DNA from: Prosthecobacter fusiformis
GTDB taxonomy: Bacteria; Verrucomicrobiota; Verrucomicrobiia; Verrucomicrobiales; Verrucomicrobiaceae
Length of the DNA: 64,000 nt
NCBI RefSeq assembly: GCF_004364345.1
Contig: NZ_SOCA01000010.1
Span: 1 to 64,000, forward strand
Direction: 5' to 3'
The position numbers and the translations under genes were made by a program. Position 1 is the first letter of the stretch, and every line of letters starts with the position of its first letter. Positions 1 through 64,000 of the stretch are shown here, piece after piece. The notes under the pieces were generated by a model, which ran no database searches, had not been told where the DNA came from, and was given only the letters and a program-made list of their open reading frames with translations.

Positions 1-140
1 CTCCAGCTCTCCAGCTCTCCAGCTCTCCAGCTCTCCAGCTCTCCAGCTCTCCAGCTCTCCAGCTCTCCAGCTCTCCAGCTCTCCAGCTCTCCAGCCCTCC
101 AGCCCTCCAGCCCTCCAGCCCTCCAGCCCTCCAGCCCTCC
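1..140. repeat. 8-bp tandem repeat array (TCCAGCTC / TCCAGCCC)
   Basis: About 17 head-to-tail copies of an 8-base unit run from the window edge to about 140. The first eleven or so read TCCAGCTC and the rest TCCAGCCC, so one substitution has spread through the distal half. The array lies 3' of trmD and may continue upstream of the window. A period of 8 is not a multiple of 3, so it is not coding. Degenerate arrays with the same 8-base TCCA period occur near 31950 and 33369. Confidence 0.95.
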
Positions 141-150
141 GCCACCCCCC

Positions 151-822
151 CTACTCCAGCAAATCCGGCCGCATCCTCCGCGTTCGCTCCAGCGCCTGCT
201 GCTGCCGCCATTCCGCGATCTTCCCGTGATTCCCGCTCAGCAAAATATCCGGCACCCGCAGCCCCGCATACTCCGCCGGTTTCGTGTAATGCGGCGCCTC
301 CAGCAGACCACTCGGGCCAAAGGACTCCTCCACCGCGCTCAGATCATCCCCCAGCACTCCGGGCAGCAGCCGCACGATCGCATCCATCACGATCACCGCC
401 GCGATCGCCCCGTTCGTCAGCACATAGTCCCCCAGGCTCAGCTCCTCATCCACCCAGTGGTCCACCACCCGCTGGTCCATCCCCTCATAGTGACCGGATA
501 GGAAAACCAGGTGCTCCTCCCCCGCCAGCCGCTGCGCCGCCGCCTGATCAAAACGCTTCCCCGCAGGCGACATCAAAATCACCCGCGCTTTCTCCGTATG
601 CACCTTCTCCAGCGCAGCAAAGAGCGGCTCCGGCCTCAGCAGCATCCCTTGCCCACCGCCATACGGCGTATCATCCACCTGCTTGTGCCGCCCCAGCCCA
701 TGATCCCTCAAATCATGCACCCCCAGCGTCACTGCCCCCTTCTCCTGGGCCCGCCCCATGATGCTCGTGCCCATCGGTACAGTGATGAGTTCAGGAAAAA
801 GAGTGATGACGTCCAGGCGCAC
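151..822 (-). CDS. trmD: tRNA (guanine-N1-)-methyltransferase TrmD
   Basis: Methylates N1 of G37 in tRNAs using S-adenosylmethionine, which protects the reading frame during translation. It is a cytoplasmic SPOUT-fold enzyme with a trefoil knot. From a GTG at 822 the protein is 223 residues and opens with the family's typical RLDVITLFPEL. Conserved blocks are PYGGGQGM (about 53-60), LSGHYEGMDQRV (108-119) and SLGDYVLTNGA (129-139), and it ends in the usual RMRPDLLE-type tail. The open frame continues upstream to 984, but that part has no family similarity, so GTG 822 is preferred. It is slightly shorter than the E. coli enzyme. rpsP, rimM and rplS, its usual partners, are not visible on this side. 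Confidence 0.96.
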   Translation of the reverse strand: MRLDVITLFPELITVPMGTSIMGRAQEKGAVTLGVHDLRDHGLGRHKQVDDTPYGGGQGMLLRPEPLFAALEKVHTEKARVILMSPAGKRFDQAAAQRLAGEEHLVFLSGHYEGMDQRVVDHWVDEELSLGDYVLTNGAIAAVIVMDAIVRLLPGVLGDDLSAVEESFGPSGLLEAPHYTKPAEYAGLRVPDILLSGNHGKIAEWRQQQALERTRRMRPDLLE

Positions 823-1157
823 AAACCAGCTATGCCGTGCAGGGCAGGGGAGTGCAAGTGATGGAAGCCGAACTCTGCCGATTGGCATCCTCACCACCGT
901 CCTGGAAGGACGATGGAAAGTAGCCGGAGGTGGAGGTCGCGTAGCGACCGAGAACCACCGGATGCGAGTCGAACAAATCACCAACCTGCGTCGCGTCCCG
1001 GAGGGACGCCGGAAGCTTCCTCAAACCCCATGCCCAACCCGGCCGACCCATCCTGCTTCAAAAGTAGAGCGACGACTAAACTCCTCCATTGCTTCATCCT
1101 CGACATTCTATCCCCGGCGCGTCACACTTCCAGCGTTCATCCCCGAAAACCCCTTCT
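823..1157. repeat. Intergenic region with nested palindromes
   Basis: This gap between trmD and a divergently transcribed small secreted gene holds intergenic repeat-type palindromes and no convincing gene. At 924-961 an outer stem CCGGAGGTGG / CCACC-GG encloses an inner hairpin GGTCGC-gta-GCGACC. Near 993-1008 GTCCC-gga-GGGAC forms a second hairpin. Such GC-rich nested palindromes are typical of scattered repeats in Verrucomicrobia and Planctomycetes (general knowledge, not searched). Promoters for both neighbours must lie here, but none is clear. Confidence 0.55.
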
Positions 1158-1634
1158 ATGAAACGCTCGATCATATTCGCAACGTTGTCTATTCTGGCGC
1201 TCTTCAGCTTAACCCAAGCCAGCGAATTTTCCTCGGTCCCCGCCACGGTAAACGAGCTAAAAGACGTCATCGATCTAGATGTCAAAAAGTATAAAATCGA
1301 TTTTGATCATACGGGAGAGATTTCTTTGGAGGTGAAAGGGCTTGGCGTATCAGAGACTTATAAACTCAAAGCGCCCTCCAAATCCGCAACTCTGACCTTA
1401 TACTATGAGCGCGGCCCCAAATCTGCAGGCTCCACCATACCGGGCCATGGCACATTGCATTTCTGGATAGGCAATGATCAAGGCTCCACCTCCAGTTATC
1501 TCCCCTTCGAGGTGGCAAAGGCTCGGGTCACGACGACTGGCTTTCAGAACGACATTTTTCAGGTTCTTGCAACGTCTGCAAAAGACCGGCCAGACGATAG
1601 CGGCTATTCCCTCCGCGTGATCAACAAACCGTAA
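1158..1634 (+). CDS. Small secreted protein of unknown function
   Basis: No family recognised. The 158-residue product begins with a clear Sec signal peptide (MKRSIIFATLSILALFSLTQ, cleavage likely after the Ala-Ser at 21-22). The mature part is charged and beta-rich, with segments such as VKKYKIDFDHTGEISLEVKG and a late Trp-containing stretch (GTLHFWIGND). The frame is open from 1089, but the ATG at 1158 is chosen because it starts directly at the signal peptide. It is the first of three plus-strand genes for short exported proteins (1158-2911) spaced by about 55-90 bases. There is no strong ribosome binding site. The product is probably periplasmic. Confidence 0.75.
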   Translation: MKRSIIFATLSILALFSLTQASEFSSVPATVNELKDVIDLDVKKYKIDFDHTGEISLEVKGLGVSETYKLKAPSKSATLTLYYERGPKSAGSTIPGHGTLHFWIGNDQGSTSSYLPFEVAKARVTTTGFQNDIFQVLATSAKDRPDDSGYSLRVINKP

Positions 1635-1689
1635 ATGCCTAACAAGGCATCTTCAACTCCCCCTCTCTTACGCAACCCCTTTTCCCGGC

Positions 1690-2253
1690 ATGCACCTCTC
1701 CAAAATAAGAACTGCTCTTCTTGGTCTTTCTCTCGTGGCCTCTCTATATGCCGGGGAAGTTCCTGCAGACGTGAGAACGACATCTCCAGACGGTGCTTTT
1801 CAGGTGAGCGTAGCCAGAGTGGGCGATACGAACACAACTCGGTTAGAGATAAAGGACAAGGAGGGGAATCTTCTTTTCACCTCCCCACCACAGATTGACG
1901 GAACTGACATTCTTCATTTCTATCCCGATCACCTCCGGTGGAACTCAGACTCAAAGATTCTGGCGATTGCAGCTGGCTTCCCTAAGTTATTCCAGACCTA
2001 CCTCTTTGCTTGGGACGGCAGGAAATTTCAATCCATTGCCATGCCAAAAATAGCCTCAGGAGAAGACAATCCTTGGATTTATCCGGTTGAGTGGAAGGGA
2101 AATCATACTCTGCATCTGACCATCAGTGGTCCACATGCGGGTAAGGCTCATGACCGTGGCTACAACGGAACCGCTGTCGTGCAGGTTGATCTTGAAACGA
2201 AGACTTCACAGAAGATCTCAGAGAAAGTCACGCACGATGGCCCAACCCAATAA
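1690..2253 (+). CDS. Secreted protein of unknown function
   Basis: The 187-residue product has an N-terminal signal peptide (MHLSKIRTALLGLSLVASLYAG). The mature domain opens with TTSPDGAFQVSVARVGDTN and contains HFYPDHLRWNSDSKILAIAAGF. That alternation of a 'SPDG' strand and a 'W..DSK.LAI' strand resembles single blades of beta-propeller or TolB-like proteins, but only two or three blades would fit in this length. The minus-strand gene at 4263 encodes a product of similar size and layout. It lies 55 bases after the previous secreted gene, with ATGCCT-aaca-AGGCAT, a possible weak hairpin, between them. Function unknown. Confidence 0.75.
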   Translation: MHLSKIRTALLGLSLVASLYAGEVPADVRTTSPDGAFQVSVARVGDTNTTRLEIKDKEGNLLFTSPPQIDGTDILHFYPDHLRWNSDSKILAIAAGFPKLFQTYLFAWDGRKFQSIAMPKIASGEDNPWIYPVEWKGNHTLHLTISGPHAGKAHDRGYNGTAVVQVDLETKTSQKISEKVTHDGPTQ

Positions 2254-2344
2254 CACCATCGAATGAGCCAGTGGTGGCAATGGCCGACAACGCCACTAAT
2301 TTGTTTCGTTCGCGCCTCATCATTAACCGCCCCCCCCCAACACA

Positions 2345-2911
2345 ATGCGATACCTCACCCTCTTCATTCTCTTCCTCATGCTGGGCAGTCTTTCTGCGAC
2401 TGAAAAAGTGCCCGCAGGTTTTGTCATGCAGGTCATGGAGCCCACGGGTGGAAAGATCCTTCGCCCGAAGGGTTGGTTCTACAATGAAGGTCATCGTTCA
2501 AACGCCTGGATGTGGACCATTTCCAAGGAAGATACCCACGACGGGAAAGACCCATACGATACAGGAGTCAGGATTCAGGCAGTTGCTGGAGTGCAGGAAA
2601 GAACAGGCAAGTCTCCAGAGGTCTTCCTGAAGGAGTTTATCGCCCAGAAGAGAAAAGCCGCTGACAAAGTTCACAAAAACTGCGACGCGGTTGACCAAGG
2701 ACTGTTTACCCGGACCTGCATTGAAGTCACTGAACGTGAATACCGGATTCTTTATTCCGTCTTCTGGAGCAACGAAATAGATATGATCGTCATCAGCATC
2801 GCCGGAGCCAAAACGACTGACTGGGAAGCGAATTCAAAGTTCTTCGACACGATGAGTGCCTTTGAACTTATCGATATGAAACGTTTTCCCGATGACCCCA
2901 AAAAGAAGTAG
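2345..2911 (+). CDS. Secreted protein of unknown function
   Basis: The 188-residue exported protein starts with a short signal peptide (MRYLTLFILFLMLGSLSA). The mature part includes EPTGGKILRPKGWFYNEGHR and TWTISKEDT-like segments, two cysteines (about C118 and C127) that could form a disulfide, and a final strand with MIVISIAGAKTTDWE. The PEGWFY-like opening is seen in exported lipoproteins of the PsbP/DUF1795 type, but the match is weak and is offered only as a hint. It is third in a co-directional set of small secreted genes. No strong ribosome binding site is visible; a run of nine C precedes the start. Confidence 0.72.
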   Translation: MRYLTLFILFLMLGSLSATEKVPAGFVMQVMEPTGGKILRPKGWFYNEGHRSNAWMWTISKEDTHDGKDPYDTGVRIQAVAGVQERTGKSPEVFLKEFIAQKRKAADKVHKNCDAVDQGLFTRTCIEVTEREYRILYSVFWSNEIDMIVISIAGAKTTDWEANSKFFDTMSAFELIDMKRFPDDPKKK

Positions 2912-3282
2912 GAAAACACGGTGTGAGATCGATAAAATAACGGCAAATTCTACGCATCGCAAAACCAGCCGCAGAGCGGCGACCGTCCATTAGCCCGGCC
3001 TTTCAAGGCCGGTAATCCCGCCCCGTCCGCAACACCTGCCGGACAGTCGCAGAGCGAAGGCCGAACCCTTTCGGGACCCATGAGAGATCAGACAAACCAC
3101 ACATCTGAGCTGGATCCTTTTCAAAGAAAGAATCAGGCAAAAGTCAGCCAGCAGCGAGGCCAAATCGGAAGAGGCCTCAACTGTGTGCCGTTCTCGCCTG
3201 ACATCTTATTTTGAAACGAGAATCTAAGTAAAAACTTCTACGCTTAGATTGAAAAAATAAAGATCGATGCTACAAACGTGCT
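2912..3282. repeat. Intergenic region with hairpin repeats and left inverted repeat
   Basis: No gene is supported here. The first half (about 2965-3085) is GC-rich with stacked palindromes: CCGC-agag-CGG, CCGGCC-tttcaa-GGCCGG near 2996-3013, and GTCCG/CGGAC. These look like scattered intergenic repeats. After about 3180 the composition becomes AT-rich. It contains the left copy of a 20-bp inverted repeat (3194-3214) and a separate perfect 8-bp inverted repeat, AATCTAAG (3221-3228) and CTTAGATT (3243-3250), just upstream of the next gene. The second could be an operator or a transcript hairpin. Confidence 0.55.
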
Positions 3283-3609
3283 ATGGGATTTACTAGACCT
3301 TATAAAAGAACATGTCGTCAATTCGTGGGCGGTAGTTATGCCGAGGGCGGTCGTGCCGAATACATTCAGGATGAGCGTTACGCTGAGGTTCCTGGACACT
3401 ATGTGAGAGCTTTCCTGATTATTTTAAAAGATCTGCAAGAGTTATTTGATTTCATTGAACCTGACGATGAGAATCTTGCATGTTATTCTTACCGGATCCA
3501 TGCCTTACTGCTTCGTACGTGTGTAGAAGTGGAAGCAAATTGCGTGGCAATATTAAAAGAGAATGGATACCCGAAGCCTGAAAAAAAAACTAACGATGGA
3601 AGACTATAG
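3283..3609 (+). CDS. N-terminal part of a split hypothetical protein
   Basis: The 108-residue frame is largely alpha-helical (GHYVRAFLIILKDLQELFDF, then an SYRIHALLLRTCVEVEANC helix). It runs into a nine-A stretch at 3581-3589, after which it ends with an unrelated TNDGRL tail. One base further on, the next frame continues naturally (KKLTMEDYRKINKTH...), so this and the 3563-4051 frame almost certainly derive from one gene of about 253 residues. With eight A's the frames would join as PEKKLTMEDY. Causes could be a sequencing or assembly error, a real frameshift mutation, or transcriptional slippage. No signal peptide. Composition is clearly more AT-rich than the flanks, suggesting acquired DNA. 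Confidence 0.65.
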   Translation: MGFTRPYKRTCRQFVGGSYAEGGRAEYIQDERYAEVPGHYVRAFLIILKDLQELFDFIEPDDENLACYSYRIHALLLRTCVEVEANCVAILKENGYPKPEKKTNDGRL

Positions 3610-4051
3610 GAAAATCAATAAGACCCATCGTCTCTCATCGTATCAGATTAAAGTCCCCCACTGGAGCGGGACGAAGAATATTCGAGCTCCTTTCGAAGCC
3701 TGGGGACAGACACCCCAACAGCGATTGCCATGGTACATTGCTTACAATGTGACAAAGCATGATCGGCAAAAGACTTTTAAACACGCCAATTTTGACCATT
3801 TATTGGATGCCTGCTGCGGGTTATTTGCGCTTTTAAGTTCTCAATTCTATAACAATGATTTTGGACCCGGTTTGGATTTTTATTCTGTTGAGAGACGGGC
3901 CGATGGTATGGAAAGCGGAATAGGAGAATATTTTCGGGTAAAATTTCCCGATGACTGGCCTGTGGACATGCTATACGACTTCGATTATCAAAAATGGCAG
4001 GTATTGAAATCGGAACCGGAACCATTCTTGAAATACGATTACACGAAGTGA
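3563..4051 (+). CDS. C-terminal part of a split hypothetical protein
   Basis: This frame overlaps the end of the previous one and is read +1 relative to it. Its apparent ATG at 3563 is probably not a true start: real homology-like sequence begins around LTMEDYRKINKTHRLSSY, after the poly-A run. The body includes WYIAYNVTKHDRQKTFKHAN and HLLDACCGLFALLSSQFYNND. A helical 'YN..KHDR...F..A' segment of this kind is reminiscent of HEPN-like or abortive-infection proteins, but this is a weak impression and no catalytic motif can be confirmed. With the 3283 frame it would form a soluble cytoplasmic protein of about 253 residues. Confidence 0.6.
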   Translation: MDTRSLKKKLTMEDYRKINKTHRLSSYQIKVPHWSGTKNIRAPFEAWGQTPQQRLPWYIAYNVTKHDRQKTFKHANFDHLLDACCGLFALLSSQFYNNDFGPGLDFYSVERRADGMESGIGEYFRVKFPDDWPVDMLYDFDYQKWQVLKSEPEPFLKYDYTK

Positions 4052-4118
4052 AATTCACTTAGTTGCGGCCCGCTTACTGAAATCCAGATGTTCAATGAAT
4101 TAGTGAACTAACTGGTGC

Positions 4119-4200
4119 TCAAATAAGATGTCAGGCGAATAGTATAGCTCCGCCTCATGTCTGAGGCCCGGCATTAAATGCTCGTCTGGTGAACGGCACC
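4119..4200. repeat. Right inverted repeat and hairpin cluster
   Basis: Besides the right-hand 20-bp repeat (4119-4138), this stretch contains the hairpin GCCTCA-tgtc-TGAGGC (about 4152-4167), the palindrome GCATTTAATGC (reverse strand, about 4171-4181) and GAACGGCAC (4191-4199), which mirrors 3185-3193. The dense symmetry right after the AT-rich module suggests a recombination end or a transcription stop; which is not clear. Confidence 0.4.
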
Positions 4201-4262
4201 CACCTCGTCAAACCTGCCCAGATGCGTGCCGCCAGCCTCTAACTTAATGACCTCATTCGACC

Positions 4263-4901
4263 TTATTTCCAAAACTCCCACCAGCTATTCCGGCTAGGAA
4301 GGATGGGTTCCGGTTTGCCAGGCGAGCCGGGGTCATCAATGGACACGGTTTGCGTTTCCAGATGAAGAATGAAACTGGGATGTTTGAATGCGGGGTAGAA
4401 AGGGTTAATGGCTGCGCTGATGTGTACGCGGCGTTGTTCCGAATCAAACCAGGCTTCTCCCCGCCACTGCACGCTACTGGTTGATCTGGGAAAGGTATCA
4501 ATCCTGGTTTGAGGCAGAAAATCTGCCAAATCCAGATGTCTGGCGGTCCCTGCTTTAAGGTCATGGATGACGATGGTGTTTCTGTCACCACGCCCGCCGT
4601 GCCACTCGGCGAAAGTGATCACACACCTTCCATCATCAGGGATCATCACATCCCCTGGAGCTATTCTGTTGGGCAGCAATTTTTCAAACTTCTTCTCATA
4701 TTCGGAGGTTTTTTCATTGTAGAAATAGACCAGCGCCCTGCACCTTGCTGGAACTTGGGGATCCCCCATTCCAGCAGGCTCCACACGCACAATCGCTGTC
4801 CCTGAAGGAGATGCATAAGTTTTTGATCGTGGCGGAGCATAAGAGTCGGCCAGCAGAGTGCCCGCTGCTCCCAGCACGGACACAATAAGGAGGATTTTCA
4901 T
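4263..4901 (-). CDS. Secreted protein of unknown function
   Basis: The product is 212 residues from the ATG at 4901, which starts directly at a signal peptide (MKILLIVSVLGAAGTLLADS). The open frame extends to 4985, but the extra 28 residues would bury the signal. The mature part opens with KTYASPSGTAIVRVEP, and later has CVITFAEWHGGRGDRNTIVIHDL and SVQWRGEAWFDSEQRRVHIS. Alternating 'SP.G' and 'D' strands suggest a propeller-like or beta-sandwich periplasmic protein. Its general plan resembles the 1690 gene. It points towards the AT-rich module, so it may mark the edge of that insertion. Function unknown. Confidence 0.72.
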   Translation of the reverse strand: MKILLIVSVLGAAGTLLADSYAPPRSKTYASPSGTAIVRVEPAGMGDPQVPARCRALVYFYNEKTSEYEKKFEKLLPNRIAPGDVMIPDDGRCVITFAEWHGGRGDRNTIVIHDLKAGTARHLDLADFLPQTRIDTFPRSTSSVQWRGEAWFDSEQRRVHISAAINPFYPAFKHPSFILHLETQTVSIDDPGSPGKPEPILPSRNSWWEFWK

Positions 4902-5586
4902 ACCTCTATCCAAAATCATTCGCAGCACCATTGCAATCCGCCAATGAACCGTTACCTCCCAAAAAAATTCTCCTGCCATCGCCATTTGCCCGGTGATCCC
5001 AGCGCGTGGATCAAAACCTGCTCATTCTAAATTCTTCGGGGCCTCAAACAAAAGTTTTGCTTCCCCTCGGTCATGAGTTGCCCCGACTCCAAGAATCACC
5101 TGGATTTTGCCATATCCTATAATAGTGTTTACCACTATCAGAACAAGCCCTTCCTTTCGTGTTATACACGAGGCTTCAAAGCCTTCCGCCATCCTATGGA
5201 TTCTATGAATAAACAACCCGTCCCATCCCCAGGATTTCCCCATGGGGAAATCGATCCCCACCAAATCCCCATCCACAATCGACTGAAAATGAACGGTAAA
5301 CACCCTAAAATCCCCAAATGGGGAAAAATTGAATTTCATCCCCATGCCCTTTGAGGAGGTTTCTTTTCAATATCGAATGCCTTATCCATAATAACCATGA
5401 TTTACCGATCAAGACCTCTTCGTGGAGCGCGCGCGTCTCGCGTGCAGACAGTCGCGTCCCGCGGCTGTCCGTTCTTGAAGGTCGCTCCATCTATGCAAAG
5501 CCGCCGACCGCTCATGCATCCTGGATGGGTTTTACCCGAGGACATGGAAACCGGCAGGCGAGACGCCGCGCACCCAATTCCTCATT
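4902..5586. repeat. Gene-poor stretch with palindromes and a repeat element
   Basis: I see no convincing gene. ORFs of about 100 codons on both strands (around 5022-5354) are mirror images of each other and lack start signals. The stretch holds an 18-bp perfect palindrome, ATTTCCCCATGGGGAAAT, at 5234-5251, a related TCCCC-aaa-TGGGGA at 5311-5323, and further CCCCA motifs between. From about 5423 to 5575 lies a GC-rich element whose ends are imperfect inverted repeats (GCGCGCGTCTCGC near 5429-5441 and GCGAGACGCCGCGC at 5558-5571). It resembles scattered verrucomicrobial intergenic repeats. Confidence 0.55.
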
Positions 5587-6036
5587 TTAAATAGCTGCCT
5601 CCAAATCCACCTCATGATACTCCAGCGCCCATTCCTTCATGTACCGCACCCGGCTGGGAATGAAGCGGTAGATGATCAACTCCGGGTTGTTGATGTCCCG
5701 CAGATACGCGCGGAGCAGGGCATTTCCATTCCAGATCTCCTCAATCAACCCCCGGTCCGTGAGGATCTCGGCGCTGGCGGTGATGCGGACCTGGTTGTGA
5801 TCGTCGTCCGTGTAGCACAGCTCTGCATTCGGGTTCGCCGCCAGTTCAGCCGTCTTGCCATACCGGCGCAGGTTGGCCACATAAACGACAAAACCGTCCG
5901 TTTTCACCGGCGATACCGGCCTCACCCGCGGCTGGTCACCGTCCATCGTCGCCAGCACAGGGAACTTGGCCGCTTTCATCGTCACCAGCGCCAGGGCAGG
6001 CAGTTCAGCAGGATCAATGGGGGCAGGCTGGGGCAT
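5587..6036 (-). CDS. Pyridoxamine 5'-phosphate oxidase-family (FMN-binding split-barrel) protein
   Basis: The 149-residue product has the compact split beta-barrel of the PPOX/general stress protein 26 group. It starts with a helix, then FPVLATMDGDQPRVRPVSPV, where 'latvd..G.PrvRpv' is the FMN-phosphate-contacting strand pair. It continues with GFVVYVANLRRYGKTAELAANPNAELCYTD, the usual 'k...l..np.v.l.f.d' block, and ends with RFIPSRVRYMKEWAL. Members bind FMN or F420-like flavins and reduce small molecules or detoxify oxidants; the true PNPOx substrate residues are not evident. No signal peptide, so cytoplasmic. It is a monocistronic minus-strand gene beside repeat-rich DNA. Confidence 0.85.
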   Translation of the reverse strand: MPQPAPIDPAELPALALVTMKAAKFPVLATMDGDQPRVRPVSPVKTDGFVVYVANLRRYGKTAELAANPNAELCYTDDDHNQVRITASAEILTDRGLIEEIWNGNALLRAYLRDINNPELIIYRFIPSRVRYMKEWALEYHEVDLEAAI

Positions 6037-6484
6037 GGGAAGAAAGAATGAGTCCGGGGAAACAAGGCACTGTTTTTTAACAGGATTTACAGGATGGCAG
6101 GATTAACAAAATTCAGAAAGGGGACAACTTAGGAAACGGCGCGCTGAAAGAGGATTGGCAAAAAGATGTTGGGTAAAAGATTTTGAATCCATGGAATGAA
6201 TTGGATGAAGACCGCTTTGACCAGCTCTGCTCTTCCATCTTTAACCCAACATCTTTTTGCCAAAACGGTTTGGAAATCATAAACCCCCTCATCCCGCCAC
6301 ACCCCGAACGCCCTTGTCAAGCTTGAGGCACCAACAAAAGTTTCGCCGGAAACGTCCTCCAGGGTTGCCCCGCCTCCCCCCTTTCGTTAACTCACTTCTC
6401 AGTCACTGCCAGCCTTCCTCTTGACCTCTGCCTTGACCTTTGACTCTCTCCTTCTGACCCTTTCCCTCCGATCCTCTTCCAACC
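6037..6484. repeat. Intergenic region with long inverted repeat before tex
   Basis: No gene is supported. It contains a short AGGATT-type direct repeat (about 6078-6108: ACAGGATTT, ACAGGATGG, CAGGATTA) of a kind seen widely in bacterial intergenic DNA. It also holds the 26-bp inverted repeat described separately. The last 100 bases before tex are pyrimidine-rich (CCTTTGACTCTCTCC and similar), with no clear promoter. Confidence 0.5.
6155..6263. repeat. 109-bp element with 26-bp terminal inverted repeats
   Basis: The left arm at 6155-6180 (beginning TTGGCAAAAAGATGTTGGGT) and the right arm at 6238-6263 (ending AACATCTTTTTGCCAA) are reverse complements over 26 bases with a single mismatch. They enclose 57 bases that include a WCATGGAATGAATTGGATGA-type stretch. 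No coding potential is evident. Transcribed, it would make a very stable stem. It looks like a MITE or other small palindromic repeat rather than a terminator, because neither arm is followed by a U tract and no transcript clearly ends here. Confidence 0.7.
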
Positions 6485-8875
6485 ATGTCCGCAACCACCG
6501 AACTCAAGATCAACATCGCCCACGTCGAACGCGTCGCCAAGGAACTCGGCCTGCGGGCCATCCAGGTGGGGGCCACGGCCCAACTCTTCGCCGACGGTGC
6601 CACGGTGCCCTTCATCGCCCGGTATCGTAAAGAAGCCACCGGGTCCATGGATGAAGTGCAGATCCAAAACGTGAAGGAGCGCATGGACCAGCTCGTGGCC
6701 CTGGATGATCGCCGGGCCGCCATCGTGAAGTCGCTTGAGGAGCGTAACCTCATGACCGATGTGCTGCGCGCCAAGATCGAGAAGGCAGAGACGCTGAACA
6801 CCCTGGAGGACATCTTTGCCCCCTTCCGGCCCAAGCGTCGCACTCGCGCCACCATCGCCAAAGAAAAGGGCCTGGAGCCGCTGGCAGATTTCATTGAGGC
6901 AAACCTCTTCACTCACGGCGTGGACCTGGACGGCGAATCCGCCAAGTTTGTAAACCCGGACGCGGAAACGGAAGAGTTGAAGGTGAAGGATGCTGCCGAG
7001 GCCCTCAGCGGTGCCCGCGACATCATTGCCGAGCGCATCAGCGACAATGCCGATGCCCGTGCTGCCCTGCGCAAACTGTTCAGCGAGCAGAGCACCGTGG
7101 TCTCCAAGGTGATGTATGGCAAAGAGAAGGAAGAAGACGCGCAGAAATTCCGCGACTACTTCGACTGGTCCGAGCCGCTGAAATCCATCCCCTCTCACCG
7201 CATGCTGGCCATCCGGCGTGGTGAAAAAGAAGGCTTCCTGCTCATGCGCATCAGCCCGCCAGAAGATGCCGGTACGCAGATCCTGACCAACCTGTTTGTG
7301 AAAGGCGCAAACGCCTGCTCTGACCAGATGAAACTGGCCTGTGCGGACAGCTACAAGCGCCTGCTCAGCAGCAGCATGGAGACTGAAACCCGCCTAGAGT
7401 CCAAAAAGAAAGCCGATGGTGAAGCCGTGCGCGTCTTTGCCGACAACCTCCGCGAGCTGCTGCTAGCAGCCCCCTTGGGCCAGAAGCGCGTGCTCGGCAT
7501 TGACCCCGGCTTCCGCACCGGATGTAAAGTCGTCGTCCTGGATGCCCAGGGGCAACTCCTCTTCAATGATGTCATCTATTTGTTAGGCGAGGGCAACAGC
7601 CTCATGCAGGCGAAGACGCTCATCATGAACTTGGTGGAGCGTTATAAGATCGAGGCCTTCGCCATCGGCAACGGCACCGCTAGCCGTGAAACGGAAGCGT
7701 TTATCAACAAGATCGGCGTGCCCAAGGCCATCCCCGTGCTGATGGTGAATGAAAGCGGTGCTTCCATTTACAGCGCCAGTGAAGTGGCCCGCGAGGAGTT
7801 CCCGAATCACGACATCACCGTGCGCGGTGCCGTCTCCATCGCCCGCCGTCTCATGGACCCATTGGCCGAACTGGTGAAGCTGGACCCCAAGTCCATCGGC
7901 GTCGGTCAGTATCAGCACGACGTCGATCAAAACCAGCTCAAAGGCAGCCTGGACAACGTCGTCATCAGCGCCGTGAACGGCGTCGGTGTGGAGGTGAATA
8001 CCGCCAGCAAGCAACTCCTTAGTTACGTGTCCGGACTCAATAGCACCCATGCGGGAAACATCGTCGCCTTCCGCAATGAGAACGGCCCTTTTAAGACCCG
8101 CAAGGACCTCCTGAAAGTACCGCGTCTGGGTGACAAGGCCTTTGAGCAAGCCGCCGGATTCCTCCGCATCCGTGGCGCGGCCAATCCGCTGGATGCCAGC
8201 TCGGTACACCCAGAACGTTATCCCCTGGTGGAAAAGATGGCCGCTGACCTTGGCTGCACCGTAGCCGACCTCATGCAGAGGGCCGAGCTGCGCCAGAAGC
8301 TGGATTTGAAAAAGTATGTCAGTGAAGATGTCGGTCTGCCGACCCTTCAGGACATCATGAACGAGCTGGCCAAACCCGGCCGCGACCCTCGTAAGCAGTT
8401 TGAGATCTTCAACTTCGCTGAAGGTGTCAACGACATGAAGGACCTCACTGTCGGAATGAAGCTGCCGGGCATTGTCACCAACGTCACCGCCTTTGGTGCC
8501 TTCGTGGACATCGGCGTGCACCAGGACGGCCTCGTCCACGTCAGCCAGCTCAGTGATACTTTTGTACGCGATGCCGCCGAGGTCGTGAAGGTGGCTCAAA
8601 AGGTCATGGTCACCGTCACCGAAGTGGACATCCAGCGCAAGCGCATCGCCCTCAGCATGAAGTCCAAGCCCGACTTCGAGAAGAAGACCGGCTCCGGCGG
8701 CCCCCGTCCCGCAGGCCAGGGTGGAGGCGGGCAGGGAGGTGGCGGCAACCGCAGCTTCAGCAGTGGTGGTGGCGGCGGAAACCGCAGCAACTCCGGCGGC
8801 GGAGGCGGCATGGGCAATCCCTTCGGCGGCGGTGGCGGCGGCGACTGGTTCACCGCAGCCACGAAGAAGAAATGA
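6485..8875 (+). CDS. tex: Tex-family RNA-binding transcription accessory protein
   Basis: A 796-residue cytoplasmic nucleic-acid-binding protein of the Tex/Spt6-like family, linked in other bacteria to transcription and RNA handling. Visible parts, in order: the Tex N-terminal helical domain with ATVPFIARYRKEATG (about 40-55), the YqgF/RNase H-like domain beginning RVLGIDPGFRTGCKVVVLDA, the helix-hairpin-helix region with GVEVNTASKQLLSYVSGLN, and an S1 domain with GIVTNVTAFGAFVDIGVHQDG. The tail after about 730 is an unusual glycine-rich segment of GGGG/NRS repeats, seen in many bacterial RNA-binding proteins but not in E. coli Tex (YhgF). Length is otherwise normal. It stands alone on the plus strand. 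Confidence 0.97.
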   Translation: MSATTELKINIAHVERVAKELGLRAIQVGATAQLFADGATVPFIARYRKEATGSMDEVQIQNVKERMDQLVALDDRRAAIVKSLEERNLMTDVLRAKIEKAETLNTLEDIFAPFRPKRRTRATIAKEKGLEPLADFIEANLFTHGVDLDGESAKFVNPDAETEELKVKDAAEALSGARDIIAERISDNADARAALRKLFSEQSTVVSKVMYGKEKEEDAQKFRDYFDWSEPLKSIPSHRMLAIRRGEKEGFLLMRISPPEDAGTQILTNLFVKGANACSDQMKLACADSYKRLLSSSMETETRLESKKKADGEAVRVFADNLRELLLAAPLGQKRVLGIDPGFRTGCKVVVLDAQGQLLFNDVIYLLGEGNSLMQAKTLIMNLVERYKIEAFAIGNGTASRETEAFINKIGVPKAIPVLMVNESGASIYSASEVAREEFPNHDITVRGAVSIARRLMDPLAELVKLDPKSIGVGQYQHDVDQNQLKGSLDNVVISAVNGVGVEVNTASKQLLSYVSGLNSTHAGNIVAFRNENGPFKTRKDLLKVPRLGDKAFEQAAGFLRIRGAANPLDASSVHPERYPLVEKMAADLGCTVADLMQRAELRQKLDLKKYVSEDVGLPTLQDIMNELAKPGRDPRKQFEIFNFAEGVNDMKDLTVGMKLPGIVTNVTAFGAFVDIGVHQDGLVHVSQLSDTFVRDAAEVVKVAQKVMVTVTEVDIQRKRIALSMKSKPDFEKKTGSGGPRPAGQGGGGQGGGGNRSFSSGGGGGNRSNSGGGGGMGNPFGGGGGGDWFTAATKKK

Positions 8876-8939
8876 ATACGGCTTTTGGTTCTTTATAACC
8901 AAGGGCTGCTGTCCGGCCTAACAAAATCTTATTCGCTAC

Positions 8940-9296
8940 ATGGCCTGCACTGGTTTATACCCGTGTATGGCCGACCTAACTCCAGATTACCATAAGCGGG
9001 ATTGTTCACTACCGTTGGGTTGCAAGGATTTGCTCGATGTGCTCAACCTGCCACCCGACCCCAGTGGGGAGTCACTCCCCATCACGGAGGACATGGCGAA
9101 GCCGAAGACCATTGAGATTGCCGATGAGATCACTGTCAAGAAGCTGGCGGCCTTGCTAGGCTGCCCGCCCCATATGGTCATAGAAACCTTAGTCACGCTG
9201 AAGGTCTTCGTTCCAAATGCAGATACCCGGCTGCTGTTTGATGTCGCCGCCCAGGTCGCACATTTGCATGGAGTTCAGGTCCGCAGGGGAAACTGA
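8940..9296 (+). CDS. Small stand-alone IF2_N-like domain protein
   Basis: Of 118 residues, the C-terminal 60 (EIADEITVKKLAALLGCPPHMVIETLVTLKVF..., ending VAHLHGVQVRR) match the pattern of the IF2 N-terminal domain: 'itVkeLA..Lg.....vi..L...gvf......l....a..la...gvev'. In translation initiation factor IF-2 this small helical domain precedes the G domain. Here it occurs alone, after an N-terminal stretch with no recognised fold. Its role is unknown; a ribosome- or RNA-associated function is inference. The start is uncertain: ATG at 8940 or 8967 (MADLTPDY), neither with a clear ribosome binding site. Confidence 0.65.
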   Translation: MACTGLYPCMADLTPDYHKRDCSLPLGCKDLLDVLNLPPDPSGESLPITEDMAKPKTIEIADEITVKKLAALLGCPPHMVIETLVTLKVFVPNADTRLLFDVAAQVAHLHGVQVRRGN

Positions 9297-9339
9297 ATCC
9301 AGGCTTCACTTTCCGTCGGCCTTGTTATTAAATACCAGC

Positions 9340-10308
9340 ATGCCGGATCAGCGTCGTTTCCTCTCCTCCAGTATCCACATCTCTGGGTGCGTTGATATAC
9401 TGTTACTGCTGGCTCTCAGCGGCACCTGGCTGGGTCTGCTGGGCGGGCTGCATTGGGCATTGGATTTGTTCATCCACTTCCCCTGGCAGTATCTGTTCAT
9501 CTGCGTGGCAGGAACAGTGTGGTGCTTTGGCATGAAACGTTCCATCGTCGTGAAGCTCGTGTGCATCTCATCGCTTCTGATGAATGGAACCTCCTTATAC
9601 CGTGTGAAAGGCGATCCATCCTTTGCAGAGGTTGAAGGGGAGCGCTTGAGGGTCGTGAGTCTGAATGTACTCACGGGAAATCCGGATAAACAACGGGTGT
9701 TCGAATACCTGGTATCCGCGAATGCCGATGTCATCTTCCTCATGGAGGTGGATTCTGCCTGGGCCACCGCACTGGATTCGTTGAAGGAGACTCATCCGCA
9801 TCACCTGTTGCGCACACAGGAGGATAACTTTGGTGTCGCGCTCTTTAGTCGGGTGCCTTTACTGCAAGCGGAGGTGTTTCAGACCTCGGATGAAGCAATG
9901 CCGTCTGTTATCGCTCGTCTGATGCATGCGGGCCGTGAGATGACCCTTGTGGGCACCCATCCACTACCCCCTATAGGCCCCCGGTTGTCCGCTAGCCGGG
10001 ATACTCAGCTCCTGGCCATTGCCGGATACGTGAAGGAACTGAATACTCCGGTCCTTGTGATCGGCGATCTGAATGCCACCCCCTGGTCCCAGGGTATGCG
10101 TATGCTCCGCCGGGGCAATGCTTTGGGGTATAGATCGGCGACTTCCCCGAGCAAGCCGACTTGGAAAGTCGGGACGATCTTTGCTGTCCCTATAGACCAC
10201 GCATTGTGTACACCGCCACTGACCATTCCACGGCGGGTGATCGGGCCGGATGTAGGATCCGATCACCGCCCGCAGGAATTGGAGGTAGGCTGGCAGCCGG
10301 GGGCCTGA
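9340..10308 (+). CDS. Membrane-anchored endonuclease/exonuclease/phosphatase-family protein
   Basis: The product is 322 residues from the ATG at 9340; the frame is open from 9217, but the earlier part overlaps the preceding gene. There are about three N-terminal hydrophobic segments (roughly 14-80). An EEP catalytic domain follows: RVVSLNVLTGN (Asn), DVIFLMEVDS (Glu metal ligand), LVGTHPLPP, VLVIGDLNATPWS (DLN) and the terminal DVGSDHRP (Asp-His). These are the full set of metal and catalytic residues of the family, which cleaves phosphodiester or phosphomonoester bonds. The membrane anchor plus EEP layout matches the YafD/vancomycin-resistance VanJ-like group, so an extracytoplasmic lipid or nucleotide phosphodiester substrate is more likely than DNA repair. 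Confidence 0.88.
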   Translation: MPDQRRFLSSSIHISGCVDILLLLALSGTWLGLLGGLHWALDLFIHFPWQYLFICVAGTVWCFGMKRSIVVKLVCISSLLMNGTSLYRVKGDPSFAEVEGERLRVVSLNVLTGNPDKQRVFEYLVSANADVIFLMEVDSAWATALDSLKETHPHHLLRTQEDNFGVALFSRVPLLQAEVFQTSDEAMPSVIARLMHAGREMTLVGTHPLPPIGPRLSASRDTQLLAIAGYVKELNTPVLVIGDLNATPWSQGMRMLRRGNALGYRSATSPSKPTWKVGTIFAVPIDHALCTPPLTIPRRVIGPDVGSDHRPQELEVGWQPGA

Positions 10309-10311
10309 TCC

Positions 10312-10869
10312 TCAGATCATCCCCAGTTTCATTTTTCCTTCCACTGAGATCATGCCTTGGTTCCAGGCAGGTTCCCATACCAGTTCCACGGCGGCATCGT
10401 CCATGTCCTCAATGGTCATGATACGGCTCTGAGCATCCGCAGCAATGGTGGGACCCATGCCACAGCCGGGGGCGGTGAGAGTCATTTTGACCACGGCGCG
10501 ATTTTTTCCCTCTTCAGTCTGTTCCACCGCACAGTCATAAACCAAGCCGAGGTCCACGATGTTGACCGGAATTTCCGGGTCGTAAACGTTCTTGAGCTGG
10601 TTCCACACCTGGGCTTCCAGGTCGCTTGCACCTTCAGGAATGTTGGATGAGGCACTTTCGGCATCCTTTTTGGAGGCTTCCGGGTCGATGCCGAGGGCAT
10701 CCACATCTTTAGCACTGATCCGGGCGAGGCCGAAATCTGTTGCTACCGTATAGGTGCCGCCCAGAGACTGGGTAATGATGACCTTCATGCCCAGAGGCAG
10801 TTTGATGGCATCACCGCTGGGGATCTGGATGGCCTCAACTTCGCGTTTCAGTTCAAGAGAAGAATGCAT
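10312..10869 (-). CDS. sufT: SufT-like iron-sulfur cluster assembly protein (MIP18/DUF59)
   Basis: A 185-residue protein built like SufT. An N-terminal region (GDAIKLPLGMKVIITQSLGGTYTV) is followed by a MIP18/DUF59 domain: LKNVYDPEIPVNIVDLGLVYDC, then VKMTLTAPGCGMGPTIAADAQ with the conserved Cys in 'TaPGCgmg', and VELVWEPAWNQGMIS. SufT helps assemble or deliver Fe-S clusters to client enzymes, especially when demand is high. The paoABC Fe-S enzyme in this window would be a possible client, but no linkage is shown. The gene is convergent with the EEP gene, three bases apart. No sufBCD genes are nearby. Confidence 0.92.
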   Translation of the reverse strand: MHSSLELKREVEAIQIPSGDAIKLPLGMKVIITQSLGGTYTVATDFGLARISAKDVDALGIDPEASKKDAESASSNIPEGASDLEAQVWNQLKNVYDPEIPVNIVDLGLVYDCAVEQTEEGKNRAVVKMTLTAPGCGMGPTIAADAQSRIMTIEDMDDAAVELVWEPAWNQGMISVEGKMKLGMI

Positions 10870-11217
10870 GGAAAAAGGGGACTTGTGGTTCAGATGAGCA
10901 TGGAGGCGGCTGGCGCAGTGTCAACTTTTGACCGAAAGGAACTCCTTTGTCTAAATTGTCAGATAAGCGGAATTACATGCCACTTAAATACATCTATGTT
11001 TGCCTATTAATATCACTAAGATATAAATTTAACATAATTTGATGGTTAAAAACATCATCATTGAGTCCACCATCAATTCCTGGTTTGATCGAAAATTGTT
11101 CTGGGAAAGTGGATACTTTTGATTCAAATTTTATAAATTATGAAATTTATCGTATAAAAGTCTCAACTTTACGATATTAGACAAATAGCACTCGAACTTC
11201 CTCCCCTCGAATTTTCC
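10870..11217. other. AT-rich divergent promoter region
   Basis: This 348-base gap between divergently transcribed sufT and the pterin dehydratase gene is far more AT-rich than its surroundings, with TATAAATTTAAC, TTTTATAAATTATG and CGTATAAAAG stretches that could serve as -10 elements in both directions. Symmetry includes GATGGT (11041) with ACCATC (11069), and TAAA/TTTA blocks around 11130-11155. A 26-codon frame from 11042 has no ribosome binding site and is not supported. It could also be a remnant of acquired DNA or a nucleoid-protein binding stretch. Confidence 0.45.
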
Positions 11218-11535
11218 ATGCGCTTGCTGCTCTCCCTTGATAATATTGATTCTGCACTCTCCTCCCTTCCTGGCTGGAAACGTGAGGGGGCTGAATTAGT
11301 GAAAACCTACCGCTTTTCAGCTTATTTGAAGGGCATCGAGTTTGTGAATCTATTGGCAAATTCCGCTGAATCTCTTAATCACCATCCAGATTTAGATGTG
11401 GGTTGGTGTAAGGTGAAGGTTCATTTGTCCACACACAGCGCCGGCGGAATCACTTCCTTGGATTTGGACATGGCTCAAGCGGCTGAATCTGCCAGTAAAG
11501 CGGTGGAATCCACCGCTACAGCCCCTGAAAGTTAA
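11218..11535 (+). CDS. phhB: 4a-hydroxytetrahydrobiopterin dehydratase (PCD/DCoH family)
   Basis: A 105-residue protein with the PCD fold. It carries LPGWKREGAELVKTYRF (the 'l..W' start and 'f.f..f' strand), then AESLNHHPDLDVGWCKVKVHL and STHSAGGITSLDLDMA, which is the diagnostic 'a...nHHPd....y..v.i.l.tH..gGlT..D..lA'. Both catalytic histidines of the HHPD motif and the later TH are present. The enzyme dehydrates the carbinolamine formed when pterin-dependent hydroxylases turn over, regenerating the cofactor. No hydroxylase is nearby; many bacteria carry PCD homologues with another role, such as in molybdopterin metabolism. Its stop codon overlaps the end of the convergent AsmA-like gene by four bases. 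Confidence 0.93.
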   Translation: MRLLLSLDNIDSALSSLPGWKREGAELVKTYRFSAYLKGIEFVNLLANSAESLNHHPDLDVGWCKVKVHLSTHSAGGITSLDLDMAQAAESASKAVESTATAPES

Positions 11536-12884
11536 AGCTTTTTCAGGAGTCCTTCTAAGAGGTCTCCCAGTCCTTCTCCGCGCATCAGGTTTTTCAAGAC
11601 CCGATCGGTCTTCGGTTTGACCTTCGGATCTGAAAGTGAGCCCGTGGATTCGATGTCAAAGGTCATGCGTCCCTGGTCATCTGATAAGGCCTTGGTGACG
11701 GCTCGTGCAATGGAATCGCCCAGTTTGGCGTGGGAAATACCGCTCAGCAGGCGGGCCTGCAAATCAGGTCCGCATGACAGCCTGAATTCAATTTCGTGTT
11801 TGTCCTGAGCCGCATTCAGCCAGGACTTCGGCTCAATGGCCACTTCATATTCCGGAAAGACAAACCGGGTAAGACTGCGAGTGATGAAGCGATCCGCTGC
11901 GAAATTTCCCATGACGGTGGCATCTTCCATGAGCGGCCCACCAATGACGACCGGGGCCAGATCAATGCCGTATTCTTCCAGCTTGCGGAGTTCTTTACCT
12001 GCCGCATCGCCGATGGTCATATGCCCAGCCAGGACGGAGCCTTTAGCCAGGGTGAGGGTCAACTGACTGACGGGTTCCCAATCCAGGGTTACGGGATGGA
12101 TGGGGCGAATGTCGCCTGTGCCTGAAAGGACAAGATGCGCCAGTTCTGCGGGACGTTTGGCTCCGTCGATGCGTGCCATGCCGGTGACATCAATCCGACT
12201 GCTGAGTGTGGCCTGGATACGGTTGTGATTGGCCAGGTCGTTTTTGTCCACGTCAATGCCGGTCAGGTTGAAGTCGAGATCCTGGATCATGACCTGGGTG
12301 GTGCCTGTGGTGATGTCAAAACGACCCTTTTCAATGCTGGCCGAGCTCACCGCGAAAGAAAAGGCTGGGCTGGAGTCCACAGATGCATTGCTATCCACAT
12401 CCGGGGGGAGTGGCTCGGTGCTTGGCGTGGCTGCCAATGCTTCCGGTGAGCCGGGTTTTTTGAACAGGGCCTCCAGGCTGCTGTTGCCCTGAGCATCCTG
12501 GATTTCTGTTACCGATGGCTCCACAATGCGCACATGCTCCACAAAAAGGCGACGGTTGAGCAGGTCGTCCAATTTTACCTCCAGAGTGATTTCTGGGATA
12601 TCCACGATGGCACTGCCTTCAGGCAAAGGCGTTCTGCTGGCATAAGGTTTGGCCACTTCCAAATCGCGTGGTGCCAGACGTACGCCAGTGAATTTAAGGG
12701 TGGCCGGGCGTGTGAGCAGGCTCAGTTTGGCATCATCAATGTGGGCGCGGCAGTTCCAGTTTTTTTCTGCCATCTCCACCCAGGTTTCTGGCCCCATTTT
12801 CTGCATGATCCACCACGAAGCCGCTCCCAGGCATGCGCCTGCCAGCACAAAGAGGATAACAAAAACAAACAACAGCTTTTTCAT
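11532..12884 (-). CDS. AsmA-like envelope protein
   Basis: The 450-residue product begins with a single membrane anchor or signal (MKKLLFVFVILFVLAGACLG). A long beta-rich body follows, with AsmA-type phrasing: LKFTGVRLAPRDLEV, PEITLEVKLDDLLNRRLFVEHV, IVEPSVTEIQDAQGNSS, IRPIHPVTLDWEPV. Repeating 'l.l.l..ll...l.v..l.l..p.v.l....G..n' is typical of AsmA/DUF748-like proteins, which sit in the periplasm on an inner-membrane anchor and are thought to help lipid traffic or outer-membrane assembly. It is last in a minus-strand run after parC and a WD40-cytochrome gene, with 45 bases before it. A larger AsmA-like protein is at 45706. Confidence 0.7.
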   Translation of the reverse strand: MKKLLFVFVILFVLAGACLGAASWWIMQKMGPETWVEMAEKNWNCRAHIDDAKLSLLTRPATLKFTGVRLAPRDLEVAKPYASRTPLPEGSAIVDIPEITLEVKLDDLLNRRLFVEHVRIVEPSVTEIQDAQGNSSLEALFKKPGSPEALAATPSTEPLPPDVDSNASVDSSPAFSFAVSSASIEKGRFDITTGTTQVMIQDLDFNLTGIDVDKNDLANHNRIQATLSSRIDVTGMARIDGAKRPAELAHLVLSGTGDIRPIHPVTLDWEPVSQLTLTLAKGSVLAGHMTIGDAAGKELRKLEEYGIDLAPVVIGGPLMEDATVMGNFAADRFITRSLTRFVFPEYEVAIEPKSWLNAAQDKHEIEFRLSCGPDLQARLLSGISHAKLGDSIARAVTKALSDDQGRMTFDIESTGSLSDPKVKPKTDRVLKNLMRGEGLGDLLEGLLKKL

Positions 12885-12929
12885 GTCAACACCTTAGGCT
12901 GGATTCTGCCATGAGGCAAGAAACTGCTG

Positions 12930-14240
12930 CTAAGGGGGGAGGTGGCCGGATTGTTTGCCACTGCCATCCCATATCCATACTTTACCATCGTCAGCACCGG
13001 CAAAAATGAGCTTTGCATCATCTGTCAGAGCCACGCTGTAGAGCATCGTTCCTGTCCCGGCCAGTTTTGTCTGCTTGGCGGTTTCACTCCGCTGGGCACC
13101 ATCATGTTTTTTGAGGTCGGTGAAGATACTGCCGCCGCCTTTTTCAGTCACCGCCACCAGCGCCTTGCCATTCTGCGTCCAGGCCAGGGCGGTGAATGCG
13201 GTCTTTTTATCGCCCAAAGTCACATCTTGCTCGCGGCTTTTCACATCCCAGACCTTGATTTCACGATCAGCTCCAGCGGTAGCCATCTGTGTAGCATCCT
13301 TGTTGAATGCCACGGATAGTACGTGGTTCGTATGCCCCTCATAGGTGGAGGTCAGGCTGCCTGTCGTTACGCTCCAGACGCGGGCCAGCTTATCCGCCGC
13401 AGTGCTGGCCAGCGACTTCCCATCGGGTGACATTTTCAGAGAATAAACCGTGTCATCATGGGCCTTCCATGAGGTGAGAGGTTTTCTGGTCCCTAGGTCT
13501 ATCCGGTGGATGAATCCTGCGCCAACGGTTTCCCCATCAGCCGCAAACAGGGTGCTGCCATCTGGAGTAAGCGCCAGTGCGGTGATATTCCCCACGAAGG
13601 TGTCCGTTATCTTTCCAGATTCCTGCTGCGTCTCTGCATCCCAAAACCGGATCTGCCGAAAACCGCCCGTGATCACCGTTTTGCCATCGGGGCTCCAGGC
13701 CAGGGACTGCACGGCTTCGTCATGGCCTATCAGACTGCCTATTTGGGGACGTCCAGGCTTGGTGAGATCATACAAATGCACCTTTGATCCGGCGGAACTG
13801 GCCAGCCTTTTTTCATCTGGAGAAATCGCCAACGCCAGCACTGGCTGATAAGCGGAGGGCAGGGGAGACAAGGCCACTGGAGTGGCTGTGGGCAGTTCAT
13901 CAAAAACCTTCGCGTCCCACGGTGCCCCCTCCCTGATCCATCCCTGCAAGGCTTCGACCTGCGTCTTGGATATTTGTTTTTTGGGCGGCATGTGAGGATC
14001 TGCGTCCTCCAGAACAAGCTGGTAGAGGAGGCTGTCCTCCGGTTGGCCAGCTATGATGGCCGTTCCGTTGTCACCACCCAGTACCATTTTTTCACGAGTG
14101 GTGAGCAGCAGCCCACCTTTGGCCTTGCCCGGCTTATGACAGCCCAGGCATTCATCCCGTAACACACGCATTGCCGTCAGGGTATCGGCCTGGCAGCAGA
14201 GGGTGGGGAACAGGATGAAGATCGATAAACAACGGCGCAT
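12930..14240 (-). CDS. Secreted c-type cytochrome fused to WD40 propeller
   Basis: A 436-residue exported protein. The signal peptide (about 1-19) is followed by a planctomycete-type cytochrome domain with the haem site CLGCH (C31, C34, H35), then 'KPGKAKGGLLLTTREKMVLGG' and a distal MPPKK that can supply the Met ligand. After about 125 come six to seven WD40 repeats (LALSPDEKRLASSAG, LAWSPDGKTVITGG, LKMSPDGKSLASTAADKLARVW and so on). The combination is typical of Planctomycetes and Verrucomicrobia, with a presumed periplasmic electron-transfer or sensing role. It starts 27 bases after parC on the same strand, so it may be co-transcribed with that housekeeping gene, which is an odd pairing. 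Confidence 0.9.
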   Translation of the reverse strand: MRRCLSIFILFPTLCCQADTLTAMRVLRDECLGCHKPGKAKGGLLLTTREKMVLGGDNGTAIIAGQPEDSLLYQLVLEDADPHMPPKKQISKTQVEALQGWIREGAPWDAKVFDELPTATPVALSPLPSAYQPVLALAISPDEKRLASSAGSKVHLYDLTKPGRPQIGSLIGHDEAVQSLAWSPDGKTVITGGFRQIRFWDAETQQESGKITDTFVGNITALALTPDGSTLFAADGETVGAGFIHRIDLGTRKPLTSWKAHDDTVYSLKMSPDGKSLASTAADKLARVWSVTTGSLTSTYEGHTNHVLSVAFNKDATQMATAGADREIKVWDVKSREQDVTLGDKKTAFTALAWTQNGKALVAVTEKGGGSIFTDLKKHDGAQRSETAKQTKLAGTGTMLYSVALTDDAKLIFAGADDGKVWIWDGSGKQSGHLPP

Positions 14241-14267
14241 AAAGGGCTACTGCCCTATACGCTGCGG

Positions 14268-16292
14268 TCAGGCGCTTTCTCCCGAGGCTTTGCGCTCATT
14301 CACGATCCGGTCCACCGCGTGTTTGGTCACGATGTTCCCTTGTGAATCACGGCCTTTGATGGCCAGGGCTGCCACTGGAAATTTCAGGGACAGAGTGCGC
14401 AAATAGAGGGCGGGTTTCAGATGGACCAGCAGGTTTTGCGCATCGCTCTCTGCCTCCGTTTCGTGGCGGGCAAAGAACAGGACCTTGGTGCCTGGAGTGC
14501 CCTTGGCGAGACTGTACGTTTTATCCCGGGTGATGCCGCCGATCCTGAAGCGCTTGGCCATCACTGGTCCATTTTTGCCATCGCGATAGATGAGTGTGTA
14601 AACTGCTTCCTCGTCCTTTTTGAAAAGATTGATGTATTCCAGGTTTTTGCCGACGTGGATCTTCGGTGCCACCTTGGAAACTGTCATCGTCCCCTCCTTA
14701 TTGAAGTAGATGATGTCATCAAGGTGTGAGCACTTGCAGAGGGGTTCTCCTTCCTTCTTCAGGCCCGTGCCGGCGAAGCCTTCCTTGGCATCCAAATACA
14801 AGGTTTCATTGGCAATGATCACCTCTGCTGCCGTCACCCGGTCGAAACTGCTGACGACGGTCCGCCGTTCCCGCCCAGGACCATAGGTTTTTTTCAATCT
14901 CTCAAAGTGAGCGATCGTGAAACGTGTGAGCTGTTTCAAGTGTTTCTGCACCTGGTCAATGTCCTTCTCCAGCGAGCGGATATGGTCATCCGCTTCGAAG
15001 CTGTTGAATTTCGAAATGCGCTTGATCTTGATCTCTGTCAGACGGGCCACATCGTCATCGGTGACGGGCCTCTTTAAAACACTGAGGTGCGGTTTTAGGC
15101 CCTTCCAAATATTGGCCATCACCTGCTCCCAGGTCTCCGCCTCCTCGATCTTCCGGTAGATGCGGTTCTCAATAAAGATCTTCTCCAAGGAGCTGAAGTG
15201 CCATTTCTCCTCCAACTCATTGAGCTGAATTTGCAGTTCATCCCCAAGGATCTTTTTCGTGTTCTCCGCGCTCTCTTTCAGCAGGTCGTTGACGTTGACG
15301 AAACGGGGCTTGTCATTCTGGATCACCACCGCATTTGGAGCAATGGACACCTCACAATCGGTAAACGCATAGAGCGCCTGGATGGTCTGGTCCACATCCG
15401 TTCCCACGGGCAATTGCACGAGAATTTCGACAAATTCAGCGGTGTTGTCATCCACGCGGGCGATTTTGATTTTTCCCTTGTCATTGGCGGCCACAATGGA
15501 GTCCATCACACCGCCGGTAGTCGTTCCAAAAGGGATCTCTGTGATGCGCAGGGTATTCTTTTTCGGACCTTCTTCGATCTTTGCACGCACGCGAATACGG
15601 CCACCCCGGAGGCCACCGTTATAGTCGCTGGCATCCATGATGCCGCCCTGGATAAAGTCCGGCACGAGGTAAACTTCCTCCCCCCGCATCGCGGCAATGC
15701 TGGCATCGCACAGCTCATTGAAATTATGGGGCAAAATGCGGCAGCTCAAGCCCACTGCGATGCCTTCGACACCCTGCGCTAGCAGCATGGGAAACTTTAC
15801 CGGCAGGGTCACAGGCTCCTTGTTGCGCCCATCGTAACTGGCCGACCAGTTCGTCACCTTCGGACTGAAGACCACATCCAGGGCAAATTTGGAGAGCCGG
15901 GCCTCAATGTATCGCGGAGCTGCGGCATTGTCCCCGGTGAGGATGTTTCCCCAATTTCCCTGCATATCAATCAACAGGTCCTTTTGACCGATCTGTACCA
16001 TGGCATCGCCAATGCTGGCATCCCCGTGCGGGTGATACTTCATGGTATTCCCCACGACGTTGGCCACCTTATTATAACGACCGTCTTCCAGCTCATCCAT
16101 GCTGTGAAGGATGCGCCTTTGCACCGGCTTGAAGCCGTCATTGATGTGCGGCACCGCGCGTTCCAGGATCACGTAGCTGGCATAATCCAGGAACCAGTCC
16201 CCATAGAGATCATCCACCGGCTTGATCTCAATAGGAGCACTGTCCGCCAGGATAGGGGAGGAATCTTCGGTTTTGGTTGATTTCTTGGCCAC
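14268..16292 (-). CDS. parC: DNA topoisomerase IV / gyrase subunit A
   Basis: The breakage-reunion subunit of a type IIA topoisomerase. The 674 residues include YASYVILERAVPHINDGFKPVQRRIL, YHPHGDASIGDAMVQIGQ and the catalytic AAPRYIEARLS with the active-site Tyr at about 128. The long coiled-coil follows (KTYGPGRERRT near its end), then a shortened C-terminal propeller region. It is well below the roughly 820-870 residues of typical GyrA and lacks a full six-blade GyrA box set, which fits ParC or a ParC-like subunit better. The start is GTG at 16292. The partner subunit B is not in the window. An inverted repeat lies in its leader (16312-16354). Confidence 0.93.
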   Translation of the reverse strand: MAKKSTKTEDSSPILADSAPIEIKPVDDLYGDWFLDYASYVILERAVPHINDGFKPVQRRILHSMDELEDGRYNKVANVVGNTMKYHPHGDASIGDAMVQIGQKDLLIDMQGNWGNILTGDNAAAPRYIEARLSKFALDVVFSPKVTNWSASYDGRNKEPVTLPVKFPMLLAQGVEGIAVGLSCRILPHNFNELCDASIAAMRGEEVYLVPDFIQGGIMDASDYNGGLRGGRIRVRAKIEEGPKKNTLRITEIPFGTTTGGVMDSIVAANDKGKIKIARVDDNTAEFVEILVQLPVGTDVDQTIQALYAFTDCEVSIAPNAVVIQNDKPRFVNVNDLLKESAENTKKILGDELQIQLNELEEKWHFSSLEKIFIENRIYRKIEEAETWEQVMANIWKGLKPHLSVLKRPVTDDDVARLTEIKIKRISKFNSFEADDHIRSLEKDIDQVQKHLKQLTRFTIAHFERLKKTYGPGRERRTVVSSFDRVTAAEVIIANETLYLDAKEGFAGTGLKKEGEPLCKCSHLDDIIYFNKEGTMTVSKVAPKIHVGKNLEYINLFKKDEEAVYTLIYRDGKNGPVMAKRFRIGGITRDKTYSLAKGTPGTKVLFFARHETEAESDAQNLLVHLKPALYLRTLSLKFPVAALAIKGRDSQGNIVTKHAVDRIVNERKASGESA

Positions 16293-16311
16293 GATAAAAA
16301 AGAAAGGTTAC

Positions 16312-16354
16312 GACAGGAGTCCCTGGTCACATGCATGCCCTCGGCACTCCTGTC
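16312..16354. promoter_or_regulatory. Inverted repeat in parC leader
   Basis: GACAGGAGT (16312-16320) and ACTCCTGTC (16346-16354) are perfect 9-bp reverse complements around a 25-base loop that contains ATGCAT. It lies 20-62 bases upstream of the parC GTG, in the probable 5' leader. It could be a protein-binding site or an mRNA hairpin affecting expression. Regulation is inference. Confidence 0.4.
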
Positions 16355-16505
16355 AAAACGGGTTGCGAGAATAGACGCTCAGCCCCCGCTGGCAAGCCTG
16401 GGTCTTGATCACCCTGGTTTTACAAAGGTTAAAGCAGGCCTACAGATCCTGCATTTGCTTAATCATCAGGTCATCTCAAGATGATAATCAAGGAAGGTCT
16501 GCGCC

Positions 16506-18125
16506 ATGAGTGGCGTTTTTGTTGGCATGATTCGCCGTCGCCATCTTTTGCTGACTTTCCTCGCCCTTTTACCATGGAGCCTGAATGCCCAGGCCTTTTC
16601 CCTGGATACACAGCTCATCCGGGAGGGGGCACCCGACGGGAGCCGCTGGACCATTCCACGAATGGCTGCAATCCCGACGGAGGGAAAGGACTCTGGGGCG
16701 GACCTTCTCATGACCCTGGCTAAACTCAGCACTACGGGGACGGATGTTTATCGCGGGATCGGCTTCTGCACCAGCCATGACGGTGGAAAAACGTGGTCCG
16801 CCCTGACTGAACTTCCTTATCAAGCCAAACCCCTGCGCGATGACATCCGGGGCATGTTTGGTGCGGTGGTCCCCGTTTTCCATCGCCAGACAGGTAAGAT
16901 CCTCCTGCTGGGGAACTGTGTCGGATACACGAACTACGGCAATTCAAAAGTGAAGCTCACAGGGATGCGTTTCCCTGCCTATGCGGTCTATGATCCAGTG
17001 ACGAAAAAATGGTCTGCCGACTATGCAGTGCTCATGGATCAAGAAGAGGCCAACACCACCAGTGGTATCCCCTGGATCCAGGAGGACGGCAGCCTGCTTT
17101 GGCCCTGTAATGGTGGGCAAGTGCTTCGGGCCACCTTTGATGGAACCAAGCTGTCCGTCATTGGCCGCAGCCCCCGGATCGAAGGTCTGGGCAAAGCTCC
17201 CAAAAACACGGGCGAATACCATCTGACGAAATCAGGAGACAAGTTTTTTCTCACCCTCCGCTGCCCGGATCAAAACCGCATCGCGGTGAGCCAGGATGGC
17301 CAGAATTTTCAGCCAGCTATTCCGCTCACCTGGGATGACGGAACTATTGTGCCCTCCGTGGCCACCCAGATGCGGTGGGTCCGTCAACAAGGCCGACTTT
17401 ACCTGGTTTATACCCGTGCCGATGACAGCAGCAAAGGCATCTTCCGCAGCCGTGCGCCTTTATGGATGGCTGAGATGGATACGACGACTTTGAAATTGAA
17501 GAAAAAGACGGAGGTGATTGCGGTGCCGATCTCCCCTGCTCGTGATGACCTGGGCAATTTCGGAACCGCCTTCGTCAATGATGGCTTGTCCTATGTGACC
17601 ACATCCGAATTTGGCCGCACCAAAGGCAGCAACAGCCGGGTATACATCACCCGCATTGAAGCAACGGGCCAGTCGTTGCCCAGCTCGACGCCAGATAAAA
17701 CAACCGCAGTGGACATGACTCCCGCGCCATCTGCGGAGCCGGTCTATCCTTTGGATCTTCATGGCCAGACTCCTGAAGACTTTGATTGGAAGGCCCATTT
17801 TGCCAAAGGTGACGGCACCAGCAGTGACCAGCTGCAGCAGATGCTGGTGGCCTCCAGAATTTTCAGGAAACGGATGGATGAACTTAGCGGGCAGTATCGC
17901 AAGCTGATGACTGACCGAGGAAATGACGAGGGTGTGAAACTTTATAACGTCATGCAGGAGCATTGGGAAAATCTGGCCCAGGCGGAACTTGCCTTTGTGG
18001 GAGCCTCCTGGAGTGAAGGTTCTGGTAAAAAAGAGGCCCTCGCGAAGCATCGTTTTAAGATCTATCTTCGAAGGCTGAAGGAAATGAAGGAGCTGAAATC
18101 CGACAGCCTGTTCTTGAACGAATAA
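16506..18125 (+). CDS. Secreted sialidase/BNR-type propeller protein
   Basis: The 539-residue product begins with a signal peptide (charged MIRRRH, hydrophobic core, AQA). An Asp-box propeller follows: GFCTSHDGGKTWSALTEL is a classical 'S.D.G..W' box, with repeated 'G.lYLVYTR...' and 'W.AEMDTTTLKL' strands, as in exo-alpha-sialidases and related glycosidases. Catalytic Arg/Tyr residues were not confirmed, so the substrate is unknown. The last 125 residues are helical (LDELSGQYRKLMTDR... QEHWENLAQAELAFVGASWSEGSG), with a weak resemblance to LprI-type lysozyme-inhibitor domains. The start at 16506 follows AAGGAAGG at good spacing; ATG at 16527 is an alternative. Divergent from parC. Confidence 0.8.
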   Translation: MSGVFVGMIRRRHLLLTFLALLPWSLNAQAFSLDTQLIREGAPDGSRWTIPRMAAIPTEGKDSGADLLMTLAKLSTTGTDVYRGIGFCTSHDGGKTWSALTELPYQAKPLRDDIRGMFGAVVPVFHRQTGKILLLGNCVGYTNYGNSKVKLTGMRFPAYAVYDPVTKKWSADYAVLMDQEEANTTSGIPWIQEDGSLLWPCNGGQVLRATFDGTKLSVIGRSPRIEGLGKAPKNTGEYHLTKSGDKFFLTLRCPDQNRIAVSQDGQNFQPAIPLTWDDGTIVPSVATQMRWVRQQGRLYLVYTRADDSSKGIFRSRAPLWMAEMDTTTLKLKKKTEVIAVPISPARDDLGNFGTAFVNDGLSYVTTSEFGRTKGSNSRVYITRIEATGQSLPSSTPDKTTAVDMTPAPSAEPVYPLDLHGQTPEDFDWKAHFAKGDGTSSDQLQQMLVASRIFRKRMDELSGQYRKLMTDRGNDEGVKLYNVMQEHWENLAQAELAFVGASWSEGSGKKEALAKHRFKIYLRRLKEMKELKSDSLFLNE

Positions 18126-18214
18126 GCAAAGTAAATTCGGATTTCTGAACTGACGGGCCCGAGCTTACATGCGGCGGTCCCCGTGCGTTTTTTTATCCGT
18201 ATCCATCATCTATC

Positions 18215-18619
18215 ATGAACATCACCCGAATTGGCTCTCAACCCTCCGGCAAAGGCCCTGCCGAATGGTTCACTGGCACGGTGCGCTTGGATCCTCTTTT
18301 CCAGGCACCAGCCCCGGCACGCGTTGCAGGTGCCAGCGTCACCTTTGAGCCGGGTGCGCGCACTGCCTGGCATACTCATCCACTGGGCCAGACGCTCATT
18401 GTGACCTCCGGGTGCGGCTGGGTGCAGCGGGAAGGGGGGAGCATTGAGGAGATTCATCCCGGTGACGTGGTCTGGTTTCCACCTCACGAGAAACATTGGC
18501 ACGGCGCAACAGCGACAACAGCCATGACTCATCTGGCCATCCAAGAAGCTCTCGACGGCAAGGTGGTGGACTGGATGGAGCCTGTGACTGAAGAGGAATA
18601 TCTGGCGGGATCGCAGTGA
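18215..18619 (+). CDS. Cupin-domain protein
   Basis: A 134-residue single-domain cupin. [22 protein letters not shown] supplies the first motif (G..t..H.H....e..), with two His metal ligands and a Gln in place of the usual Glu. [16 protein letters not shown] supplies the second, with its His. It closely resembles the bacterial cupins annotated as '(R)-mandelonitrile lyase-like' or carboxymuconolactone-associated, which bind Mn or Fe. No signal peptide. It lies 135 bases before the molybdenum oxidoreductase operon on the same strand, so a shared role with aldehyde chemistry is possible but not shown. Confidence 0.87.
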
Positions 18620-18753
18620 CTTGGGATGGCGCTTGTTTGGCTGATGATGGTGGCCCGAGGTCTGAATATTTTCAGAACCGATTTTGGAAACGCGGACGAA
18701 TCGTTTTGTAATCCGACCCTTCTGTCACGTGAATTCAAACGGAGGCCCACCCT

Positions 18754-19395
18754 ATGCAAGACCCTGACGCCACCGAGATCAGCCGCCGAGGATTCATCGT
18801 CCTTGGAAGTTCTACTGTCGCAGCGACAGCCCTCCCGCAGGCTGCCCAAGCCCAGAAAGCGGTGGCTGAACCATCATTACCACCCCCATGGAAAGTCTCT
18901 CTGAAGGTGAATGGAAAAGCCTGCGAACTGGAGTTGGATGCACGCACCACTTTGCTGGATGCTTTGCGGGAGCATCTGCACCTGACGGGTAGCAAAAAGG
19001 GCTGTGATCAAGGTCAATGCGGAGCCTGTACGGTGATCGCTGGAGGACGCCGGATTAATTCGTGTCTTACCCTCGCGGTGATGCATCAAGGAGATGAAAT
19101 AACCACCATTGAGGGATTGGGCACGCCTGATGACATGCATCCGATGCAGTCTTCATTTGTGAAATGCGATGGCTATCAATGTGGCTACTGCACTCCAGGA
19201 CAGATTTGCTCCTCCGTAGCGATGCTGGATGAAGTCAAAGCCGGTATTCCAAGCCATGCGACGGCGGATTTAATGGAGCCGCCGAAACTAACACCTGAGG
19301 AGCTGCGGGAACGAATGAGCGGGAATATCTGCCGCTGCGGTGCCTATTCCAATATATTTGATGCAATCAATGAAGTCGCGGGAGGAACGGTATGA
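18754..19395 (+). CDS. paoA: Aldehyde oxidoreductase 2Fe-2S subunit PaoA
   Basis: The small iron-sulfur subunit of a xanthine-dehydrogenase-family enzyme, 213 residues. It begins with a twin-arginine signal (S-R-R-G-F at 10-14) and AQA-like cleavage, so the complex is exported folded. The plant-type ferredoxin cluster is bound by [17 protein letters not shown] (C84, C89, C92) and C104. The second [2Fe-2S] is bound by [11 protein letters not shown] and [11 protein letters not shown]. It passes electrons from the Mo centre to FAD. GGAGG eight bases upstream is a good ribosome binding site, rare in this window. It overlaps paoB by ATGA. It matches the E. coli PaoA (YagT) architecture. Confidence 0.95.
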
Positions 19396-20351
19396 AACCC
19401 TTTACTTATGAACGGGCTAAATCGCCTGCTGAGGCTGCTGCGGCAGCAACGCGCAACCCGGCTGCCAAATTTATCGCTGGAGGTACGAACCTTCTGGATT
19501 TGATGAAGCTGGAGATCGAAACGCCAACGCATCTCATTGATGTCAATGGTCTGGATCTTGATAAGATCGAGTCGATGGATGATGGCGGGCTGCGCATCGG
19601 CGCGCTGGTGCGGAACACGGACCTGGCTGCGGATGAGCGTGTACGGCGTGACTATGGAGTGCTCTCACGGGCGCTTGTTTCTGGGGCTTCGCCGCAGTTG
19701 CGCAATATGGCCACCACTGCGGGTAACTTGTTGCAGCGCACCCGGTGTCCTTATTTTTATGACACTAACCAAAGGTGTAACAAGCGGGTTCCGGGCAGCG
19801 GATGTAGCGCCATTGGTGGTTTCAGCCGACTGCATGCAGTCATAGGTGTGAGCGATGCCTGCATTGCCACGCATCCGAGTGACATGGCTGTCGCCTTGCG
19901 TGTGCTGGATGCGACGGTGGAAACCATCCACCCTGACGGCTCTGGCCGCAGTATCCCCATCGCCGAATTTCATCGATTGCCTGGGGAGAAACCCGAAATC
20001 GATACGGTGTTAAAGCCTGGTGAGTTGATCACTGCAGTGCAGCTGCCTAAGCCGGTGGGTGGTATCCATATTTATAGGAAAGTGCGTGATCGCGCCTCGT
20101 ATGCGTTTGCTCTGATTTCAGTCGCAGCGATCGTGCAACGTGACGGCAGCGGGCGGGTCGCCTTAGGCGGCGTGGCGCATAAGCCATGGCGTGTCGAGGA
20201 GGCGGAGGCAGCGCTGCCGCAAGGTGCAAAAGCCGTGGTGGCGCGTTTGCTGGCGGAAGCAACTCCGACCTCTGAAAACGCCTTCAAATTAAAACTCGTT
20301 GAACGTGCGCTCAGTTCAGTGCTGGCGGAAGCGAAAGGATCACAGCTATGA
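19392..20351 (+). CDS. paoB: Aldehyde oxidoreductase FAD subunit PaoB
   Basis: The FAD-binding medium subunit, 319 residues. It contains [20 protein letters not shown] (the FAD 'GGTnL.d.mk' motif), [12 protein letters not shown], and the [14 protein letters not shown]-terminal part of the molybdopterin dehydrogenase FAD domain. It also has the insertion [23 protein letters not shown], whose cysteines in E. coli PaoB bind an extra [4Fe-4S] cluster. That marks this as a Pao-type enzyme rather than plain xanthine dehydrogenase. No signal peptide; it is presumably carried across the membrane with Tat-tagged PaoA. It overlaps both neighbours by four bases, indicating tight coupling. Confidence 0.95.
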
Positions 20352-22609
20352 AATTTGATTCTCCTGCAACGACCAATCCGATAGATCAAATGAAGGTCGT
20401 CGGCAAACCTGTTGATCGAGTTGATGGTCCATTGAAGACAACTGGACAAGCCCCCTATGCGTATGAGCGGCATGATGTGGTGCCTAACCAAGCGTATGGT
20501 TACGTTGTGGGATCGGCCATTGCCAAAGGCCGGATTCTATCCATGAATCTGGGTCCTGCAAAAGCGGCTCCAGGTGTGCTGGCCATTGTCACTGCCAAAG
20601 AAGCGGGCAAGCTGGCAAAGGGCCCGCGTAATATTGCTGCATTGCTCGGGGGACCTGAGATTCAGCATTATCATCAGGCTATTGCTGTCGTGGTGGCGGA
20701 GACTTTCGAGCAAGCCCGTGCTGCGGCTGGCCTGATCCGCGTGAAGTATGAACGTTCCAAGGGCGTTTTTGATTTGGCCTCGGTGAAGGATAGTGCCCCC
20801 TTGGCGAAGGCGGAACGTGATGCATCCGAGAGCAAGGTGGGTGACTTTGAGGGGGCCTTTAGCTCGGCCCAGGTGCAATTGGATGCTACGTATCAAACGG
20901 CCAACGAGTCGCATTCCATGATGGAGCCGCACGCTACCATCGCCGCCTGGGAAGGGGACCGGCTTAAGCTATGGACCTCAAACCAGATGATCGCTTGGGC
21001 AGTAGATGATATGGCGGAGACGCTGGGAATTCCAAAAGAAAAAATCCATGTCATGTCGCCCTACATCGGTGGCGGTTTCGGTGGGAAGTTGTTTTTGAGG
21101 TCGGACGTTTTGATGGCTGCGCTGGGGGCTCGTGAAGCGAAGAGACCAGTCAAGGTGACGCTGCAACGCGCATTGATCCCGAATAACACCACCCATCGCG
21201 CAGCGACAATCCAGCGCATCAGAATGGGAGCCGATAAGGCGGGCAAAATCACCGCCATTGGTCATGAGAGCTGGTCTGGGAATCTATCTGGCGGCGGACC
21301 AGAAACCGCAGTGATGCAGACTCGCTCCCTCTATGCCGGGGCTAATCGAATGACAGCTTTGCGTCTTGCTGAGCACGATTTGCCGGAGGCCAACGCCATG
21401 CGGGCACCGGGCGAGGCACCGGGCCTGGCCACTTTGGAAATCGCAATGGATGAGATGGCGGAAAAGCTGGGCATGGATCCTATCGAGTTTCGCATTCTCA
21501 ATGACACGCAGGTCGTGCCGGATTCCCCGCCAAAATCGACTGCAGAAGGGGAGGCTCCCGAAGCTTCGAAGGCAGCTCCCAATCCTCATCCGCCTTTTTC
21601 CATGCGGCCACTGGTGGAATGTTTTCGAGTGGGCGCTAAACGCTTCGGCTGGGAGAAGAGACAACCCAAACCCGGTCAGGTGAAAGATGGAAATTGGCTT
21701 ATCGGCATGGGGGTGGCCGCTGCCATTCGAGACAATTTGCTGATGAAGTCCGCAGCAAGGGTACGGCTGGATTCTCAAGGTGGCGTGACCGTGGAAACGG
21801 ATATGACGGACATCGGCACCGGCAGTTATACTGTCCTGGCCCAGACTGCTGCGGAAACCATGGGGGTGTCTTTGGATAAAGTTACCGTGCGTCTTGGGGA
21901 TTCCTCCTTTCCTGTCTCCTGTGGCTCAGGTGGCCAGTGGGGCGGCAACAATGCCTCCGCCGGTGTTTATGCGGCCTGCATGAAACTGCGCGAAGCCGTG
22001 GCACTGAAAGCTGGGATTAAGGCTGATGAAGCAATCTTTGCTGCGGGTCTTGTAAGCGCGGGGGAGGTGAGCTTGTCACTTGCCGAAGTTGCTGGTAAAA
22101 AAGGACTCGTCGCTGAGGACTTGATCGAATACGGAGACATCGACAAGCGTTTCCAACAAGCCACCTTTGGAGCTCATTTCGTTGAGGTTGGTGTGGACGC
22201 TTATACGGGTGAAACGCGTGTGAGGCGCATGCTTGCCGTTTGTGCAGCCGGGCGAATACTCAATCCCAAAACGGCACGCAGTCAGGTGATTGGTGCCATG
22301 ACTATGGGAGCTGGGGCGGCCTTGATGGAAGAACTCAAAGTGGACAAAAAGCAGGGCTTCTTTGTGAACCATGATCTCGCAGGCTATGAAGTGCCCGTTC
22401 ATGCTGACATCCCTCATCAAGATGTGATCTTTCTGGAGGAGACTGATCCCATGTCATCGCCCATGAAGGCCAAAGGGGTGGGAGAACTTGGCATCTGTGG
22501 TGTCGCCGCCGCTATCGCCAATGCCATTTACAATGCCACTGGAGTACGCGTCCGGGACTACCCAATCACTTTGGACAAGCTGCTGGATGGGCTTCCAGAA
22601 GTTATTTAG
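20348..22609 (+). CDS. paoC: Aldehyde oxidoreductase molybdenum-binding subunit PaoC
   Basis: The catalytic subunit, 753 residues, holding the molybdenum cofactor (in E. coli, molybdopterin cytosine dinucleotide). Visible are the a/b hammerhead start ([22 protein letters not shown]), [16 protein letters not shown], the cofactor-binding [25 protein letters not shown], and [12 protein letters not shown]. The catalytic Glu is in [10 protein letters not shown] (E713). It oxidises aldehydes to acids, as known for PaoABC; the substrate range here is unknown. The last gene of the operon, 72 bases before a sigma-factor gene. The dedicated chaperone PaoD, needed in E. coli to mature PaoC, is not next to it. 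Confidence 0.95.
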
Positions 22610-22680
22610 CAAGGGTTTGATCTTTTCCGAAAATAATTCGTTAAATTCACGGGTCAGAGGCAGCTATGAGATGACGACGA

Positions 22681-23232
22681 ATGCCGATCATCGAACCTGT
22701 AATGCCCGCACCCGACCCTAACGAAGCTTTCCTGCGCTTGTGGACTCACCACGAGCCGGAACTGCGCGCATTCGTGCGGAGCTGTGTGCCACGTGCGCAG
22801 GAGGTGGATGAAGTGATGCAGGAGGTGAGCTTGGTGGCGTGGCGAAAATTCGCTTCGCTAGAGGATCCGGCGCTGTTTCCTCGCTGGGCATGCCTGATTG
22901 CACGGTATGAGATTCTGATGGCCCGTCGGCGAAATGCCCGGGACCGGCTGCTGCTGGATGATGACATCATTGAGCGCCTCGCTGAGGAAGGCGCGGAAGA
23001 GATGTCCCTTCGTCATCATCAGCTCAATGCGCTGGATGACTGCATAGACAAGCTGCCGTCAGAGCGTCGTGAACTGGCGCTCGCCGCTTATGCAGTGGGG
23101 ACTTCGATGAAGGCCCTTGCGGCGCGTTTAGGGCGCTCGGAAGGCTCTCTCTATCAGTTGCTAGCACGCATCCGTCTGGATCTGCTGCGCTGCGTTGAAC
23201 GTTCGCTTGCACAGGAGGCGCATACACCATGA
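22681..23232 (+). CDS. ECF sigma-70 factor, Rhodopirellula/Verrucomicrobium type
   Basis: A 183-residue extracytoplasmic-function sigma factor. Region 2 is seen in AFLRLWTHHEPELRAFVRSC and EVDEVMQEVSLVAWRKFASL, continuing with FPRWACLIARYEILMARRR. Region 4 is seen in LDDCIDKLPSERRELALAAY, ...GTSMKALAARLGRSEGSLYQLLARIR as the helix-turn-helix. The 'PDPNEAFLRLWTHHEPELRAFV' opening is typical of the Rhodopirellula/Verrucomicrobium family. It shares an ATGA overlap with the following membrane protein, the usual sign of a sigma/anti-sigma pair. It presumably controls itself and genes downstream. Starts at 22681 or at MPAPDP, 18 bases later. Confidence 0.93.
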   Translation: MPIIEPVMPAPDPNEAFLRLWTHHEPELRAFVRSCVPRAQEVDEVMQEVSLVAWRKFASLEDPALFPRWACLIARYEILMARRRNARDRLLLDDDIIERLAEEGAEEMSLRHHQLNALDDCIDKLPSERRELALAAYAVGTSMKALAARLGRSEGSLYQLLARIRLDLLRCVERSLAQEAHTP

Positions 23233-24203
23233 CCCAAGACGAACTCAAACTTCTCAATGGCTATCTCAATGAGACGATTTCGGATGAAGAGCTGCCAGTT
23301 CTGCAATTTCTTCTTCGTGAAAGCGTAGAGGCGAGAAAGATGTTTCGATCCCTTTGCACGGTGGATGCAAAGTTGCAGGAACGTGCGGCAGGTGATCCGG
23401 CAACATTGCATCTTATTGGCGTGTCAGCAGCTAAGTCACCCGCGTATAATTCCCGCGCCAGTTTGCGAAGTTGGCTTGGTAAACTGCGTCCGTTGACTGC
23501 TGCCGCAGCAGGACTGGTGATTGGTTTGTTCAGTGCCACGATGGTGTTTGCGTATGCATCACCGTCATTCAATCCCGTGAAGACTGCGGTGCGGCGGCTG
23601 TGGAGTGACAGCTTCGAATCCGGCACCCTGCGGACCTTGCCAGGGCTCCCGCGTCAGACGGGTGTCTGGACAGGTGACGAAGCCAGTGTGGTGGAGGCGG
23701 AGATGGGTTTGAAACCCAAGCGCGGCGTTAAAATGATGCGCTTTATCAATGCCACCTTTACTGGTGAAAATGCTGAACACAGTGTTTGGGGGGATGTGTA
23801 TCGCCTCGTGGATGTGAGTGGACAAGTGAGCAGCGGGAAAGGGGTGTTAAGACTTGCCGCAGTCTTTAATTGTGTGCCTTTTCCCGAGGGTGAAGAATAT
23901 TCTGGCAAGCTGGAACTTTGTGCGCTGGAAGATGATCTGAAGGAAGCACCTCAGCCGCTGACACTGCCATGGGTACATGAAAACAGTGCTGCCATTGGAT
24001 TGCGAAAAATTTCACTAAAAGGTGATGGTTCCTGGCAGGGCGGAACGGTGGAGGTGCCTGTGTCGCCGAGAACACGCTTCGTGCTCGTGCACTTGGCCGT
24101 GCATCGCCAACAGCCCCTTCTTCCTGGCAAGACCGCACATTTCAGTGGCCATTATCTCGACGACGTGAAGATCGATCTGCACGTCCAGCCCATTCAAGAA
24201 TGA
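23229..24203 (+). CDS. Probable membrane-bound anti-sigma factor with outer-face binding domain
   Basis: The 324-residue product overlaps the sigma gene by four bases. The cytoplasmic N-terminus (about 1-90: LNGYLNETISDEELPVLQFL, ...RKMFRSLCTVDAKLQE) has the 'l..yl.g.lsdeel..l...l...p..r..f......d..l' pattern of verrucomicrobial FecR-type anti-sigma proteins. A single transmembrane helix follows (about 93-115, AAAAGLVIGLFSATMVF). The outer domain has a DSFESGTLRTLPGLPRQTGVW and NATFTG...HSVWGDVYRLVDVSG layout, beta-rich and like carbohydrate-binding or LamG-type modules. It likely senses an envelope ligand and releases the sigma factor. Sensing is inference; no HCC zinc motif is present. Confidence 0.75.
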   Translation: MTQDELKLLNGYLNETISDEELPVLQFLLRESVEARKMFRSLCTVDAKLQERAAGDPATLHLIGVSAAKSPAYNSRASLRSWLGKLRPLTAAAAGLVIGLFSATMVFAYASPSFNPVKTAVRRLWSDSFESGTLRTLPGLPRQTGVWTGDEASVVEAEMGLKPKRGVKMMRFINATFTGENAEHSVWGDVYRLVDVSGQVSSGKGVLRLAAVFNCVPFPEGEEYSGKLELCALEDDLKEAPQPLTLPWVHENSAAIGLRKISLKGDGSWQGGTVEVPVSPRTRFVLVHLAVHRQQPLLPGKTAHFSGHYLDDVKIDLHVQPIQE

Positions 24204-24249
24204 CTGGCCTGTGATTGCCCAGTCATCCTAATCCCGTTTAATTCTTTCC

Positions 24250-24846
24250 ATGAATCGCCGCCATTTTCTAACCGCCGCTGCCACTGTGCCTTTGAGTACC
24301 TGGGCATTGCCTTTCGACCCTGAGGTCATCAGCCGATTGAGCCTTGATGGCAAGCCCAGGTCGTTGTCGGTACGTCAGGGGGCGGATGTGTGGTTAGGTT
24401 ATGATTTGGAGCGGGCTACGGTATTCAAGGCGTGGCAGGCACCGAAGGCGAAGACTGGCTTGATCAAAAACGGGTTTATGACGCGTTCGGCTGGAACAGT
24501 CTGGTTTGAGGATACCACGAATGATCAATGGACTTTGCAGCGCGGAGAAAAACATCTGCCGTTAATCATTCGTTACCTTGGGTGCACTCACGTACAGGAT
24601 CACATCGACCTGCGCTGGGATCTTGGTCATGACGGTGGTGTGCTAAAGCTGTATGAGCGCATCCCGCTTGGGGCTGCCCCCGCTTCGGACCGCGTCGTGC
24701 GAGAACTGAGGGTGGAGTCACTGGATGCAGGAGACGCGGTCGTGCTCCCGGCCTCAATTCAAAAGGCGTGGAAACTCCAGACGAACCAGGGTGATGCCAA
24801 GCCTGCTCTTACCAGCACCGCACTTTATCGCCTGACACTTCCATGA
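24250..24846 (+). CDS. Tat-signal protein of unknown function
   Basis: The 198-residue product starts MNRRHFLTAAATVPLSTWALP, a twin-arginine-type leader (N-R-R-H-F-L) as used by many planctomycete/verrucomicrobial exported proteins. The rest is beta-rich: SLSVRQGADVWLGYDLERATVF, KAWQAPKAKTGLIKNGFM, HLPLIIRYLGCTHVQDHIDLRWD and LYERIPLG. This may be a carbohydrate-binding or jelly-roll fold. 'GADVWLGYDLERATVFKAWQ' resembles the segment preceding cytochrome domains in ThuA/PSD proteins. It overlaps the following cytochrome-dehydrogenase gene by four bases, so the two products probably act together outside the inner membrane. Function unknown. Confidence 0.75.
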   Translation: MNRRHFLTAAATVPLSTWALPFDPEVISRLSLDGKPRSLSVRQGADVWLGYDLERATVFKAWQAPKAKTGLIKNGFMTRSAGTVWFEDTTNDQWTLQRGEKHLPLIIRYLGCTHVQDHIDLRWDLGHDGGVLKLYERIPLGAAPASDRVVRELRVESLDAGDAVVLPASIQKAWKLQTNQGDAKPALTSTALYRLTLP

Positions 24847-27092
24847 AGAACACGATTTTTTATTTCTTGTGCGGGTATGTATCATGCATGTCCGGACTGA
24901 ACGGGCTGGTTGCCGCACCTTCTTCAGAGCTCGATTTGCCAGCCACTCTGATCTTCTCCAAGGGATCAAATGAGTATGCTGGAGAGGTACTGGAGATAAC
25001 AAAGGGCAGGGGGGCTAACCTTGGATGGTATGTGCAGGCGAAAGAAGCGGAAGAGGTCAGGATTTCTATTGAGTATGCCTGTGAGAAGCCGCTGGATCAG
25101 CCTTACCAGCTTTCCTTTGATGGTCAGGATCACTTTTGGGATGTGCCAGTAACAAAGAAGGGCGAATGGGGCCGGGCCGACCTCGGTAGGTTTCGTGCGC
25201 GTCCAGGGTTGCCCTTGCTGGTCATGCTCGTGCCGCCTTCGAATCGCAAGTACGATCATCCATTGAGCTTTCGCAAGCTGGTGCTGAAGGGCAGCACCCT
25301 TGGTAATCTGTCGCTGATCAGCATGCCGGTGGAGCCTGCTGCGCCGGATGCCAAGAGCGGCTTTGGCCAAAAACTGGCTTCACTGCACCCGGCGCTCGAA
25401 TCCCGGGATCTGCGTGATGATCCGAGGACCCTTCGCGTCAGCGGCATGGCGATGAGAGGAGAGCGAGAGTTGATCTTTACCACGTGGGATGGGGATCTGT
25501 TTGCCTTGGATCTGGAGGCAATTCCAGTCACTGGCCCGCCGCCACTCCGTCGCATTGCCCAGGGGCTCTCGGAGCCGATGGGCTTGGCTGTTGAGAATGG
25601 GCGTATCTTTGTCACCGAAAAGAATGAGGCCACCGAGCTTATTGATGAGGATGGTGATGGTATCTTTGAGACTTACCGCTGTCTGTCGCACGACTGGCCC
25701 TGCACCATGGACAGCCACGAATACCTGTTCGGAGCAGTGGTGCAGGATTCCCACCTTTATTTTTCCTCAAGTACGGCCATGGGTACGCGCAACAGTGACA
25801 ACCGTCAGGCCCCCTTGCGGGGCAGTGCCATCAAGGTGCATGTGGACACGGGTAAAACTGAGATCGTGGCTGGCGGTTTGCGCACACCTGATGGCATCGG
25901 CCTCGGTCCGCGCGGGTCCATCCTCATCACTGACAATCAGGGGGAATGGCTCCCTGCGGACAAGCTCATCCATTTGCAAAAGGATGCCTTTTATCAGTTC
26001 CGCAGCCGCGAGCCTTGGCATCCTTTCGACCGTCAGGAGCCTACACCTCCCGCTGTCTGGCTACCCCATGGAGAGATCGCCAATTCGCCTACCGAGCCGT
26101 TTCTTTTACCATCGAGCTGGGGTCCTTATGCGGGGCATGTCATGTTTGGCGATGCGACCTTTGGAGGCTTGCAACGGGCCTGTTTGGAAGAAGTGGATGG
26201 GGTAATGCAAGGCGCGGCATTTCCTTTTTCACAAGGTTTTCGGCATCTGTTTCATCGATTCGAATTTGCACCTGATGGCACTCTTTTTGCCGGTGGCATC
26301 GCGCGGGGCAGTGACCATGAATTCATCAACCGGGTAAGCGGTCTCACTCAGATCCGCTACACGGGGAAGGCGGTCTTTGAACCCCTGTCTGCCAGTCTGC
26401 GCACGAACGGATTGGAACTCGAATTTACGCAGCCTCTGGCACCCGGCACGGGTTGGAATCCAGCCGCCTATCACGTCACGCAGTGGGGTTATCAAGGTAC
26501 CCAAACCTACGGTGGGCAAAAGGTCCGGCATCGCTTGTCTGAGGTACGCTCGGCAACAGTGTCCGCAGACCGTCACCGTGTCTTTTTGGAGCTCCCCGGC
26601 CTCGTCACGGGTGAAGTCGTCCATGTGCGTCTGCCTAAATCATTTACTTCAGAAACGGGGCTGAAGCTCTGGGCCGGGGACATCTGGTACACTGTTAATC
26701 GTATCCCTAAAGACCGCTTGGGTGAAGTGCAACCAGCTCCGGTAGGGGCTCTGGCAGAGGCTGCCTTTTTCACTTATTCGAAAGGGGATGCAGGTCGTGT
26801 GCTTTACCAAAATTTCTGCGCTGCCTGCCACAGCCTTGACGACACCAAACTGGTGGGCCCCAGCTTTAGAGGCCTGGCGGGTGCCACCGTGAAAGTACGC
26901 GACCCCGCCACCGGAAAGACAAGCGAAGTGAAAGCCACTTCCGACTACCTTCGCCAGTCCATTCTCGAACCCAACGCACTGCTTGTAGATGGATACCCAG
27001 AGAACCTCATGCCACCCATTGGTGCGGTCCTTACCCCTGCTCAAATCGACGAGCTGGTGGACTACATTGTCAAAGCCTCAAAAAAGAAGTGA
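24843..27092 (+). CDS. Secreted propeller dehydrogenase-like c-type cytochrome
   Basis: A 749-residue exported protein in three parts. After the signal (MKNTIFYFLCGYVSCMSG...A) comes an N-terminal sandwich (about 30-165, NLGWYVQAKEAEEVRISIEYA ... DGQDHFWDVPV), as in the domains attached to fucosidase-like proteins. A beta-propeller of the membrane-bound-dehydrogenase type follows (RVSGMAMRGERELIFTTWDGDL, PMGLAVENGRIFVTEKNEAT, PDGIGLGPRGSILITDNQGEW). A C-terminal mono-haem cytochrome has FCAACHSLD (C659, C662, H663) and NLMPP providing a Met ligand. Such proteins oxidise sugars or alcohols and pass electrons to haem; the substrate is unknown. It is translationally coupled to the Tat protein before it. 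Confidence 0.85.
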   Translation: MKNTIFYFLCGYVSCMSGLNGLVAAPSSELDLPATLIFSKGSNEYAGEVLEITKGRGANLGWYVQAKEAEEVRISIEYACEKPLDQPYQLSFDGQDHFWDVPVTKKGEWGRADLGRFRARPGLPLLVMLVPPSNRKYDHPLSFRKLVLKGSTLGNLSLISMPVEPAAPDAKSGFGQKLASLHPALESRDLRDDPRTLRVSGMAMRGERELIFTTWDGDLFALDLEAIPVTGPPPLRRIAQGLSEPMGLAVENGRIFVTEKNEATELIDEDGDGIFETYRCLSHDWPCTMDSHEYLFGAVVQDSHLYFSSSTAMGTRNSDNRQAPLRGSAIKVHVDTGKTEIVAGGLRTPDGIGLGPRGSILITDNQGEWLPADKLIHLQKDAFYQFRSREPWHPFDRQEPTPPAVWLPHGEIANSPTEPFLLPSSWGPYAGHVMFGDATFGGLQRACLEEVDGVMQGAAFPFSQGFRHLFHRFEFAPDGTLFAGGIARGSDHEFINRVSGLTQIRYTGKAVFEPLSASLRTNGLELEFTQPLAPGTGWNPAAYHVTQWGYQGTQTYGGQKVRHRLSEVRSATVSADRHRVFLELPGLVTGEVVHVRLPKSFTSETGLKLWAGDIWYTVNRIPKDRLGEVQPAPVGALAEAAFFTYSKGDAGRVLYQNFCAACHSLDDTKLVGPSFRGLAGATVKVRDPATGKTSEVKATSDYLRQSILEPNALLVDGYPENLMPPIGAVLTPAQIDELVDYIVKASKKK

Positions 27093-27129
27093 TCCAACTC
27101 TTCAACACCTCTCCCTTTTTTCCAATACC

Positions 27130-27897
27130 ATGAATCTTCCAGCCACACTCGCTCTTGTCACCCTTCTCATTCCCCAATTCACCTCCGCGTTGGAGCCGGA
27201 GGAAACACGTCTCGGTTTCATCGCCCTGTCCGATGGCAAAACCTTCGATGGCTGGAAACAGGATGGCAACTGGGAGATCCAGGATGGGGCCTTTGCCCGC
27301 GTTCGTCCGAAAGGGGGGATGGTGTATGAGAAAGCACTCGTCCCGGATGACTTCGAACTGCGCTTTGAATGGAAGGTTTCCGCCCTGTGCAACAGCGGTG
27401 TTTACTACCGTCCTGGACAGGTTGAGTATCAGATCCTCGATGATGCGCATCCCGGTCATGGTGATAACCCGCGCCAGTCTGCCGCCTCCATTTTCTTCTG
27501 CATGGGGCCGAGCAAGCGCGCCACCCGCCCTGTCGGCGAATGGAACACTGCCCGCATCATTTGCAAAGGCAGCGTTATCGAACATTGGCTCAATGAAGAG
27601 CGCGTGATCTCCTTTGATTATAACGATCCTAAATGGGCGGAGGAAGTCGGGCTGCTACGCATCCGTGGTGGCGACCTCACCGGGCGCGGCGGTAAACTTT
27701 CCCTGCAAGACCACGGTCACGATGTGGCCTTTCGCAACCTCCGCATGCGTACCATACCAGCCGAAGAAAAGCTCACCCCAGATCCAGCTTTCAAGCCCTT
27801 GCCCGTGACGGGTGCAGCTTTGGAAAAAGAACAGGGCAGGGTCCGAGGCATGTTGGAGAAGGCCAGTAAATCCAACGCCGATAAAAAAGCTCAATAG
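27130..27897 (+). CDS. DUF1080 / 3-keto-disaccharide hydrolase-family secreted protein
   Basis: The product is 255 residues from the ATG at 27130, which begins directly at a signal peptide (MNLPATLALVTLLIPQFTSA). The frame is open from 26989, but that part overlaps the preceding gene. The body has the DUF1080 order: FIALSDGKTFDGWKQDGNWEIQDGAF, DFELRFEWKVSALCNSGVYYRPG, YQILDDAHPGHGDNP and EWNTARIICKGSVIEHWLN, ending FRNLRMR. Recent work places some DUF1080 members as 3-keto-disaccharide hydrolases; most act on exported sugars. It lies 37 bases after the cytochrome gene, and an envelope sugar pathway is a reasonable inference. Confidence 0.9.
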   Translation: MNLPATLALVTLLIPQFTSALEPEETRLGFIALSDGKTFDGWKQDGNWEIQDGAFARVRPKGGMVYEKALVPDDFELRFEWKVSALCNSGVYYRPGQVEYQILDDAHPGHGDNPRQSAASIFFCMGPSKRATRPVGEWNTARIICKGSVIEHWLNEERVISFDYNDPKWAEEVGLLRIRGGDLTGRGGKLSLQDHGHDVAFRNLRMRTIPAEEKLTPDPAFKPLPVTGAALEKEQGRVRGMLEKASKSNADKKAQ

Positions 27898-28006
27898 GCC
27901 CTCTGCAGATTCTACGCCTGAGGAATGAGCTTTTAGGACGCTTGTCATGTTGAGAAGGAGAGCATTCGGGTAACCGTCGTTGCAACTCTGCTGCTGCCTG
28001 CCCCAC

Positions 28007-28022
28007 CCCCGAGAACTCGGGG
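28007..28022. repeat. Hairpin between DUF1080 and DUF1592 genes
   Basis: CCCCGAG-aa-CTCGGGG is a perfect 7-bp stem with a two-base loop in the 169-base gap. It is not followed by a T run, so it would be a poor intrinsic terminator; an mRNA processing or attenuation signal within the long plus-strand run is possible. Confidence 0.4.
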
Positions 28023-28066
28023 TCGGTGCACGAACGTTGCGTGAACTGCGTATTGCTCCCTATACC

Positions 28067-30514
28067 ATGATACGTTGCTTTTACAGCCTGCCAGCCATCC
28101 TCGTCGCAAGTCTTAGCGTTAGCTTTGCCGATGTCGTCCGTGCAGCCGAGCCCTTTGATCTCTTCTTGGAGAAGCACTGCATCAGTTGTCATGGCCCTGA
28201 GAAGACGAAGGGTGACTTGCGGATCGACCAGCTTTCGCGCGATTTCAAGCTGGGCGCGGATGCTCATCATTGGGCGGAGGTGATCGAGCAGGTCAACTCC
28301 GGCGAGATGCCTCCGAAGAAAGAGAAGAAACCGACGCAGGAGGAGATCGAGTCGTTCGTCACGAATCTCGACTCACGAATCAAAGAGGGGCGGGCGGGGA
28401 GAATGGCGGCGCGACCAGCGGTGTCTCATTACCGCCTGAGCCGGAAAGAGTATCAAAACACGGTCTATGACCTGCTCGGTGTACGATACGATCCGGCCAA
28501 GCCAGGGGAGCTGAATGAAGACACGCTGTGGCATGGATTTGAGCGCATCGGTTCGGAGCTGTCACTTTCGCCGTCGCATATGGATCGTTATTACCGCGCA
28601 GCGGGGACGGTGCTCGACCGCGCCTTCCCCGTCACGTCAGGCGAGGCTCGCAAAGTACGCAAGACTGCGGCAGACCTGCGGTACAATGGTGGGAAGGAAC
28701 AGCAGGCGGCGCTGGACCGGTTCGGCATCAAGCGTCCTTTACGGTTTCTGCTCTTCCCCGGTTCTATCCAGAACGCGCTCTCCCCCAATTGGTTCGAGAA
28801 GGCAGGGCAGGAGTATAGCGGGCTCTACAAACTCCGCATCCAGGCCAGCGGTATCCGTCCTCCCGGTGGCCAGCCAGCGCACCTGAGCATTGGCAAACGC
28901 ACTGGTGAGGAGACGGTGGATGGCATCCTCGACATGGACATCACAGCACCTGAGGACAAGCCGCAGGTTTATGAATTCGAGGTGTTGCTGGAAATGCCCA
29001 CGACGCTGGAATTTTGCATCGTGGCTACCGATGTGGTGGACCGAAGGAGTGGTGCGGCCTTCCGTAATGCGCTCTCCAGCAGAGGTGGCTACATTTTTAC
29101 CCATAGCAGCGAGACCCTGCTCCTGAACCCGAACGCCCCGCAGATGTTCGATGACAAAGGCAACGGTCTTTTCTCAACAGTCCTCCTCGATTGGATCGAA
29201 TGGGAAGGTCCGCTGGAAACAGAGGCGGAAAAATCCCGGCGCAAGGATTTCGTGCCTCCCGATGACGCGACACCTGAAGTAGTCGCTGAGCATCTGCAAC
29301 GCTTTGCCGAACGCGCCTGGCGGCGGTCGGTCAACAAGGAGGAGTTGGACGGGTATCTGCAATCTTACCGCGACGAACGTGAGGCCGGCGAAAAGCCGAC
29401 TGATGCCTATCGGGTGGCGATGCAGGGCGTGCTGACCTCCCGGAATTTCCTCTACATCGTCGAGGGCGATCCCACGGCCCGCGAGCATCTCACTGATTTG
29501 GAGCTTGCATCGCGGCTCTCTTATTTTCTTTGGAGTTCGATGCCGGATGACGCCCTCTTTAGCGCAGCCCAGAGCGGCACCCTGAACGGTGAAGGACTGA
29601 AGAAGGCGGTGAATCGGATTTTGGCGGACAGCAAAATCAACCGCTTCGTTGACGACTTTTCACGGCAGTGGCTGCAACTGCACCGCGTGGGCATGTTTCC
29701 GCCGGACAAGAAGCTTTACCCCAAATATGACCGGTGGCTGGAGACGAGCATGCGGGCCGAGCCGGTGGAGTTTTTCCGCGAAATGCTCACGAAGAACCTG
29801 CCTATGGAGAGCTTCATCGATTCGGACTGGACCATGGCTAATACACGGCTCTGCGATTTCTACGGACTGCCAGAGCCAAAGACGACCCGCTTCCAGCGCG
29901 TCTCCCTCAAGCCTGAAGATCGTCGCGGCGGGCTTCTAACAATGGGCGCGACGCTCGGCCTGACCTCGGACGGAACGCGTCATCGGCCAGTGCATCGCGG
30001 CGTTTGGCTCAGCGAAGTGATCTTGGGAAAGACGCCTCCGCCGCCGCCAGCCAACGTGCCCGCCATCGAACCCAATCCGCCCCAAAGCCCCAAGGCCACT
30101 CTCCGGGATAAACTGGAGGCGCACCGCAACGATGTGAACTGCGCTGCCTGTCACGCGAAGATTGACCCCCTAGGACTCGCCTGGGATAACTATGATGCCA
30201 TCGGGCAGTGGCGCACTCATGAAAATGTCGCAGCGGGAGTCGGGGCAAACCCATTGGTGAATCCCAGTGGCGAGATGCCTGACGGACGTTCCTTCAAGGA
30301 TGCCAACGATTTTAAACGGTTGCTGATCGATGATCGTGAAAAGTTCGTGCGCGCCTTTATCGAACATCTCTGCACCTACGGCCTCCGCCGCGTGCTGACC
30401 GTTGATGACGAGGAAGACATCAATGCCATCGTCGCAGAAGCGAAGAAAAGTCAATACCGGGTCAAGGACATCGTGCGGACGGTGGCTTTGTCTGAACTCA
30501 TGCGCAAACGCTAA
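28067..30514 (+). CDS. DUF1592/DUF1587-type secreted cytochrome protein
   Basis: The product is 815 residues from the ATG at 28067 with a signal peptide ([21 protein letters not shown]). The N-terminal haem site [17 protein letters not shown] (C38, C41, H42) is the planctomycete cytochrome type. The DUF1587 part follows ([21 protein letters not shown]), then DUF1595/DUF1592 ([46 protein letters not shown]), DUF1588 ([32 protein letters not shown]) and DUF1585 at the end. [25 protein letters not shown] is a second CxxCH. The family is widespread in Planctomycetes and Verrucomicrobia, with unproven enzyme activity, probably an exported oxidase paired with DUF1552 proteins, as here (next gene). 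Confidence 0.95.
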
Positions 30515-30543
30515 CAAGCTCCAGCACTCCAACTATCCATTCT

Positions 30544-31926
30544 ATGAGCAACTACCTTTCCCAATCCTGGCTAATCGACCGTCGGCATGCCCTCAAAGCA
30601 CTGGGCTCGTTTATCTCTCTGCCACTGCTGGAATGCATGGTGCCGCTACGTGCGGCAGCGGCGGAGAAGATTACTGCCACACCTAGGCGCAGCGCGTTCA
30701 TCTATTTGGCGAACGGCGTGCATTCGCTGAATTACCAGATCACTACAACAGGGAAGGACTATAAGTTTTCCCGCTCACTCATGCCTCTGGAGAAGCATCG
30801 CCAAGTGATCACGCCCATCAGCGGTCTGCATCATCCGGGAAGCCTCAGCCATCATCATAATTGCATCAACGTTTGGCTGACGGGTGGAAAGCTTGGGCCT
30901 TCTGATAAAAACACCATATCGGTGGACCAGAAGATGGCCGAAATCACCGCGTTGCATACTCGCTACCCGTCTCTGGAAGTCGCTATCACCCAGGAATCTC
31001 TCGCCTGGACTGCGGATGGGGTGAGGCTGCCAGCGATGCGCCGTTGCAGTGAGATCTTTGCGTCCATGTTCGAGGAACCGAAAGGCGGCATCGCAGCCCA
31101 GCGGCGGGCCTTACGCCGTAAAGGCAGCGTCCTGGATGACAACCTCGCCGAGGTGCGTCGGTTGGAGAAAAAAATGGGTTCCCAGGACAAAGGCCGCATG
31201 GATCAATACCTCACCTCCGTCCGCGAGGCGGAGATCCGCACGCGGAGGGCCGATGCTTGGCTGGACACGCCGCTGCCCGCCGTCTCCGATGAAGATCGCA
31301 AACGCACGAACCGCGATATCGCTGCCACCATGGCGGGTGATTATTTCCGCACGGTTTATGACCTTATGGTGCTGGCGTTTCAGACGGATATGACACGTGT
31401 GGCCACATTCAGCTTAGGCGGCGAGGGCCAGGCCATTGCCATCCCTGAAATCGGCATCACGGAATCACGTCATCAGCTCAGCCACCACGGTGGAGATCAG
31501 GGCTACATCGAAAAGCTCACCAATTATGACACCTTTGCCATCGAGCAGTTCAGCTACTTCCTTACCCGGCTGGCGGAGACCAAGGACCTGAATGGCAAGT
31601 CCTTACTCGGTTCCACCATGGCACTCTTCGGCAGCGGCATGTCTTACGGCCATAGCCATGGTAACGCCAACCTCCCTCTGGTGCTCGCCGGAGGCTCGGA
31701 CCTCGGTCTGAAGCACGGGCAGCATCTGGATTTCAACAAGATGGCCCCAGGGTTCCAAGGCTACGCGCTCGGCGAGGACGGTGCGCTCACCACCGCGCAT
31801 TACCAGCTCTGCAGCCGCCCTGCGAACACTGATGCCCACATGAGCAATCTGCTCCTGCTGATGGCCCAGCGCATGGGTGTGGAGACAGACCAATTTGGCG
31901 ACAGCAACAAGGTGATCGCGTTATGA
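30544..31926 (+). CDS. DUF1552-family secreted protein
   Basis: A 460-residue partner of DUF1592 proteins, almost always encoded directly after one. The leader [20 protein letters not shown] is a Tat-type signal. The body has [15 protein letters not shown] (the 'f.....g' opening), [67 protein letters not shown] and [16 protein letters not shown], in the expected order. Many conserved His and Asp residues suggest a metal-dependent, sulfatase/phosphatase-like fold, as noted for the related DUF1501 family. Function is not established. It is the last of the unit with known domains before the paralogue pair. Confidence 0.95.
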
Positions 31927-31949
31927 GTTAGGCCGTGAAGGACGGGGAA

Positions 31950-32088
31950 TGGAGCGATGGAGTCGTGGAATGTTGGAGTAATGGAAACTTCTCCGACTCA
32001 TCTCTCGCACCCCTTCATTGCTCTCGTCCCATCCACGCCCCGCACTCCATTATTTCAATACCTTATCACTCCTTCCTTCTACCCTCCC
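31950..32088. repeat. Degenerate period-8 TGGA/TCCA repeats upstream of paralogue A
   Basis: TGGA occurs at 31950, 31958, 31966, 31974 and 31982, exactly eight bases apart with free bases between. After a spacer, pyrimidine-rich sequence continues (TCCA near 32045, CCTTCC, CCCTCCC) up to the ATG at 32089. The purine and pyrimidine blocks are rough reverse complements and could fold. This is the same 8-base period as at 1-140. The open frame crossing it (from 31957) is an accident of the repeat. Confidence 0.65.
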
Positions 32089-33351
32089 ATGAACCGAGCT
32101 CCCTGGCTGGTGGCCTTTTGCATTAGCCTCTTCTTCTTCACAAATACCATCGCCGCAGATGAACCGTATCGTCCCGAGGCGGGGAAGTTTCCCCCAATCG
32201 AAAAGGCGCACTCCTACCGGGGGGAGCTTGTGTTTGTGGACCATGCCAACCGTCGTGGCAGCCTCCGGGTGGAAGGGGCAGGTACGTATTTTCGTAACGC
32301 CCCGCACCCCTTTGCCATGCTCCCTTACGGCGTGGTTCGCTATCATGGCGCACCGGCGGATCTTCGGGATATTCCGCTCGGCACTGTGCTGCACGTCCGG
32401 GCCTTTCTTCCCCCAGACCCAAAGATCTCTGCCGTGCCGGTCCTCCCGGTGGATAACAAAATGAAAACTGCGGGCTATAGTGGTGCCGGTATTGCACCGG
32501 CTGAGAACCATGTGCTCCTCCTCGAAGATGAGCCCAGCCACTGCCAGCGCGAGGGCTTGGTCTGGAAGCTCAAAGAATTGGACCTCAAAAACAACGCGGG
32601 GATGATCATCGCCAGTCGCGAACCGAAGGACGGCGACGACAGCAAGGCTAGCGAGGAAAAGCTGACCATTGATGCAGCCACGCGTATCTGGCGTGGTCGC
32701 GAATGCCTCGCAGTTGCCGATATGATCACTGACGGCATTTGGCCTGCCAGCGGCAAGAAATCGCTCGGGGACCAGGCCGTCCTGTTGGGCATTACGTGGA
32801 AGCCCACGCCGGATGGTGTGTTCACCCGCTTTCACATTTCTGACATCTGGTTGGACGACGCTGCGATGCAACGCGCCGCCCACATCCAGACCGAGACGCA
32901 TAAGGCCTTTATCCGCAGCCGTTGGATGCCTGCCTGGGTCGATTCTGTTGAGTATGGCAAGTTTGGCCGCGCCATTGTGACCGCGACCTTATTCGGCGGC
33001 ATGGACGCATCTCTGTATGCCGATTTCCAGAAAGACAGCCCGGTGCTGATGAATGGAGCGGAGAATACCCTGAAGCATGCCGGAGGCGGATACGGTCCCG
33101 CGCATATGGCTTCGAAAGGTCCCATCCTCAACGTCATGAAGGTGTCTGGAGAACCCCCTCTCGGCAGCAGCGGCATCCAAATCCAATTTGAAACGGACCT
33201 CGTCATCGAAGGCATCCGCTCTGCCAGAGTCGTCCGCGTCCGCCCTGCGGCCTGGCCCCAGGTGCAAATACCCCGCGAGGAATATCTGGGCGATGGCAAT
33301 TTCAGCCACGAAGACCGTTTCCCGACCCCGGCCATCTTTCCCAAATACTAA
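32089..33351 (+). CDS. Secreted protein of unknown function, paralogue A
   Basis: No family recognised. The product is 420 residues from the ATG at 32089, which starts directly at a signal peptide (MNRAPWLVAFCISLFFFTNTIAA). The mature part opens DEPYRPEAGKFPPIEKAHSY, then RGELVFVDHANRRGSLRVEG and PFAMLPYGVVRYHGAPADLRD followed by IPLGTVLHVRAFLPPD. That last stretch reads like a small OB or beta-barrel domain. A second half has HCQREGLVWKLKELDL, WRGRECLAVADMI and EYGKFGRAIVTATLFGGMD. About three quarters of positions agree by eye with the gene at 34465. It probably acts in the periplasm or outer membrane with the cytochromes upstream. Confidence 0.8.
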   Translation: MNRAPWLVAFCISLFFFTNTIAADEPYRPEAGKFPPIEKAHSYRGELVFVDHANRRGSLRVEGAGTYFRNAPHPFAMLPYGVVRYHGAPADLRDIPLGTVLHVRAFLPPDPKISAVPVLPVDNKMKTAGYSGAGIAPAENHVLLLEDEPSHCQREGLVWKLKELDLKNNAGMIIASREPKDGDDSKASEEKLTIDAATRIWRGRECLAVADMITDGIWPASGKKSLGDQAVLLGITWKPTPDGVFTRFHISDIWLDDAAMQRAAHIQTETHKAFIRSRWMPAWVDSVEYGKFGRAIVTATLFGGMDASLYADFQKDSPVLMNGAENTLKHAGGGYGPAHMASKGPILNVMKVSGEPPLGSSGIQIQFETDLVIEGIRSARVVRVRPAAWPQVQIPREEYLGDGNFSHEDRFPTPAIFPKY

Positions 33352-33368
33352 TCACCGAGTGAGTGATC

Positions 33369-33420
33369 TTCATTCCCCCATCACTCCAGTCTTCCATCAT
33401 TCCACCACTCCGTTCCTCCC
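33369..33420. repeat. Degenerate period-8 TCCA repeat upstream of LRR gene
   Basis: TCCA or near variants occur at 33369 (TTCA), 33377 (CCCA), 33385, 33393, 33401, 33409 (TCCG) and 33417 (TCCC), eight bases apart, filling most of the gap before the ATG at 33421. Same family as the arrays at 1-140 and 31950. The phase puts a repeat right next to the start codon, so it overlaps any ribosome binding site. Confidence 0.65.
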
Positions 33421-34416
33421 ATGAGACCCGTCATTACACTGTTTACTATCCTCGCTTTCTCGGTCCCAGCCTTCGCCCTAGATCCGCATGTCGAAGCCGT
33501 GATTCGTACCGTCGAAGCTGCCAAAGGCAAAGTCGTAAAGACAGAGGATGGCCAGAGCCTCAAGCTTGTCGATCTCTCCGTGCCAAACGCCGGCCCGCAT
33601 GACCACCGCAAAGAAGATCCCTATGACGCGGCTTTTTTCGAGCACCTCGGCCACATCACTCCGCTCGAGTCGCTGAACGTCATTTCCACCAAGTTCAACG
33701 ATGAGTGGATGCCGCACATTGCGAAGCTCATTCATCTCAAGTCCCTGCGTTTCACCAACAATGGCAAGCTCACGGATGCAGGCATGGTGCAACTCGCTGG
33801 CTTGAAGGATCTGGAGAGCTTCTCCTTCGTCGGCACCACCATCACTGGTCGGGCGTATGCGAAGTTTGAGGGCTTCACCAAGCTCACACGTGTCAGCCAT
33901 CGCGGTAGCAAAATCGATGACGAAGGACTCAAAGAACTCTGCGATCACCTGCCTAACCTCGAAAGCCTCAGCCTAGCACACGCGAAGTTTACCGATGCCG
34001 GGGCTCCGAACCTTGCAAAGCTGTCCAAGCTGAAGGGACTCGAACTGGGAGCGCATGCCACGCCTGCCGCGCTGAAAAACATCACCGCGCTGCCGATCGA
34101 AAGTCTCCAACTCGGCGAAGGTTTCAACAAATCGGAATCACTGCCCATCATCAAGGAGATCAAAACGCTGAAGCGGCTCACGCTTATCAACTTCAATGTC
34201 ACCGATGGGGATCTCGACTTGCTCGCCACCATGACGCATCTCGAATCCCTCGAACTCGGTGGCTTCGAGAATCCCGAGGCACATCTGCCGCAACTGGCGG
34301 CCTTCTCCTTTCTTAAAGAACTGAAGTTCTATTTCCCCAAACGTTACTCACCTGAGACACAGGCCAAAATCAAAGCCCTCCTGCCAAAGGTCGAGGTGAA
34401 ATTTACTCCGCTCTAG
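33421..34416 (+). CDS. Secreted leucine-rich-repeat protein
   Basis: The 331-residue exported protein has a signal peptide (MRPVITLFTILAFSVPAFA). About eight leucine-rich repeats follow: LESLNVISTKFNDEWMPHIA, LKSLRFTNNGKLTDAGMVQL, LESFSFVGTTITGRAYAK, LESLSLAHAKFTDAGAPNL and so on. 'TDAG...LA.L..L..L' repeats are common in Planctomycetes and Verrucomicrobia and probably mediate protein binding. It lies between two near-identical paralogues (32089 and 34465), with 69 and 48 bases on either side. It may bind those proteins or a shared partner, but this is inference. Confidence 0.88.
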   Translation: MRPVITLFTILAFSVPAFALDPHVEAVIRTVEAAKGKVVKTEDGQSLKLVDLSVPNAGPHDHRKEDPYDAAFFEHLGHITPLESLNVISTKFNDEWMPHIAKLIHLKSLRFTNNGKLTDAGMVQLAGLKDLESFSFVGTTITGRAYAKFEGFTKLTRVSHRGSKIDDEGLKELCDHLPNLESLSLAHAKFTDAGAPNLAKLSKLKGLELGAHATPAALKNITALPIESLQLGEGFNKSESLPIIKEIKTLKRLTLINFNVTDGDLDLLATMTHLESLELGGFENPEAHLPQLAAFSFLKELKFYFPKRYSPETQAKIKALLPKVEVKFTPL

Positions 34417-34425
34417 TTTTCGGCC

Positions 34426-34455
34426 CTTGGTTGCCCAAAAAGACGCCTAACCAAG
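34426..34455. promoter_or_regulatory. Inverted repeat before paralogue B start
   Basis: CTTGGTT (34426-34432) and AACCAAG (34449-34455) are perfect 7-bp reverse complements ending ten bases before the ATG at 34465. The right arm overlaps the region where a ribosome binding site would lie, so an mRNA hairpin could limit translation. It could equally be a weak stop for the LRR transcript. Confidence 0.35.
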
Positions 34456-34464
34456 AAGCATGAC

Positions 34465-35733
34465 ATGAACATGAAACTTACCCTGCTTACCGCCCTTTTG
34501 TGTGTGCTCACCACCGCCACACCTGCCGCAGACGAGCCATTCCGGCCCGAAGCAGGGAAGTTTCCCCCTTTGGAAAAAGCGCACACCTATCGGGGCGAGC
34601 TGGTATTTGTGGACCACCCCAATCGCCGCGGCAGCCTCCGCGTGCAAGGGCAGGGCGTATTTCGCCGAAACGATCCGCATCCTTTCGCCATGCTTCCTTA
34701 TGGTATGGTCCGCTATCATGGCGCACCGGCGGATCTCCGGGATATTCCGCTCGGCACCGTGCTGCACGTCCGGGCCTATCTGCCACCCGACCCGAAGATC
34801 TCCTCCGTGCCTGTGCTGCCGGTTAACAACAAGGATAAGGATGCAGATCACAGGCGTGGTGTGGGTGTTGCACCCGCCGAGAACCACGTCCTCCTCCTTG
34901 AGGACGAGCCCAGCCATTGCCAGCGTGAGGGAATGGTCTGGAAGCTCAAAGAATTGGATATCCAAAGCAACGAGGGGATGATGATTGCCACCCGCGAACC
35001 GAAGGCTGGGGCAGACGGCAAGACCAAAGAGGAAACGCTGACCTTCGATGCGGCAACTCGCCTCTGGCGCGGTCGCGAATGTCTCTCGCTTGCGGACATG
35101 ATCAGCGAGGGCCTCTGGCCTGCCAGCGGCAAGAAGTCGCTCGATGGCCAGGCCGTCCTGCTGGGGATCACCTGGAAGCCAACGCTAGGCGGAGTGTTTA
35201 CCCGCTTTCACATTTCAGACATCTGGCTGGATGACACTGCCATTCAACGCGCCGCCCATCTCCAGGCTGAGACGCACAAAGCATTCATTCGTAGCCGCTG
35301 GGTGCCAGGTTGGGTAGATGCCGTCGAGTATGGAAAGTTCGGTCGCGCGACCGTGACCGCCACCTTGTTCGGCGGCATGGATACCTCCCTCTATGCCGAC
35401 TTCAAGAAGGGTAGCCGGGTTCTGATGAATGGGGCAGAGAACACACTGAAGCATACCGAAGGGGGCACTTCCGGACCCTCACAAATGGCTTCACAAGGGT
35501 CCATTCTCGAAGTCACAGACACGTCTAGAGACGCCCCTCCTCTTGGCAGCAGCGGCATCCAAATCCGTTTTGAGACAGACCTCATTACCGAAGGCATCCG
35601 CCCGACTCGAGTCGTCCGCATCCGTCCCACAAACTGGCCCGATTTCCACATGCCCCGAGAGGAATACCTCGACAGCGGAAAATTCAGCCACGAAGACCGC
35701 TTCCCGACGCCCGCCATCTTTCCTCAATACTGA
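34465..35733 (+). CDS. Secreted protein of unknown function, paralogue B
   Basis: A 422-residue close copy of the 32089 product. The signal peptide differs (MNMKLTLLTALLCVLTTATPAA), but the mature protein keeps nearly all motifs: DEPFRPEAGKFPPLEKAH, RGELVFVDHPNRRGSLRVQG, PYGMVRYHGAPADLRDIPLG, SHCQREGMVWKLKELDI, WRGRECLSLADMI, EYGKFGRATVTATLFGGMD and EDRFPTPAIFP at the end. Divergence is largest at the signal and around residue 115-125 (RRGVG versus SGAG). An alternative ATG is two codons downstream. Two expressed-looking copies flanking an LRR gene suggest duplication with retention. Function unknown. Confidence 0.8.
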   Translation: MNMKLTLLTALLCVLTTATPAADEPFRPEAGKFPPLEKAHTYRGELVFVDHPNRRGSLRVQGQGVFRRNDPHPFAMLPYGMVRYHGAPADLRDIPLGTVLHVRAYLPPDPKISSVPVLPVNNKDKDADHRRGVGVAPAENHVLLLEDEPSHCQREGMVWKLKELDIQSNEGMMIATREPKAGADGKTKEETLTFDAATRLWRGRECLSLADMISEGLWPASGKKSLDGQAVLLGITWKPTLGGVFTRFHISDIWLDDTAIQRAAHLQAETHKAFIRSRWVPGWVDAVEYGKFGRATVTATLFGGMDTSLYADFKKGSRVLMNGAENTLKHTEGGTSGPSQMASQGSILEVTDTSRDAPPLGSSGIQIRFETDLITEGIRPTRVVRIRPTNWPDFHMPREEYLDSGKFSHEDRFPTPAIFPQY

Positions 35734-35753
35734 AGAACCGATGAATGCGGGGT

Positions 35754-36107
35754 TTATACAAAAAACGTGTCCTCATGCGCATACGGCGGGGCGCAGCAGC
35801 AGAGGAAACGTAGTGTCTGCGTGGCGGTGATCTGGTGCCAAGTGCCGGGCGGGATGAGGATGGCATCACCGGGGGCCACGGGTTTTTCTTCGCCATCGAT
35901 TTCCATGGTGCCGGTGCCTTCCAGGATGAAATAAAATTCTTCGCTCAGCTTGTGAAAATGGCGTTCGGTCGGCTGCCCTACAGGGACGGTGGCCTCGGCC
36001 AGGGACTGGTTTTGCACGGGGGCATTGGTCCGGTCCAGGATGCTGCGGATGGTGCTGCCGTCCTTCGTGGTGAAGGGTACTTGTTCAGAAAGGGAGTTGA
36101 TGGTCAT
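35754..36107 (-). CDS. Cupin-domain protein
   Basis: The product is 117 residues from the ATG at 36107 (MTINSLSEQVPFTTKDGS); the frame is open to 36251, but that part runs into the divergent SDR. It is a single cupin: PTERHFHKLSEEFYFILEGTGTMEIDGEE gives the first motif (H.H...E), and PGDAILIPPGTWHQI gives the second with its His, so a full metal site is present. Related proteins include mannose-6-phosphate-isomerase-like cupins and small dioxygenase-like proteins; the substrate is unknown. Cytoplasmic. Divergent from the SDR at 36157 with only 49 bases between, so both promoters must share that gap. Confidence 0.87.
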   Translation of the reverse strand: MTINSLSEQVPFTTKDGSTIRSILDRTNAPVQNQSLAEATVPVGQPTERHFHKLSEEFYFILEGTGTMEIDGEEKPVAPGDAILIPPGTWHQITATQTLRFLCCCAPPYAHEDTFFV

Positions 36108-36156
36108 GCGGATGCACGCATGGTCAGTCAGCGTGCGCCTCGCGCAAGTCCTTCGC

Positions 36157-36966
36157 ATGAACTTTGATACCCAACATTGCCGGGCCCTGATCACGGGCGC
36201 ATCCTCAGGCCTCGGTGCGGAGTTTGCCCGCCAGCTTGCGCCTGGAGCCAACGCCCTTTTTTTGACGGGGCGTCGTGTAGACGCTCTGGAGGCCGTGAAA
36301 GCTGAATGTCTGGTGCTGAATCCGGCCCTAAAGATTTATCTCCATGCCTGCGATATCGCTACCGATGAGGGCAGGGGGACCTTGCTGGAAAGCGTGCGTC
36401 AGAATGGTTTCCAGCCCAATCTGCTGATCAATAATGCCGGGATGGGTGACTATGGCACAGTGGCCAGTGCAGAGGCAGGAAAGCTGCGTGCACAAATGGA
36501 TCTGAACATGACGTCCCTGGTTCTGCTGACACACGCCTTCATTCCGCTTCTTCAGCGGCCCGGCGGCATCATCAACATCAGTTCTCTGGCCAGTGCGCTC
36601 CCCCTTCCGGCGATGGCTGTTTATGCGGCCAGTAAGGCTTTCGTCACCAGTTTTTCGGAGGCCCTGGCGGTCGAATTGGCTCCAGAGCGGATTGTCGTCA
36701 CGTGTGTCTGTCCCGGCCCCACACCCACCGGGTTTGGCAAAACGGCCCGCCGCCCCGAGGGGGAGGATACAGATCGCGATGGACAGGACTTCTTGCGTAT
36801 CCTCCCGCAGCAGGTCGTGGCTGAAGCTTTGAACGCTTTGCATTCTGGCAAGGCTTGTGTTTACCCTGGCCTGGGAGTCAAAATAGCGTCACGACTTTTT
36901 CGTTATCTACCTCGTACACTCCTGCGTCCTTTGTTGCGGCGTCGGTATGCCAAAGGTACAGTCTAA
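36157..36966 (+). CDS. Short-chain dehydrogenase/reductase
   Basis: The product is 269 residues from the ATG at 36157. It is a classical SDR with the cofactor motif ALITGASSGLGAEFARQLA (TGxxxGxG), then ACDIATDEGRG and LLINNAGMGDYG (NNAG). The catalytic set is Ser in INISSLASALP, YAASKAF (Tyr-x-x-x-Lys), and the following PGPTPTGFGKTA. It oxidises or reduces a hydroxyl or keto group with NAD(P)H; the TGRRVD region after strand 2 favours NADP. The substrate is not deducible. It resembles the DltE/YqjQ-like SDR group. The GH75-like gene begins 24 bases later on the same strand. Confidence 0.92.
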   Translation: MNFDTQHCRALITGASSGLGAEFARQLAPGANALFLTGRRVDALEAVKAECLVLNPALKIYLHACDIATDEGRGTLLESVRQNGFQPNLLINNAGMGDYGTVASAEAGKLRAQMDLNMTSLVLLTHAFIPLLQRPGGIINISSLASALPLPAMAVYAASKAFVTSFSEALAVELAPERIVVTCVCPGPTPTGFGKTARRPEGEDTDRDGQDFLRILPQQVVAEALNALHSGKACVYPGLGVKIASRLFRYLPRTLLRPLLRRRYAKGTV

Positions 36967-36990
36967 AAATTTCACCCCCTTTTTTCTGGT

Positions 36991-38667
36991 ATGTTTAAGC
37001 GCCCCGATCCCTCTCTGACGCCTATGGACCAGCGCGGTCCCAGCCCCTGGCAGTCCAAGAAGCAATCTCAGCGTGGCAGCGTCTTGGGAAACCTCATTCG
37101 CTTCCTGCTGCTGTCCATCATTGCTATTCTGCTGGTGCTGCCGTTTACCCCTTTTGCAGGAAGGATCAAAAATGGGCTCAAGGAACTCATTGCCGCCGCC
37201 CAGGAGGAGCGTACCAAGATCATCACCCAAGAGGTGGAAAAGCGTGTCGAAGTGCCCACTCAAATCATCAAAGAGGTGGTCAAGGAGGTCATTAAAGAGG
37301 TGCCGGCACCGCCGCCGCCTCTGCCTGAGGGGTATATTCCTCGCAAGGAAGTGGATGTTTCCACTTTCTACAATGGCATCACTATCGAGACCGAATTGCT
37401 GACAGAGCAGGGGACCTATGCCAGCCTTGAGCGGTTGGATCCAGATGCCTACAAAGCCGAATTCAAGCTCTCAGTTCGCGTCCCCAAGGCCAATCAGGAA
37501 TTGAAGGAACTTTCGCGGATCAATTCACAGTTGCCGACCCTGCTGCCAGGACTCCAGGCAATGCTGCCGACGGCCAAAGTCTCCGGATTCTACCATCGGC
37601 TGTATGAAAACAAGACGAACGGCATTCAGCGCGATATCACCCGTCTTAACCGCATTCTTGATCGGCATAATTTCTTCGATTGCGAGACGATCCTGGAGAT
37701 GACCCATCCCACCACCAGCCGCAAGGTGCTGCTCATCCAGTCCGAGATGGATGTCGTGGCCGACGGTTCCGATGGGGATCGTATGGCGACATTGGACGAG
37801 TACATCTACATGTCTGATTATTATCAGCCGTTCACCAGCTATGCGTGGGCTAAAAAAACTCAAACACCGAATCCGCTCCTTGCGCGCTGGGAAGAGCGTC
37901 TGAAAAAGGCCAAGGAACAGTTTAACGTCAAAGGACTCAGTGCTGACCGTAACCGTGAACTCAAAGCGCTCATCAGCCAGCTGGGTCTTGAGATCGGGGA
38001 AATGAAGGCCCGCAGCAGTCTTATTGCTGAAAAGGATCCCTTCATCGTTCTTTCCCTCCTTTTCCGCGGTTATCCGGCCAATAAGCACACGCCAAACATG
38101 GGGGATTATGCTGTCGTGATTCATGAGGGAAAAATGTATCCCGCCATCTGTGGTGACTATGGACCCAGCCAAAAGATGGGTGAGGCCTCTCTCATGATGG
38201 CCAAGACCATCAATGCCAAAGCCTCTCCCTACCGGCGGCCAGAAAGTGATCTCAAGGTAACTTATGTTGTCTTTCCAGGCACTGCTGAAAAGCCCAATAG
38301 CCCGCCAAACCTGGACCGCTGGCATGAGAAGTGTGCTTCTTATCTCCAGGAGATCGGAACCGACAATGCCGGTCAAATGCTTCATCGTTGGGAGGATCCC
38401 TTCAAAAAACCTGAGCCTCCCCCTACGGCTCTCGGTGGTGTTGCCACCGATCCGGCCACCACGCCTCCTGCAACTCCAGGTGTGGATACGACCGCTCAGC
38501 CGGGCGTGGGCACTACCCCCGCAGCAGGTATGCCTGCAGTTCCTGCCCCAGCGACACCTCCACCAGCGGATTTACCGGCGGTACCTGCCACTCCCACAAC
38601 TCCGGCCTCTCCTTCTACTGGTGAGTCTGGAGTTACTCCTGTTACTCCTGCTCCCGCCAATCCTTAA
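36991..38667 (+). CDS. Membrane-anchored GH75 (chitosanase)-like protein
   Basis: A 558-residue protein. A hydrophobic anchor sits at about 33-55 (IRFLLLSIIAILLVLPFTPF), then a charged helix with KEVVKEVIKEV-type repeats (about 75-105). A domain with GH75 chitosanase hallmarks follows: VLLIQSEMDVVADGSDGDR, and later GDYAVVIHEGKMYPAICGDYGPSQKMGEASLMMAKTIN with TYVVFPGT, matching the fungal chitosanase pattern 'vVv.ngk..yaifGD.GP...iGEaS..la'. A Pro/Thr/Ala tail (470-558) is probably a disordered linker. It would face the periplasm. The substrate may be a glucosamine polymer, but catalytic residues were not verified. Confidence 0.7.
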   Translation: MFKRPDPSLTPMDQRGPSPWQSKKQSQRGSVLGNLIRFLLLSIIAILLVLPFTPFAGRIKNGLKELIAAAQEERTKIITQEVEKRVEVPTQIIKEVVKEVIKEVPAPPPPLPEGYIPRKEVDVSTFYNGITIETELLTEQGTYASLERLDPDAYKAEFKLSVRVPKANQELKELSRINSQLPTLLPGLQAMLPTAKVSGFYHRLYENKTNGIQRDITRLNRILDRHNFFDCETILEMTHPTTSRKVLLIQSEMDVVADGSDGDRMATLDEYIYMSDYYQPFTSYAWAKKTQTPNPLLARWEERLKKAKEQFNVKGLSADRNRELKALISQLGLEIGEMKARSSLIAEKDPFIVLSLLFRGYPANKHTPNMGDYAVVIHEGKMYPAICGDYGPSQKMGEASLMMAKTINAKASPYRRPESDLKVTYVVFPGTAEKPNSPPNLDRWHEKCASYLQEIGTDNAGQMLHRWEDPFKKPEPPPTALGGVATDPATTPPATPGVDTTAQPGVGTTPAAGMPAVPAPATPPPADLPAVPATPTTPASPSTGESGVTPVTPAPANP

Positions 38668-38693
38668 GCGGACTTGCGGCATCAAATAACGCT

Positions 38694-39083
38694 TTAACCC
38701 GCCCACTGATGTCGCCCGGAAATCTGGGCGAATGCTTTGGACAGCGCACTGTTGAGCTCCTCCAGAGTGGCCTGTTCTAGCTCAGGTGACAGCGCCATGG
38801 GGGAAGTGGCTTCCAGGATAATGCTGGTGGTGGGCTGGTTTTGCCAGTTTTTGGCTGGAACTGGGGCAGGTTCTTCAACAGGAGGAAGCGGCTCAGTTTC
38901 AAAAAGATTTAACGTCGCTTGTGTTGGAGAATTGCTAGGTCCGATGTCCTCCAGGGCTTTGATTTGCAGATCCAGCTCCTGGCAGGCTTTTTGCAAGGAG
39001 GCACGCACGGCAAGGAGCCGAGCACGCACCACAGCGAGGTCATCGTCGGGCGCGGTGAGATCTGGCAAGGCAGGCAAAGTCAT
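38694..39083 (-). CDS. Small protein of unknown function
   Basis: The 129-residue product has no signal peptide. The N-terminal half forms a likely coiled coil (DDLAVVRARLLAVRASLQKACQELDLQIKALEDIG). A Pro/Thr-rich linker follows (EPLPPVEEPAPVPAKNW), and a C-terminal helix (SPELEQATLEELNSALSKAFAQISGRHQW). No family recognised. It is convergent with the GH75-like gene and divergent from the ferritin-like gene, whose 190-base promoter region is AT-rich (AAATTTCAAAATTTATATAATG). Possibly a structural or adaptor protein, but nothing more can be said. Confidence 0.55.
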   Translation of the reverse strand: MTLPALPDLTAPDDDLAVVRARLLAVRASLQKACQELDLQIKALEDIGPSNSPTQATLNLFETEPLPPVEEPAPVPAKNWQNQPTTSIILEATSPMALSPELEQATLEELNSALSKAFAQISGRHQWAG

Positions 39084-39274
39084 GAATATTTTGAAATTTA
39101 AACGCTGATTCCATAAATTTCAAAATTTATATAATGTTTTGAGGTGCAATTTAGTACTTGCCTGCCATTGCCGAGGACTTGGCTGTTTGATGTGCAGATC
39201 AACGACAGGTAAAAAATGCCAGCTTGTCCGCACCTTTTGACTTGGGCTTGTCTCCGGGCATAAGGCAAAGTGAA

Positions 39275-40714
39275 ATGAACGTCATGAGCGCATTCAACTA
39301 TCAGCCTTATCATGGTCTGCCACCCCTGGCAGGGCTGGCCTCATTTGAGGATGCGGCGCAGCCAGGACTGGGCGTGGAAGAAAGTGTGGACCGTATCAAG
39401 CGCTATCACTTTTCCCTGAAGAGGCTCATGCAGATTCTCCAGGCCCGTCTTACCGCAGAGCCGCTGTATGAACTGAAAATGGCCTTTAGCCTGCATAGCC
39501 ATTATTGTGCGGAGCATTGCACCGCCATGAGGGAGCGTGTGGCGGAGATGCGTACACCGCCTCTCGGGTTGGAGAAGATACCAGATCCGCATCTGGAGAC
39601 ATTGTATAATGAGATCCAAAATGCGCCGGATACTCAGGCTTTGATCATAGGCCTTTATGAATACGCTTTCCCGTCTCTTTTGCGGGGGCTGCGGCGGCAC
39701 ATGGAGCAGACAAATCCTTTGAGTGACCATCCCAGCCTGCGGATTTGCCGCTTTGCAGCACTGGAAATGGAAGAGACGGTGCAGTATGGAAAGGCGGCCG
39801 TCGCATGCCTGGTCACGGAGGAATACCGTCAGCAGCATCAGCCATGGACGGACTGGTTACAGAGCCTGCTGGAAGCGGCCGGTGACCTGGATGGATCACA
39901 ACAGCGTACGATTCTAGTTGGCCAGCCGGTCTATAGCCAGAATCCACCGGTGTATAGCCACGTGCCAAAACGCGATGAGCGCTTCCCTGACCCTTATAAT
40001 ATGGGCGTGCATGCCGAGGAGTTTTTATACGACCCTCGTTTCCAAAGCCGGGACAAGACCCTCATGATGTATTACAAGCGGCTACGCGAGATCGATGTGC
40101 CGGAGATGATGGCCACGATTTTAACGGAGACGTCAGGCAAGCCTTGGGGATATTACAAAGACATGACCCGCCAGCTTTGGGATGAGGCGCGCCATGCGAT
40201 GATGGGAGAAGTGGGTTTTGTGAAATTAGGCATCGACTGGCCCCAGCATGTGATGGTGAACTTCACTTGGTCTCTCGGGCTCAATACCCAACTTCAGCCC
40301 TGGGAGAGACATGCGGTGCTCTATTTCATTGAGCAGGGCCTGATGACAAAGACAGGCAAGCGCTTCGAATGGGAAGTCGGAGCAGATTCGGGGGACTCAC
40401 TCAGTAAACTGTTTCAAGACTATGACTGGGCGGATGAGGTGCTACATGCCCGTATTGGCCGTGACTGGTATGTGAGCGCCTTTGGGGACCAGAAGGAGGC
40501 CATTGATTTTGGCAGTTCCTGCTGGAGCAAAGTGCTCAGCAATTGGAGCGCCTGGAAGGAGGAGGGAAAGACCCAGCATCGCAATTGGTGGCCAGGTCTT
40601 TATGCGAGCTTTTGTGAAAGGCAGGGCATCCAAGCTGATCCGCTTGCCCTTGAATTTGCTACCACCTATGAGGCGACACGGGCAGATTTGGAAAAGCTTG
40701 CGGCCAGTTCTTGA
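39275..40714 (+). CDS. Double ferritin-like diiron candidate of unknown function
   Basis: The product is 479 residues from the ATG at 39275 (39284 is an alternative; the frame opens at 39224). Two helical-bundle halves have the ligand spacing of ferritin-like proteins. The first has YELKMAFSLHSHYCAEH, then YEYAFPSLLRGLRRH and LEMEETVQYG. The second has MATILTETSG..., QLWDEARHAMMGEVG, ERHAVLYFIEQGL and DWADEVLHARIGRDW, which give E, DExxH, E and DExxH, a full diiron set. No signal peptide. Members may be oxidases, peroxidases or desaturase-like. The protein is far longer than a ferritin, and I know no named family. Confidence 0.6.
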   Translation: MNVMSAFNYQPYHGLPPLAGLASFEDAAQPGLGVEESVDRIKRYHFSLKRLMQILQARLTAEPLYELKMAFSLHSHYCAEHCTAMRERVAEMRTPPLGLEKIPDPHLETLYNEIQNAPDTQALIIGLYEYAFPSLLRGLRRHMEQTNPLSDHPSLRICRFAALEMEETVQYGKAAVACLVTEEYRQQHQPWTDWLQSLLEAAGDLDGSQQRTILVGQPVYSQNPPVYSHVPKRDERFPDPYNMGVHAEEFLYDPRFQSRDKTLMMYYKRLREIDVPEMMATILTETSGKPWGYYKDMTRQLWDEARHAMMGEVGFVKLGIDWPQHVMVNFTWSLGLNTQLQPWERHAVLYFIEQGLMTKTGKRFEWEVGADSGDSLSKLFQDYDWADEVLHARIGRDWYVSAFGDQKEAIDFGSSCWSKVLSNWSAWKEEGKTQHRNWWPGLYASFCERQGIQADPLALEFATTYEATRADLEKLAASS

Positions 40715-40764
40715 GTTGTTAAGCCCTCTTTGACTTGTTAAAGGATGACCGGATGTCAGGAAGA

Positions 40765-40780
40765 TTTCCTTCGAAGGAAA
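40765..40780. repeat. 16-bp perfect palindrome after the ferritin-like gene
   Basis: TTTCCTTCGAAGGAAA is a perfect 16-bp palindrome in the 145-base gap before the HrgA-like gene. Single-stranded it would fold into a 5-6-bp stem with a UUCG-type loop. It lacks a clear T tract, so it is either a weak terminator or a dimer-protein binding site. Confidence 0.4.
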
Positions 40781-40859
40781 GATGATTGATCTGTTTCCAT
40801 CTTGACCAATAAGGTTTATCTCCTGCATTGTCCGATACCCTCTGTCACTCCGCTGTGGA

Positions 40860-41810
40860 ATGAACCTGCGCGAACAACTTCGAAACATCCTCCCGGACAT
40901 CCTCCCTGATGACCCTGAAGAGGCCATTAAAGGCACTGAGCTTATCCGCCTGGTGCGTTTGCGTTTAGGCGATGATTACAGCGATGCCACTTTGCGGTAT
41001 CACTTTTCCATCCTGAGCTATGATTCCACCTCCCCCATCGCAAAGGTGGACCAGGGGCAGGGTTATTATCAGCGCCTCAGCAAGCCACATCTAGCTAACG
41101 GCACTGGCCGCTTCCTTTTTGGCGGTGAAGTGGAGGGGGATGTCTTGCAGTCACGCTTTCTGCGGCTGCTGACCATTTATGAGCGGCTCTGTCTGCTGCG
41201 CTCTCATTTCCCCTTCCGTCTGAATGGTCGTGTGGATACGCCGTTGGATGAACGCGGGTTTTGGGACATTCCAGACTTGGTCACGGCTGAGTGGGATCTG
41301 GAAACAGGGGCGGATGAAATCACTCGTTTTGATTCTGGAATGCTGGACCTGCGCCGTCATCTAGGTGGACCCGAGGTGGGGCTGAGTGGAGTGCAATTGA
41401 AGATTGGGCTCACCCTGGACAATTACACGGCTGAGTTCTTTCAGGCGCTCAGCGCGACGCGCTGGACTTTGCAGAGCGAGCTCGTCATCGCCGAGCCATT
41501 GAATGACGAAGCTCTGGTGGATGCTTTACGCAGTCTGGGGAACCAGTTTGGCGTGGGCATCAGCAGCCTTGGCATCAACAGTGCACAACTGGATGATCTG
41601 CCGAGCGCCGCAGACCTGCGCGCCATGAGCGCGGCGGAATTTGAAATCGTGCAGGGAAAGCTGCGTATCCAAAAGATCACCGTGCCTGCGCCACGTCAGC
41701 GCATTGACTGGACTTCACTCTCAGCTTTGCGGAAGAAACATGAATGTGTTTCAGATCTCGTCCGCTGGTTGAGCGAGTGCCTTCACCAGCGCAAGCCGGA
41801 GTGGAAGTAA
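40860..41810 (+). CDS. HrgA/COG2958-like protein with winged helix and nuclease-like fold
   Basis: The 316-residue product has no signal peptide. Residues 18-70 (EEAIKGTELIRLVRLRLGDD, YSDATLRYHFSILSYDSTSP, ...QGYYQR) look like a winged-helix DNA-binding domain. The C-terminal half has RGFWDIPDLVTAEWDLE (an Asp-rich strand), VQLKIGLTLDNYTAEFFQALSATRWTLQSEL and LGNQFGVGISSLGIN. That order resembles the HrgA/COG2958 group ('fPD.vgv... elKi....FfQAvS...Wa... fGiGv..l'), with D and QxK residues as in PD-(D/E)xK nucleases. Some HrgA genes lie beside restriction systems, but none is present here. Nuclease activity is inference. Confidence 0.55.
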   Translation: MNLREQLRNILPDILPDDPEEAIKGTELIRLVRLRLGDDYSDATLRYHFSILSYDSTSPIAKVDQGQGYYQRLSKPHLANGTGRFLFGGEVEGDVLQSRFLRLLTIYERLCLLRSHFPFRLNGRVDTPLDERGFWDIPDLVTAEWDLETGADEITRFDSGMLDLRRHLGGPEVGLSGVQLKIGLTLDNYTAEFFQALSATRWTLQSELVIAEPLNDEALVDALRSLGNQFGVGISSLGINSAQLDDLPSAADLRAMSAAEFEIVQGKLRIQKITVPAPRQRIDWTSLSALRKKHECVSDLVRWLSECLHQRKPEWK

Positions 41811-41827
41811 TACAGCCGGCTCCTGGC

Positions 41828-42295
41828 TTACAACAACCCCTGGGTGTCATTCAATTTGGCACCTGTGAGGATGATGCCTGATTGCACCGCGTTGGTGAGA
41901 TTGGCGGCGATCAAGTCGGCGTCCGTGAAATCGGCCTGGCTGAGGTTGCATCCGTCCAGACGTGCACCGGAGAGATCGGCACCATTGACCTTGGCTCTGG
42001 TCAGGTTGGCTCCGCTCAATGTCACACCCGCAAGATCGGCTCCGCGCAGGTCGGCTTCAGTCAGGTTTGCCCCTGTAAAAGTAGCACCACTGAAGTCAGC
42101 TCCCGAAAGATTGCTTCCACTGAGGTCCGCGCCATCGAACACCGTGCCGACAAACTGGCCGCGAGAGAGGTTAAGACCAGACAGATTAGACTGACTGAGG
42201 TCCAGCCCCGTTTCATCCAGTTGCTTACCTTCGGTGCCTTCGGATTGCAGCCAGAGTTGATGCGCTTCGACTTCTTGAGGTGTGATGGAGGCCAT
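41828..42295 (-). CDS. Pentapeptide-repeat protein
   Basis: The product is 155 residues from the ATG at 42295 (MASITPQEVEAHQLW; the frame opens at 42331). From about residue 32 it is a run of A(D/N)LxG-type pentapeptides: LDLSQSNLSGLNLSRG, GADLSGSNLSGADFSGATFTG, ANLTEADLRGADLAG and so on, with about 20 units. They form a right-handed quadrilateral beta-helix. Most such proteins are of unknown role; some (Qnr, MfpA) protect gyrase by mimicking DNA, but this short, Ser/Thr-rich form shows no special sign of that. Convergent with the HrgA-like gene, 18 bases apart. Confidence 0.92.
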   Translation of the reverse strand: MASITPQEVEAHQLWLQSEGTEGKQLDETGLDLSQSNLSGLNLSRGQFVGTVFDGADLSGSNLSGADFSGATFTGANLTEADLRGADLAGVTLSGANLTRAKVNGADLSGARLDGCNLSQADFTDADLIAANLTNAVQSGIILTGAKLNDTQGLL

Positions 42296-42343
42296 GGGAG
42301 AATGAAAAACCGATTTGGGGGTGTTGTGCAAACTTAAAAAGCA

Positions 42344-44167
42344 TCACAGGCCCTGGAAGGCTGCGGAGACGTTATCCACTGAAAGCAATTCAGGCAGGAT
42401 GAGGGGTTCAGACTGGTTGGGGGTATAGAGCACATTGACCGGCACAGCGGCTTTGCCTAATTCGGACAGGGCTTTGGTGATGCGCGGGTCTTCATTGGTC
42501 CAGTCTGCCTTTAAGAGGACAACCTTCTTGTCGGTGATGAGCTTCTGCAAACTGGTGTCTTTATAGACGCGTTTGTTCACCTGACAGGTGAAACACCACT
42601 TGGCTGTATAGTCGATATAAACGGCCTTGTTCGCTGCGCGCAGTTCTGCAACTTTCTCAGGGGACCAGGCCTCCCAGGTGAGTCCGCCTTCGACATGGGC
42701 ACCCGCATTGACGGGACCTTTTTCGACCTGTGGCCAGCCAAAGGCGAGTCCTCCGCCAATGCTGACAAGAGTAAGGACAACGGCGATGGTGCGGGTGCGG
42801 GCTGGTTTATGAGGCAGGGACCAGCGTCCATAAATCCAGCAGCCGAGCGCAATGATGACGAGGCTGAAAAGGGTGAAAAGCATGGGCTGGCCTTCGATCA
42901 TCCCTGTCAGCACCCAGGCCAGAAAGGCGACGGTGCCGAAGAGCAGGAAGGACATGGCTTGTTTAAAGCTTTCCATCCATGCACCGGGACGGGGCAGGGC
43001 GGAGACCAATTTCGGAAAAAGCGATAGGACAAGGAAGGGGCTGGCGAGGCCGATGCCGATCATGGTATACATCAGCATGGCCTGGGCGGGTGGCAGAGTG
43101 AGGGTATAGCCCAGCGCGGAACCGAGGAAGGGAGCGGAGCATGGCGTGGCGACGACGGTGGCCAGCAGGCCAGAAAAAAAGGAGCCGCTGAGACCGTGCT
43201 TGGATTGTAAATTTGCACCTACACCAACGGCGGAGGCACCGATCTCGAACAACCCTGCCATATTCAGGCCAAAGATAAGGAAGAAGGCACAGAGGCCATA
43301 GACGAAGCCAGGGGACTGCAATTGAAAGCCCCAGGCTTTGCCCAATGAAATCACCAGTCCGCCCAGCGCCCAGAAGCAGATGAGGATGCCCAGGGTATAG
43401 GCCAGTCCGTGCAGCAGCACCTGGCGTTTATCCTCGCCAGCCTGCTGGACGACACTCATGATTTTGATGCCGAGGACGGGGAATACGCAGGGCATGATAT
43501 TGAGGATCAGGCCACCGATGAAGGCGATGAAAAGCCCGCTTAGAAAGCTCGTGACTGCGGGTTTGGCCGGGGCATTGGCGGGCTTGATGAGGGAGCTGCT
43601 TTCGATGGATGGGATCTGACTGAAAATCTCCGTGACTGAGGGATCCGTCTCGGCTTTTTCTGCGAGCGTGAGGCTGATGCGGGCTTCAGGTTTAGCTGGC
43701 ATGCAGTTCTGGGGATCGCAGACGAGTGCATCCACTTTGACGATGATCTCAGCGGTGCCCTCAGCGTTAGCTACGGGGGTGATTTTGGCAGGCAGGTAAA
43801 CAATGCCATCGTAGCCCTCGCTTGTTTTGCCATCCGTCGAAGGAACTTCATGGGTGTCTGGCCAGGGCATTTCCTCGACAGTCCATCCCTCGGGCAGGGT
43901 CCATTTAAGACTGGTGGGTTTACCGATGACATCGGCGGGGAGCACCTTGCCGTAAGTGTGCCAATGCGGTTGGTGATCCAGCTTAACGGCAATACGAAAC
44001 GGTTTCCCAGGTTCAGCGACCTTCAATTCCGACACCAGACTGGCCGTGACCTTGGCACTGGCGGCTCCAGTTGTGCCAGAGGCCAGATCGAGCTGAGCGG
44101 ATAGCGGAGACGATACCGCCGTGAGCAGCAGGAGGCTTAACAGGAAACGCAAGGTTGGGTGGAGCAT
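42344..44167 (-). CDS. dsbD: Thiol:disulfide interchange protein DsbD
   Basis: The 607-residue protein moves reducing power from cytoplasmic thioredoxin across the inner membrane to periplasmic thiols. The signal peptide is followed by an N-terminal domain (ASAKVTASLVSELKVAEPGK..., HWHTYGKVLPADVIGKPT) with CDPQNCMPA. Then comes the eight-helix DsbD/CcdA membrane core, with conserved GGLILNIMPCVFPVLGIK and VATPCSAPFLGSALG (the two intramembrane cysteines). A C-terminal thioredoxin domain follows, AVYIDYTAKWCFTCQVNKRVY (CxxC). Length and order match DsbD. It may help mature the many c-type cytochromes encoded here, as their haem attachment needs reduced thiols. Confidence 0.93.
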   Translation of the reverse strand: MLHPTLRFLLSLLLLTAVSSPLSAQLDLASGTTGAASAKVTASLVSELKVAEPGKPFRIAVKLDHQPHWHTYGKVLPADVIGKPTSLKWTLPEGWTVEEMPWPDTHEVPSTDGKTSEGYDGIVYLPAKITPVANAEGTAEIIVKVDALVCDPQNCMPAKPEARISLTLAEKAETDPSVTEIFSQIPSIESSSLIKPANAPAKPAVTSFLSGLFIAFIGGLILNIMPCVFPVLGIKIMSVVQQAGEDKRQVLLHGLAYTLGILICFWALGGLVISLGKAWGFQLQSPGFVYGLCAFFLIFGLNMAGLFEIGASAVGVGANLQSKHGLSGSFFSGLLATVVATPCSAPFLGSALGYTLTLPPAQAMLMYTMIGIGLASPFLVLSLFPKLVSALPRPGAWMESFKQAMSFLLFGTVAFLAWVLTGMIEGQPMLFTLFSLVIIALGCWIYGRWSLPHKPARTRTIAVVLTLVSIGGGLAFGWPQVEKGPVNAGAHVEGGLTWEAWSPEKVAELRAANKAVYIDYTAKWCFTCQVNKRVYKDTSLQKLITDKKVVLLKADWTNEDPRITKALSELGKAAVPVNVLYTPNQSEPLILPELLSVDNVSAAFQGL

Positions 44168-44236
44168 GGTGAGGATACGAGACAGAACGGGCGAAAGTAT
44201 TCCAGGGGGTGCGGTTTAGACAAGATCCGCAGTATG

Positions 44237-45547
44237 TTATAACCTGACTTGGTTGATGACATCCTGGATAAACATCCAGTTTTTGGTGATCTGAGCGGCG
44301 ACGAAAGCGGCGAGGAGGATGGTGATGGGGAATTTGATTTTTGGCCAGTGGTCGAGGCTGCGTTCGAGGCCAAGTCCGGTGGCGATAACGACGGCCGGCG
44401 TCCACAGGCAAGCGAAGAGGAGCAGCCGATCCGGAGTGGCGTACCAGGGTAAAACGGCGATATTCCAGACGATGATGGCAACGATGCCGAGGCTGAAGGG
44501 GTCCAATTGGGCACGCCACACAAGGCCAGCAAAGGCGAGGGCCAGAAGGAGAAACCAAGCGGCTCCGATGCCTTTTTGAAGGTCGAGCCGGGACCAGGAG
44601 GCTTCGGGCAGGATGACACGACGGCGGTTACCGAAGCCGGAATCGGGTTCAGTGGCGACTGAGGAAGGGGCAACGAGGTTGGAGAGAAAGACTTCACGGG
44701 CCACTCGGCCAGCGTTTTCACGGTTAGCGGACCAGGGGGCCTCCTGGATTTTCCAGGTGAGGAGTGATGGGGGCAGAGGCGCGGACAGGGGATAAATGAT
44801 GCGCTGAAGGTTAGCGAGGCCAAAGGTAAGGGTGACGGCGGCCAGTGCGATCAAAAGAGGCTGCGGGGTGAAGCGCTGCTGCTGGGTACTGTCATGGGCA
44901 CAACGGGCGATGGCGAAAAGAATAACGGGGATGATGCTGCCGACGAAACAGCTCATGGCATAGGTGGCGACGAGGGTGTGCAGCCACCAGGGGGCCAGGG
45001 AGCCCCGGGCGGAAACGGCAGCGAGTGTTGCAACCCCCAGGCCTGCGAAGATCCAGACCTCCGGCAGAGGAGCCGTGAGCCACAGGCAGGGGCCGGCACC
45101 GCAGGCCATGGCGAGGAGAATGGCACGAAGAGACGCAACGCAGTTCCAGAGCATGGCATGATAAACCATGACCACGATGAGGGCACCGGCCAGGCAGGTG
45201 AGCAGGGCGATGCCGTGTTTGCGCGCACGGTTATTGTCCTGCCCCAGGTATTCCCAACCGCGGATGAGGAGCTGGGCAGGCGCGTGATGAAGCAGGATGA
45301 AGGCTGGATGCTCTGCGCTGATGCTGCGATGATCATCCATGCGGGAAGCTGTGAGGCTGCGAAAGACTGTCTGCGTCTCGGCACCGAAAATGACTGCATC
45401 CCGGACATAGATGGGAGTATCCTGCAACTGCTGGTGGGCGGCAAAGAAGAGACTATAAAAGGCGACGGCAAGAATGGCCCCCATGCCCCGCCAGCGTGTG
45501 ATGACACGACTGGTGCGGGAGGCATGAACATAGGTGGAGGCACGCAT
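44237..45547 (-). CDS. Polytopic membrane protein of unknown function
   Basis: The product is 436 residues from the ATG at 45547; the frame opens with a TTG at 45583. About ten transmembrane segments are visible (for example GAILAVAFYSLFFAAHQQ, HGIALLTCLAGALIVVMVYH, VWIFAGLGVATLAAVSARG, LLIALAAVTLTFGLANL, GIGAAWFLLLALAFAGLVW). The layout of a first-loop acidic part (VRDAVIFGAETQTVF, HPAFILLHHAPAQLLI) and a long polytopic body recalls PMT/GT-C glycosyltransferases. However, the catalytic DD or DE pair cannot be confirmed. Convergent with nothing; dsbD starts 69 bases downstream on the same strand. Confidence 0.7.
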   Translation of the reverse strand: MRASTYVHASRTSRVITRWRGMGAILAVAFYSLFFAAHQQLQDTPIYVRDAVIFGAETQTVFRSLTASRMDDHRSISAEHPAFILLHHAPAQLLIRGWEYLGQDNNRARKHGIALLTCLAGALIVVMVYHAMLWNCVASLRAILLAMACGAGPCLWLTAPLPEVWIFAGLGVATLAAVSARGSLAPWWLHTLVATYAMSCFVGSIIPVILFAIARCAHDSTQQQRFTPQPLLIALAAVTLTFGLANLQRIIYPLSAPLPPSLLTWKIQEAPWSANRENAGRVAREVFLSNLVAPSSVATEPDSGFGNRRRVILPEASWSRLDLQKGIGAAWFLLLALAFAGLVWRAQLDPFSLGIVAIIVWNIAVLPWYATPDRLLLFACLWTPAVVIATGLGLERSLDHWPKIKFPITILLAAFVAAQITKNWMFIQDVINQVRL

Positions 45548-45705
45548 TCCGTGAAAGGTCCATGAGAGTGGAGGGAGCAGCAATGATGAATGATGATCCT
45601 TTTGCAGATGGCATCGTCTATTGCTGCGCAGAATCTTGCGTATCTTCTTTATCTGAGAAGGCTTGGCCTTGTCTTGCTGACGATGAAGGTTAGCATGGGT
45701 ATCTG

Positions 45706-48417
45706 ATGAAAAAGCTGATCCGAGGCGTGATCAAGCTCTGCGTGGCGAGCGCCGTGCTGAGCGCGGTGATCTATGCCAGTTCGGAATCGTTCTCGCGGAG
45801 GTGGCGGGAATTTATTATCGGCCAGATGGCTGAGCGGGGGCTCCATATGGATTTAAAGCGGCTGATGCTGAATCCGTTTGGCGGACTGATTGCGCGCGAT
45901 GTGAAGGTTTTTACAGGAGCAGACCGCCTGCATGTACTGGCATCGGTGGACGAGTTGAACCTGGATTTTGACTACGGAAAGCTGCTGGAAAAAATGTTTG
46001 TGGTGGATGGGCTGGAACTGAGCCATGCCAGTGTATCCCTGCCGGTGGATGACCCTGAAGGCGGTGAGCACACGGTGATCACATTGGAGGATCTGAGCGC
46101 GCGGGCTTTTCTCAGAGAGGGAGTGTTGGAAGTTCGGCAGGCACAGGGGACGCTGTCCGGCATCCGCCTGAACATTACAGGATTGCTGACGCTGCCAGGA
46201 AAAAAGGTGGATGAGCCGCCGAAGGCCAAGGTGGACAGCCTTTCCGTGAGCGAGCAAATCAAGGTGATCAATGCACATCACCGGCGCATCCAGCGGGGGG
46301 TGGAGTGGCTGAACCGCTTTGAATTTGATACCCCGCCGCAGGTGAGGCTGGAGGTGAACGGCGACCTGGGGCGACCGCAGGAGCTTTCAGCACGGTTGTT
46401 TTTTGAAGCGATGGGCCTGCGATACGGTACGTATGTGTGTGAGGACCTGCTGGCAGAGGCGGAATATAAAGCGGGCTTGATCGACCTGACGCGGCTGATT
46501 ATTAAAGATCCGACGGGGCAGGTGAATGGCAGTGCGACGTGGCGGATGGGGACGCCGGATCTGAGATTCCAACTGACCTCAAGTGCGGATTTGCCCGGAC
46601 TGGCGCAGGCATTTCTAAACAGCGACAACTTGCGCGAAATTGTGTTTTACGGGACGCCGCATTTGGCGCTGAATGGTGTCTGGTATGTAGACGGTCCAAT
46701 GGCGCAAGGGAAGCGGCCTGTGCAGGCGACTGGAAGGCTGGATTGCGGACGCTTCAGCACCCGGGGGGCGGTTTTTGACGGGCTGGAGGCAAATATAGGG
46801 GTGTCTCCAGAGGGTGTGTATATTCGGGACATGCTGTTGAAGCATGAGACTGGGACGTTGACGGCGCAGGCACTGTCCCATGAGGCGGAGGGATTTCGTT
46901 ATAGGGCGGTCTTGAGGATGGATCCCAATGCGTTTCTGCCCTTTGCGAAAATGCCACAGACCCGGGAGATCATCAGTCGCTTCCAGTTTAATCCAAAGTC
47001 AAACATCTACTTTGAGGTGGAAGGGTCCGGGCCGAAGGCTGACCTCCAGCTATGCCTCAACAAGGGCAGGGGAGATCTGCGGAATTTTCGCTATCGTGGG
47101 GTGGACATGGAAATGATGCAGGCGGATGTGGAGTTCCAAGGGCCAATTCAGCATTATCGGAATGCGAAGATCCAAAGAGCCGAAGGCGTGGGCGAGGTGG
47201 CTCATGTGCATGTGGACGACAAAGAAAAATGGGTGCGTCTGGAGGGTATTCGTTCGAAACTGGATCCGGTGGCGGTGACAAGCTGCTTTGCGCCGAAAGT
47301 AGCAGATATCATTGCGAAATACCGGCTGCCAAAAACGACCGCAGTGGAATTGGACGGGCTGATTTACTACAAGGACCCCACGCGGAATGACTTTAATGTG
47401 AGCTTCCGACATTCGTCAGGAACGGGGCGTTATGTTTTGTGGGGGGAGGATTACCTTATTTCTGCGCCTCAGGGGGAGTTGAGTTTTAAGGGCCATGACA
47501 TGAAGTTTGACATCCGTGGACGCCTATTTGGAGAGGCACTAAGCGCGAAAGGTCGTGTCGATCTGGCTCCGGGAACGAATGATTTTTCAGTGCTGGTGAA
47601 TGCAGGGGAGTTTCCGTATGAGATCTTTGGCAAGGATCTGCCTTTTGACCAAGTGAAGGCAGATGTCTCCAGCCGTGGCAGCACGACGTATTTCGATGTG
47701 AAGTCCTCCTTATTAGGAGGAGCCTTTTCGCTGAAGGGAACACTCAATGAGCGGCTGCAGCCGCAGTCGTATGAGGGGGAACTGATGCTGGATGGGGTGA
47801 GCTTTCTGCGTCTCACCCAGATCTACTCGAAGACGAATGATACGGAGGGAGATATCACCGGACATTTCCGCTTCGCCGGGCGCATGAATGACTGGATGTC
47901 ACTCAAGGGAGGCGGTGCTGCTACGATCCTGAATGGCAACCTGTACGCCGTTCCCATCCTGGGGCCTCTGACGCCGATCTTGGGAAGTGTGCTGCCAGGA
48001 CAGATCAAGGGATACAATGTCGCAAAGGCGGCGGACTGTACCTTTGAGGTGGCAGATGGTTTTATCGTGACCAAAAATATCGAGGCAACCACGAGTGTCT
48101 TCAGGATTGCGATGGGGGGTAAGATCGACTTCATCCGCGATGCGGTGGACCTGACTGCGCAGGTACGCATCAGGGGTATTCCTGGGCTGGTGTTTTTGCC
48201 ATTCAGTGAGCTACTAGAGTACCGTGGGACCGGGGCCATCAGCGATACGCAGTGGAAGTCCAATCTGCTAAGTGGGAACCGCAAAACGACTGAGCGTGCG
48301 CCGCCGAGTGCCGCGAATATGGAAGAGGCAGAGCGAATCGCGAGAGACTCGTTGCCCCTAAAAAAAGAAGAGCCGAAGAAGTCAGGGTCCATTTTTAACC
48401 GACCTGGAGGACGGTGA
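45706..48417 (+). CDS. Large AsmA-like envelope protein
   Basis: The 903-residue product has a single N-terminal anchor (LIRGVIKLCVASAVLSAVIYA). A very long beta-rich body follows with AsmA-family phrasing: LHMDLKRLMLNPFGGLIARDV, LNLDFDYGKLLEKMFVVDGLELSHASV, ARLFFEAMGLRYGTYVCEDL, PDLRFQLTSSADLPGLAQA and, late, GHFRFAGRMNDWMSLKGGGA followed by ATILNGNLYAVPILGPLTPI. The last part is the AsmA C-terminal signature. Proteins of this superfamily (AsmA, YhdP, TamB) span the periplasm as lipid-transfer bridges. It ends in a charged tail (KKEEPKKSGSIFNRPGGR). It is the largest gene in the window. The B12-regulated receptor follows after about 460 bases. Confidence 0.75.
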   Translation: MKKLIRGVIKLCVASAVLSAVIYASSESFSRRWREFIIGQMAERGLHMDLKRLMLNPFGGLIARDVKVFTGADRLHVLASVDELNLDFDYGKLLEKMFVVDGLELSHASVSLPVDDPEGGEHTVITLEDLSARAFLREGVLEVRQAQGTLSGIRLNITGLLTLPGKKVDEPPKAKVDSLSVSEQIKVINAHHRRIQRGVEWLNRFEFDTPPQVRLEVNGDLGRPQELSARLFFEAMGLRYGTYVCEDLLAEAEYKAGLIDLTRLIIKDPTGQVNGSATWRMGTPDLRFQLTSSADLPGLAQAFLNSDNLREIVFYGTPHLALNGVWYVDGPMAQGKRPVQATGRLDCGRFSTRGAVFDGLEANIGVSPEGVYIRDMLLKHETGTLTAQALSHEAEGFRYRAVLRMDPNAFLPFAKMPQTREIISRFQFNPKSNIYFEVEGSGPKADLQLCLNKGRGDLRNFRYRGVDMEMMQADVEFQGPIQHYRNAKIQRAEGVGEVAHVHVDDKEKWVRLEGIRSKLDPVAVTSCFAPKVADIIAKYRLPKTTAVELDGLIYYKDPTRNDFNVSFRHSSGTGRYVLWGEDYLISAPQGELSFKGHDMKFDIRGRLFGEALSAKGRVDLAPGTNDFSVLVNAGEFPYEIFGKDLPFDQVKADVSSRGSTTYFDVKSSLLGGAFSLKGTLNERLQPQSYEGELMLDGVSFLRLTQIYSKTNDTEGDITGHFRFAGRMNDWMSLKGGGAATILNGNLYAVPILGPLTPILGSVLPGQIKGYNVAKAADCTFEVADGFIVTKNIEATTSVFRIAMGGKIDFIRDAVDLTAQVRIRGIPGLVFLPFSELLEYRGTGAISDTQWKSNLLSGNRKTTERAPPSAANMEEAERIARDSLPLKKEEPKKSGSIFNRPGGR

Positions 48418-48529
48418 ATCTTTGGTATTGCGCAGCCTGCCAGGGCGCTTTATGAGCAATGCATGGCAGGGGTGTGCGAGAGCACAGGTCCTGTTTTCTT
48501 TATCAAGCCCGGAGTCATGATGATGACCC
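48418..48529. other. Leader segment upstream of the cobalamin riboswitch
   Basis: This 112-base stretch follows the AsmA-like stop. It contains GCAGCCTGCCAGGGCGC and GCATGGCAGGGGTGTGC, which share a GGCAGG core, and no gene. It probably holds the promoter of the receptor transcript; no clear -35/-10 pair can be named. Confidence 0.35.
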
Positions 48530-48735
48530 GGCAGCCATTCGCAGATGCAGGGAAGACCGTGAAAACCGGTCACAGTGGCGCTGCGGTATCGGGTCACAAT
48601 TTCACAACGTGGCCGTCAGTGATGACGGCCAGGCAAAGTCAATCGGAGAGCGATCTCCGGTGAAGGCGAGTGAGAGAGGCGGGGAATTTATTCCCCACAA
48701 ACCCGGAGTCCGAATATCTCGCTGCGAATGCTCAC
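48530..48735 (+). ncRNA. Cobalamin riboswitch
   Basis: A B12-sensing leader element about 150 bases before the receptor start. The closing stem CATTCGCAG (48536-48544) pairs perfectly with CTGCGAATG (48722-48730). The conserved core begins AGGGAAGACCGTGAAAACCG, continuing into GGTCACAGTGGCGCTGCGGT. The B12-box-like AGTCCGAATATCTCGCT lies at 48707-48723. A middle hairpin GGCCGTC-agtgat-GACGGCC (near 48612-48632) fits the peripheral stems. Cobalamin binding would lower expression of the receptor gene. The B12 box deviates at a few positions from the consensus; the fold of the whole was judged by eye. Confidence 0.85.
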
Positions 48736-48881
48736 ACCCGCACCTCCATACGGAGACACGTGGGTTCACACTTCATCGCAACAATGAAGGGTGGGACCGA
48801 ATGCCCAGGCCATGTCCGCTTTGCCCAAAAGCGGATAATCTGGCGTGAGTGCTCGTTCTTGCCGCAATCAGCAAGACATCA

Positions 48882-50771
48882 ATGACATCTATAAAAAAAG
48901 CCCTCCGTTCCGCTCTCGGCACGGCAGGCATCGCCATCACTATCACACAGAGCCTGATCTCTGCAGAACCTCCTGCGGAGACTCCTCCAACCAAGGACAA
49001 TAACCAACTGCCACAGGTCGTGGTCACGGCCACCAAGACTGAGACGGAGGCGTGGAAGACGGCCTCTTCTGTTACGGTCATCAACCGTGAAGAAATCGAA
49101 AGAGAGCATTACCGGATGCTTGCGGATGCCCTGCGCCGTGTGCCAGGACTGACGCTAGCGGACCGGGGCGCCCCGGGCACCCTGGCCACGGTCCTGATGC
49201 GCGGGACGAAATCCGAGCATACGGCCGTGCTGGTGGATGGCAGGCCTGTGCCGATGAACTTAGCAGGGACCTTCAATCTAGAGACGACGCCACTGGATAA
49301 CATTGAGCGGATTGAGGTGCTGCGCGGCCCTGCATCCAGCCTATATGGGGGAAAGACCATCGGCGGGGTGATCAATGTCATCACACGCAGCGGGCGCGGT
49401 CTGGCGAAACCCCAGACCACGGCTTTTTTCGAAGCGGGCAGCTACGGTAGCTTTCGTGAAGGTATCAGCACTCTTGGCTCTTCAGGGGATGTGGACTGGG
49501 CCTTCGACTTCAATCGTACGGATCTCCAAGGGCAGCGGGTCAACAGTCAGTTTCAGCAGACGGGGGGTGCAGGAAGACTGGGTTATCAGGTCTCGGAGAC
49601 ACTGCGCCTGGAGCTGGATGCGCGTCACTATGAGTCCATCGTTGGAAATCCGGGCAACACCCTGAGCAATGATAATGATGATCAGACACGTACGGAATAC
49701 TTCAGCATCTCCCCCCGCGTGGTCTGGGACACGACGGAGAACTGGCGGCAAACGCTGACTTATTCCTTCAGTACCTTCCGCCAGGTGGCCACCGGCTTCA
49801 CTAGCCCTTACTTGGTAAATAATCGGATCACGGTGCAGACTCATTTCCTGGAATACATGAATGAGATCAAGGCCACGGACTGGTGGACTCTTACCGCAGG
49901 TCTATGGTTGCAGGATCAAGGGTATGAGCGCTTCAATGATACTGACGGTATCCGCGACATTGCACAGAACGGTACCAATTGGGCCGTGTATGCGCAGTCA
50001 CAGATGGAGGTGGTCAAAGGATTGAACCTGATCGCAGGCCTAAGGCACGACAGTTACTCGGACTTTGAAGATGCGACGACTTGGCGCGGTGGTGTGAGCT
50101 ACCGTGTGCCCGTGACGGAGACGCTGCTGCATGCTAATTATGGCACCGCGTTTTCCCCTCCGAGTCCACAGGACCTCGCTCCGGCCCTCTCCGGCAATGC
50201 GCTGCTGGTCAAGCCTGAGCGCAGTCGTGGATTTGAGTTTGGTATTGAGCAGCCGATCCCGGCAGCGAAGGCCCGAGTGAGCGCCACTTTTTTCCAGAAT
50301 GATCTGGAGGATACCCATCAGTACGATATGATTTCTGGAGTTGTTCAGCCTATCGGAGAGGCGCGCACGCGCGGTGTGGAGCTGGGGGCTGACTGGCAGC
50401 CGTGTAAAGAGGTGACGGTGTATGCTTCCTATACCTATCTGGATGCTGATGACCTGAGTGGAAACGTCAGGCTTGTGCGGCGTCCGAGGCATTCGATGGC
50501 TGGCGGTATCGCTGTGACTCCTGTAGAGGATGTGACGGTGAGCCTGTCCGCTGTCTATGTGGTGGACCGGGAGGACTTTGACCCGGCCACCTTTGCACAG
50601 ACGGATTTGGAAGACTATCTGGTGGCGCGTCTGTCCATGAACTGGCGTGTGCATGCGAATGTGGAACTTTTCGCCCGCATCGAAAACCTGTTTGGTGAAA
50701 GCTACGAAGAGGTGGCAGGTTTTCCTGCTTATGACACCGGGGTCTATGCAGGTGTGAAAGTCCGATTCTAA
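48882..50771 (+). CDS. btuB: TonB-dependent outer-membrane receptor, BtuB-like
   Basis: The product is 629 residues from the ATG at 48882 with a signal peptide (MTSIKKALRSALGTAGIAI...). A TonB-box region follows (LPQVVVTATKTETEAWKTAS), then a plug domain: TVINREEIEREHYRMLADALRRVPGLTL, VLVDGRPVPMNLAGTFNLET and IERIEVLRGPASSLYGGKTIGGVINVITR. A beta-barrel with amphipathic strands completes it, ending in the C-terminal Phe typical of outer-membrane proteins (GVYAGVKVRF). The riboswitch immediately upstream makes cobalamin, or a cobinamide/corrinoid, the likely ligand. Transport needs TonB-ExbBD, which is not in the window. The B12 ABC importer genes are also absent here. Confidence 0.9.
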   Translation: MTSIKKALRSALGTAGIAITITQSLISAEPPAETPPTKDNNQLPQVVVTATKTETEAWKTASSVTVINREEIEREHYRMLADALRRVPGLTLADRGAPGTLATVLMRGTKSEHTAVLVDGRPVPMNLAGTFNLETTPLDNIERIEVLRGPASSLYGGKTIGGVINVITRSGRGLAKPQTTAFFEAGSYGSFREGISTLGSSGDVDWAFDFNRTDLQGQRVNSQFQQTGGAGRLGYQVSETLRLELDARHYESIVGNPGNTLSNDNDDQTRTEYFSISPRVVWDTTENWRQTLTYSFSTFRQVATGFTSPYLVNNRITVQTHFLEYMNEIKATDWWTLTAGLWLQDQGYERFNDTDGIRDIAQNGTNWAVYAQSQMEVVKGLNLIAGLRHDSYSDFEDATTWRGGVSYRVPVTETLLHANYGTAFSPPSPQDLAPALSGNALLVKPERSRGFEFGIEQPIPAAKARVSATFFQNDLEDTHQYDMISGVVQPIGEARTRGVELGADWQPCKEVTVYASYTYLDADDLSGNVRLVRRPRHSMAGGIAVTPVEDVTVSLSAVYVVDREDFDPATFAQTDLEDYLVARLSMNWRVHANVELFARIENLFGESYEEVAGFPAYDTGVYAGVKVRF

Positions 50772-50790
50772 TTACAGAACAGTTTAGCGG

Positions 50791-50816
50791 GGGCGGAGGC
50801 TGTGAGGTCTCCGCCC
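50791..50816. terminator. Hairpin between convergent btuB and ltaE
   Basis: GGGCGGAG (50791-50798) and CTCCGCCC (50809-50816) form a perfect 8-bp stem around a ten-base loop in the 54-base gap between two convergent genes. Symmetric position suggests a bidirectional stop. There is no T run on either side, so Rho-independent action is doubtful. Confidence 0.5.
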
Positions 50817-50825
50817 TCGTCGTGT

Positions 50826-51863
50826 TCACGAATAAGCTGCGGCATCCGCCAAAAAGGCTTCAACATCTGCCTCAGTGGTGGCCCACGAACACATGAGCCT
50901 TGAGCCGCCACCGATGAAGCTATAAAACATCCAGCCGCGTTCCTTCAGGCCGACTTTGATGGAATCTGGCAGGCTGGCAAAAACGGCATTGGCATCCACG
51001 GGATAAAGGATATCCACATCAGGCAGACTGCGGAGGCCATCGGCAAGCTTACTCGCCAGGGTATTGCCATGTGTGGCATGCTTGCGCCAGGTTTCGTTGC
51101 CTAGCATTTGCAGCCACTGGGCGGAAATAAACCGCATTTTGGAGCAGAGTTGACCGGCTTGCTTGCACCGGTATTCGAAGTCACGGGCAAGGTCGCGATT
51201 AAAGAAGACGACAGCCTCAGTGACAGCCATGCCTAGCTTGGTCCCGCCACAGCAGAGCACGTCCACTCCCGCCTTCCACGTGATCTCTGCCGGGGTGGTG
51301 CCAAGGGCAGCCAGGGCATTGAAAAAACGTGCGCCGTCCATGTGGACATGCAGGCCGTGTTTTTTCGCGATTTGGCAAAGAGCGGTGATCTCATCTGGAC
51401 GGTAAGTCGTGCCCAGTTCCGTACTCTGGCTGAGGCTGAGAGCGCGTGGACGCGGGTAATGCAGATCCGTGCGATGGGTGATGAGGCGCTCCACATCGGC
51501 AGGGTCCAGCTTGCCTAACGAACTTTTTGCCAAAAGGAGTTTGGAGCCGTTGGAGAAAAACTCCGGTGCGCCGCACTCGTCCGTTTCCACATGGGAGACA
51601 TCGCTGCAAATGACGCTGTTGTAACTCTGGCAAAGGGTGGCCAATGAGAGTGAATTCGCAGCAGTACCGTTGAAGACAAAGAAGACCTCGCAGTCCGTTT
51701 CAAAGAACTGACGAAAGGTTTCGCATGCCTGCTGGGTGAGGGCATCCGCCCCGTAGCTGGGCTGGTATCCAGCATTGGCCTCGGCCATCGCCTGCCAGGC
51801 TTCAGGACAGACGCCGGAGGTGTTGTCTGAGGCGAAGTGATATTTCACAGGAACCGTGCTCAC
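50826..51863 (-). CDS. ltaE: Low-specificity L-threonine aldolase family
   Basis: A PLP-dependent enzyme of fold type I, 345 residues, cleaving threonine (and allo-threonine) to glycine and acetaldehyde. Landmarks: FASDNTSGVCPEAWQAM (the 'sDn...p...m' start), FNGTAANSLSLATL, HVHMDGARFFNALAALG (DGAR at about 176-179) and LCCGGTKLGMAVTEAVV, with the PLP lysine at 209. Length is normal. The start is GTG at 51863 without a good ribosome binding site. It may also act in amino-acid side-chain recycling. The Dabb-protein gene lies 13 bases upstream on the same strand. Confidence 0.9.
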   Translation of the reverse strand: MSTVPVKYHFASDNTSGVCPEAWQAMAEANAGYQPSYGADALTQQACETFRQFFETDCEVFFVFNGTAANSLSLATLCQSYNSVICSDVSHVETDECGAPEFFSNGSKLLLAKSSLGKLDPADVERLITHRTDLHYPRPRALSLSQSTELGTTYRPDEITALCQIAKKHGLHVHMDGARFFNALAALGTTPAEITWKAGVDVLCCGGTKLGMAVTEAVVFFNRDLARDFEYRCKQAGQLCSKMRFISAQWLQMLGNETWRKHATHGNTLASKLADGLRSLPDVDILYPVDANAVFASLPDSIKVGLKERGWMFYSFIGGGSRLMCSWATTEADVEAFLADAAAYS

Positions 51864-51876
51864 ATGGGGGACGGGT

Positions 51877-52245
51877 TTATTTGGCCACGTAATCGAGCAC
51901 GCAGACTTTGTCCAAAAGTGGCTTTAGTTTGGCGACAAAGGCCTCATGTTCAGGATGAGGCAGATAGGTTTCCAAACCGGCTTTATCGGCAAAGGTGACG
52001 AGGAAACAGTGGGTAAAGCCGTCGTTGAGATTTTCGGGACTGACGTTCGTACCCCATTCGAAGGCTTGGACGGTATCCACTTTTTTTGACAGCTCGATGA
52101 AGGCTTTTTCGATGCCCTGCACCTGCTCAGGAGTGGCGCTGTCTTTGAATTTAAAAAAGACGACGTGGCGGTAGGGTGCTTCGGCGGCGGGGGCGGATGT
52201 CATGAGGATAAAGACGGTGGCGAGGGTGAGGAGCAGGCCTTTCAT
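51877..52245 (-). CDS. Secreted Dabb (stress-response A/B barrel) protein
   Basis: The 122-residue product has a signal peptide (MKGLLLTLATVFILMTSAPA). A single alpha/beta-barrel domain of the Dabb family follows: YRHVVFFKFKDSATPEQVQGIEKAFIEL, TVQAFEWGTNVSPENLNDGF and THCFLVTFADKAGLETYLPHPEHEAFVAKL. It resembles the plant and bacterial stress-response (Dabb) pattern 'H.vlfkfk......i......l.....v..f..G.n.s.e.l..gf.h.f...F'. Members dimerise and bind small hydrophobic ligands; the substrate is unknown. Most Dabb proteins are cytoplasmic, so export is a verrucomicrobial variation. It is divergent from the ABC-F gene. Confidence 0.85.
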   Translation of the reverse strand: MKGLLLTLATVFILMTSAPAAEAPYRHVVFFKFKDSATPEQVQGIEKAFIELSKKVDTVQAFEWGTNVSPENLNDGFTHCFLVTFADKAGLETYLPHPEHEAFVAKLKPLLDKVCVLDYVAK

Positions 52246-52360
52246 GGTGGATAAAAACGTGATTCGCCCCTTTCATGATGCATAAGATATCCGGTGTCGA
52301 GCCTGCATTCGCTCTGGCATGAGAACTACAGCGCGGTATGTCTTCTGCCCCCTCTTTGCC

Positions 52361-54268
52361 ATGCCTCCGCCGACCGCTGCCCTCCTCTCCGCCAATGAAC
52401 TTGCTCTTTCCTATGGCAATCAACGCCTGCTGGAAGAGGTGACCCTGGCCGTGGCTGCGGGGGAAAAAGTGGGGCTTGTGGGCCGCAATGGCTGCGGGAA
52501 GACGAGTCTGCTGAAGATCCTGGCGGGTGTGGAAAGACCGGATTCTGGAGAGCTGTCTATCCGGCGTGGACTGCGCATGGGCTATCTGCCCCAGGAATTC
52601 GAACTGGACATGGAGCGTACGGTTTTGGAAAACATCCAGGCAGGAGCGGCGGATCTGGTGAGCTGGATCAACCGATATGAAGCGGGGGAAGGCAGCGATG
52701 CTGAACTGGCTGAGATGCTGCACCAGATCGAGGCGGCGGACGGGTGGAATCTGGATGCTCGTATCCGGGCGACAGCCACTGCTCTATCTTCCCCGCCGCT
52801 GGATGCCATCGTGGCTCCGCTATCCGGAGGTGAGAAGCGCCGTGTGGCTTTGTGCCGTGCGCTGGTGGCTCAGCCGGACCTGCTGCTGCTGGACGAGCCG
52901 ACCAACCATCTGGATGCAGACTCCATCCGCTGGCTGGAAGACTGCCTGCGCGGTTTCCCCGGTGCGACGATCTTCGTCACCCATGACCGCTATTTCCTGG
53001 ACGTCATCGCGACGCGTATCATTGAACTTTCCGACGGGCGGTGTTACTCGCACCCAGGAAACTACACGGCCTTTTTGGAAAGCAAGGCTGCACGCCAAGC
53101 TATCGCTGAGCAGTCAGAGCGCCGTCGTCAGCGCTTCCTGCGTACGGAGCTTGAATGGGTGCGCGCGGGTGTGAAAGCACGCGGGACGAAACAGCGCAGT
53201 CGGCTGGAAGCATTTTATGCGATCGAAGGGCAGGAAGCCCCTCCGGAGGAGCGTGAAATGGATCTGCTGCTGCCTCCTCCTGCGGAGATGGGAGACATCG
53301 CGGTGAACCTGGAAAACGTCGGCGGCATGGTGGAGACGGATGCGGGTGAGCGGTGGTTGTTTAAAAATCTGGATGTCATTTTTCGGCCGGGCCAGTGCAC
53401 GGGCATCGTTGGTCGTAATGGCGCAGGAAAGACGACGCTGCTGCGTATCTGCATGGGCCAGAGGCCGCCGGACATCGGCAAGGCGACGGTGGGCAAGAAG
53501 GTGGTGTTTAACTACATCGACCAGACCCGCATGCAACTCTCCGGCGATGGCACGGTATTGGCGGAAGTGGCTGACCAGGATGATGTGGTGTTCTTTGGCC
53601 AGCAGCGGATGAGTGCCCGTGCGTACCTGCGGAGGTTTCTTTTCAATGATGACCGCACGAATGAACGTGTGGACCGCCTCTCAGGGGGCGAACGCGCCCG
53701 ACTGATGCTGGCTAAAGTGCTCAAGCGCGGCGGCAATGTGATCGTGCTGGATGAGCCGACCAATGACCTGGATTTGCAGAGTTTACGTATCTTGGAAGAA
53801 GCCCTGAGCAACTTCCCCGGCACATCCATCGTGGTCAGCCATGACCGTTACTTTTTGGACCGGGTGTGTGATCAAATCATCGCCTTTGAAGAATCCGGCG
53901 TGCATGTGCAGGTGGGCAATTACAGCTACTATCTGGAGAAGCGCAAGGAGCGTGAAGCGCGTGACAAACTTTGGGCCACTTCTGCAAAAGCGGAGAAAAC
54001 CGCCACCGCAAAAAACCAGGCGAAACCGCGTAAGCTAAGCTTCAAGGAGATCCGTGAGTTGGAAGAGATCGAGGCGGTGATCCTGGAGTGTGAAGGCAAA
54101 GTGGAAGAGATGGATGCCACTTTAAACGACCCTTCCTTTTATGTCACACGCTCAACGGAAGCGGAGGGCATGATCAAGCAGTTAGAAGATGCAAAAACCC
54201 GTGTTGCGCGCCTCTATGCAAGATGGGAAGAGCTCGAAGCACTGAAGGCGGCGAGTGAAGTACAGTAG
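52361..54268 (+). CDS. uup: ABC-F family ATPase (Uup-like)
   Basis: A 635-residue cytoplasmic protein with two ABC cassettes in one chain and no membrane domain. The first has GRNGCGKTSLLKILAGV (Walker A), LSGGEKRRVALCRALVAQ (signature) and LLLLDEPTNHLD. The second has GRNGAGKTTLLRICMG, LSGGERARLMLAKVL and VIVLDEPTNDLD. Between them is the charged linker with RTELEWVRAGVKARGTKQRSR, typical of Uup and EttA relatives. A C-terminal coiled coil (from about 545, KEIRELEEIEAVILECEGKVEEMD) is the Uup feature that binds branched DNA or ribosomes. ATG 52361 is preferred. Its stop codon lies inside an inverted repeat arm. Confidence 0.93.
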   Translation: MPPPTAALLSANELALSYGNQRLLEEVTLAVAAGEKVGLVGRNGCGKTSLLKILAGVERPDSGELSIRRGLRMGYLPQEFELDMERTVLENIQAGAADLVSWINRYEAGEGSDAELAEMLHQIEAADGWNLDARIRATATALSSPPLDAIVAPLSGGEKRRVALCRALVAQPDLLLLDEPTNHLDADSIRWLEDCLRGFPGATIFVTHDRYFLDVIATRIIELSDGRCYSHPGNYTAFLESKAARQAIAEQSERRRQRFLRTELEWVRAGVKARGTKQRSRLEAFYAIEGQEAPPEEREMDLLLPPPAEMGDIAVNLENVGGMVETDAGERWLFKNLDVIFRPGQCTGIVGRNGAGKTTLLRICMGQRPPDIGKATVGKKVVFNYIDQTRMQLSGDGTVLAEVADQDDVVFFGQQRMSARAYLRRFLFNDDRTNERVDRLSGGERARLMLAKVLKRGGNVIVLDEPTNDLDLQSLRILEEALSNFPGTSIVVSHDRYFLDRVCDQIIAFEESGVHVQVGNYSYYLEKRKEREARDKLWATSAKAEKTATAKNQAKPRKLSFKEIRELEEIEAVILECEGKVEEMDATLNDPSFYVTRSTEAEGMIKQLEDAKTRVARLYARWEELEALKAASEVQ

Positions 54269-54422
54269 CCATCACGCTCCGCGTGATGCGTTATTGAGGA
54301 TAGAAACTTTGTGAATTGCCAATCAACGGACACGTATGTCCAGCCGCGTCAGCGTGGGTTGGGAGCCGGGCAGATTTCGAGGCGCGAGAACGCATCACGC
54401 GGAGCGTGATGGATACTGTACT
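54259..54422. repeat. REP-like inverted pair with 34-bp arms
   Basis: The left arm (54259-54292) and right arm (54389-54422) are reverse complements over 34 bases with one mismatch. Each arm holds its own palindrome ATCACGC-tcc-GCGTGAT. The left arm contains the stop codon of the ABC-F gene (TAG at 54266-54268), and the right arm ends 14 bases before the convergent gene. Two inverted REP units make a BIME-like structure, which could stop transcription or stabilise both messages. Such units are usually spread by a RAYT transposase; none is encoded here. Confidence 0.75.
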
Positions 54423-54435
54423 GCGTCTCCCCGCT

Positions 54436-55284
54436 CTACTTTTTCTCGACCTTCTCGATCTTCGAGATCACCACTTCCTTCGTCTTCTTCACAATCCCGT
54501 AGAAAATGCCCGGTTTCACGGGATCCCAGGAAAAGGCTTGGCCCTCGGCACTGATGGATACGGTATCCACCCAGTCCATGACGGAACCGGCTTTGGGAAA
54601 GCGAAGCACGAAGAGTTGTTTGGCATCGTGTCCGGTGATGAAGACGGTGCCTTCAGGGGAGATGCTGCCGCCTGAGCAACTGGAGCCGCCGAAGATTTCA
54701 ATGATCCGAGGCGGCAATACCCAGCCGCCAGTGCGACGCCATTCGGTATCAAAACGCACCAGTTCCGTCCACATGGGATCCCTGCCTGTTTGGGGGCTGC
54801 TCTTGGAATAATGGGCGAAGCAGGCATACCAATGGTCTTCATGCCAGGCGATCCAGGTCAACGAACCGGAGGCAATGCCGAGGCTGTAGGTGCCGATGTG
54901 AGTCATCGTTACCGGATCAAAGGTCTCGATGGAACTGGTCATCGGTGTGCCGGGGAAATTGGAATGCGCACACATGAGTTTCCCTTCATGAATGATGCCG
55001 GAGTTCATGTGGATGAAAGGACCATTTTTCTCTTCCTTCCATTCGCCCACACGTTCCAAGGTGTCTTTGCGATACTTGCCAATGGCGGTGTTGGTGATGA
55101 CGTAAATGAATTCGCCATCGGCTACGACACCCTGATTGGCTTCAGGGGAAGTGAAGCGTTTAATCTCTTCGTGATGCCACTTGCCAGTGGAAACAGGTTG
55201 CTCTTTCGAATCGGCTTTCTCCGCGGCAAAAGCACTGGTAAGGCCGAACAGAGAGAGGAGCCAAAGCGTTTTCATGAAGGGCAT
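54436..55284 (-). CDS. Secreted beta-propeller protein of unknown function
   Basis: The 282-residue product has a signal peptide (MKTLWLLSLFGLTSAFAA). Propeller-like blades follow: FTSPEANQGVVADGEFIYVITN, FIHMNSGIIHEGKLMCAHSNF, TSSIETFDPVTMTHIGTYSLG, SLTWIAWHEDHWYACFAHYS, CSGGSISPEGTVFITGHDAKQLFVL. The rhythm fits six blades of the cycloisomerase or LVIVD type. The stop of the preceding gene overlaps its first ATG (TGATG at 55286-55282), so translation is coupled. An in-frame ATG nine bases later (55275) starts the signal peptide more neatly. It is the last gene of the dnaA-linked operon. Confidence 0.75.
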   Translation of the reverse strand: MPFMKTLWLLSLFGLTSAFAAEKADSKEQPVSTGKWHHEEIKRFTSPEANQGVVADGEFIYVITNTAIGKYRKDTLERVGEWKEEKNGPFIHMNSGIIHEGKLMCAHSNFPGTPMTSSIETFDPVTMTHIGTYSLGIASGSLTWIAWHEDHWYACFAHYSKSSPQTGRDPMWTELVRFDTEWRRTGGWVLPPRIIEIFGGSSCSGGSISPEGTVFITGHDAKQLFVLRFPKAGSVMDWVDTVSISAEGQAFSWDPVKPGIFYGIVKKTKEVVISKIEKVEKK

Positions 55285-56156
55285 CAGGATGTGAAAATGT
55301 GGCTGGTTTGTTTGCGGAAACCATTCAAGCGTAGGGAGCTGTCGGGCAGGACGTCGAGGAGGGTATAGCCGTTGTTTTCCTGTCCGCTGCCTTCGATCAT
55401 GGCCACCAGTGTGCAGTAGGGAATGCCATTGATCTGTTGCAGATCGTTCTTGTGTGAATGTCCCTGAAAGACGGCGAGAACTTTTTTGGACTGCTCCAAA
55501 ATCGCACGCACTTCAGCCGCATTTTTTACAGCGTGAGCCACGTCCATGTCCAGGCGCTGGTGGGCCATCACAATGACAGGGCCGGTAGCGCGAGCGAGTT
55601 CATCCTTCAGCCAGGAAAGTTCCTGGGCGGGGATGTGGCAGTCCTTCCAGTGGAAGTTGCTGCGGCCATAGGCGATGCCGTCTTCCCGGAAGCACGCATC
55701 CAGCAGGATAAAGCGAATGCCGTTTTTCTCGAACGAACTGTAGCCTGAGAGGGCAGCACCCGTGTGGGCTGCAAATTCGGCCTTGGTCAGTGTACCTACA
55801 CAGTGATTGCCTAACACATAGTGTCGCGGCATGGCCAGCTTGGCGTAATGCTGCTCCATCGTTTTCAACCATTCCAGCTCCTGCTCCACGGTGGGAGCCT
55901 GATCAATGAAATCGCCCAACTCGATGACGGCGGCGGGTTTTTCGCGGTTCATGAATTCCACCGCCTCATCCAGCTTGCTCAGGGCCTCGCGATAGAAGCG
56001 GGTCTTGGTAGCTTCCTTGTCGGCATAGTGGAGATCGGTCATGAGTCCTACCCGGAGGATGGGCTGGGCCTCCGTTTCAGCGGCAAGAATTTTGCCTGCC
56101 CCGAGGCCGGCGAGGCATAAGGAACCCTGGTGAATAAAAGCGCGACGGGAATTCAT
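55284..56156 (-). CDS. Exported metallophosphoesterase
   Basis: The 290-residue product begins MNSRRAFIHQGSLCLAGLGAG, with twin arginines, so Tat export is likely. All five metal motifs of the calcineurin-like family are present in order: LRVGLMTDLHYAD (DxH), AAVIELGDFID (GD), YVLGNHC (GNH), VIVMAHQR (H) and VFQGHSHKNDL (GHxH). It hydrolyses a phospho-ester outside the cytoplasm; whether the substrate is a nucleotide, sugar or lipid is unknown. Six bases separate it from the gene upstream, and it is translationally coupled to the propeller protein that follows. Confidence 0.9.
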   Translation of the reverse strand: MNSRRAFIHQGSLCLAGLGAGKILAAETEAQPILRVGLMTDLHYADKEATKTRFYREALSKLDEAVEFMNREKPAAVIELGDFIDQAPTVEQELEWLKTMEQHYAKLAMPRHYVLGNHCVGTLTKAEFAAHTGAALSGYSSFEKNGIRFILLDACFREDGIAYGRSNFHWKDCHIPAQELSWLKDELARATGPVIVMAHQRLDMDVAHAVKNAAEVRAILEQSKKVLAVFQGHSHKNDLQQINGIPYCTLVAMIEGSGQENNGYTLLDVLPDSSLRLNGFRKQTSHIFTS

Positions 56157-56162
56157 AAAGCA

Positions 56163-57452
56163 TCATGGGTTTACTGCATGTTCCTTCAGCCGCCACCAGG
56201 CGGACTCGAGCGGAAAGAATTGGGAGAGATAGACTTTATCGAACCGGTAGTGGGTGATCACCCTCTCAATGGCTGGGACATGTGTTTGGACAAAGGCGGT
56301 ATCAGGACAAAGTGTAACCACCCAGGCGGCGAAACACGGTTCCCGTAGATAATTCTTTTCGATCTTTAACCGTGGTGAATGGAGGGCCTGCACACGCAGC
56401 CCGGCACGAGCCACGTCTGCGGCATCCTTCTCGCTATGCTGCGGCTTCCAGGCTTCGTTCATTACTCGCCAGTCGGTATTAAAAACCTCGGTGCCGTTGA
56501 CATCAAATTGGTCAATGAGTGGCAGGCTTTGGGCGGCTAATTCCGCACTGTGTCGCAGGCCCTCCGCATAGGCTGCTTTCATGGCCGGGTCCGTCTCCAT
56601 TTCCCACAGGGCATGTAGGCAGACGACGCCTTCGCTGCCAGTCCATGAATAGCGTGGCCCCTGGCTGCCATCGAAGATCATGCCCACACGACAGGTTTCG
56701 ATGCGAGAAGGGTGGTTATCGCCAAGCTTCTGGTTAGCCGCCTCCAGGTAACGCTGCTGCCAGCTTTCATCCCTGGTGAAGTGATGCATGGCTTTCATCA
56801 CAAAAAGAAGACGTGGTGCGCCTTCCCAGCCGGGTTTGGCAAAGGTGCCACGATGAGGACATGGCGGCCCGTCTGTGGGCATCTTCCAGCCGTTTAGATC
56901 GAGGATGCGGATGTTTTCGACAAACGCTGCGGTCAGCTTTGCTTCCTCTTCAGGTGTGGCGAGACCATCGATGATAAAACGCCAGATTCCATAATGCCAT
57001 GGGGTTGTTTGGTCATTTGAGCCAAGCGGATAGGTGGTGCCGCCATCCGTGGCAATACCACGGGCGATGAAGCCGGGTGTCTTGCCAATGGTGGAAACTT
57101 TCAGCAGACCCGCGATAAGACGCCGGGCTTTGCTGCGGGCTTCCTCGTCTTTGGTGAGCTTCCAGCGTGTGCACAGGGCATCCAGGTAGAGGCCATTGAA
57201 CATGGGGCCGTCCTCATTGGGCACGCCCCAGCTCAGCGCACTGGGTTTGAGCGCAAGGCAGTCTTCGGGAGTCGGGCGGATGATCTTTCCATCCAGGTCC
57301 GTGTAATCCAGGACGAGGTTGTGCTCATCCATGAAGCGGCTCCAGATTTCCTGGTGGGCTTTTTCGACAGCCTGCTCGGCGTTGTCAGCGACCACAGGGC
57401 AGGGGAATGCGGCCAAGAGGCCGAAGACCAGTAAAAGTGACGGGCGGATCAT
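56163..57452 (-). CDS. Secreted alpha/alpha-barrel putative glycosidase
   Basis: The product is 429 residues from the ATG at 57452, at the start of a signal peptide (MIRPSLLLVFGLLAAFPCPVVA); the frame opens at 57572. The body is helical, with repeated 'GP...GLYLDALCTRWKLTKDEEARSKARRLIAGLLKV', 'WHYGIWRFIIDGLATPEEEAKLTAA' and 'LHALWEMETDPAMKAAYAEGLRHSA' patterns, like (alpha/alpha)6 barrels in GH76/GH88/GH105-type enzymes. No catalytic residues are confirmed. It probably acts on exported glycans. It lies 28 bases downstream of the reductase gene and six before the phosphoesterase. Confidence 0.65.
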   Translation of the reverse strand: MIRPSLLLVFGLLAAFPCPVVADNAEQAVEKAHQEIWSRFMDEHNLVLDYTDLDGKIIRPTPEDCLALKPSALSWGVPNEDGPMFNGLYLDALCTRWKLTKDEEARSKARRLIAGLLKVSTIGKTPGFIARGIATDGGTTYPLGSNDQTTPWHYGIWRFIIDGLATPEEEAKLTAAFVENIRILDLNGWKMPTDGPPCPHRGTFAKPGWEGAPRLLFVMKAMHHFTRDESWQQRYLEAANQKLGDNHPSRIETCRVGMIFDGSQGPRYSWTGSEGVVCLHALWEMETDPAMKAAYAEGLRHSAELAAQSLPLIDQFDVNGTEVFNTDWRVMNEAWKPQHSEKDAADVARAGLRVQALHSPRLKIEKNYLREPCFAAWVVTLCPDTAFVQTHVPAIERVITHYRFDKVYLSQFFPLESAWWRLKEHAVNP

Positions 57453-57480
57453 GAGGCGGGTATCAAAGGACGCGACCTTA

Positions 57481-58464
57481 TTAGGCCAGATCCAGGATGA
57501 CTTTGCCGGAACGTCCGCCTTCCTGGGCGCGGAGGATGGCTTTGCGAAAATCTGTGATCGGGAAGATTTCATCCACGGCGGTCACGATCTCACCATGGGC
57601 CACCATTTTGGTGAGAGGTTCCAGCACTTCGGCCAGTTCAGCTGTGCCAGATTCCTCAAACCAACGGCTGATCCACAAGCCATGGAGCTGAAGGTTTTTG
57701 AAGATTAAAAATTTGTTAGGCACTTTCAGGCTGCGGCGGCTCATGGCTCCGTATGTCACCAGGCTGCCTCCAGGAGAGAGGAGATCCATCAGGCGGATGG
57801 CGCTGTCACCGCCGACCGCATTGGTGGCCAGGGTGATCTTTTCATCCTTCAGCATCTGCTTCGCGGCTGCCAGGCCACCCTCATCATCGATGAAGACGAA
57901 ATCAGCTCCCAGGGCCAGCAGTTCTGGGATCAATTCCGCACGCCGCACGAAATTGACCGTGCGGATGCCGAGACCTTTGGCGATCTGAATGAGAGCGCGG
58001 CCGACACCTGAGTTGGCCGCGTTTTGTGCCACCCATTCACCTTCGGTCACAGGAACGTATTTTTTTAACAAATGCCAAGCCGTGACAGGATTGACGCGCA
58101 GCATGGCTGCCTGCACCCGGTCAATGCCAGGCGGCAGTTTGGCGAAATGCAGTTCAGCCGCAGTAAGGTGCTGGCTCCAGCATCCCGTGCCGAGAAGGGG
58201 AATGACGACATCACCTTTCTGCAGCGAGGTGACTAGAGGCCCGACTTCCTCCACTTCACCACAAGCTTCGTGGCCAGGCACGGCAGGGGGATGGGCGGCC
58301 CGGCCATAAGTGCCCTCAATAAAATTAAGGTCAGCCGGATTGATGGGGGCATAACGCATGTGTACGCGCACCTCATGACCGGTGAGCGGGGCAAGCGGAC
58401 GCTCGATAAGTTCGAGGACATCGGCAGGATTGCCGGTTTTGGAGAAGGACAGGCAGAGAGACAT
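57481..58464 (-). CDS. MECR/Etr1-like enoyl reductase (MDR family)
   Basis: The product is 327 residues from the ATG at 58464 (MSLCLSFSKTGNP). It is a medium-chain dehydrogenase/reductase without the zinc ligands. APINPADLNFIEGTYGRAAHPP, GHEACGEVEEVGPLVTSLQKGD and AQNAANSGVGRALIQIAKGLGIRTVNFVR match trans-2-enoyl thioester reductase (MECR/Etr1): 'inPaDin.i.G.Y', 'vGnEg.geV..vG', 'QNaanS.VG.aviQiAk..G..tin'. The likely reaction is NADPH-dependent reduction of an enoyl thioester, as in fatty-acid synthesis. No signal peptide, so it is cytoplasmic and odd in a run of exported hydrolases. Confidence 0.85.
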   Translation of the reverse strand: MSLCLSFSKTGNPADVLELIERPLAPLTGHEVRVHMRYAPINPADLNFIEGTYGRAAHPPAVPGHEACGEVEEVGPLVTSLQKGDVVIPLLGTGCWSQHLTAAELHFAKLPPGIDRVQAAMLRVNPVTAWHLLKKYVPVTEGEWVAQNAANSGVGRALIQIAKGLGIRTVNFVRRAELIPELLALGADFVFIDDEGGLAAAKQMLKDEKITLATNAVGGDSAIRLMDLLSPGGSLVTYGAMSRRSLKVPNKFLIFKNLQLHGLWISRWFEESGTAELAEVLEPLTKMVAHGEIVTAVDEIFPITDFRKAILRAQEGGRSGKVILDLA

Positions 58465-58511
58465 GGTGTTTTGTGACACAGAAAGGGAGGATTGCCAAGA
58501 CAGAGTCGTCA

Positions 58512-59609
58512 TTACTCATGGGAACCCAACGCCCATTCAAGGAAACGGTACACGTGCTCGTTGGAATCGGCGGTGGGGGAGTGGTCAGGCCGGTTGGTCA
58601 TGGAGACACCGTATTTTTGGCCTAACAAATGATTAACTGTGATGATGTGGTTTAGCGGTATCCAGCGCTTGGGAGGATCTTCAATGCCGCCGGAGACGAG
58701 GAATGGGCGCGGGGCCATGAGGGACTGGAACTCGACGAGGTCGTGACCTTGCTCAATCAGTGCCTTGTAGGCACCCGTGCGCGGGCTATCGGGCCGGACG
58801 AGGCCGCGCTTGCGGGTCATTGTGCGATCAAAGCCGAGATACCAGGGCTCCTGGTAATTAATGCTCTGGCGGGTCTCGTCAAAAACGATACCGGGATCCG
58901 ACCAGACTCCGCATGCATATTTGTCCCAGAGACAAGCACCGAACATGGCCCATTTGCCCCCATACGAATGGCCCATGATGCCGATGCGTTTGGCATCCAC
59001 TTCGGGTCTTTGGGAAAGGGTCGTCCAGGCATTGGCGGATATGTAAGCCAGATAACTGAGAGGCTGGCACTTGGCCCCGGCAGTGAGCACTGGTTTACGC
59101 GCATCCCCACCTGGGGAGCCTATAGAGAGAGTGACAAAGCCACGCTTGGTGAGTTGATAGGCGAAGTCTCTCAGGGGCTTGTCCGAAAGACCGATGCTCG
59201 TTTCCGGATCATAAAAAGGCACGAACACCGCAGGAAAGGGCCCCTTGCCTTCAGGGATGAGCAAATAGCCTTCACCTGTCTGCTCCTGGGCGATTTGCAG
59301 GCGGATGTGGTGCTGGGTGAAATTGTCCCTTTGAGTGGTTTCGAGAATCTCCAGCTTTGGCCTCTCAACGAGCGGCGGCCATTCACCCATGAGTGCATGC
59401 CAGTTATGAAGGATCTCCAGACGGCGCTGCTGCCATTCAGTGGCTGTTTTGACCTCGCTGCCGTCATTGAACTTCAACGGTGAAGCATAGGCGCCCAGTT
59501 TTCCGGCATATTCTGCAGGTGGCTGGAAGGATGCGGCGATGGACTCCCAAACCGGATCGGCCGCAAAGGAAGTGGAAACAAAAAGGGCGAAGAGATAGGC
59601 ACGAGTCAT
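58512..59609 (-). CDS. Secreted alpha/beta-hydrolase (esterase-like)
   Basis: The product is 365 residues from the ATG at 59609 with a signal peptide (MTRAYLFALFVSTSFAA); a GTG start at 59636 is possible. The N-terminal part is EWQQRRLEILHNWHALMGEWPP, then a serine-hydrolase fold: GYLLIPEGKGPFPAVFVPFYDPET, KRIGIMGHSYGGKWAMFGACLW (nucleophile in GHSYGG) and CGVWSDPGIVFDET (Asp candidate). A late His appears in RPDHSPTADSNEHVYRFLEW. It resembles acetyl-xylan or dienelactone-hydrolase-like esterases of exported polysaccharide degradation. The substrate is unknown. It starts 44 bases after dnaA on the same strand. Confidence 0.82.
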   Translation of the reverse strand: MTRAYLFALFVSTSFAADPVWESIAASFQPPAEYAGKLGAYASPLKFNDGSEVKTATEWQQRRLEILHNWHALMGEWPPLVERPKLEILETTQRDNFTQHHIRLQIAQEQTGEGYLLIPEGKGPFPAVFVPFYDPETSIGLSDKPLRDFAYQLTKRGFVTLSIGSPGGDARKPVLTAGAKCQPLSYLAYISANAWTTLSQRPEVDAKRIGIMGHSYGGKWAMFGACLWDKYACGVWSDPGIVFDETRQSINYQEPWYLGFDRTMTRKRGLVRPDSPRTGAYKALIEQGHDLVEFQSLMAPRPFLVSGGIEDPPKRWIPLNHIITVNHLLGQKYGVSMTNRPDHSPTADSNEHVYRFLEWALGSHE

Positions 59610-59652
59610 GGAGAGACTCAATACGCATCGCTTCACCCTTTTCTGGCGTGGG

Positions 59653-61134
59653 TCAGGCTTCCTTCAGCTTGGCACTGAGGCGGTCCACCATGGCGCGGAA
59701 GTCATGGGTCTCGCTCATGCGCTGGGTGATGACTTTGCAGGCATGGATGACGGTGCCGTGATCACGGCCACCGAATTCTTCGCCAATCTGAATAAGAGGC
59801 AGCTTCACCATGTGACGGGTGAGGTACATGGCCACCTGGCGGGCTTCGGCGATGTTTTTGGGACGGCGCGGTCCTGTAAGGTCACTCACGCGAAGATCAT
59901 ACTGGTTGGCCACAGCGCGCTGCACACGGTCCACGGTGATGGACTTGGTGGGCTCTTCATCAATGACATCGTGGAGGAAAGCAGCAAGGGCGGACTCATT
60001 GAGCATGGTGCCTTCCAGGGAAACATGGGCGGCAACGCGCATCAGCGCACCTTCCAGGCGGCGGACGTTGGTGCGCACGCGTTGGGCGATGAATTCAAGA
60101 ATCCAAGGATCCAGGGCAACATTAAAATCGCTCATCTTGCGACGCAGGATGGCCACACGGGTTTCAAAATCCGGTGTCTGAATCTGCGTCGTCAGGCCCC
60201 ATTCAAAACGCGAGACAAGGCGGCTTTCCAGGTTTTTGATGTCGCTCGGTGGCCGATCACTGGCCAGCACGATCTGCTTGGCGTTGTTGAACAGCTCATT
60301 GAAGGTGTGGAAGAATTCTTCCTGAGTGCTGTCCTTGCCTTCAAAGAAGTGCACGTCATCGATCAGCAGCACATCCACCTTCCGGTACTTCTGGCGGAAT
60401 TGAGTGAAGCTGTGCTTTTTGATGGCCTCGACGAATTCATTGGTGAACTGTTCGGAGGTCACATATCGCACGATCGCCTTCTTTTTGCGCATCAGCACTT
60501 CCTGACCGATGGCCTGCATCAGGTGGGTTTTCCCCAGTCCGGTCGCACCATAAAAGAACAGGGGATTGTAAATGCGACCCGGTTTTTCAGACACGGCACG
60601 GGCCACCGCGGCCGAGTAGCTGCAATTCGAACCCACGACGAAGCTGTCGAAATTGAATTTCAAATTGAGACCGGCATCGGCAAAAGAGCGGCTCGAACTG
60701 ACATCCGCCATCACGTGAGGGCTGGCTAGTGGGCGATCACCGTCCTGGCGGGTATTGATGACACGTGCGGCCTTCAAGACTGGCTGAGCAGTCACCGGGA
60801 ACCCTGGTTGGGAATCATTGGCGATGCTGTATTCAATGCAAGCCGCGGTACCGAGGACTTCTGCCGCTGCATCCGCAAGAGTTCCTGCAAAGTTGCTTTC
60901 GATCCAAAGTTGATGGATCGGGTTGGGGACATTGACGATGAAACGATGACCATCGGCAATGCGTGCGGTGGTGCCTGAGAAGCAGCGTTGGAAATTGTCT
61001 TGCCCGAGCTTTTTCAGCAGGATGGTGCAGATCTGGTCCCAGGCTGTGGGCTGCAAGCGCAGCATGTCCGACCCTTCGTTTTCTTCAGCGGGTATGGAGA
61101 GGGGGGCGGGGTGTTCTTCATGATCGGTCTCCAT
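59653..61134 (-). CDS. dnaA: Chromosomal replication initiator DnaA
   Basis: The ATP-dependent initiator that opens oriC, 493 residues. Domain I is at the N-terminus (WDQICTILLKKLGQDNFQRCF). The linker is followed by FDSFVVGSNCSYSAAVARAV, Walker A FYGATGLGKTHLMQAIG (about 194-210), Walker B VDVLLIDDVHFFEGK, sensor ESRLVSRFEWGL and domain IV. Domain IV ends with QIGEEFGGRDHGTVIHACKV, the DnaA box-binding signature. The usual neighbour dnaN is missing; instead a secreted esterase gene begins 44 bases downstream. An unusually strong hairpin lies in its 5' leader (61171-61215). Confidence 0.97.
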   Translation of the reverse strand: METDHEEHPAPLSIPAEENEGSDMLRLQPTAWDQICTILLKKLGQDNFQRCFSGTTARIADGHRFIVNVPNPIHQLWIESNFAGTLADAAAEVLGTAACIEYSIANDSQPGFPVTAQPVLKAARVINTRQDGDRPLASPHVMADVSSSRSFADAGLNLKFNFDSFVVGSNCSYSAAVARAVSEKPGRIYNPLFFYGATGLGKTHLMQAIGQEVLMRKKKAIVRYVTSEQFTNEFVEAIKKHSFTQFRQKYRKVDVLLIDDVHFFEGKDSTQEEFFHTFNELFNNAKQIVLASDRPPSDIKNLESRLVSRFEWGLTTQIQTPDFETRVAILRRKMSDFNVALDPWILEFIAQRVRTNVRRLEGALMRVAAHVSLEGTMLNESALAAFLHDVIDEEPTKSITVDRVQRAVANQYDLRVSDLTGPRRPKNIAEARQVAMYLTRHMVKLPLIQIGEEFGGRDHGTVIHACKVITQRMSETHDFRAMVDRLSAKLKEA

Positions 61135-61470
61135 AAGTGATTGTTGCGTGTCGGAAAAGTTCGGGAGGGGACAAACGCGGCGCTGATTCGGGGGGGAATG
61201 CAGCGCCGCGTTTGTTTTTAAAATCTGTCTCTGTGTATGTCGAAACTGACACGGTTCACAAGCAAATCTTGAGCTATTTTTGAAACTTTAAAAGTTGCAT
61301 CGCGCAGGATGATAAAATTTTTCATACCCATTGCTTAACGATCTCTGCATAACCCGTGAATAAGCTGTGAAAATCCTGTGAGCAGTTGTGTGCAAGTGCT
61401 TCTTGGCACGGTTCGTGAAAACCGATCCTTGGCAGCAGGCTTACTATGCAGCAGGGGTAATGATCATCAC
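61135..61470. other. dnaA upstream region, possible origin of replication
   Basis: This 336-base gap separates dnaA from a divergent gene. It contains the strong hairpin at 61171-61215, an AT-rich part (about 61215-61345, with TTTTTAAAAT, ACTTTAAAAGT and GATAAAATTTTTC) and sequences close to DnaA boxes in reverse orientation: CGTGAATAA (61355-61363, one mismatch to TGTGNATAA) and TGTGAAAAT (61366-61374). Degenerate boxes beside an AT-rich stretch next to dnaA fit an oriC, but no cluster of perfect boxes is visible, so this is tentative. Confidence 0.4.
61171..61215. promoter_or_regulatory. 15-bp stem in the dnaA leader
   Basis: ACAAACGCGGCGCTG (61171-61185) and CAGCGCCGCGTTTGT (61201-61215) are perfect reverse complements around a 15-base G-rich loop whose ends (ATTC and GAAT) can also pair. 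It sits 37-81 bases upstream of the dnaA ATG. In the dnaA transcript it would form a very stable hairpin with a C-rich loop. On the plus strand it is followed by TTTTTAAAA, like a terminator, although no plus-strand gene precedes it. Confidence 0.6.
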
Positions 61471-62568
61471 ATGACGGACCCTTCCACTACTCTTTGGCTG
61501 CAGACCCTGCTGGTTCTGGCGGTGATGGGTGCGGGCCTGATGCTGCATTTAAAATGGCATCCTCTGCGTGAATGCTTTTCGGATGCGTGGGACATGCTGC
61601 AATCCTTCGGATGGCTGGTCCCGCTACTGGCTGCGCTGCATTTGCTGTCCGGCATCGCGCCACCTTGGGGAGTCGCGGATGCAGTGGCTTGGGATGGACT
61701 CACTGCCTGGCGACAGATGCTTGAGCTGGTGCCTATGGCTGCACGGGATATGGCGGTATTGACGCATGGTTTTTTCCCTCCCTGGCCATCTTCTCTGGCG
61801 GCCCCGGTGCTCCTCTCCCTGTTGGTTTGGAAGACCACCCGGCTCCCTTATCGTTATGGTTCAAGGCGCAAGAGACCCGCGCTATCCAGGTTGTTAATAT
61901 CTGCGGTCATCGTGGCTTGGTGTTGGATGATTTTGGAGGGGGTGGCCAGCGTGCAAGTGATGCCTGAGTGGCTGGAGACTTTGCGGGTAATGCTGCGCTG
62001 GTTGATGGAAGCGCTGACGGTGGCTGGACTTCAGGTTTTCATGATCCGCCTCGTCATGGGATGGGATGAGCCGACACTGCCCAGTGATGAAAAAGATCTG
62101 ATGCTGGCTCTGGAGCAGACGCTTGCATGTCGATACGGAATTCTGGCTTTGGCAGCGCTGGATTTGCTTTGGCTGATGGCCTGGCGTGCCCTCGACGTGC
62201 CTGGATATGGATTATCTGACTGGCTGATGGTTGAATCCTCTTTGCTTTTCGCGGGCGTTCCAGTGGTGGTAGCGCGTGTTCGCGGTTCCTGGACCCAAAT
62301 GACAGAGGTGCTGGCGCATGTTTTTTTGAAGACGTGGCTGCCCTTGATTGGCTTTGCCCTCACGGCGACGGTTGTGCTGATGCTGGTGCATTTTTCTATG
62401 CGCAGTCTTTTTTTCCTGCTGCCCGATGGGCCGATTTGGGGGGGCATGATTCGCATCTTGGTCGCATTGGTGCTTGCCACCGTGCGCAGTTGGCTATTTC
62501 TAACTCTTGTGCTGACCCTTATTCGTCATGGTTTAAAATCCTCTGCCTCTTCAGGAGGGGAGAATTGA
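61471..62568 (+). CDS. Polytopic membrane protein of unknown function
   Basis: The product is 365 residues from the ATG at 61471 (preceded by CAGGGG); the frame opens at 61378. About seven or eight transmembrane segments are seen: WLQTLLVLAVMGAGLMLHL, FGWLVPLLAALHLLSGI, LLISAVIVAWCWMILEG, GILALAALDLLWLMAWRAL, WLPLIGFALTATVVLMLVHF, ILVALVLATVRSWLFLTLVL. Many Trp residues and no charged catalytic motif suggest a structural or transport role; no family is recognised. It lies ten bases before hpnD, so the two may be co-transcribed and the product may help membrane-lipid or hopanoid handling (inference). Confidence 0.68.
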   Translation: MTDPSTTLWLQTLLVLAVMGAGLMLHLKWHPLRECFSDAWDMLQSFGWLVPLLAALHLLSGIAPPWGVADAVAWDGLTAWRQMLELVPMAARDMAVLTHGFFPPWPSSLAAPVLLSLLVWKTTRLPYRYGSRRKRPALSRLLISAVIVAWCWMILEGVASVQVMPEWLETLRVMLRWLMEALTVAGLQVFMIRLVMGWDEPTLPSDEKDLMLALEQTLACRYGILALAALDLLWLMAWRALDVPGYGLSDWLMVESSLLFAGVPVVVARVRGSWTQMTEVLAHVFLKTWLPLIGFALTATVVLMLVHFSMRSLFFLLPDGPIWGGMIRILVALVLATVRSWLFLTLVLTLIRHGLKSSASSGGEN

Positions 62569-62577
62569 CGTGTTCTC

Positions 62578-63438
62578 ATGACTGACCCCACACTTTCATC
62601 CGCCGAAATCGCGCAGCGTGCGAAGTCCAATCTCGCCCTGGCACTGGCCTGCCTGCCTGAGGAGCGGCGGCGTGATATGACCGTCTTTTATGCATTCTGC
62701 CGTGTGGTGGATGACATTGCGGACAGCACCAGTCTTGGAGAGGAAGAAAAAGAGAAGGAACTGGCGCACTGGCGTCACTGTGTGAGCACCGGTCAGGCAC
62801 CGGGCCATCCCGTGCTGGATGAAGTGGTGCCACTACCTCGCAAATATGGTTTCCCACGTGCCTGGCTGGCGGAAATCATCGACGGCGTGGCCAGCGATGT
62901 GGTGCACGTGCGCTATGAAACCTATGAGGAACTGCTGGCCTATTGCTATAAAGTCGCCTCGGTTGTCGGCCTCGTCAGTGCTGAGATTTTTGGTGCCACT
63001 CAGACCCAGTCACGCGAATACGCGATTCAACTCGGCTATGCTTTGCAACTGACCAACATCATCCGCGATGTGGGACAGGATGCGCGGGAAACTGGCCGCA
63101 TCTACCTGCCATTGGAGGATCTAAAGCGCTTTGGGGTGACTGAGCAGGAGATCCTGGAAGGGCGTCACAACCAGCGGTTTGTGCAGCTCATGGATTTCGA
63201 ATATAAACGTGCGCGTGAGATGTATGATACCGCAGCTAAGATGCTGCCTCGCGAGGATCGGGATGCCCTCCTGCCAGCCCGCATGATGGGGCAGGTGTAT
63301 TTTGAGATTCTGGAAAAGCTGCGTCGTGAGCGCTATCCAGTTTTTGCAAAACGTTGCCGTCTGCACCCCCTTCGCAAGATCTGGATCCTGGGCACCTACA
63401 TGGCGCGCTCATGGATAGCACGCTTCCGGCGAAAATAA
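62578..63438 (+). CDS. hpnD: Squalene/phytoene synthase family, HpnD-like
   Basis: A 286-residue all-helical prenyl-synthase-fold protein. Motif 1: FYAFCRVVDDIADSTS (the DxxxD). Motif 2: LTNIIRDVGQDARETGRIYLPLEDL, with second DxxxD and the basic-proline-type ending. Between them comes GVASDVVHVRYETYEELLAYCYKVASVVG. HpnD forms presqualene diphosphate from two farnesyl diphosphates in the HpnCDE route to squalene and hopanoids. The family also includes phytoene synthases, so the exact product is inferred from closeness of the 'Y..CY.VAg.VG' block. No hpnC or hpnE in view; the window ends soon after. Confidence 0.88.
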   Translation: MTDPTLSSAEIAQRAKSNLALALACLPEERRRDMTVFYAFCRVVDDIADSTSLGEEEKEKELAHWRHCVSTGQAPGHPVLDEVVPLPRKYGFPRAWLAEIIDGVASDVVHVRYETYEELLAYCYKVASVVGLVSAEIFGATQTQSREYAIQLGYALQLTNIIRDVGQDARETGRIYLPLEDLKRFGVTEQEILEGRHNQRFVQLMDFEYKRAREMYDTAAKMLPREDRDALLPARMMGQVYFEILEKLRRERYPVFAKRCRLHPLRKIWILGTYMARSWIARFRRK

Positions 63439-63488
63439 GAAGAACGGGCCTGAACAATTTTGTCGGCCCAGCCGTCAGAGATTGGTAA

Positions 63489-63518
63489 GGGCTGTCATCC
63501 TCCGTGACCAGCCCTTTT
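63489..63518 (+). terminator. Intrinsic terminator after hpnD
   Basis: GGGCTGTCA (63489-63497) pairs with TGACCAGCCC (63505-63514) apart from one bulged base, followed by TTTT (63515-63518). It lies 50 bases after the hpnD stop, where a Rho-independent stop is expected. The stem can be extended by AA/TT at its base. Confidence 0.72.
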
Positions 63519-63581
63519 GGCTGCTGCATCCAGCCAAAGAAACCTCTTGATCCAGACTAAAACTTAAGAAACCTTAACGTT

Positions 63582-64000
63582 ATGAAGACGCATCTACTCC
63601 TTGAGCATGGAACTGGCTCGTTATGGCGAGTCCTGGCTCTGGCCTGTGTGGCGGTGTCTGCCCAGGCTCAGCAGCAGCCCAATTATAACTATCCGCCCCA
63701 AGGCGGGTATGCTCAGCCGCGCTACCAGCAGTATCCCTCCCAGGCACCCGCCTATTCTCAGCAGGGCTATCAGGAGCCCGTGTATCAAACGGAGTATGTG
63801 AGTCCGATCGAGTTTCTGCCAACTGTTGGCCGCAAGTTTGGCAGCATGTTCCGCCGCGTTTTTTACGGCGACTCCCAGCCGCAGGGGTATTCCCCGCATG
63901 GTTATCCGATGCCCGGATCAGGGGGGAATCTGGACAGTGCGCCGCCTTCCTACCAGAGCCACTATGGCCAGCCGCAGACAGGGATCAACCAGCCCCGTTA
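63582..64000 (+). CDS. Secreted Gln/Tyr/Pro-rich protein (partial, runs off the window)
   Basis: An open frame from the ATG at 63582 continues to the window end without a stop, so the C-terminus is missing (139 residues seen). It starts MKTHLLLEHG..., followed by a hydrophobic stretch (LWRVLALACVAVSAQAQ) consistent with a signal peptide. The mature part is low-complexity: QQPNYNYPPQGGYAQPR, YQQYPSQAPAYSQQGYQEP and similar, with a short ordered segment FLPTVGRKFGSMFRRVFYGD in the middle. This recalls extracellular or outer-membrane-associated tyrosine/glutamine-rich proteins. No family recognised. It follows the hpnD terminator, so it has its own promoter. Confidence 0.65.
   Translation, partial: MKTHLLLEHGTGSLWRVLALACVAVSAQAQQQPNYNYPPQGGYAQPRYQQYPSQAPAYSQQGYQEPVYQTEYVSPIEFLPTVGRKFGSMFRRVFYGDSQPQGYSPHGYPMPGSGGNLDSAPPSYQSHYGQPQTGINQPR

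Follow-up and report, generated by a model that had tools for sequence, protein, structure and literature searches.

The locus examined here raises the question of whether an AT-rich gene enclosed by short inverted repeats is a small mobile unit in its own right, or a stretch that lies between repeats of another origin. It is located in the window, the 64,000-nucleotide stretch of DNA that was analysed as a whole (bases 1–64000 of contig 10; the genome comprises 5.83 Mb in 32 contigs). The original prediction had described an AT-rich module bounded by near-identical inverted repeats just outside a split gene, and had seen in it a unit that moves or is exchanged without a transposase of its own. 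As set out below, the most probable reading of the 900-bp stretch is that of a broken, foreign gene lying between two mobile repeat ends.

The inverted repeats and the gene between them

The inverted repeats are indeed present: the two arms (3194–3211 and 4121–4138; Table 1) are perfectly complementary over 18 of 18 nucleotides and are separated by 909 nt, and one extra T in the left arm ends the complementarity beyond these 18 nt. When the 64 kb were searched with the arm 18-mer at up to three mismatches, the window held no sites besides the two arms, and two such matches occurred in none of 100 shuffles. An outer inverted pair that had been noticed beyond the arms (3182–3193 and 4191–4202; 92% over 12 nt) exists as well, but its right arm is probably a chance match, since the left outer arm belongs to an IS4-type TIR (see below) whereas the right one scores −8.4 bits with the TIR matrix (rank 234). 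Similarly, the two hairpins reported at the right end exist but are weak: the segment 4121–4181 folds with −7.5 kcal/mol (z −1.57), a value equalled by 15 of 200 shuffles. The direct-repeat families returned by a repeat search of 2800–4600 sit elsewhere than beside the arms.

The stretch between the arms has a GC content of 41.8%, compared with 55.6% for the window, and is matched in this respect by one of 1,262 windows of 909 bp, which bears out the AT-rich character first noted. The two overlapping ORFs, which lie in different frames, correspond to the two halves of a single protein, which three distant genomes encode in one intact ORF of 247–258 aa (258 aa in a Chloroflexi MAG, with 62% identity over the second half, 248 aa in a Rhodobiaceae MAG and 247 aa in a Rhodospira MAG). 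The window gene is therefore broken in frame, in agreement with the split that had been described. Its second half has matches in four of the 288 genomes of a phylum sample, its own included, the other three being weak (E from 4e-4 to 3e-8); in this sample, which holds part of the genus, no other genome of the genus carries the gene. Relatives with less than 60% identity were found in 19 plasmid records, 14 of which are conjugative, with 80% query coverage in none of them.

As regards its identity, the gene product matched no Pfam or NCBIfam family and no PDB sequence, a PADLOC search with four proteins gave no match, and a known defence gene was discarded on the basis of the PADLOC, Pfam and PDB results. 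Its predicted structure (mean pLDDT 42.1) was too poor for use. No Rhs-type neighbours were noticed by eye among the ORFs around the three intact relatives, and for this reason an Rhs immunity gene was also set aside. No transposase is recognisable among the ORFs of the 900-bp unit, as the original prediction had it. The gene is accessory and foreign-looking.

Table 1. Coordinates, in window positions, of the two arms, the gene between them and the adjoining features.
Feature	Position	Strand	Remark
Decayed 5′ (N-terminal) fragment of an IS4-family transposase gene, left element body	3096..3173	−	Alignment and antisense pieces
Degenerate IS4-family TIR	3174..3193	+	3176–3193 scores 16.1 bits, top site of the 64 kb; next 7.9
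Left arm, repeat-family end: 11-bp target-like TCGCCTGACAT and T-rich tail	3194..3211	+	12.7 bits with the relatives-only matrix; next unrelated site 3.9
First part of the frame-broken AT-rich gene	3283..3609	+	N-terminal half of the intact relatives L093–L095
Second part of the broken gene, in a different frame	3563..4051	+	Matches PHROG 19461 (function unknown)
Right arm, repeat-family end	4121..4143	−	18 nt identical to the left arm; 12.7 bits
Outer right arm noted in the original prediction	4191..4202	−	No match to the IS4 TIR matrix (−8.4 bits)

The arms are divergent members of a dispersed repeat family

Both arms are divergent members of a family of dispersed repeats, the unit of which consists of an 11-bp palindrome, ATGCCTGGCAT, followed by a T-rich tail and accompanied by a subtype-specific lead. 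The sequence after the palindrome is T-rich but variable (CTTTTT, TATTTT or TTAGTT), and the left arm matches the palindrome at eight of 11 positions. The family sequence TGCCTGGCATCTTTTT is found at 34 places of this genome with up to two mismatches and at 17 with up to one, compared with none for the reversed control. It is also present with up to one mismatch in 32 of 56 genomes, this one included, the reversed control giving two matches in all. The arms themselves are three mismatches away from TGCCTGGCATCTTTTT and are for this reason absent from the 34 places. Position matrices from which the window copies had been excluded nevertheless rank both arms as the top two sites of the 64 kb, whether they are derived from the copies of this genome (21.7 and 21.3 bits; next site 12.8) or from those of the relatives only (12.7 bits for each arm; next site 3.9). 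A sequence model that likewise excluded the window copies gave 23 places of this genome at E ≤ 1, the arms not among them, with 150 of 4,669 first-look candidates scored.

Orienting 117 copies as GCCTGGCATCTTTTT revealed the polarity of the family. On the 5′ side, homology among them varies widely in length and can reach about 1,200 nt, and it seldom crosses the T-rich tail; the exceptions listed come from one locus with tandem copies and from three pairs in paralogous stretches. In the window, the tails of both arms face the gene and the bodies lie outside, so that the gene is situated between two ends and not within one element. In a hairpin test, a copy of the type found in genome G013 reached −9 kcal/mol (z −6.2), while the types of this genome had z values of about 0 and the left arm of the window −0.6.

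Two further arrangements were observed in the family. Tandem iterations of the repeat tail (TGGCATCTTTTT or similar) occur behind the element end at loci L069, L092, L112, L065, L079 and L187, and resemble slippage or repeated insertion. MITE-like elements of 314–318 bp, with one terminal repeat at both ends, are present in genomes G001 and G012 (L102 3331–3644 and 5291–5605; L104 1116–1433), and no clear target duplication was found for them.

A RAYT-like transposase gene lies beside the palindrome

Downstream of the palindrome lies a gene for a Y1 (HUH) transposase. Its product matches PF01797 (Y1_Tnp) with 39.5 bits, above the cut-off of 23, and REP_Tyr_transpos (NF047646) with 59.3 bits, below the cut-off of 80 for the RAYT family; we refer to it as RAYT-like. 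At E ≤ 1e-60, the gene is present in 25 of 39 genomes of the genus, this one included, and a single genome can hold as many as 13 matches. This genome has only one copy at E ≤ 1e-60, and it is frameshifted. Genomes G013, G012, G028, G030 and G024 hold 8 to 13 matches each.

The palindrome 11-mer is located upstream of 38 of the 39 distinct RAYT-like copies with up to one mismatch. With a 15-mer, the repeat lies 187–206 nt upstream in 21 of the 23 loci that have a conserved core (30 scanned), one of them weak. On the other side of the gene, within 200 nt behind the stop codon, the palindrome was found in one of 37 copies at up to one mismatch and in five of 37 at up to two. Most copies diverge at once behind the stop codon, and about 20 nt are common to some of the G013 copies. 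GTAG or GTGG occurs in two of 136 family sites, over the 29 positions looked at. The RAYT-like Y1 transposase is probably the source of the repeat family.

A decayed IS4-family element ends at the left arm

A second class of body carries an IS4-family DDE transposase gene, found in copies from two relatives that encode proteins of 493 and 504 aa. These match NF033592 with 208.5 and 214.6 bits (cut-off 115), and PF01609 as well. The TIR of this element has GTGCCATTC at its end and is as a rule followed by 11 bases close to ATGCC[T/A]GGCAT. At least eight of 11 palindrome positions are matched beside 31 of 41 TIR-like places, including that of the window (0.38% at random), a share that is biased upward because many of the loci were fetched for holding the repeat. 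Seven elements with both ends were found in the relatives, three of about 1.62 kb, one of 0.89 kb and three of about 280 bp, and their 11-bp flanks agree at 11, 11, 11, 10, 9, 8 and 2 positions. The one with two agreeing positions (1.62 kb, in G009) lies outside the palindrome. As the flanks are mostly alike on both sides, the palindrome is likely to be the target of the IS4-family element; among the relatives, the two-ended elements have TIRs with a target duplication, and the window keeps one end. The elements of about 280 bp have IS4-type TIRs at both ends (L103 647–924, L196 2128–2407 and L197 209–487; two with identical 11-bp flanks) and are likely to be non-autonomous derivatives.

That end adjoins the left arm. 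When the TIR matrix, derived from 38 copies external to the window, is run over the 64 kb, the top site lies immediately before the arm (Table 1). Moreover, 3110–3171 aligns with the interior of an IS4-type element at C2:771.8 kb of this genome with a score of 32, compared with 20 for the best of 300 shuffles. Two antisense pieces, LPDSFFEKDP (approximately 3096–3140, E 0.001) and ASSDLASLLADF (3140–3175, E 0.076), both E-values referring to a database of 312 nt, match adjoining N-terminal residues of the transposase. The best TIR match and these transposase scraps therefore place the end of a decayed IS4-family element exactly at the start of the left arm. Short elements of about 88 bp on the left and 62 bp on the right were considered and rejected: the left one is the IS4 remnant, and the right one has no support past 22 nt. 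IS4 ends on both sides were rejected too, the right arm having failed the TIR matrix.

Shared variants, repeat arrays and intervals

The right arm resembles another repeat of this genome, at C2:484635, with 21 of 22 nt identical over 4122–4143. Past these 22 nt, its body scores 14 against the flank of that copy, no better than shuffles (mean 13.5, maximum 19). In the own-genome search with the arm 18-mer at three mismatches, the nearest copy is no closer than two mismatches. The two arms also share the variants GAC and TTAT. At the 134 other sites of a list limited to two mismatches, which these two variants use up, GAC is found once, TTAT eight times and both together never. Their joint presence can be due to common descent, to gene conversion across the pair, or can be the mark of a paired unit, and its absence from the 134 other sites keeps the latter reading alive.

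The C2:484635 copy is part of an array of mostly alternating repeat ends (G000:C2:482802–486371; L018 12802–16371), which contains two 157-aa genes, the remnant of an IS4 element and a segment that, by reading, looks like the end of an Rhs core. The 157-aa genes are identical at 457 of 471 nt. On one side each, their similarity stops at a family repeat, copy 1 beginning directly behind CTTTTT and copy 2 ending at the start of AAAGCACTG. By reading, the stretch resembling an Rhs core end starts directly behind a repeat at C2:485.8 kb. More generally, family repeats occur among Rhs-like and SUKH-type genes in this genome and its relatives. At L096 (G016:C2:298.9–303.2 kb), repeated gene pairs are split by repeats pointing the same way, as if amplified by recombination between them; one member of the pair is SUKH-like (25.1 bits, just below the Pfam cut-off of 25.4).

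Coordinates in this genome give 16 neighbouring repeat pairs within 1.5 kb, of which six are convergent, four divergent and six same-way; an excess of convergent pairs was thus rejected. All six convergent intervals, that of the window included, have a GC content of 38–43%, compared with 40–52% for the four divergent ones, 50–58% for four of the six same-way ones and about 56% in two stretches of the genome nearby. This low GC content fits the movement of the gene as a cassette, and a preference for T-rich DNA would also draw repeat ends to AT-rich foreign DNA without any cassette.

A search of this genome with 3150–4250 returned the segment itself and one place matching the left end only, that is, no second copy of the 900-bp unit. 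In a DNA search of 34 genomes, this one included, with 1100–6100, no empty site came to light, since nothing in the 33 relatives corresponded to the DNA immediately flanking the unit; the region of about 5600–6046 was matched in most genomes with a match, 1750–2311 in one (70%), and the remainder were short dispersed repeats. The original prediction had turned on other copies of the unit and on whether the repeat is conserved only with this gene: the unit has no other copy in this genome, but the repeat itself occurs in many copies beside other genes.

Two mobile repeat ends or one unit?

Membership of the family, its links to a RAYT-like transposase and to IS4-family elements, and the foreign, broken gene enclosed lead us to regard the arms as termini, pointing at a foreign gene, of mobile repeats of a known kind. 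They are probably two convergent ends of the dispersed family, the 900 bp being the stretch between them and not a transposon that carries terminal repeats of its own. The small movable unit that had been proposed thus survives in part: the repeats do belong to mobile DNA, but a single TIR-bounded mover of 900 bp is unsupported, the bodies facing away from the gene, the left side being the edge of an IS4 remnant, a second copy being absent from this genome, and the gene being found in no other genome of that part of the genus which the phylum sample covers. Several findings count against two independent ends. The jointly held GAC and TTAT are more than independent ends suggest, the arms are three mismatches away from TGCCTGGCATCTTTTT and went unlisted by the family model (150 of 4,669 candidates scored), the convergent intervals are more AT-rich than the others, the body of the right arm has no match above shuffles past 22 nt, and the hairpins of the copies in this genome seem weak.

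Some of these findings speak for a cassette mobilized in trans, in which the inverted ends and the gene would be one unit, comparable to a long REPIN, moved or copied by a RAYT-like Y1 transposase encoded elsewhere, the IS4 element having arrived later on the left. This we consider possible though improbable. It would account for the variant pair seen jointly at none of the 134 other sites, for the six convergent intervals lying below most others in GC, for the two 157-aa genes on C2, each of which stops resembling the other at a family repeat on one side, and for the stretch (by reading, an Rhs core end) that starts right behind a repeat. Against it, this genome has no second copy of the unit, the immediate flanks are unmatched in the 33 relatives, convergent pairs are not clearly in excess, and the sole RAYT-like copy of this genome at E ≤ 1e-60 is frame-broken. 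A still broader idea, which we put forward with little confidence, is that convergent ends of the multicopy RAYT-like transposase define single-gene cassettes in general: pairs of inverted repeats would capture AT-rich accessory genes, Rhs-like and immunity-type ones among them, which would then be mobilized or swapped in trans, and IS4-family elements would insert into these palindromes as well.

The clear IS4 TIR and transposase scrap at the left inner end, together with a right outer arm that begins with the same nine bases, could also be taken as what is left of a composite transposon, in which two IS4-family copies flanked and moved the gene and only their inner ends remain; this is unlikely, as the right outer arm fails the TIR matrix and lies 52 bp past the right repeat instead of adjoining it. 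Retention of the repeats as transcription signals of the gene is very unlikely: the arms do lie directly outside the coding region, but no promoter- or terminator-like site is found at them in 2900–4400, where the counts are as in shuffles (1 versus 2.2 and 2 versus 1.6), the family adjoins other genes too and the gene is broken. Two short matches could also coincide by chance, inverted pairs of small size being frequent within 1.8 kb, but the shuffles never reproduced this one and the arms belong to a repeat family, which leaves such an explanation scarcely credible. Integron cassettes were dismissed as well, on the weak grounds that no clear attC pattern is seen by reading at the arms.

If the arms are indeed two convergent ends, a foreign AT-rich gene would have entered this site, and repeat ends would have come to flank it on both sides, perhaps through a preference for T-rich DNA. 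An IS4-family element would then have struck the left end and decayed to a TIR and a scrap of transposase; here the remnant is observed and its place in the order is what we infer. The gene would also have lost its frame, the break itself being seen in the two ORFs.

Comparison with known systems

Accessory genes between or beside repeated sequences are found in the minimal mobile elements and Correia elements of Neisseria, and the window locus is like them in gene placement only, with an accessory gene between repeats. Arrays of Rhs tips and immunity genes are also a known system; the repeats of this genome and of its relatives lie among Rhs-like and SUKH-type genes in a similar way, whereas inspection by eye of the ORFs around the window gene's relatives showed none of Rhs type.

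RAYTs are described as single copies per genome flanked by two inverted REPs (REPtrons; PMC2817692, PMC3116915). The present family is like these REP/RAYT systems in that a short dispersed palindromic repeat also stands beside a RAYT-type Y1 transposase (PMC2817692, PMC3116915). Unlike them, it shows no GTAG/GTGG head over the 29 positions examined, its palindrome is found on one side of the gene only, its transposase reaches 13 copies per genome, and the repeat types of this genome seem barely to form hairpins. TIRtrons and TIRYTs are described as RAYT-like genes flanked by non-GTAG repeats that are themselves moderately abundant dispersed families; the combination of a RAYT-like gene and a non-GTAG repeat from a dispersed family is similar here (PMC3733652), whereas the palindrome stands behind the stop codon in only one of 37 copies. 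Finally, ISRm22, of the IS4 family, is reported from palindromic REPs (nine copies in the text and 10 of 10 in a table; PMC1525189). It thus offers a parallel for an IS4-family element in palindromic repeats (PMC1525189), in another genus and with another palindrome, and in the present family one of the seven two-ended elements lies outside the palindrome. Compared with the described RAYT/REP systems, the family is therefore a known kind of mobile repeat that departs from them in transposase copy number, one-sidedness and the missing GTAG head.

The suggestive appearance of a mini-transposon is thus explained by the ends of mobile repeats. At the same time, it exposes a repeat system of the genus, in which a RAYT-like transposase occurs in several copies, next to a palindrome that lies on one side only and is occupied by an IS4-family element as well. 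Copies with one fixed end and a variably lost other end bear on one-ended movement, and AT-rich accessory genes between convergent ends bear on the exchange of cassettes.

Other repeats were seen in the window. Another dispersed repeat, at 5225–5349, has seven further copies in this genome with 76–78% identity, two short repeats at 2967–3015 and 5424–5486 have copies in several relatives, and positions 1–150, at the start of the contig, read as a short tandem repeat of the CTCCAG type.
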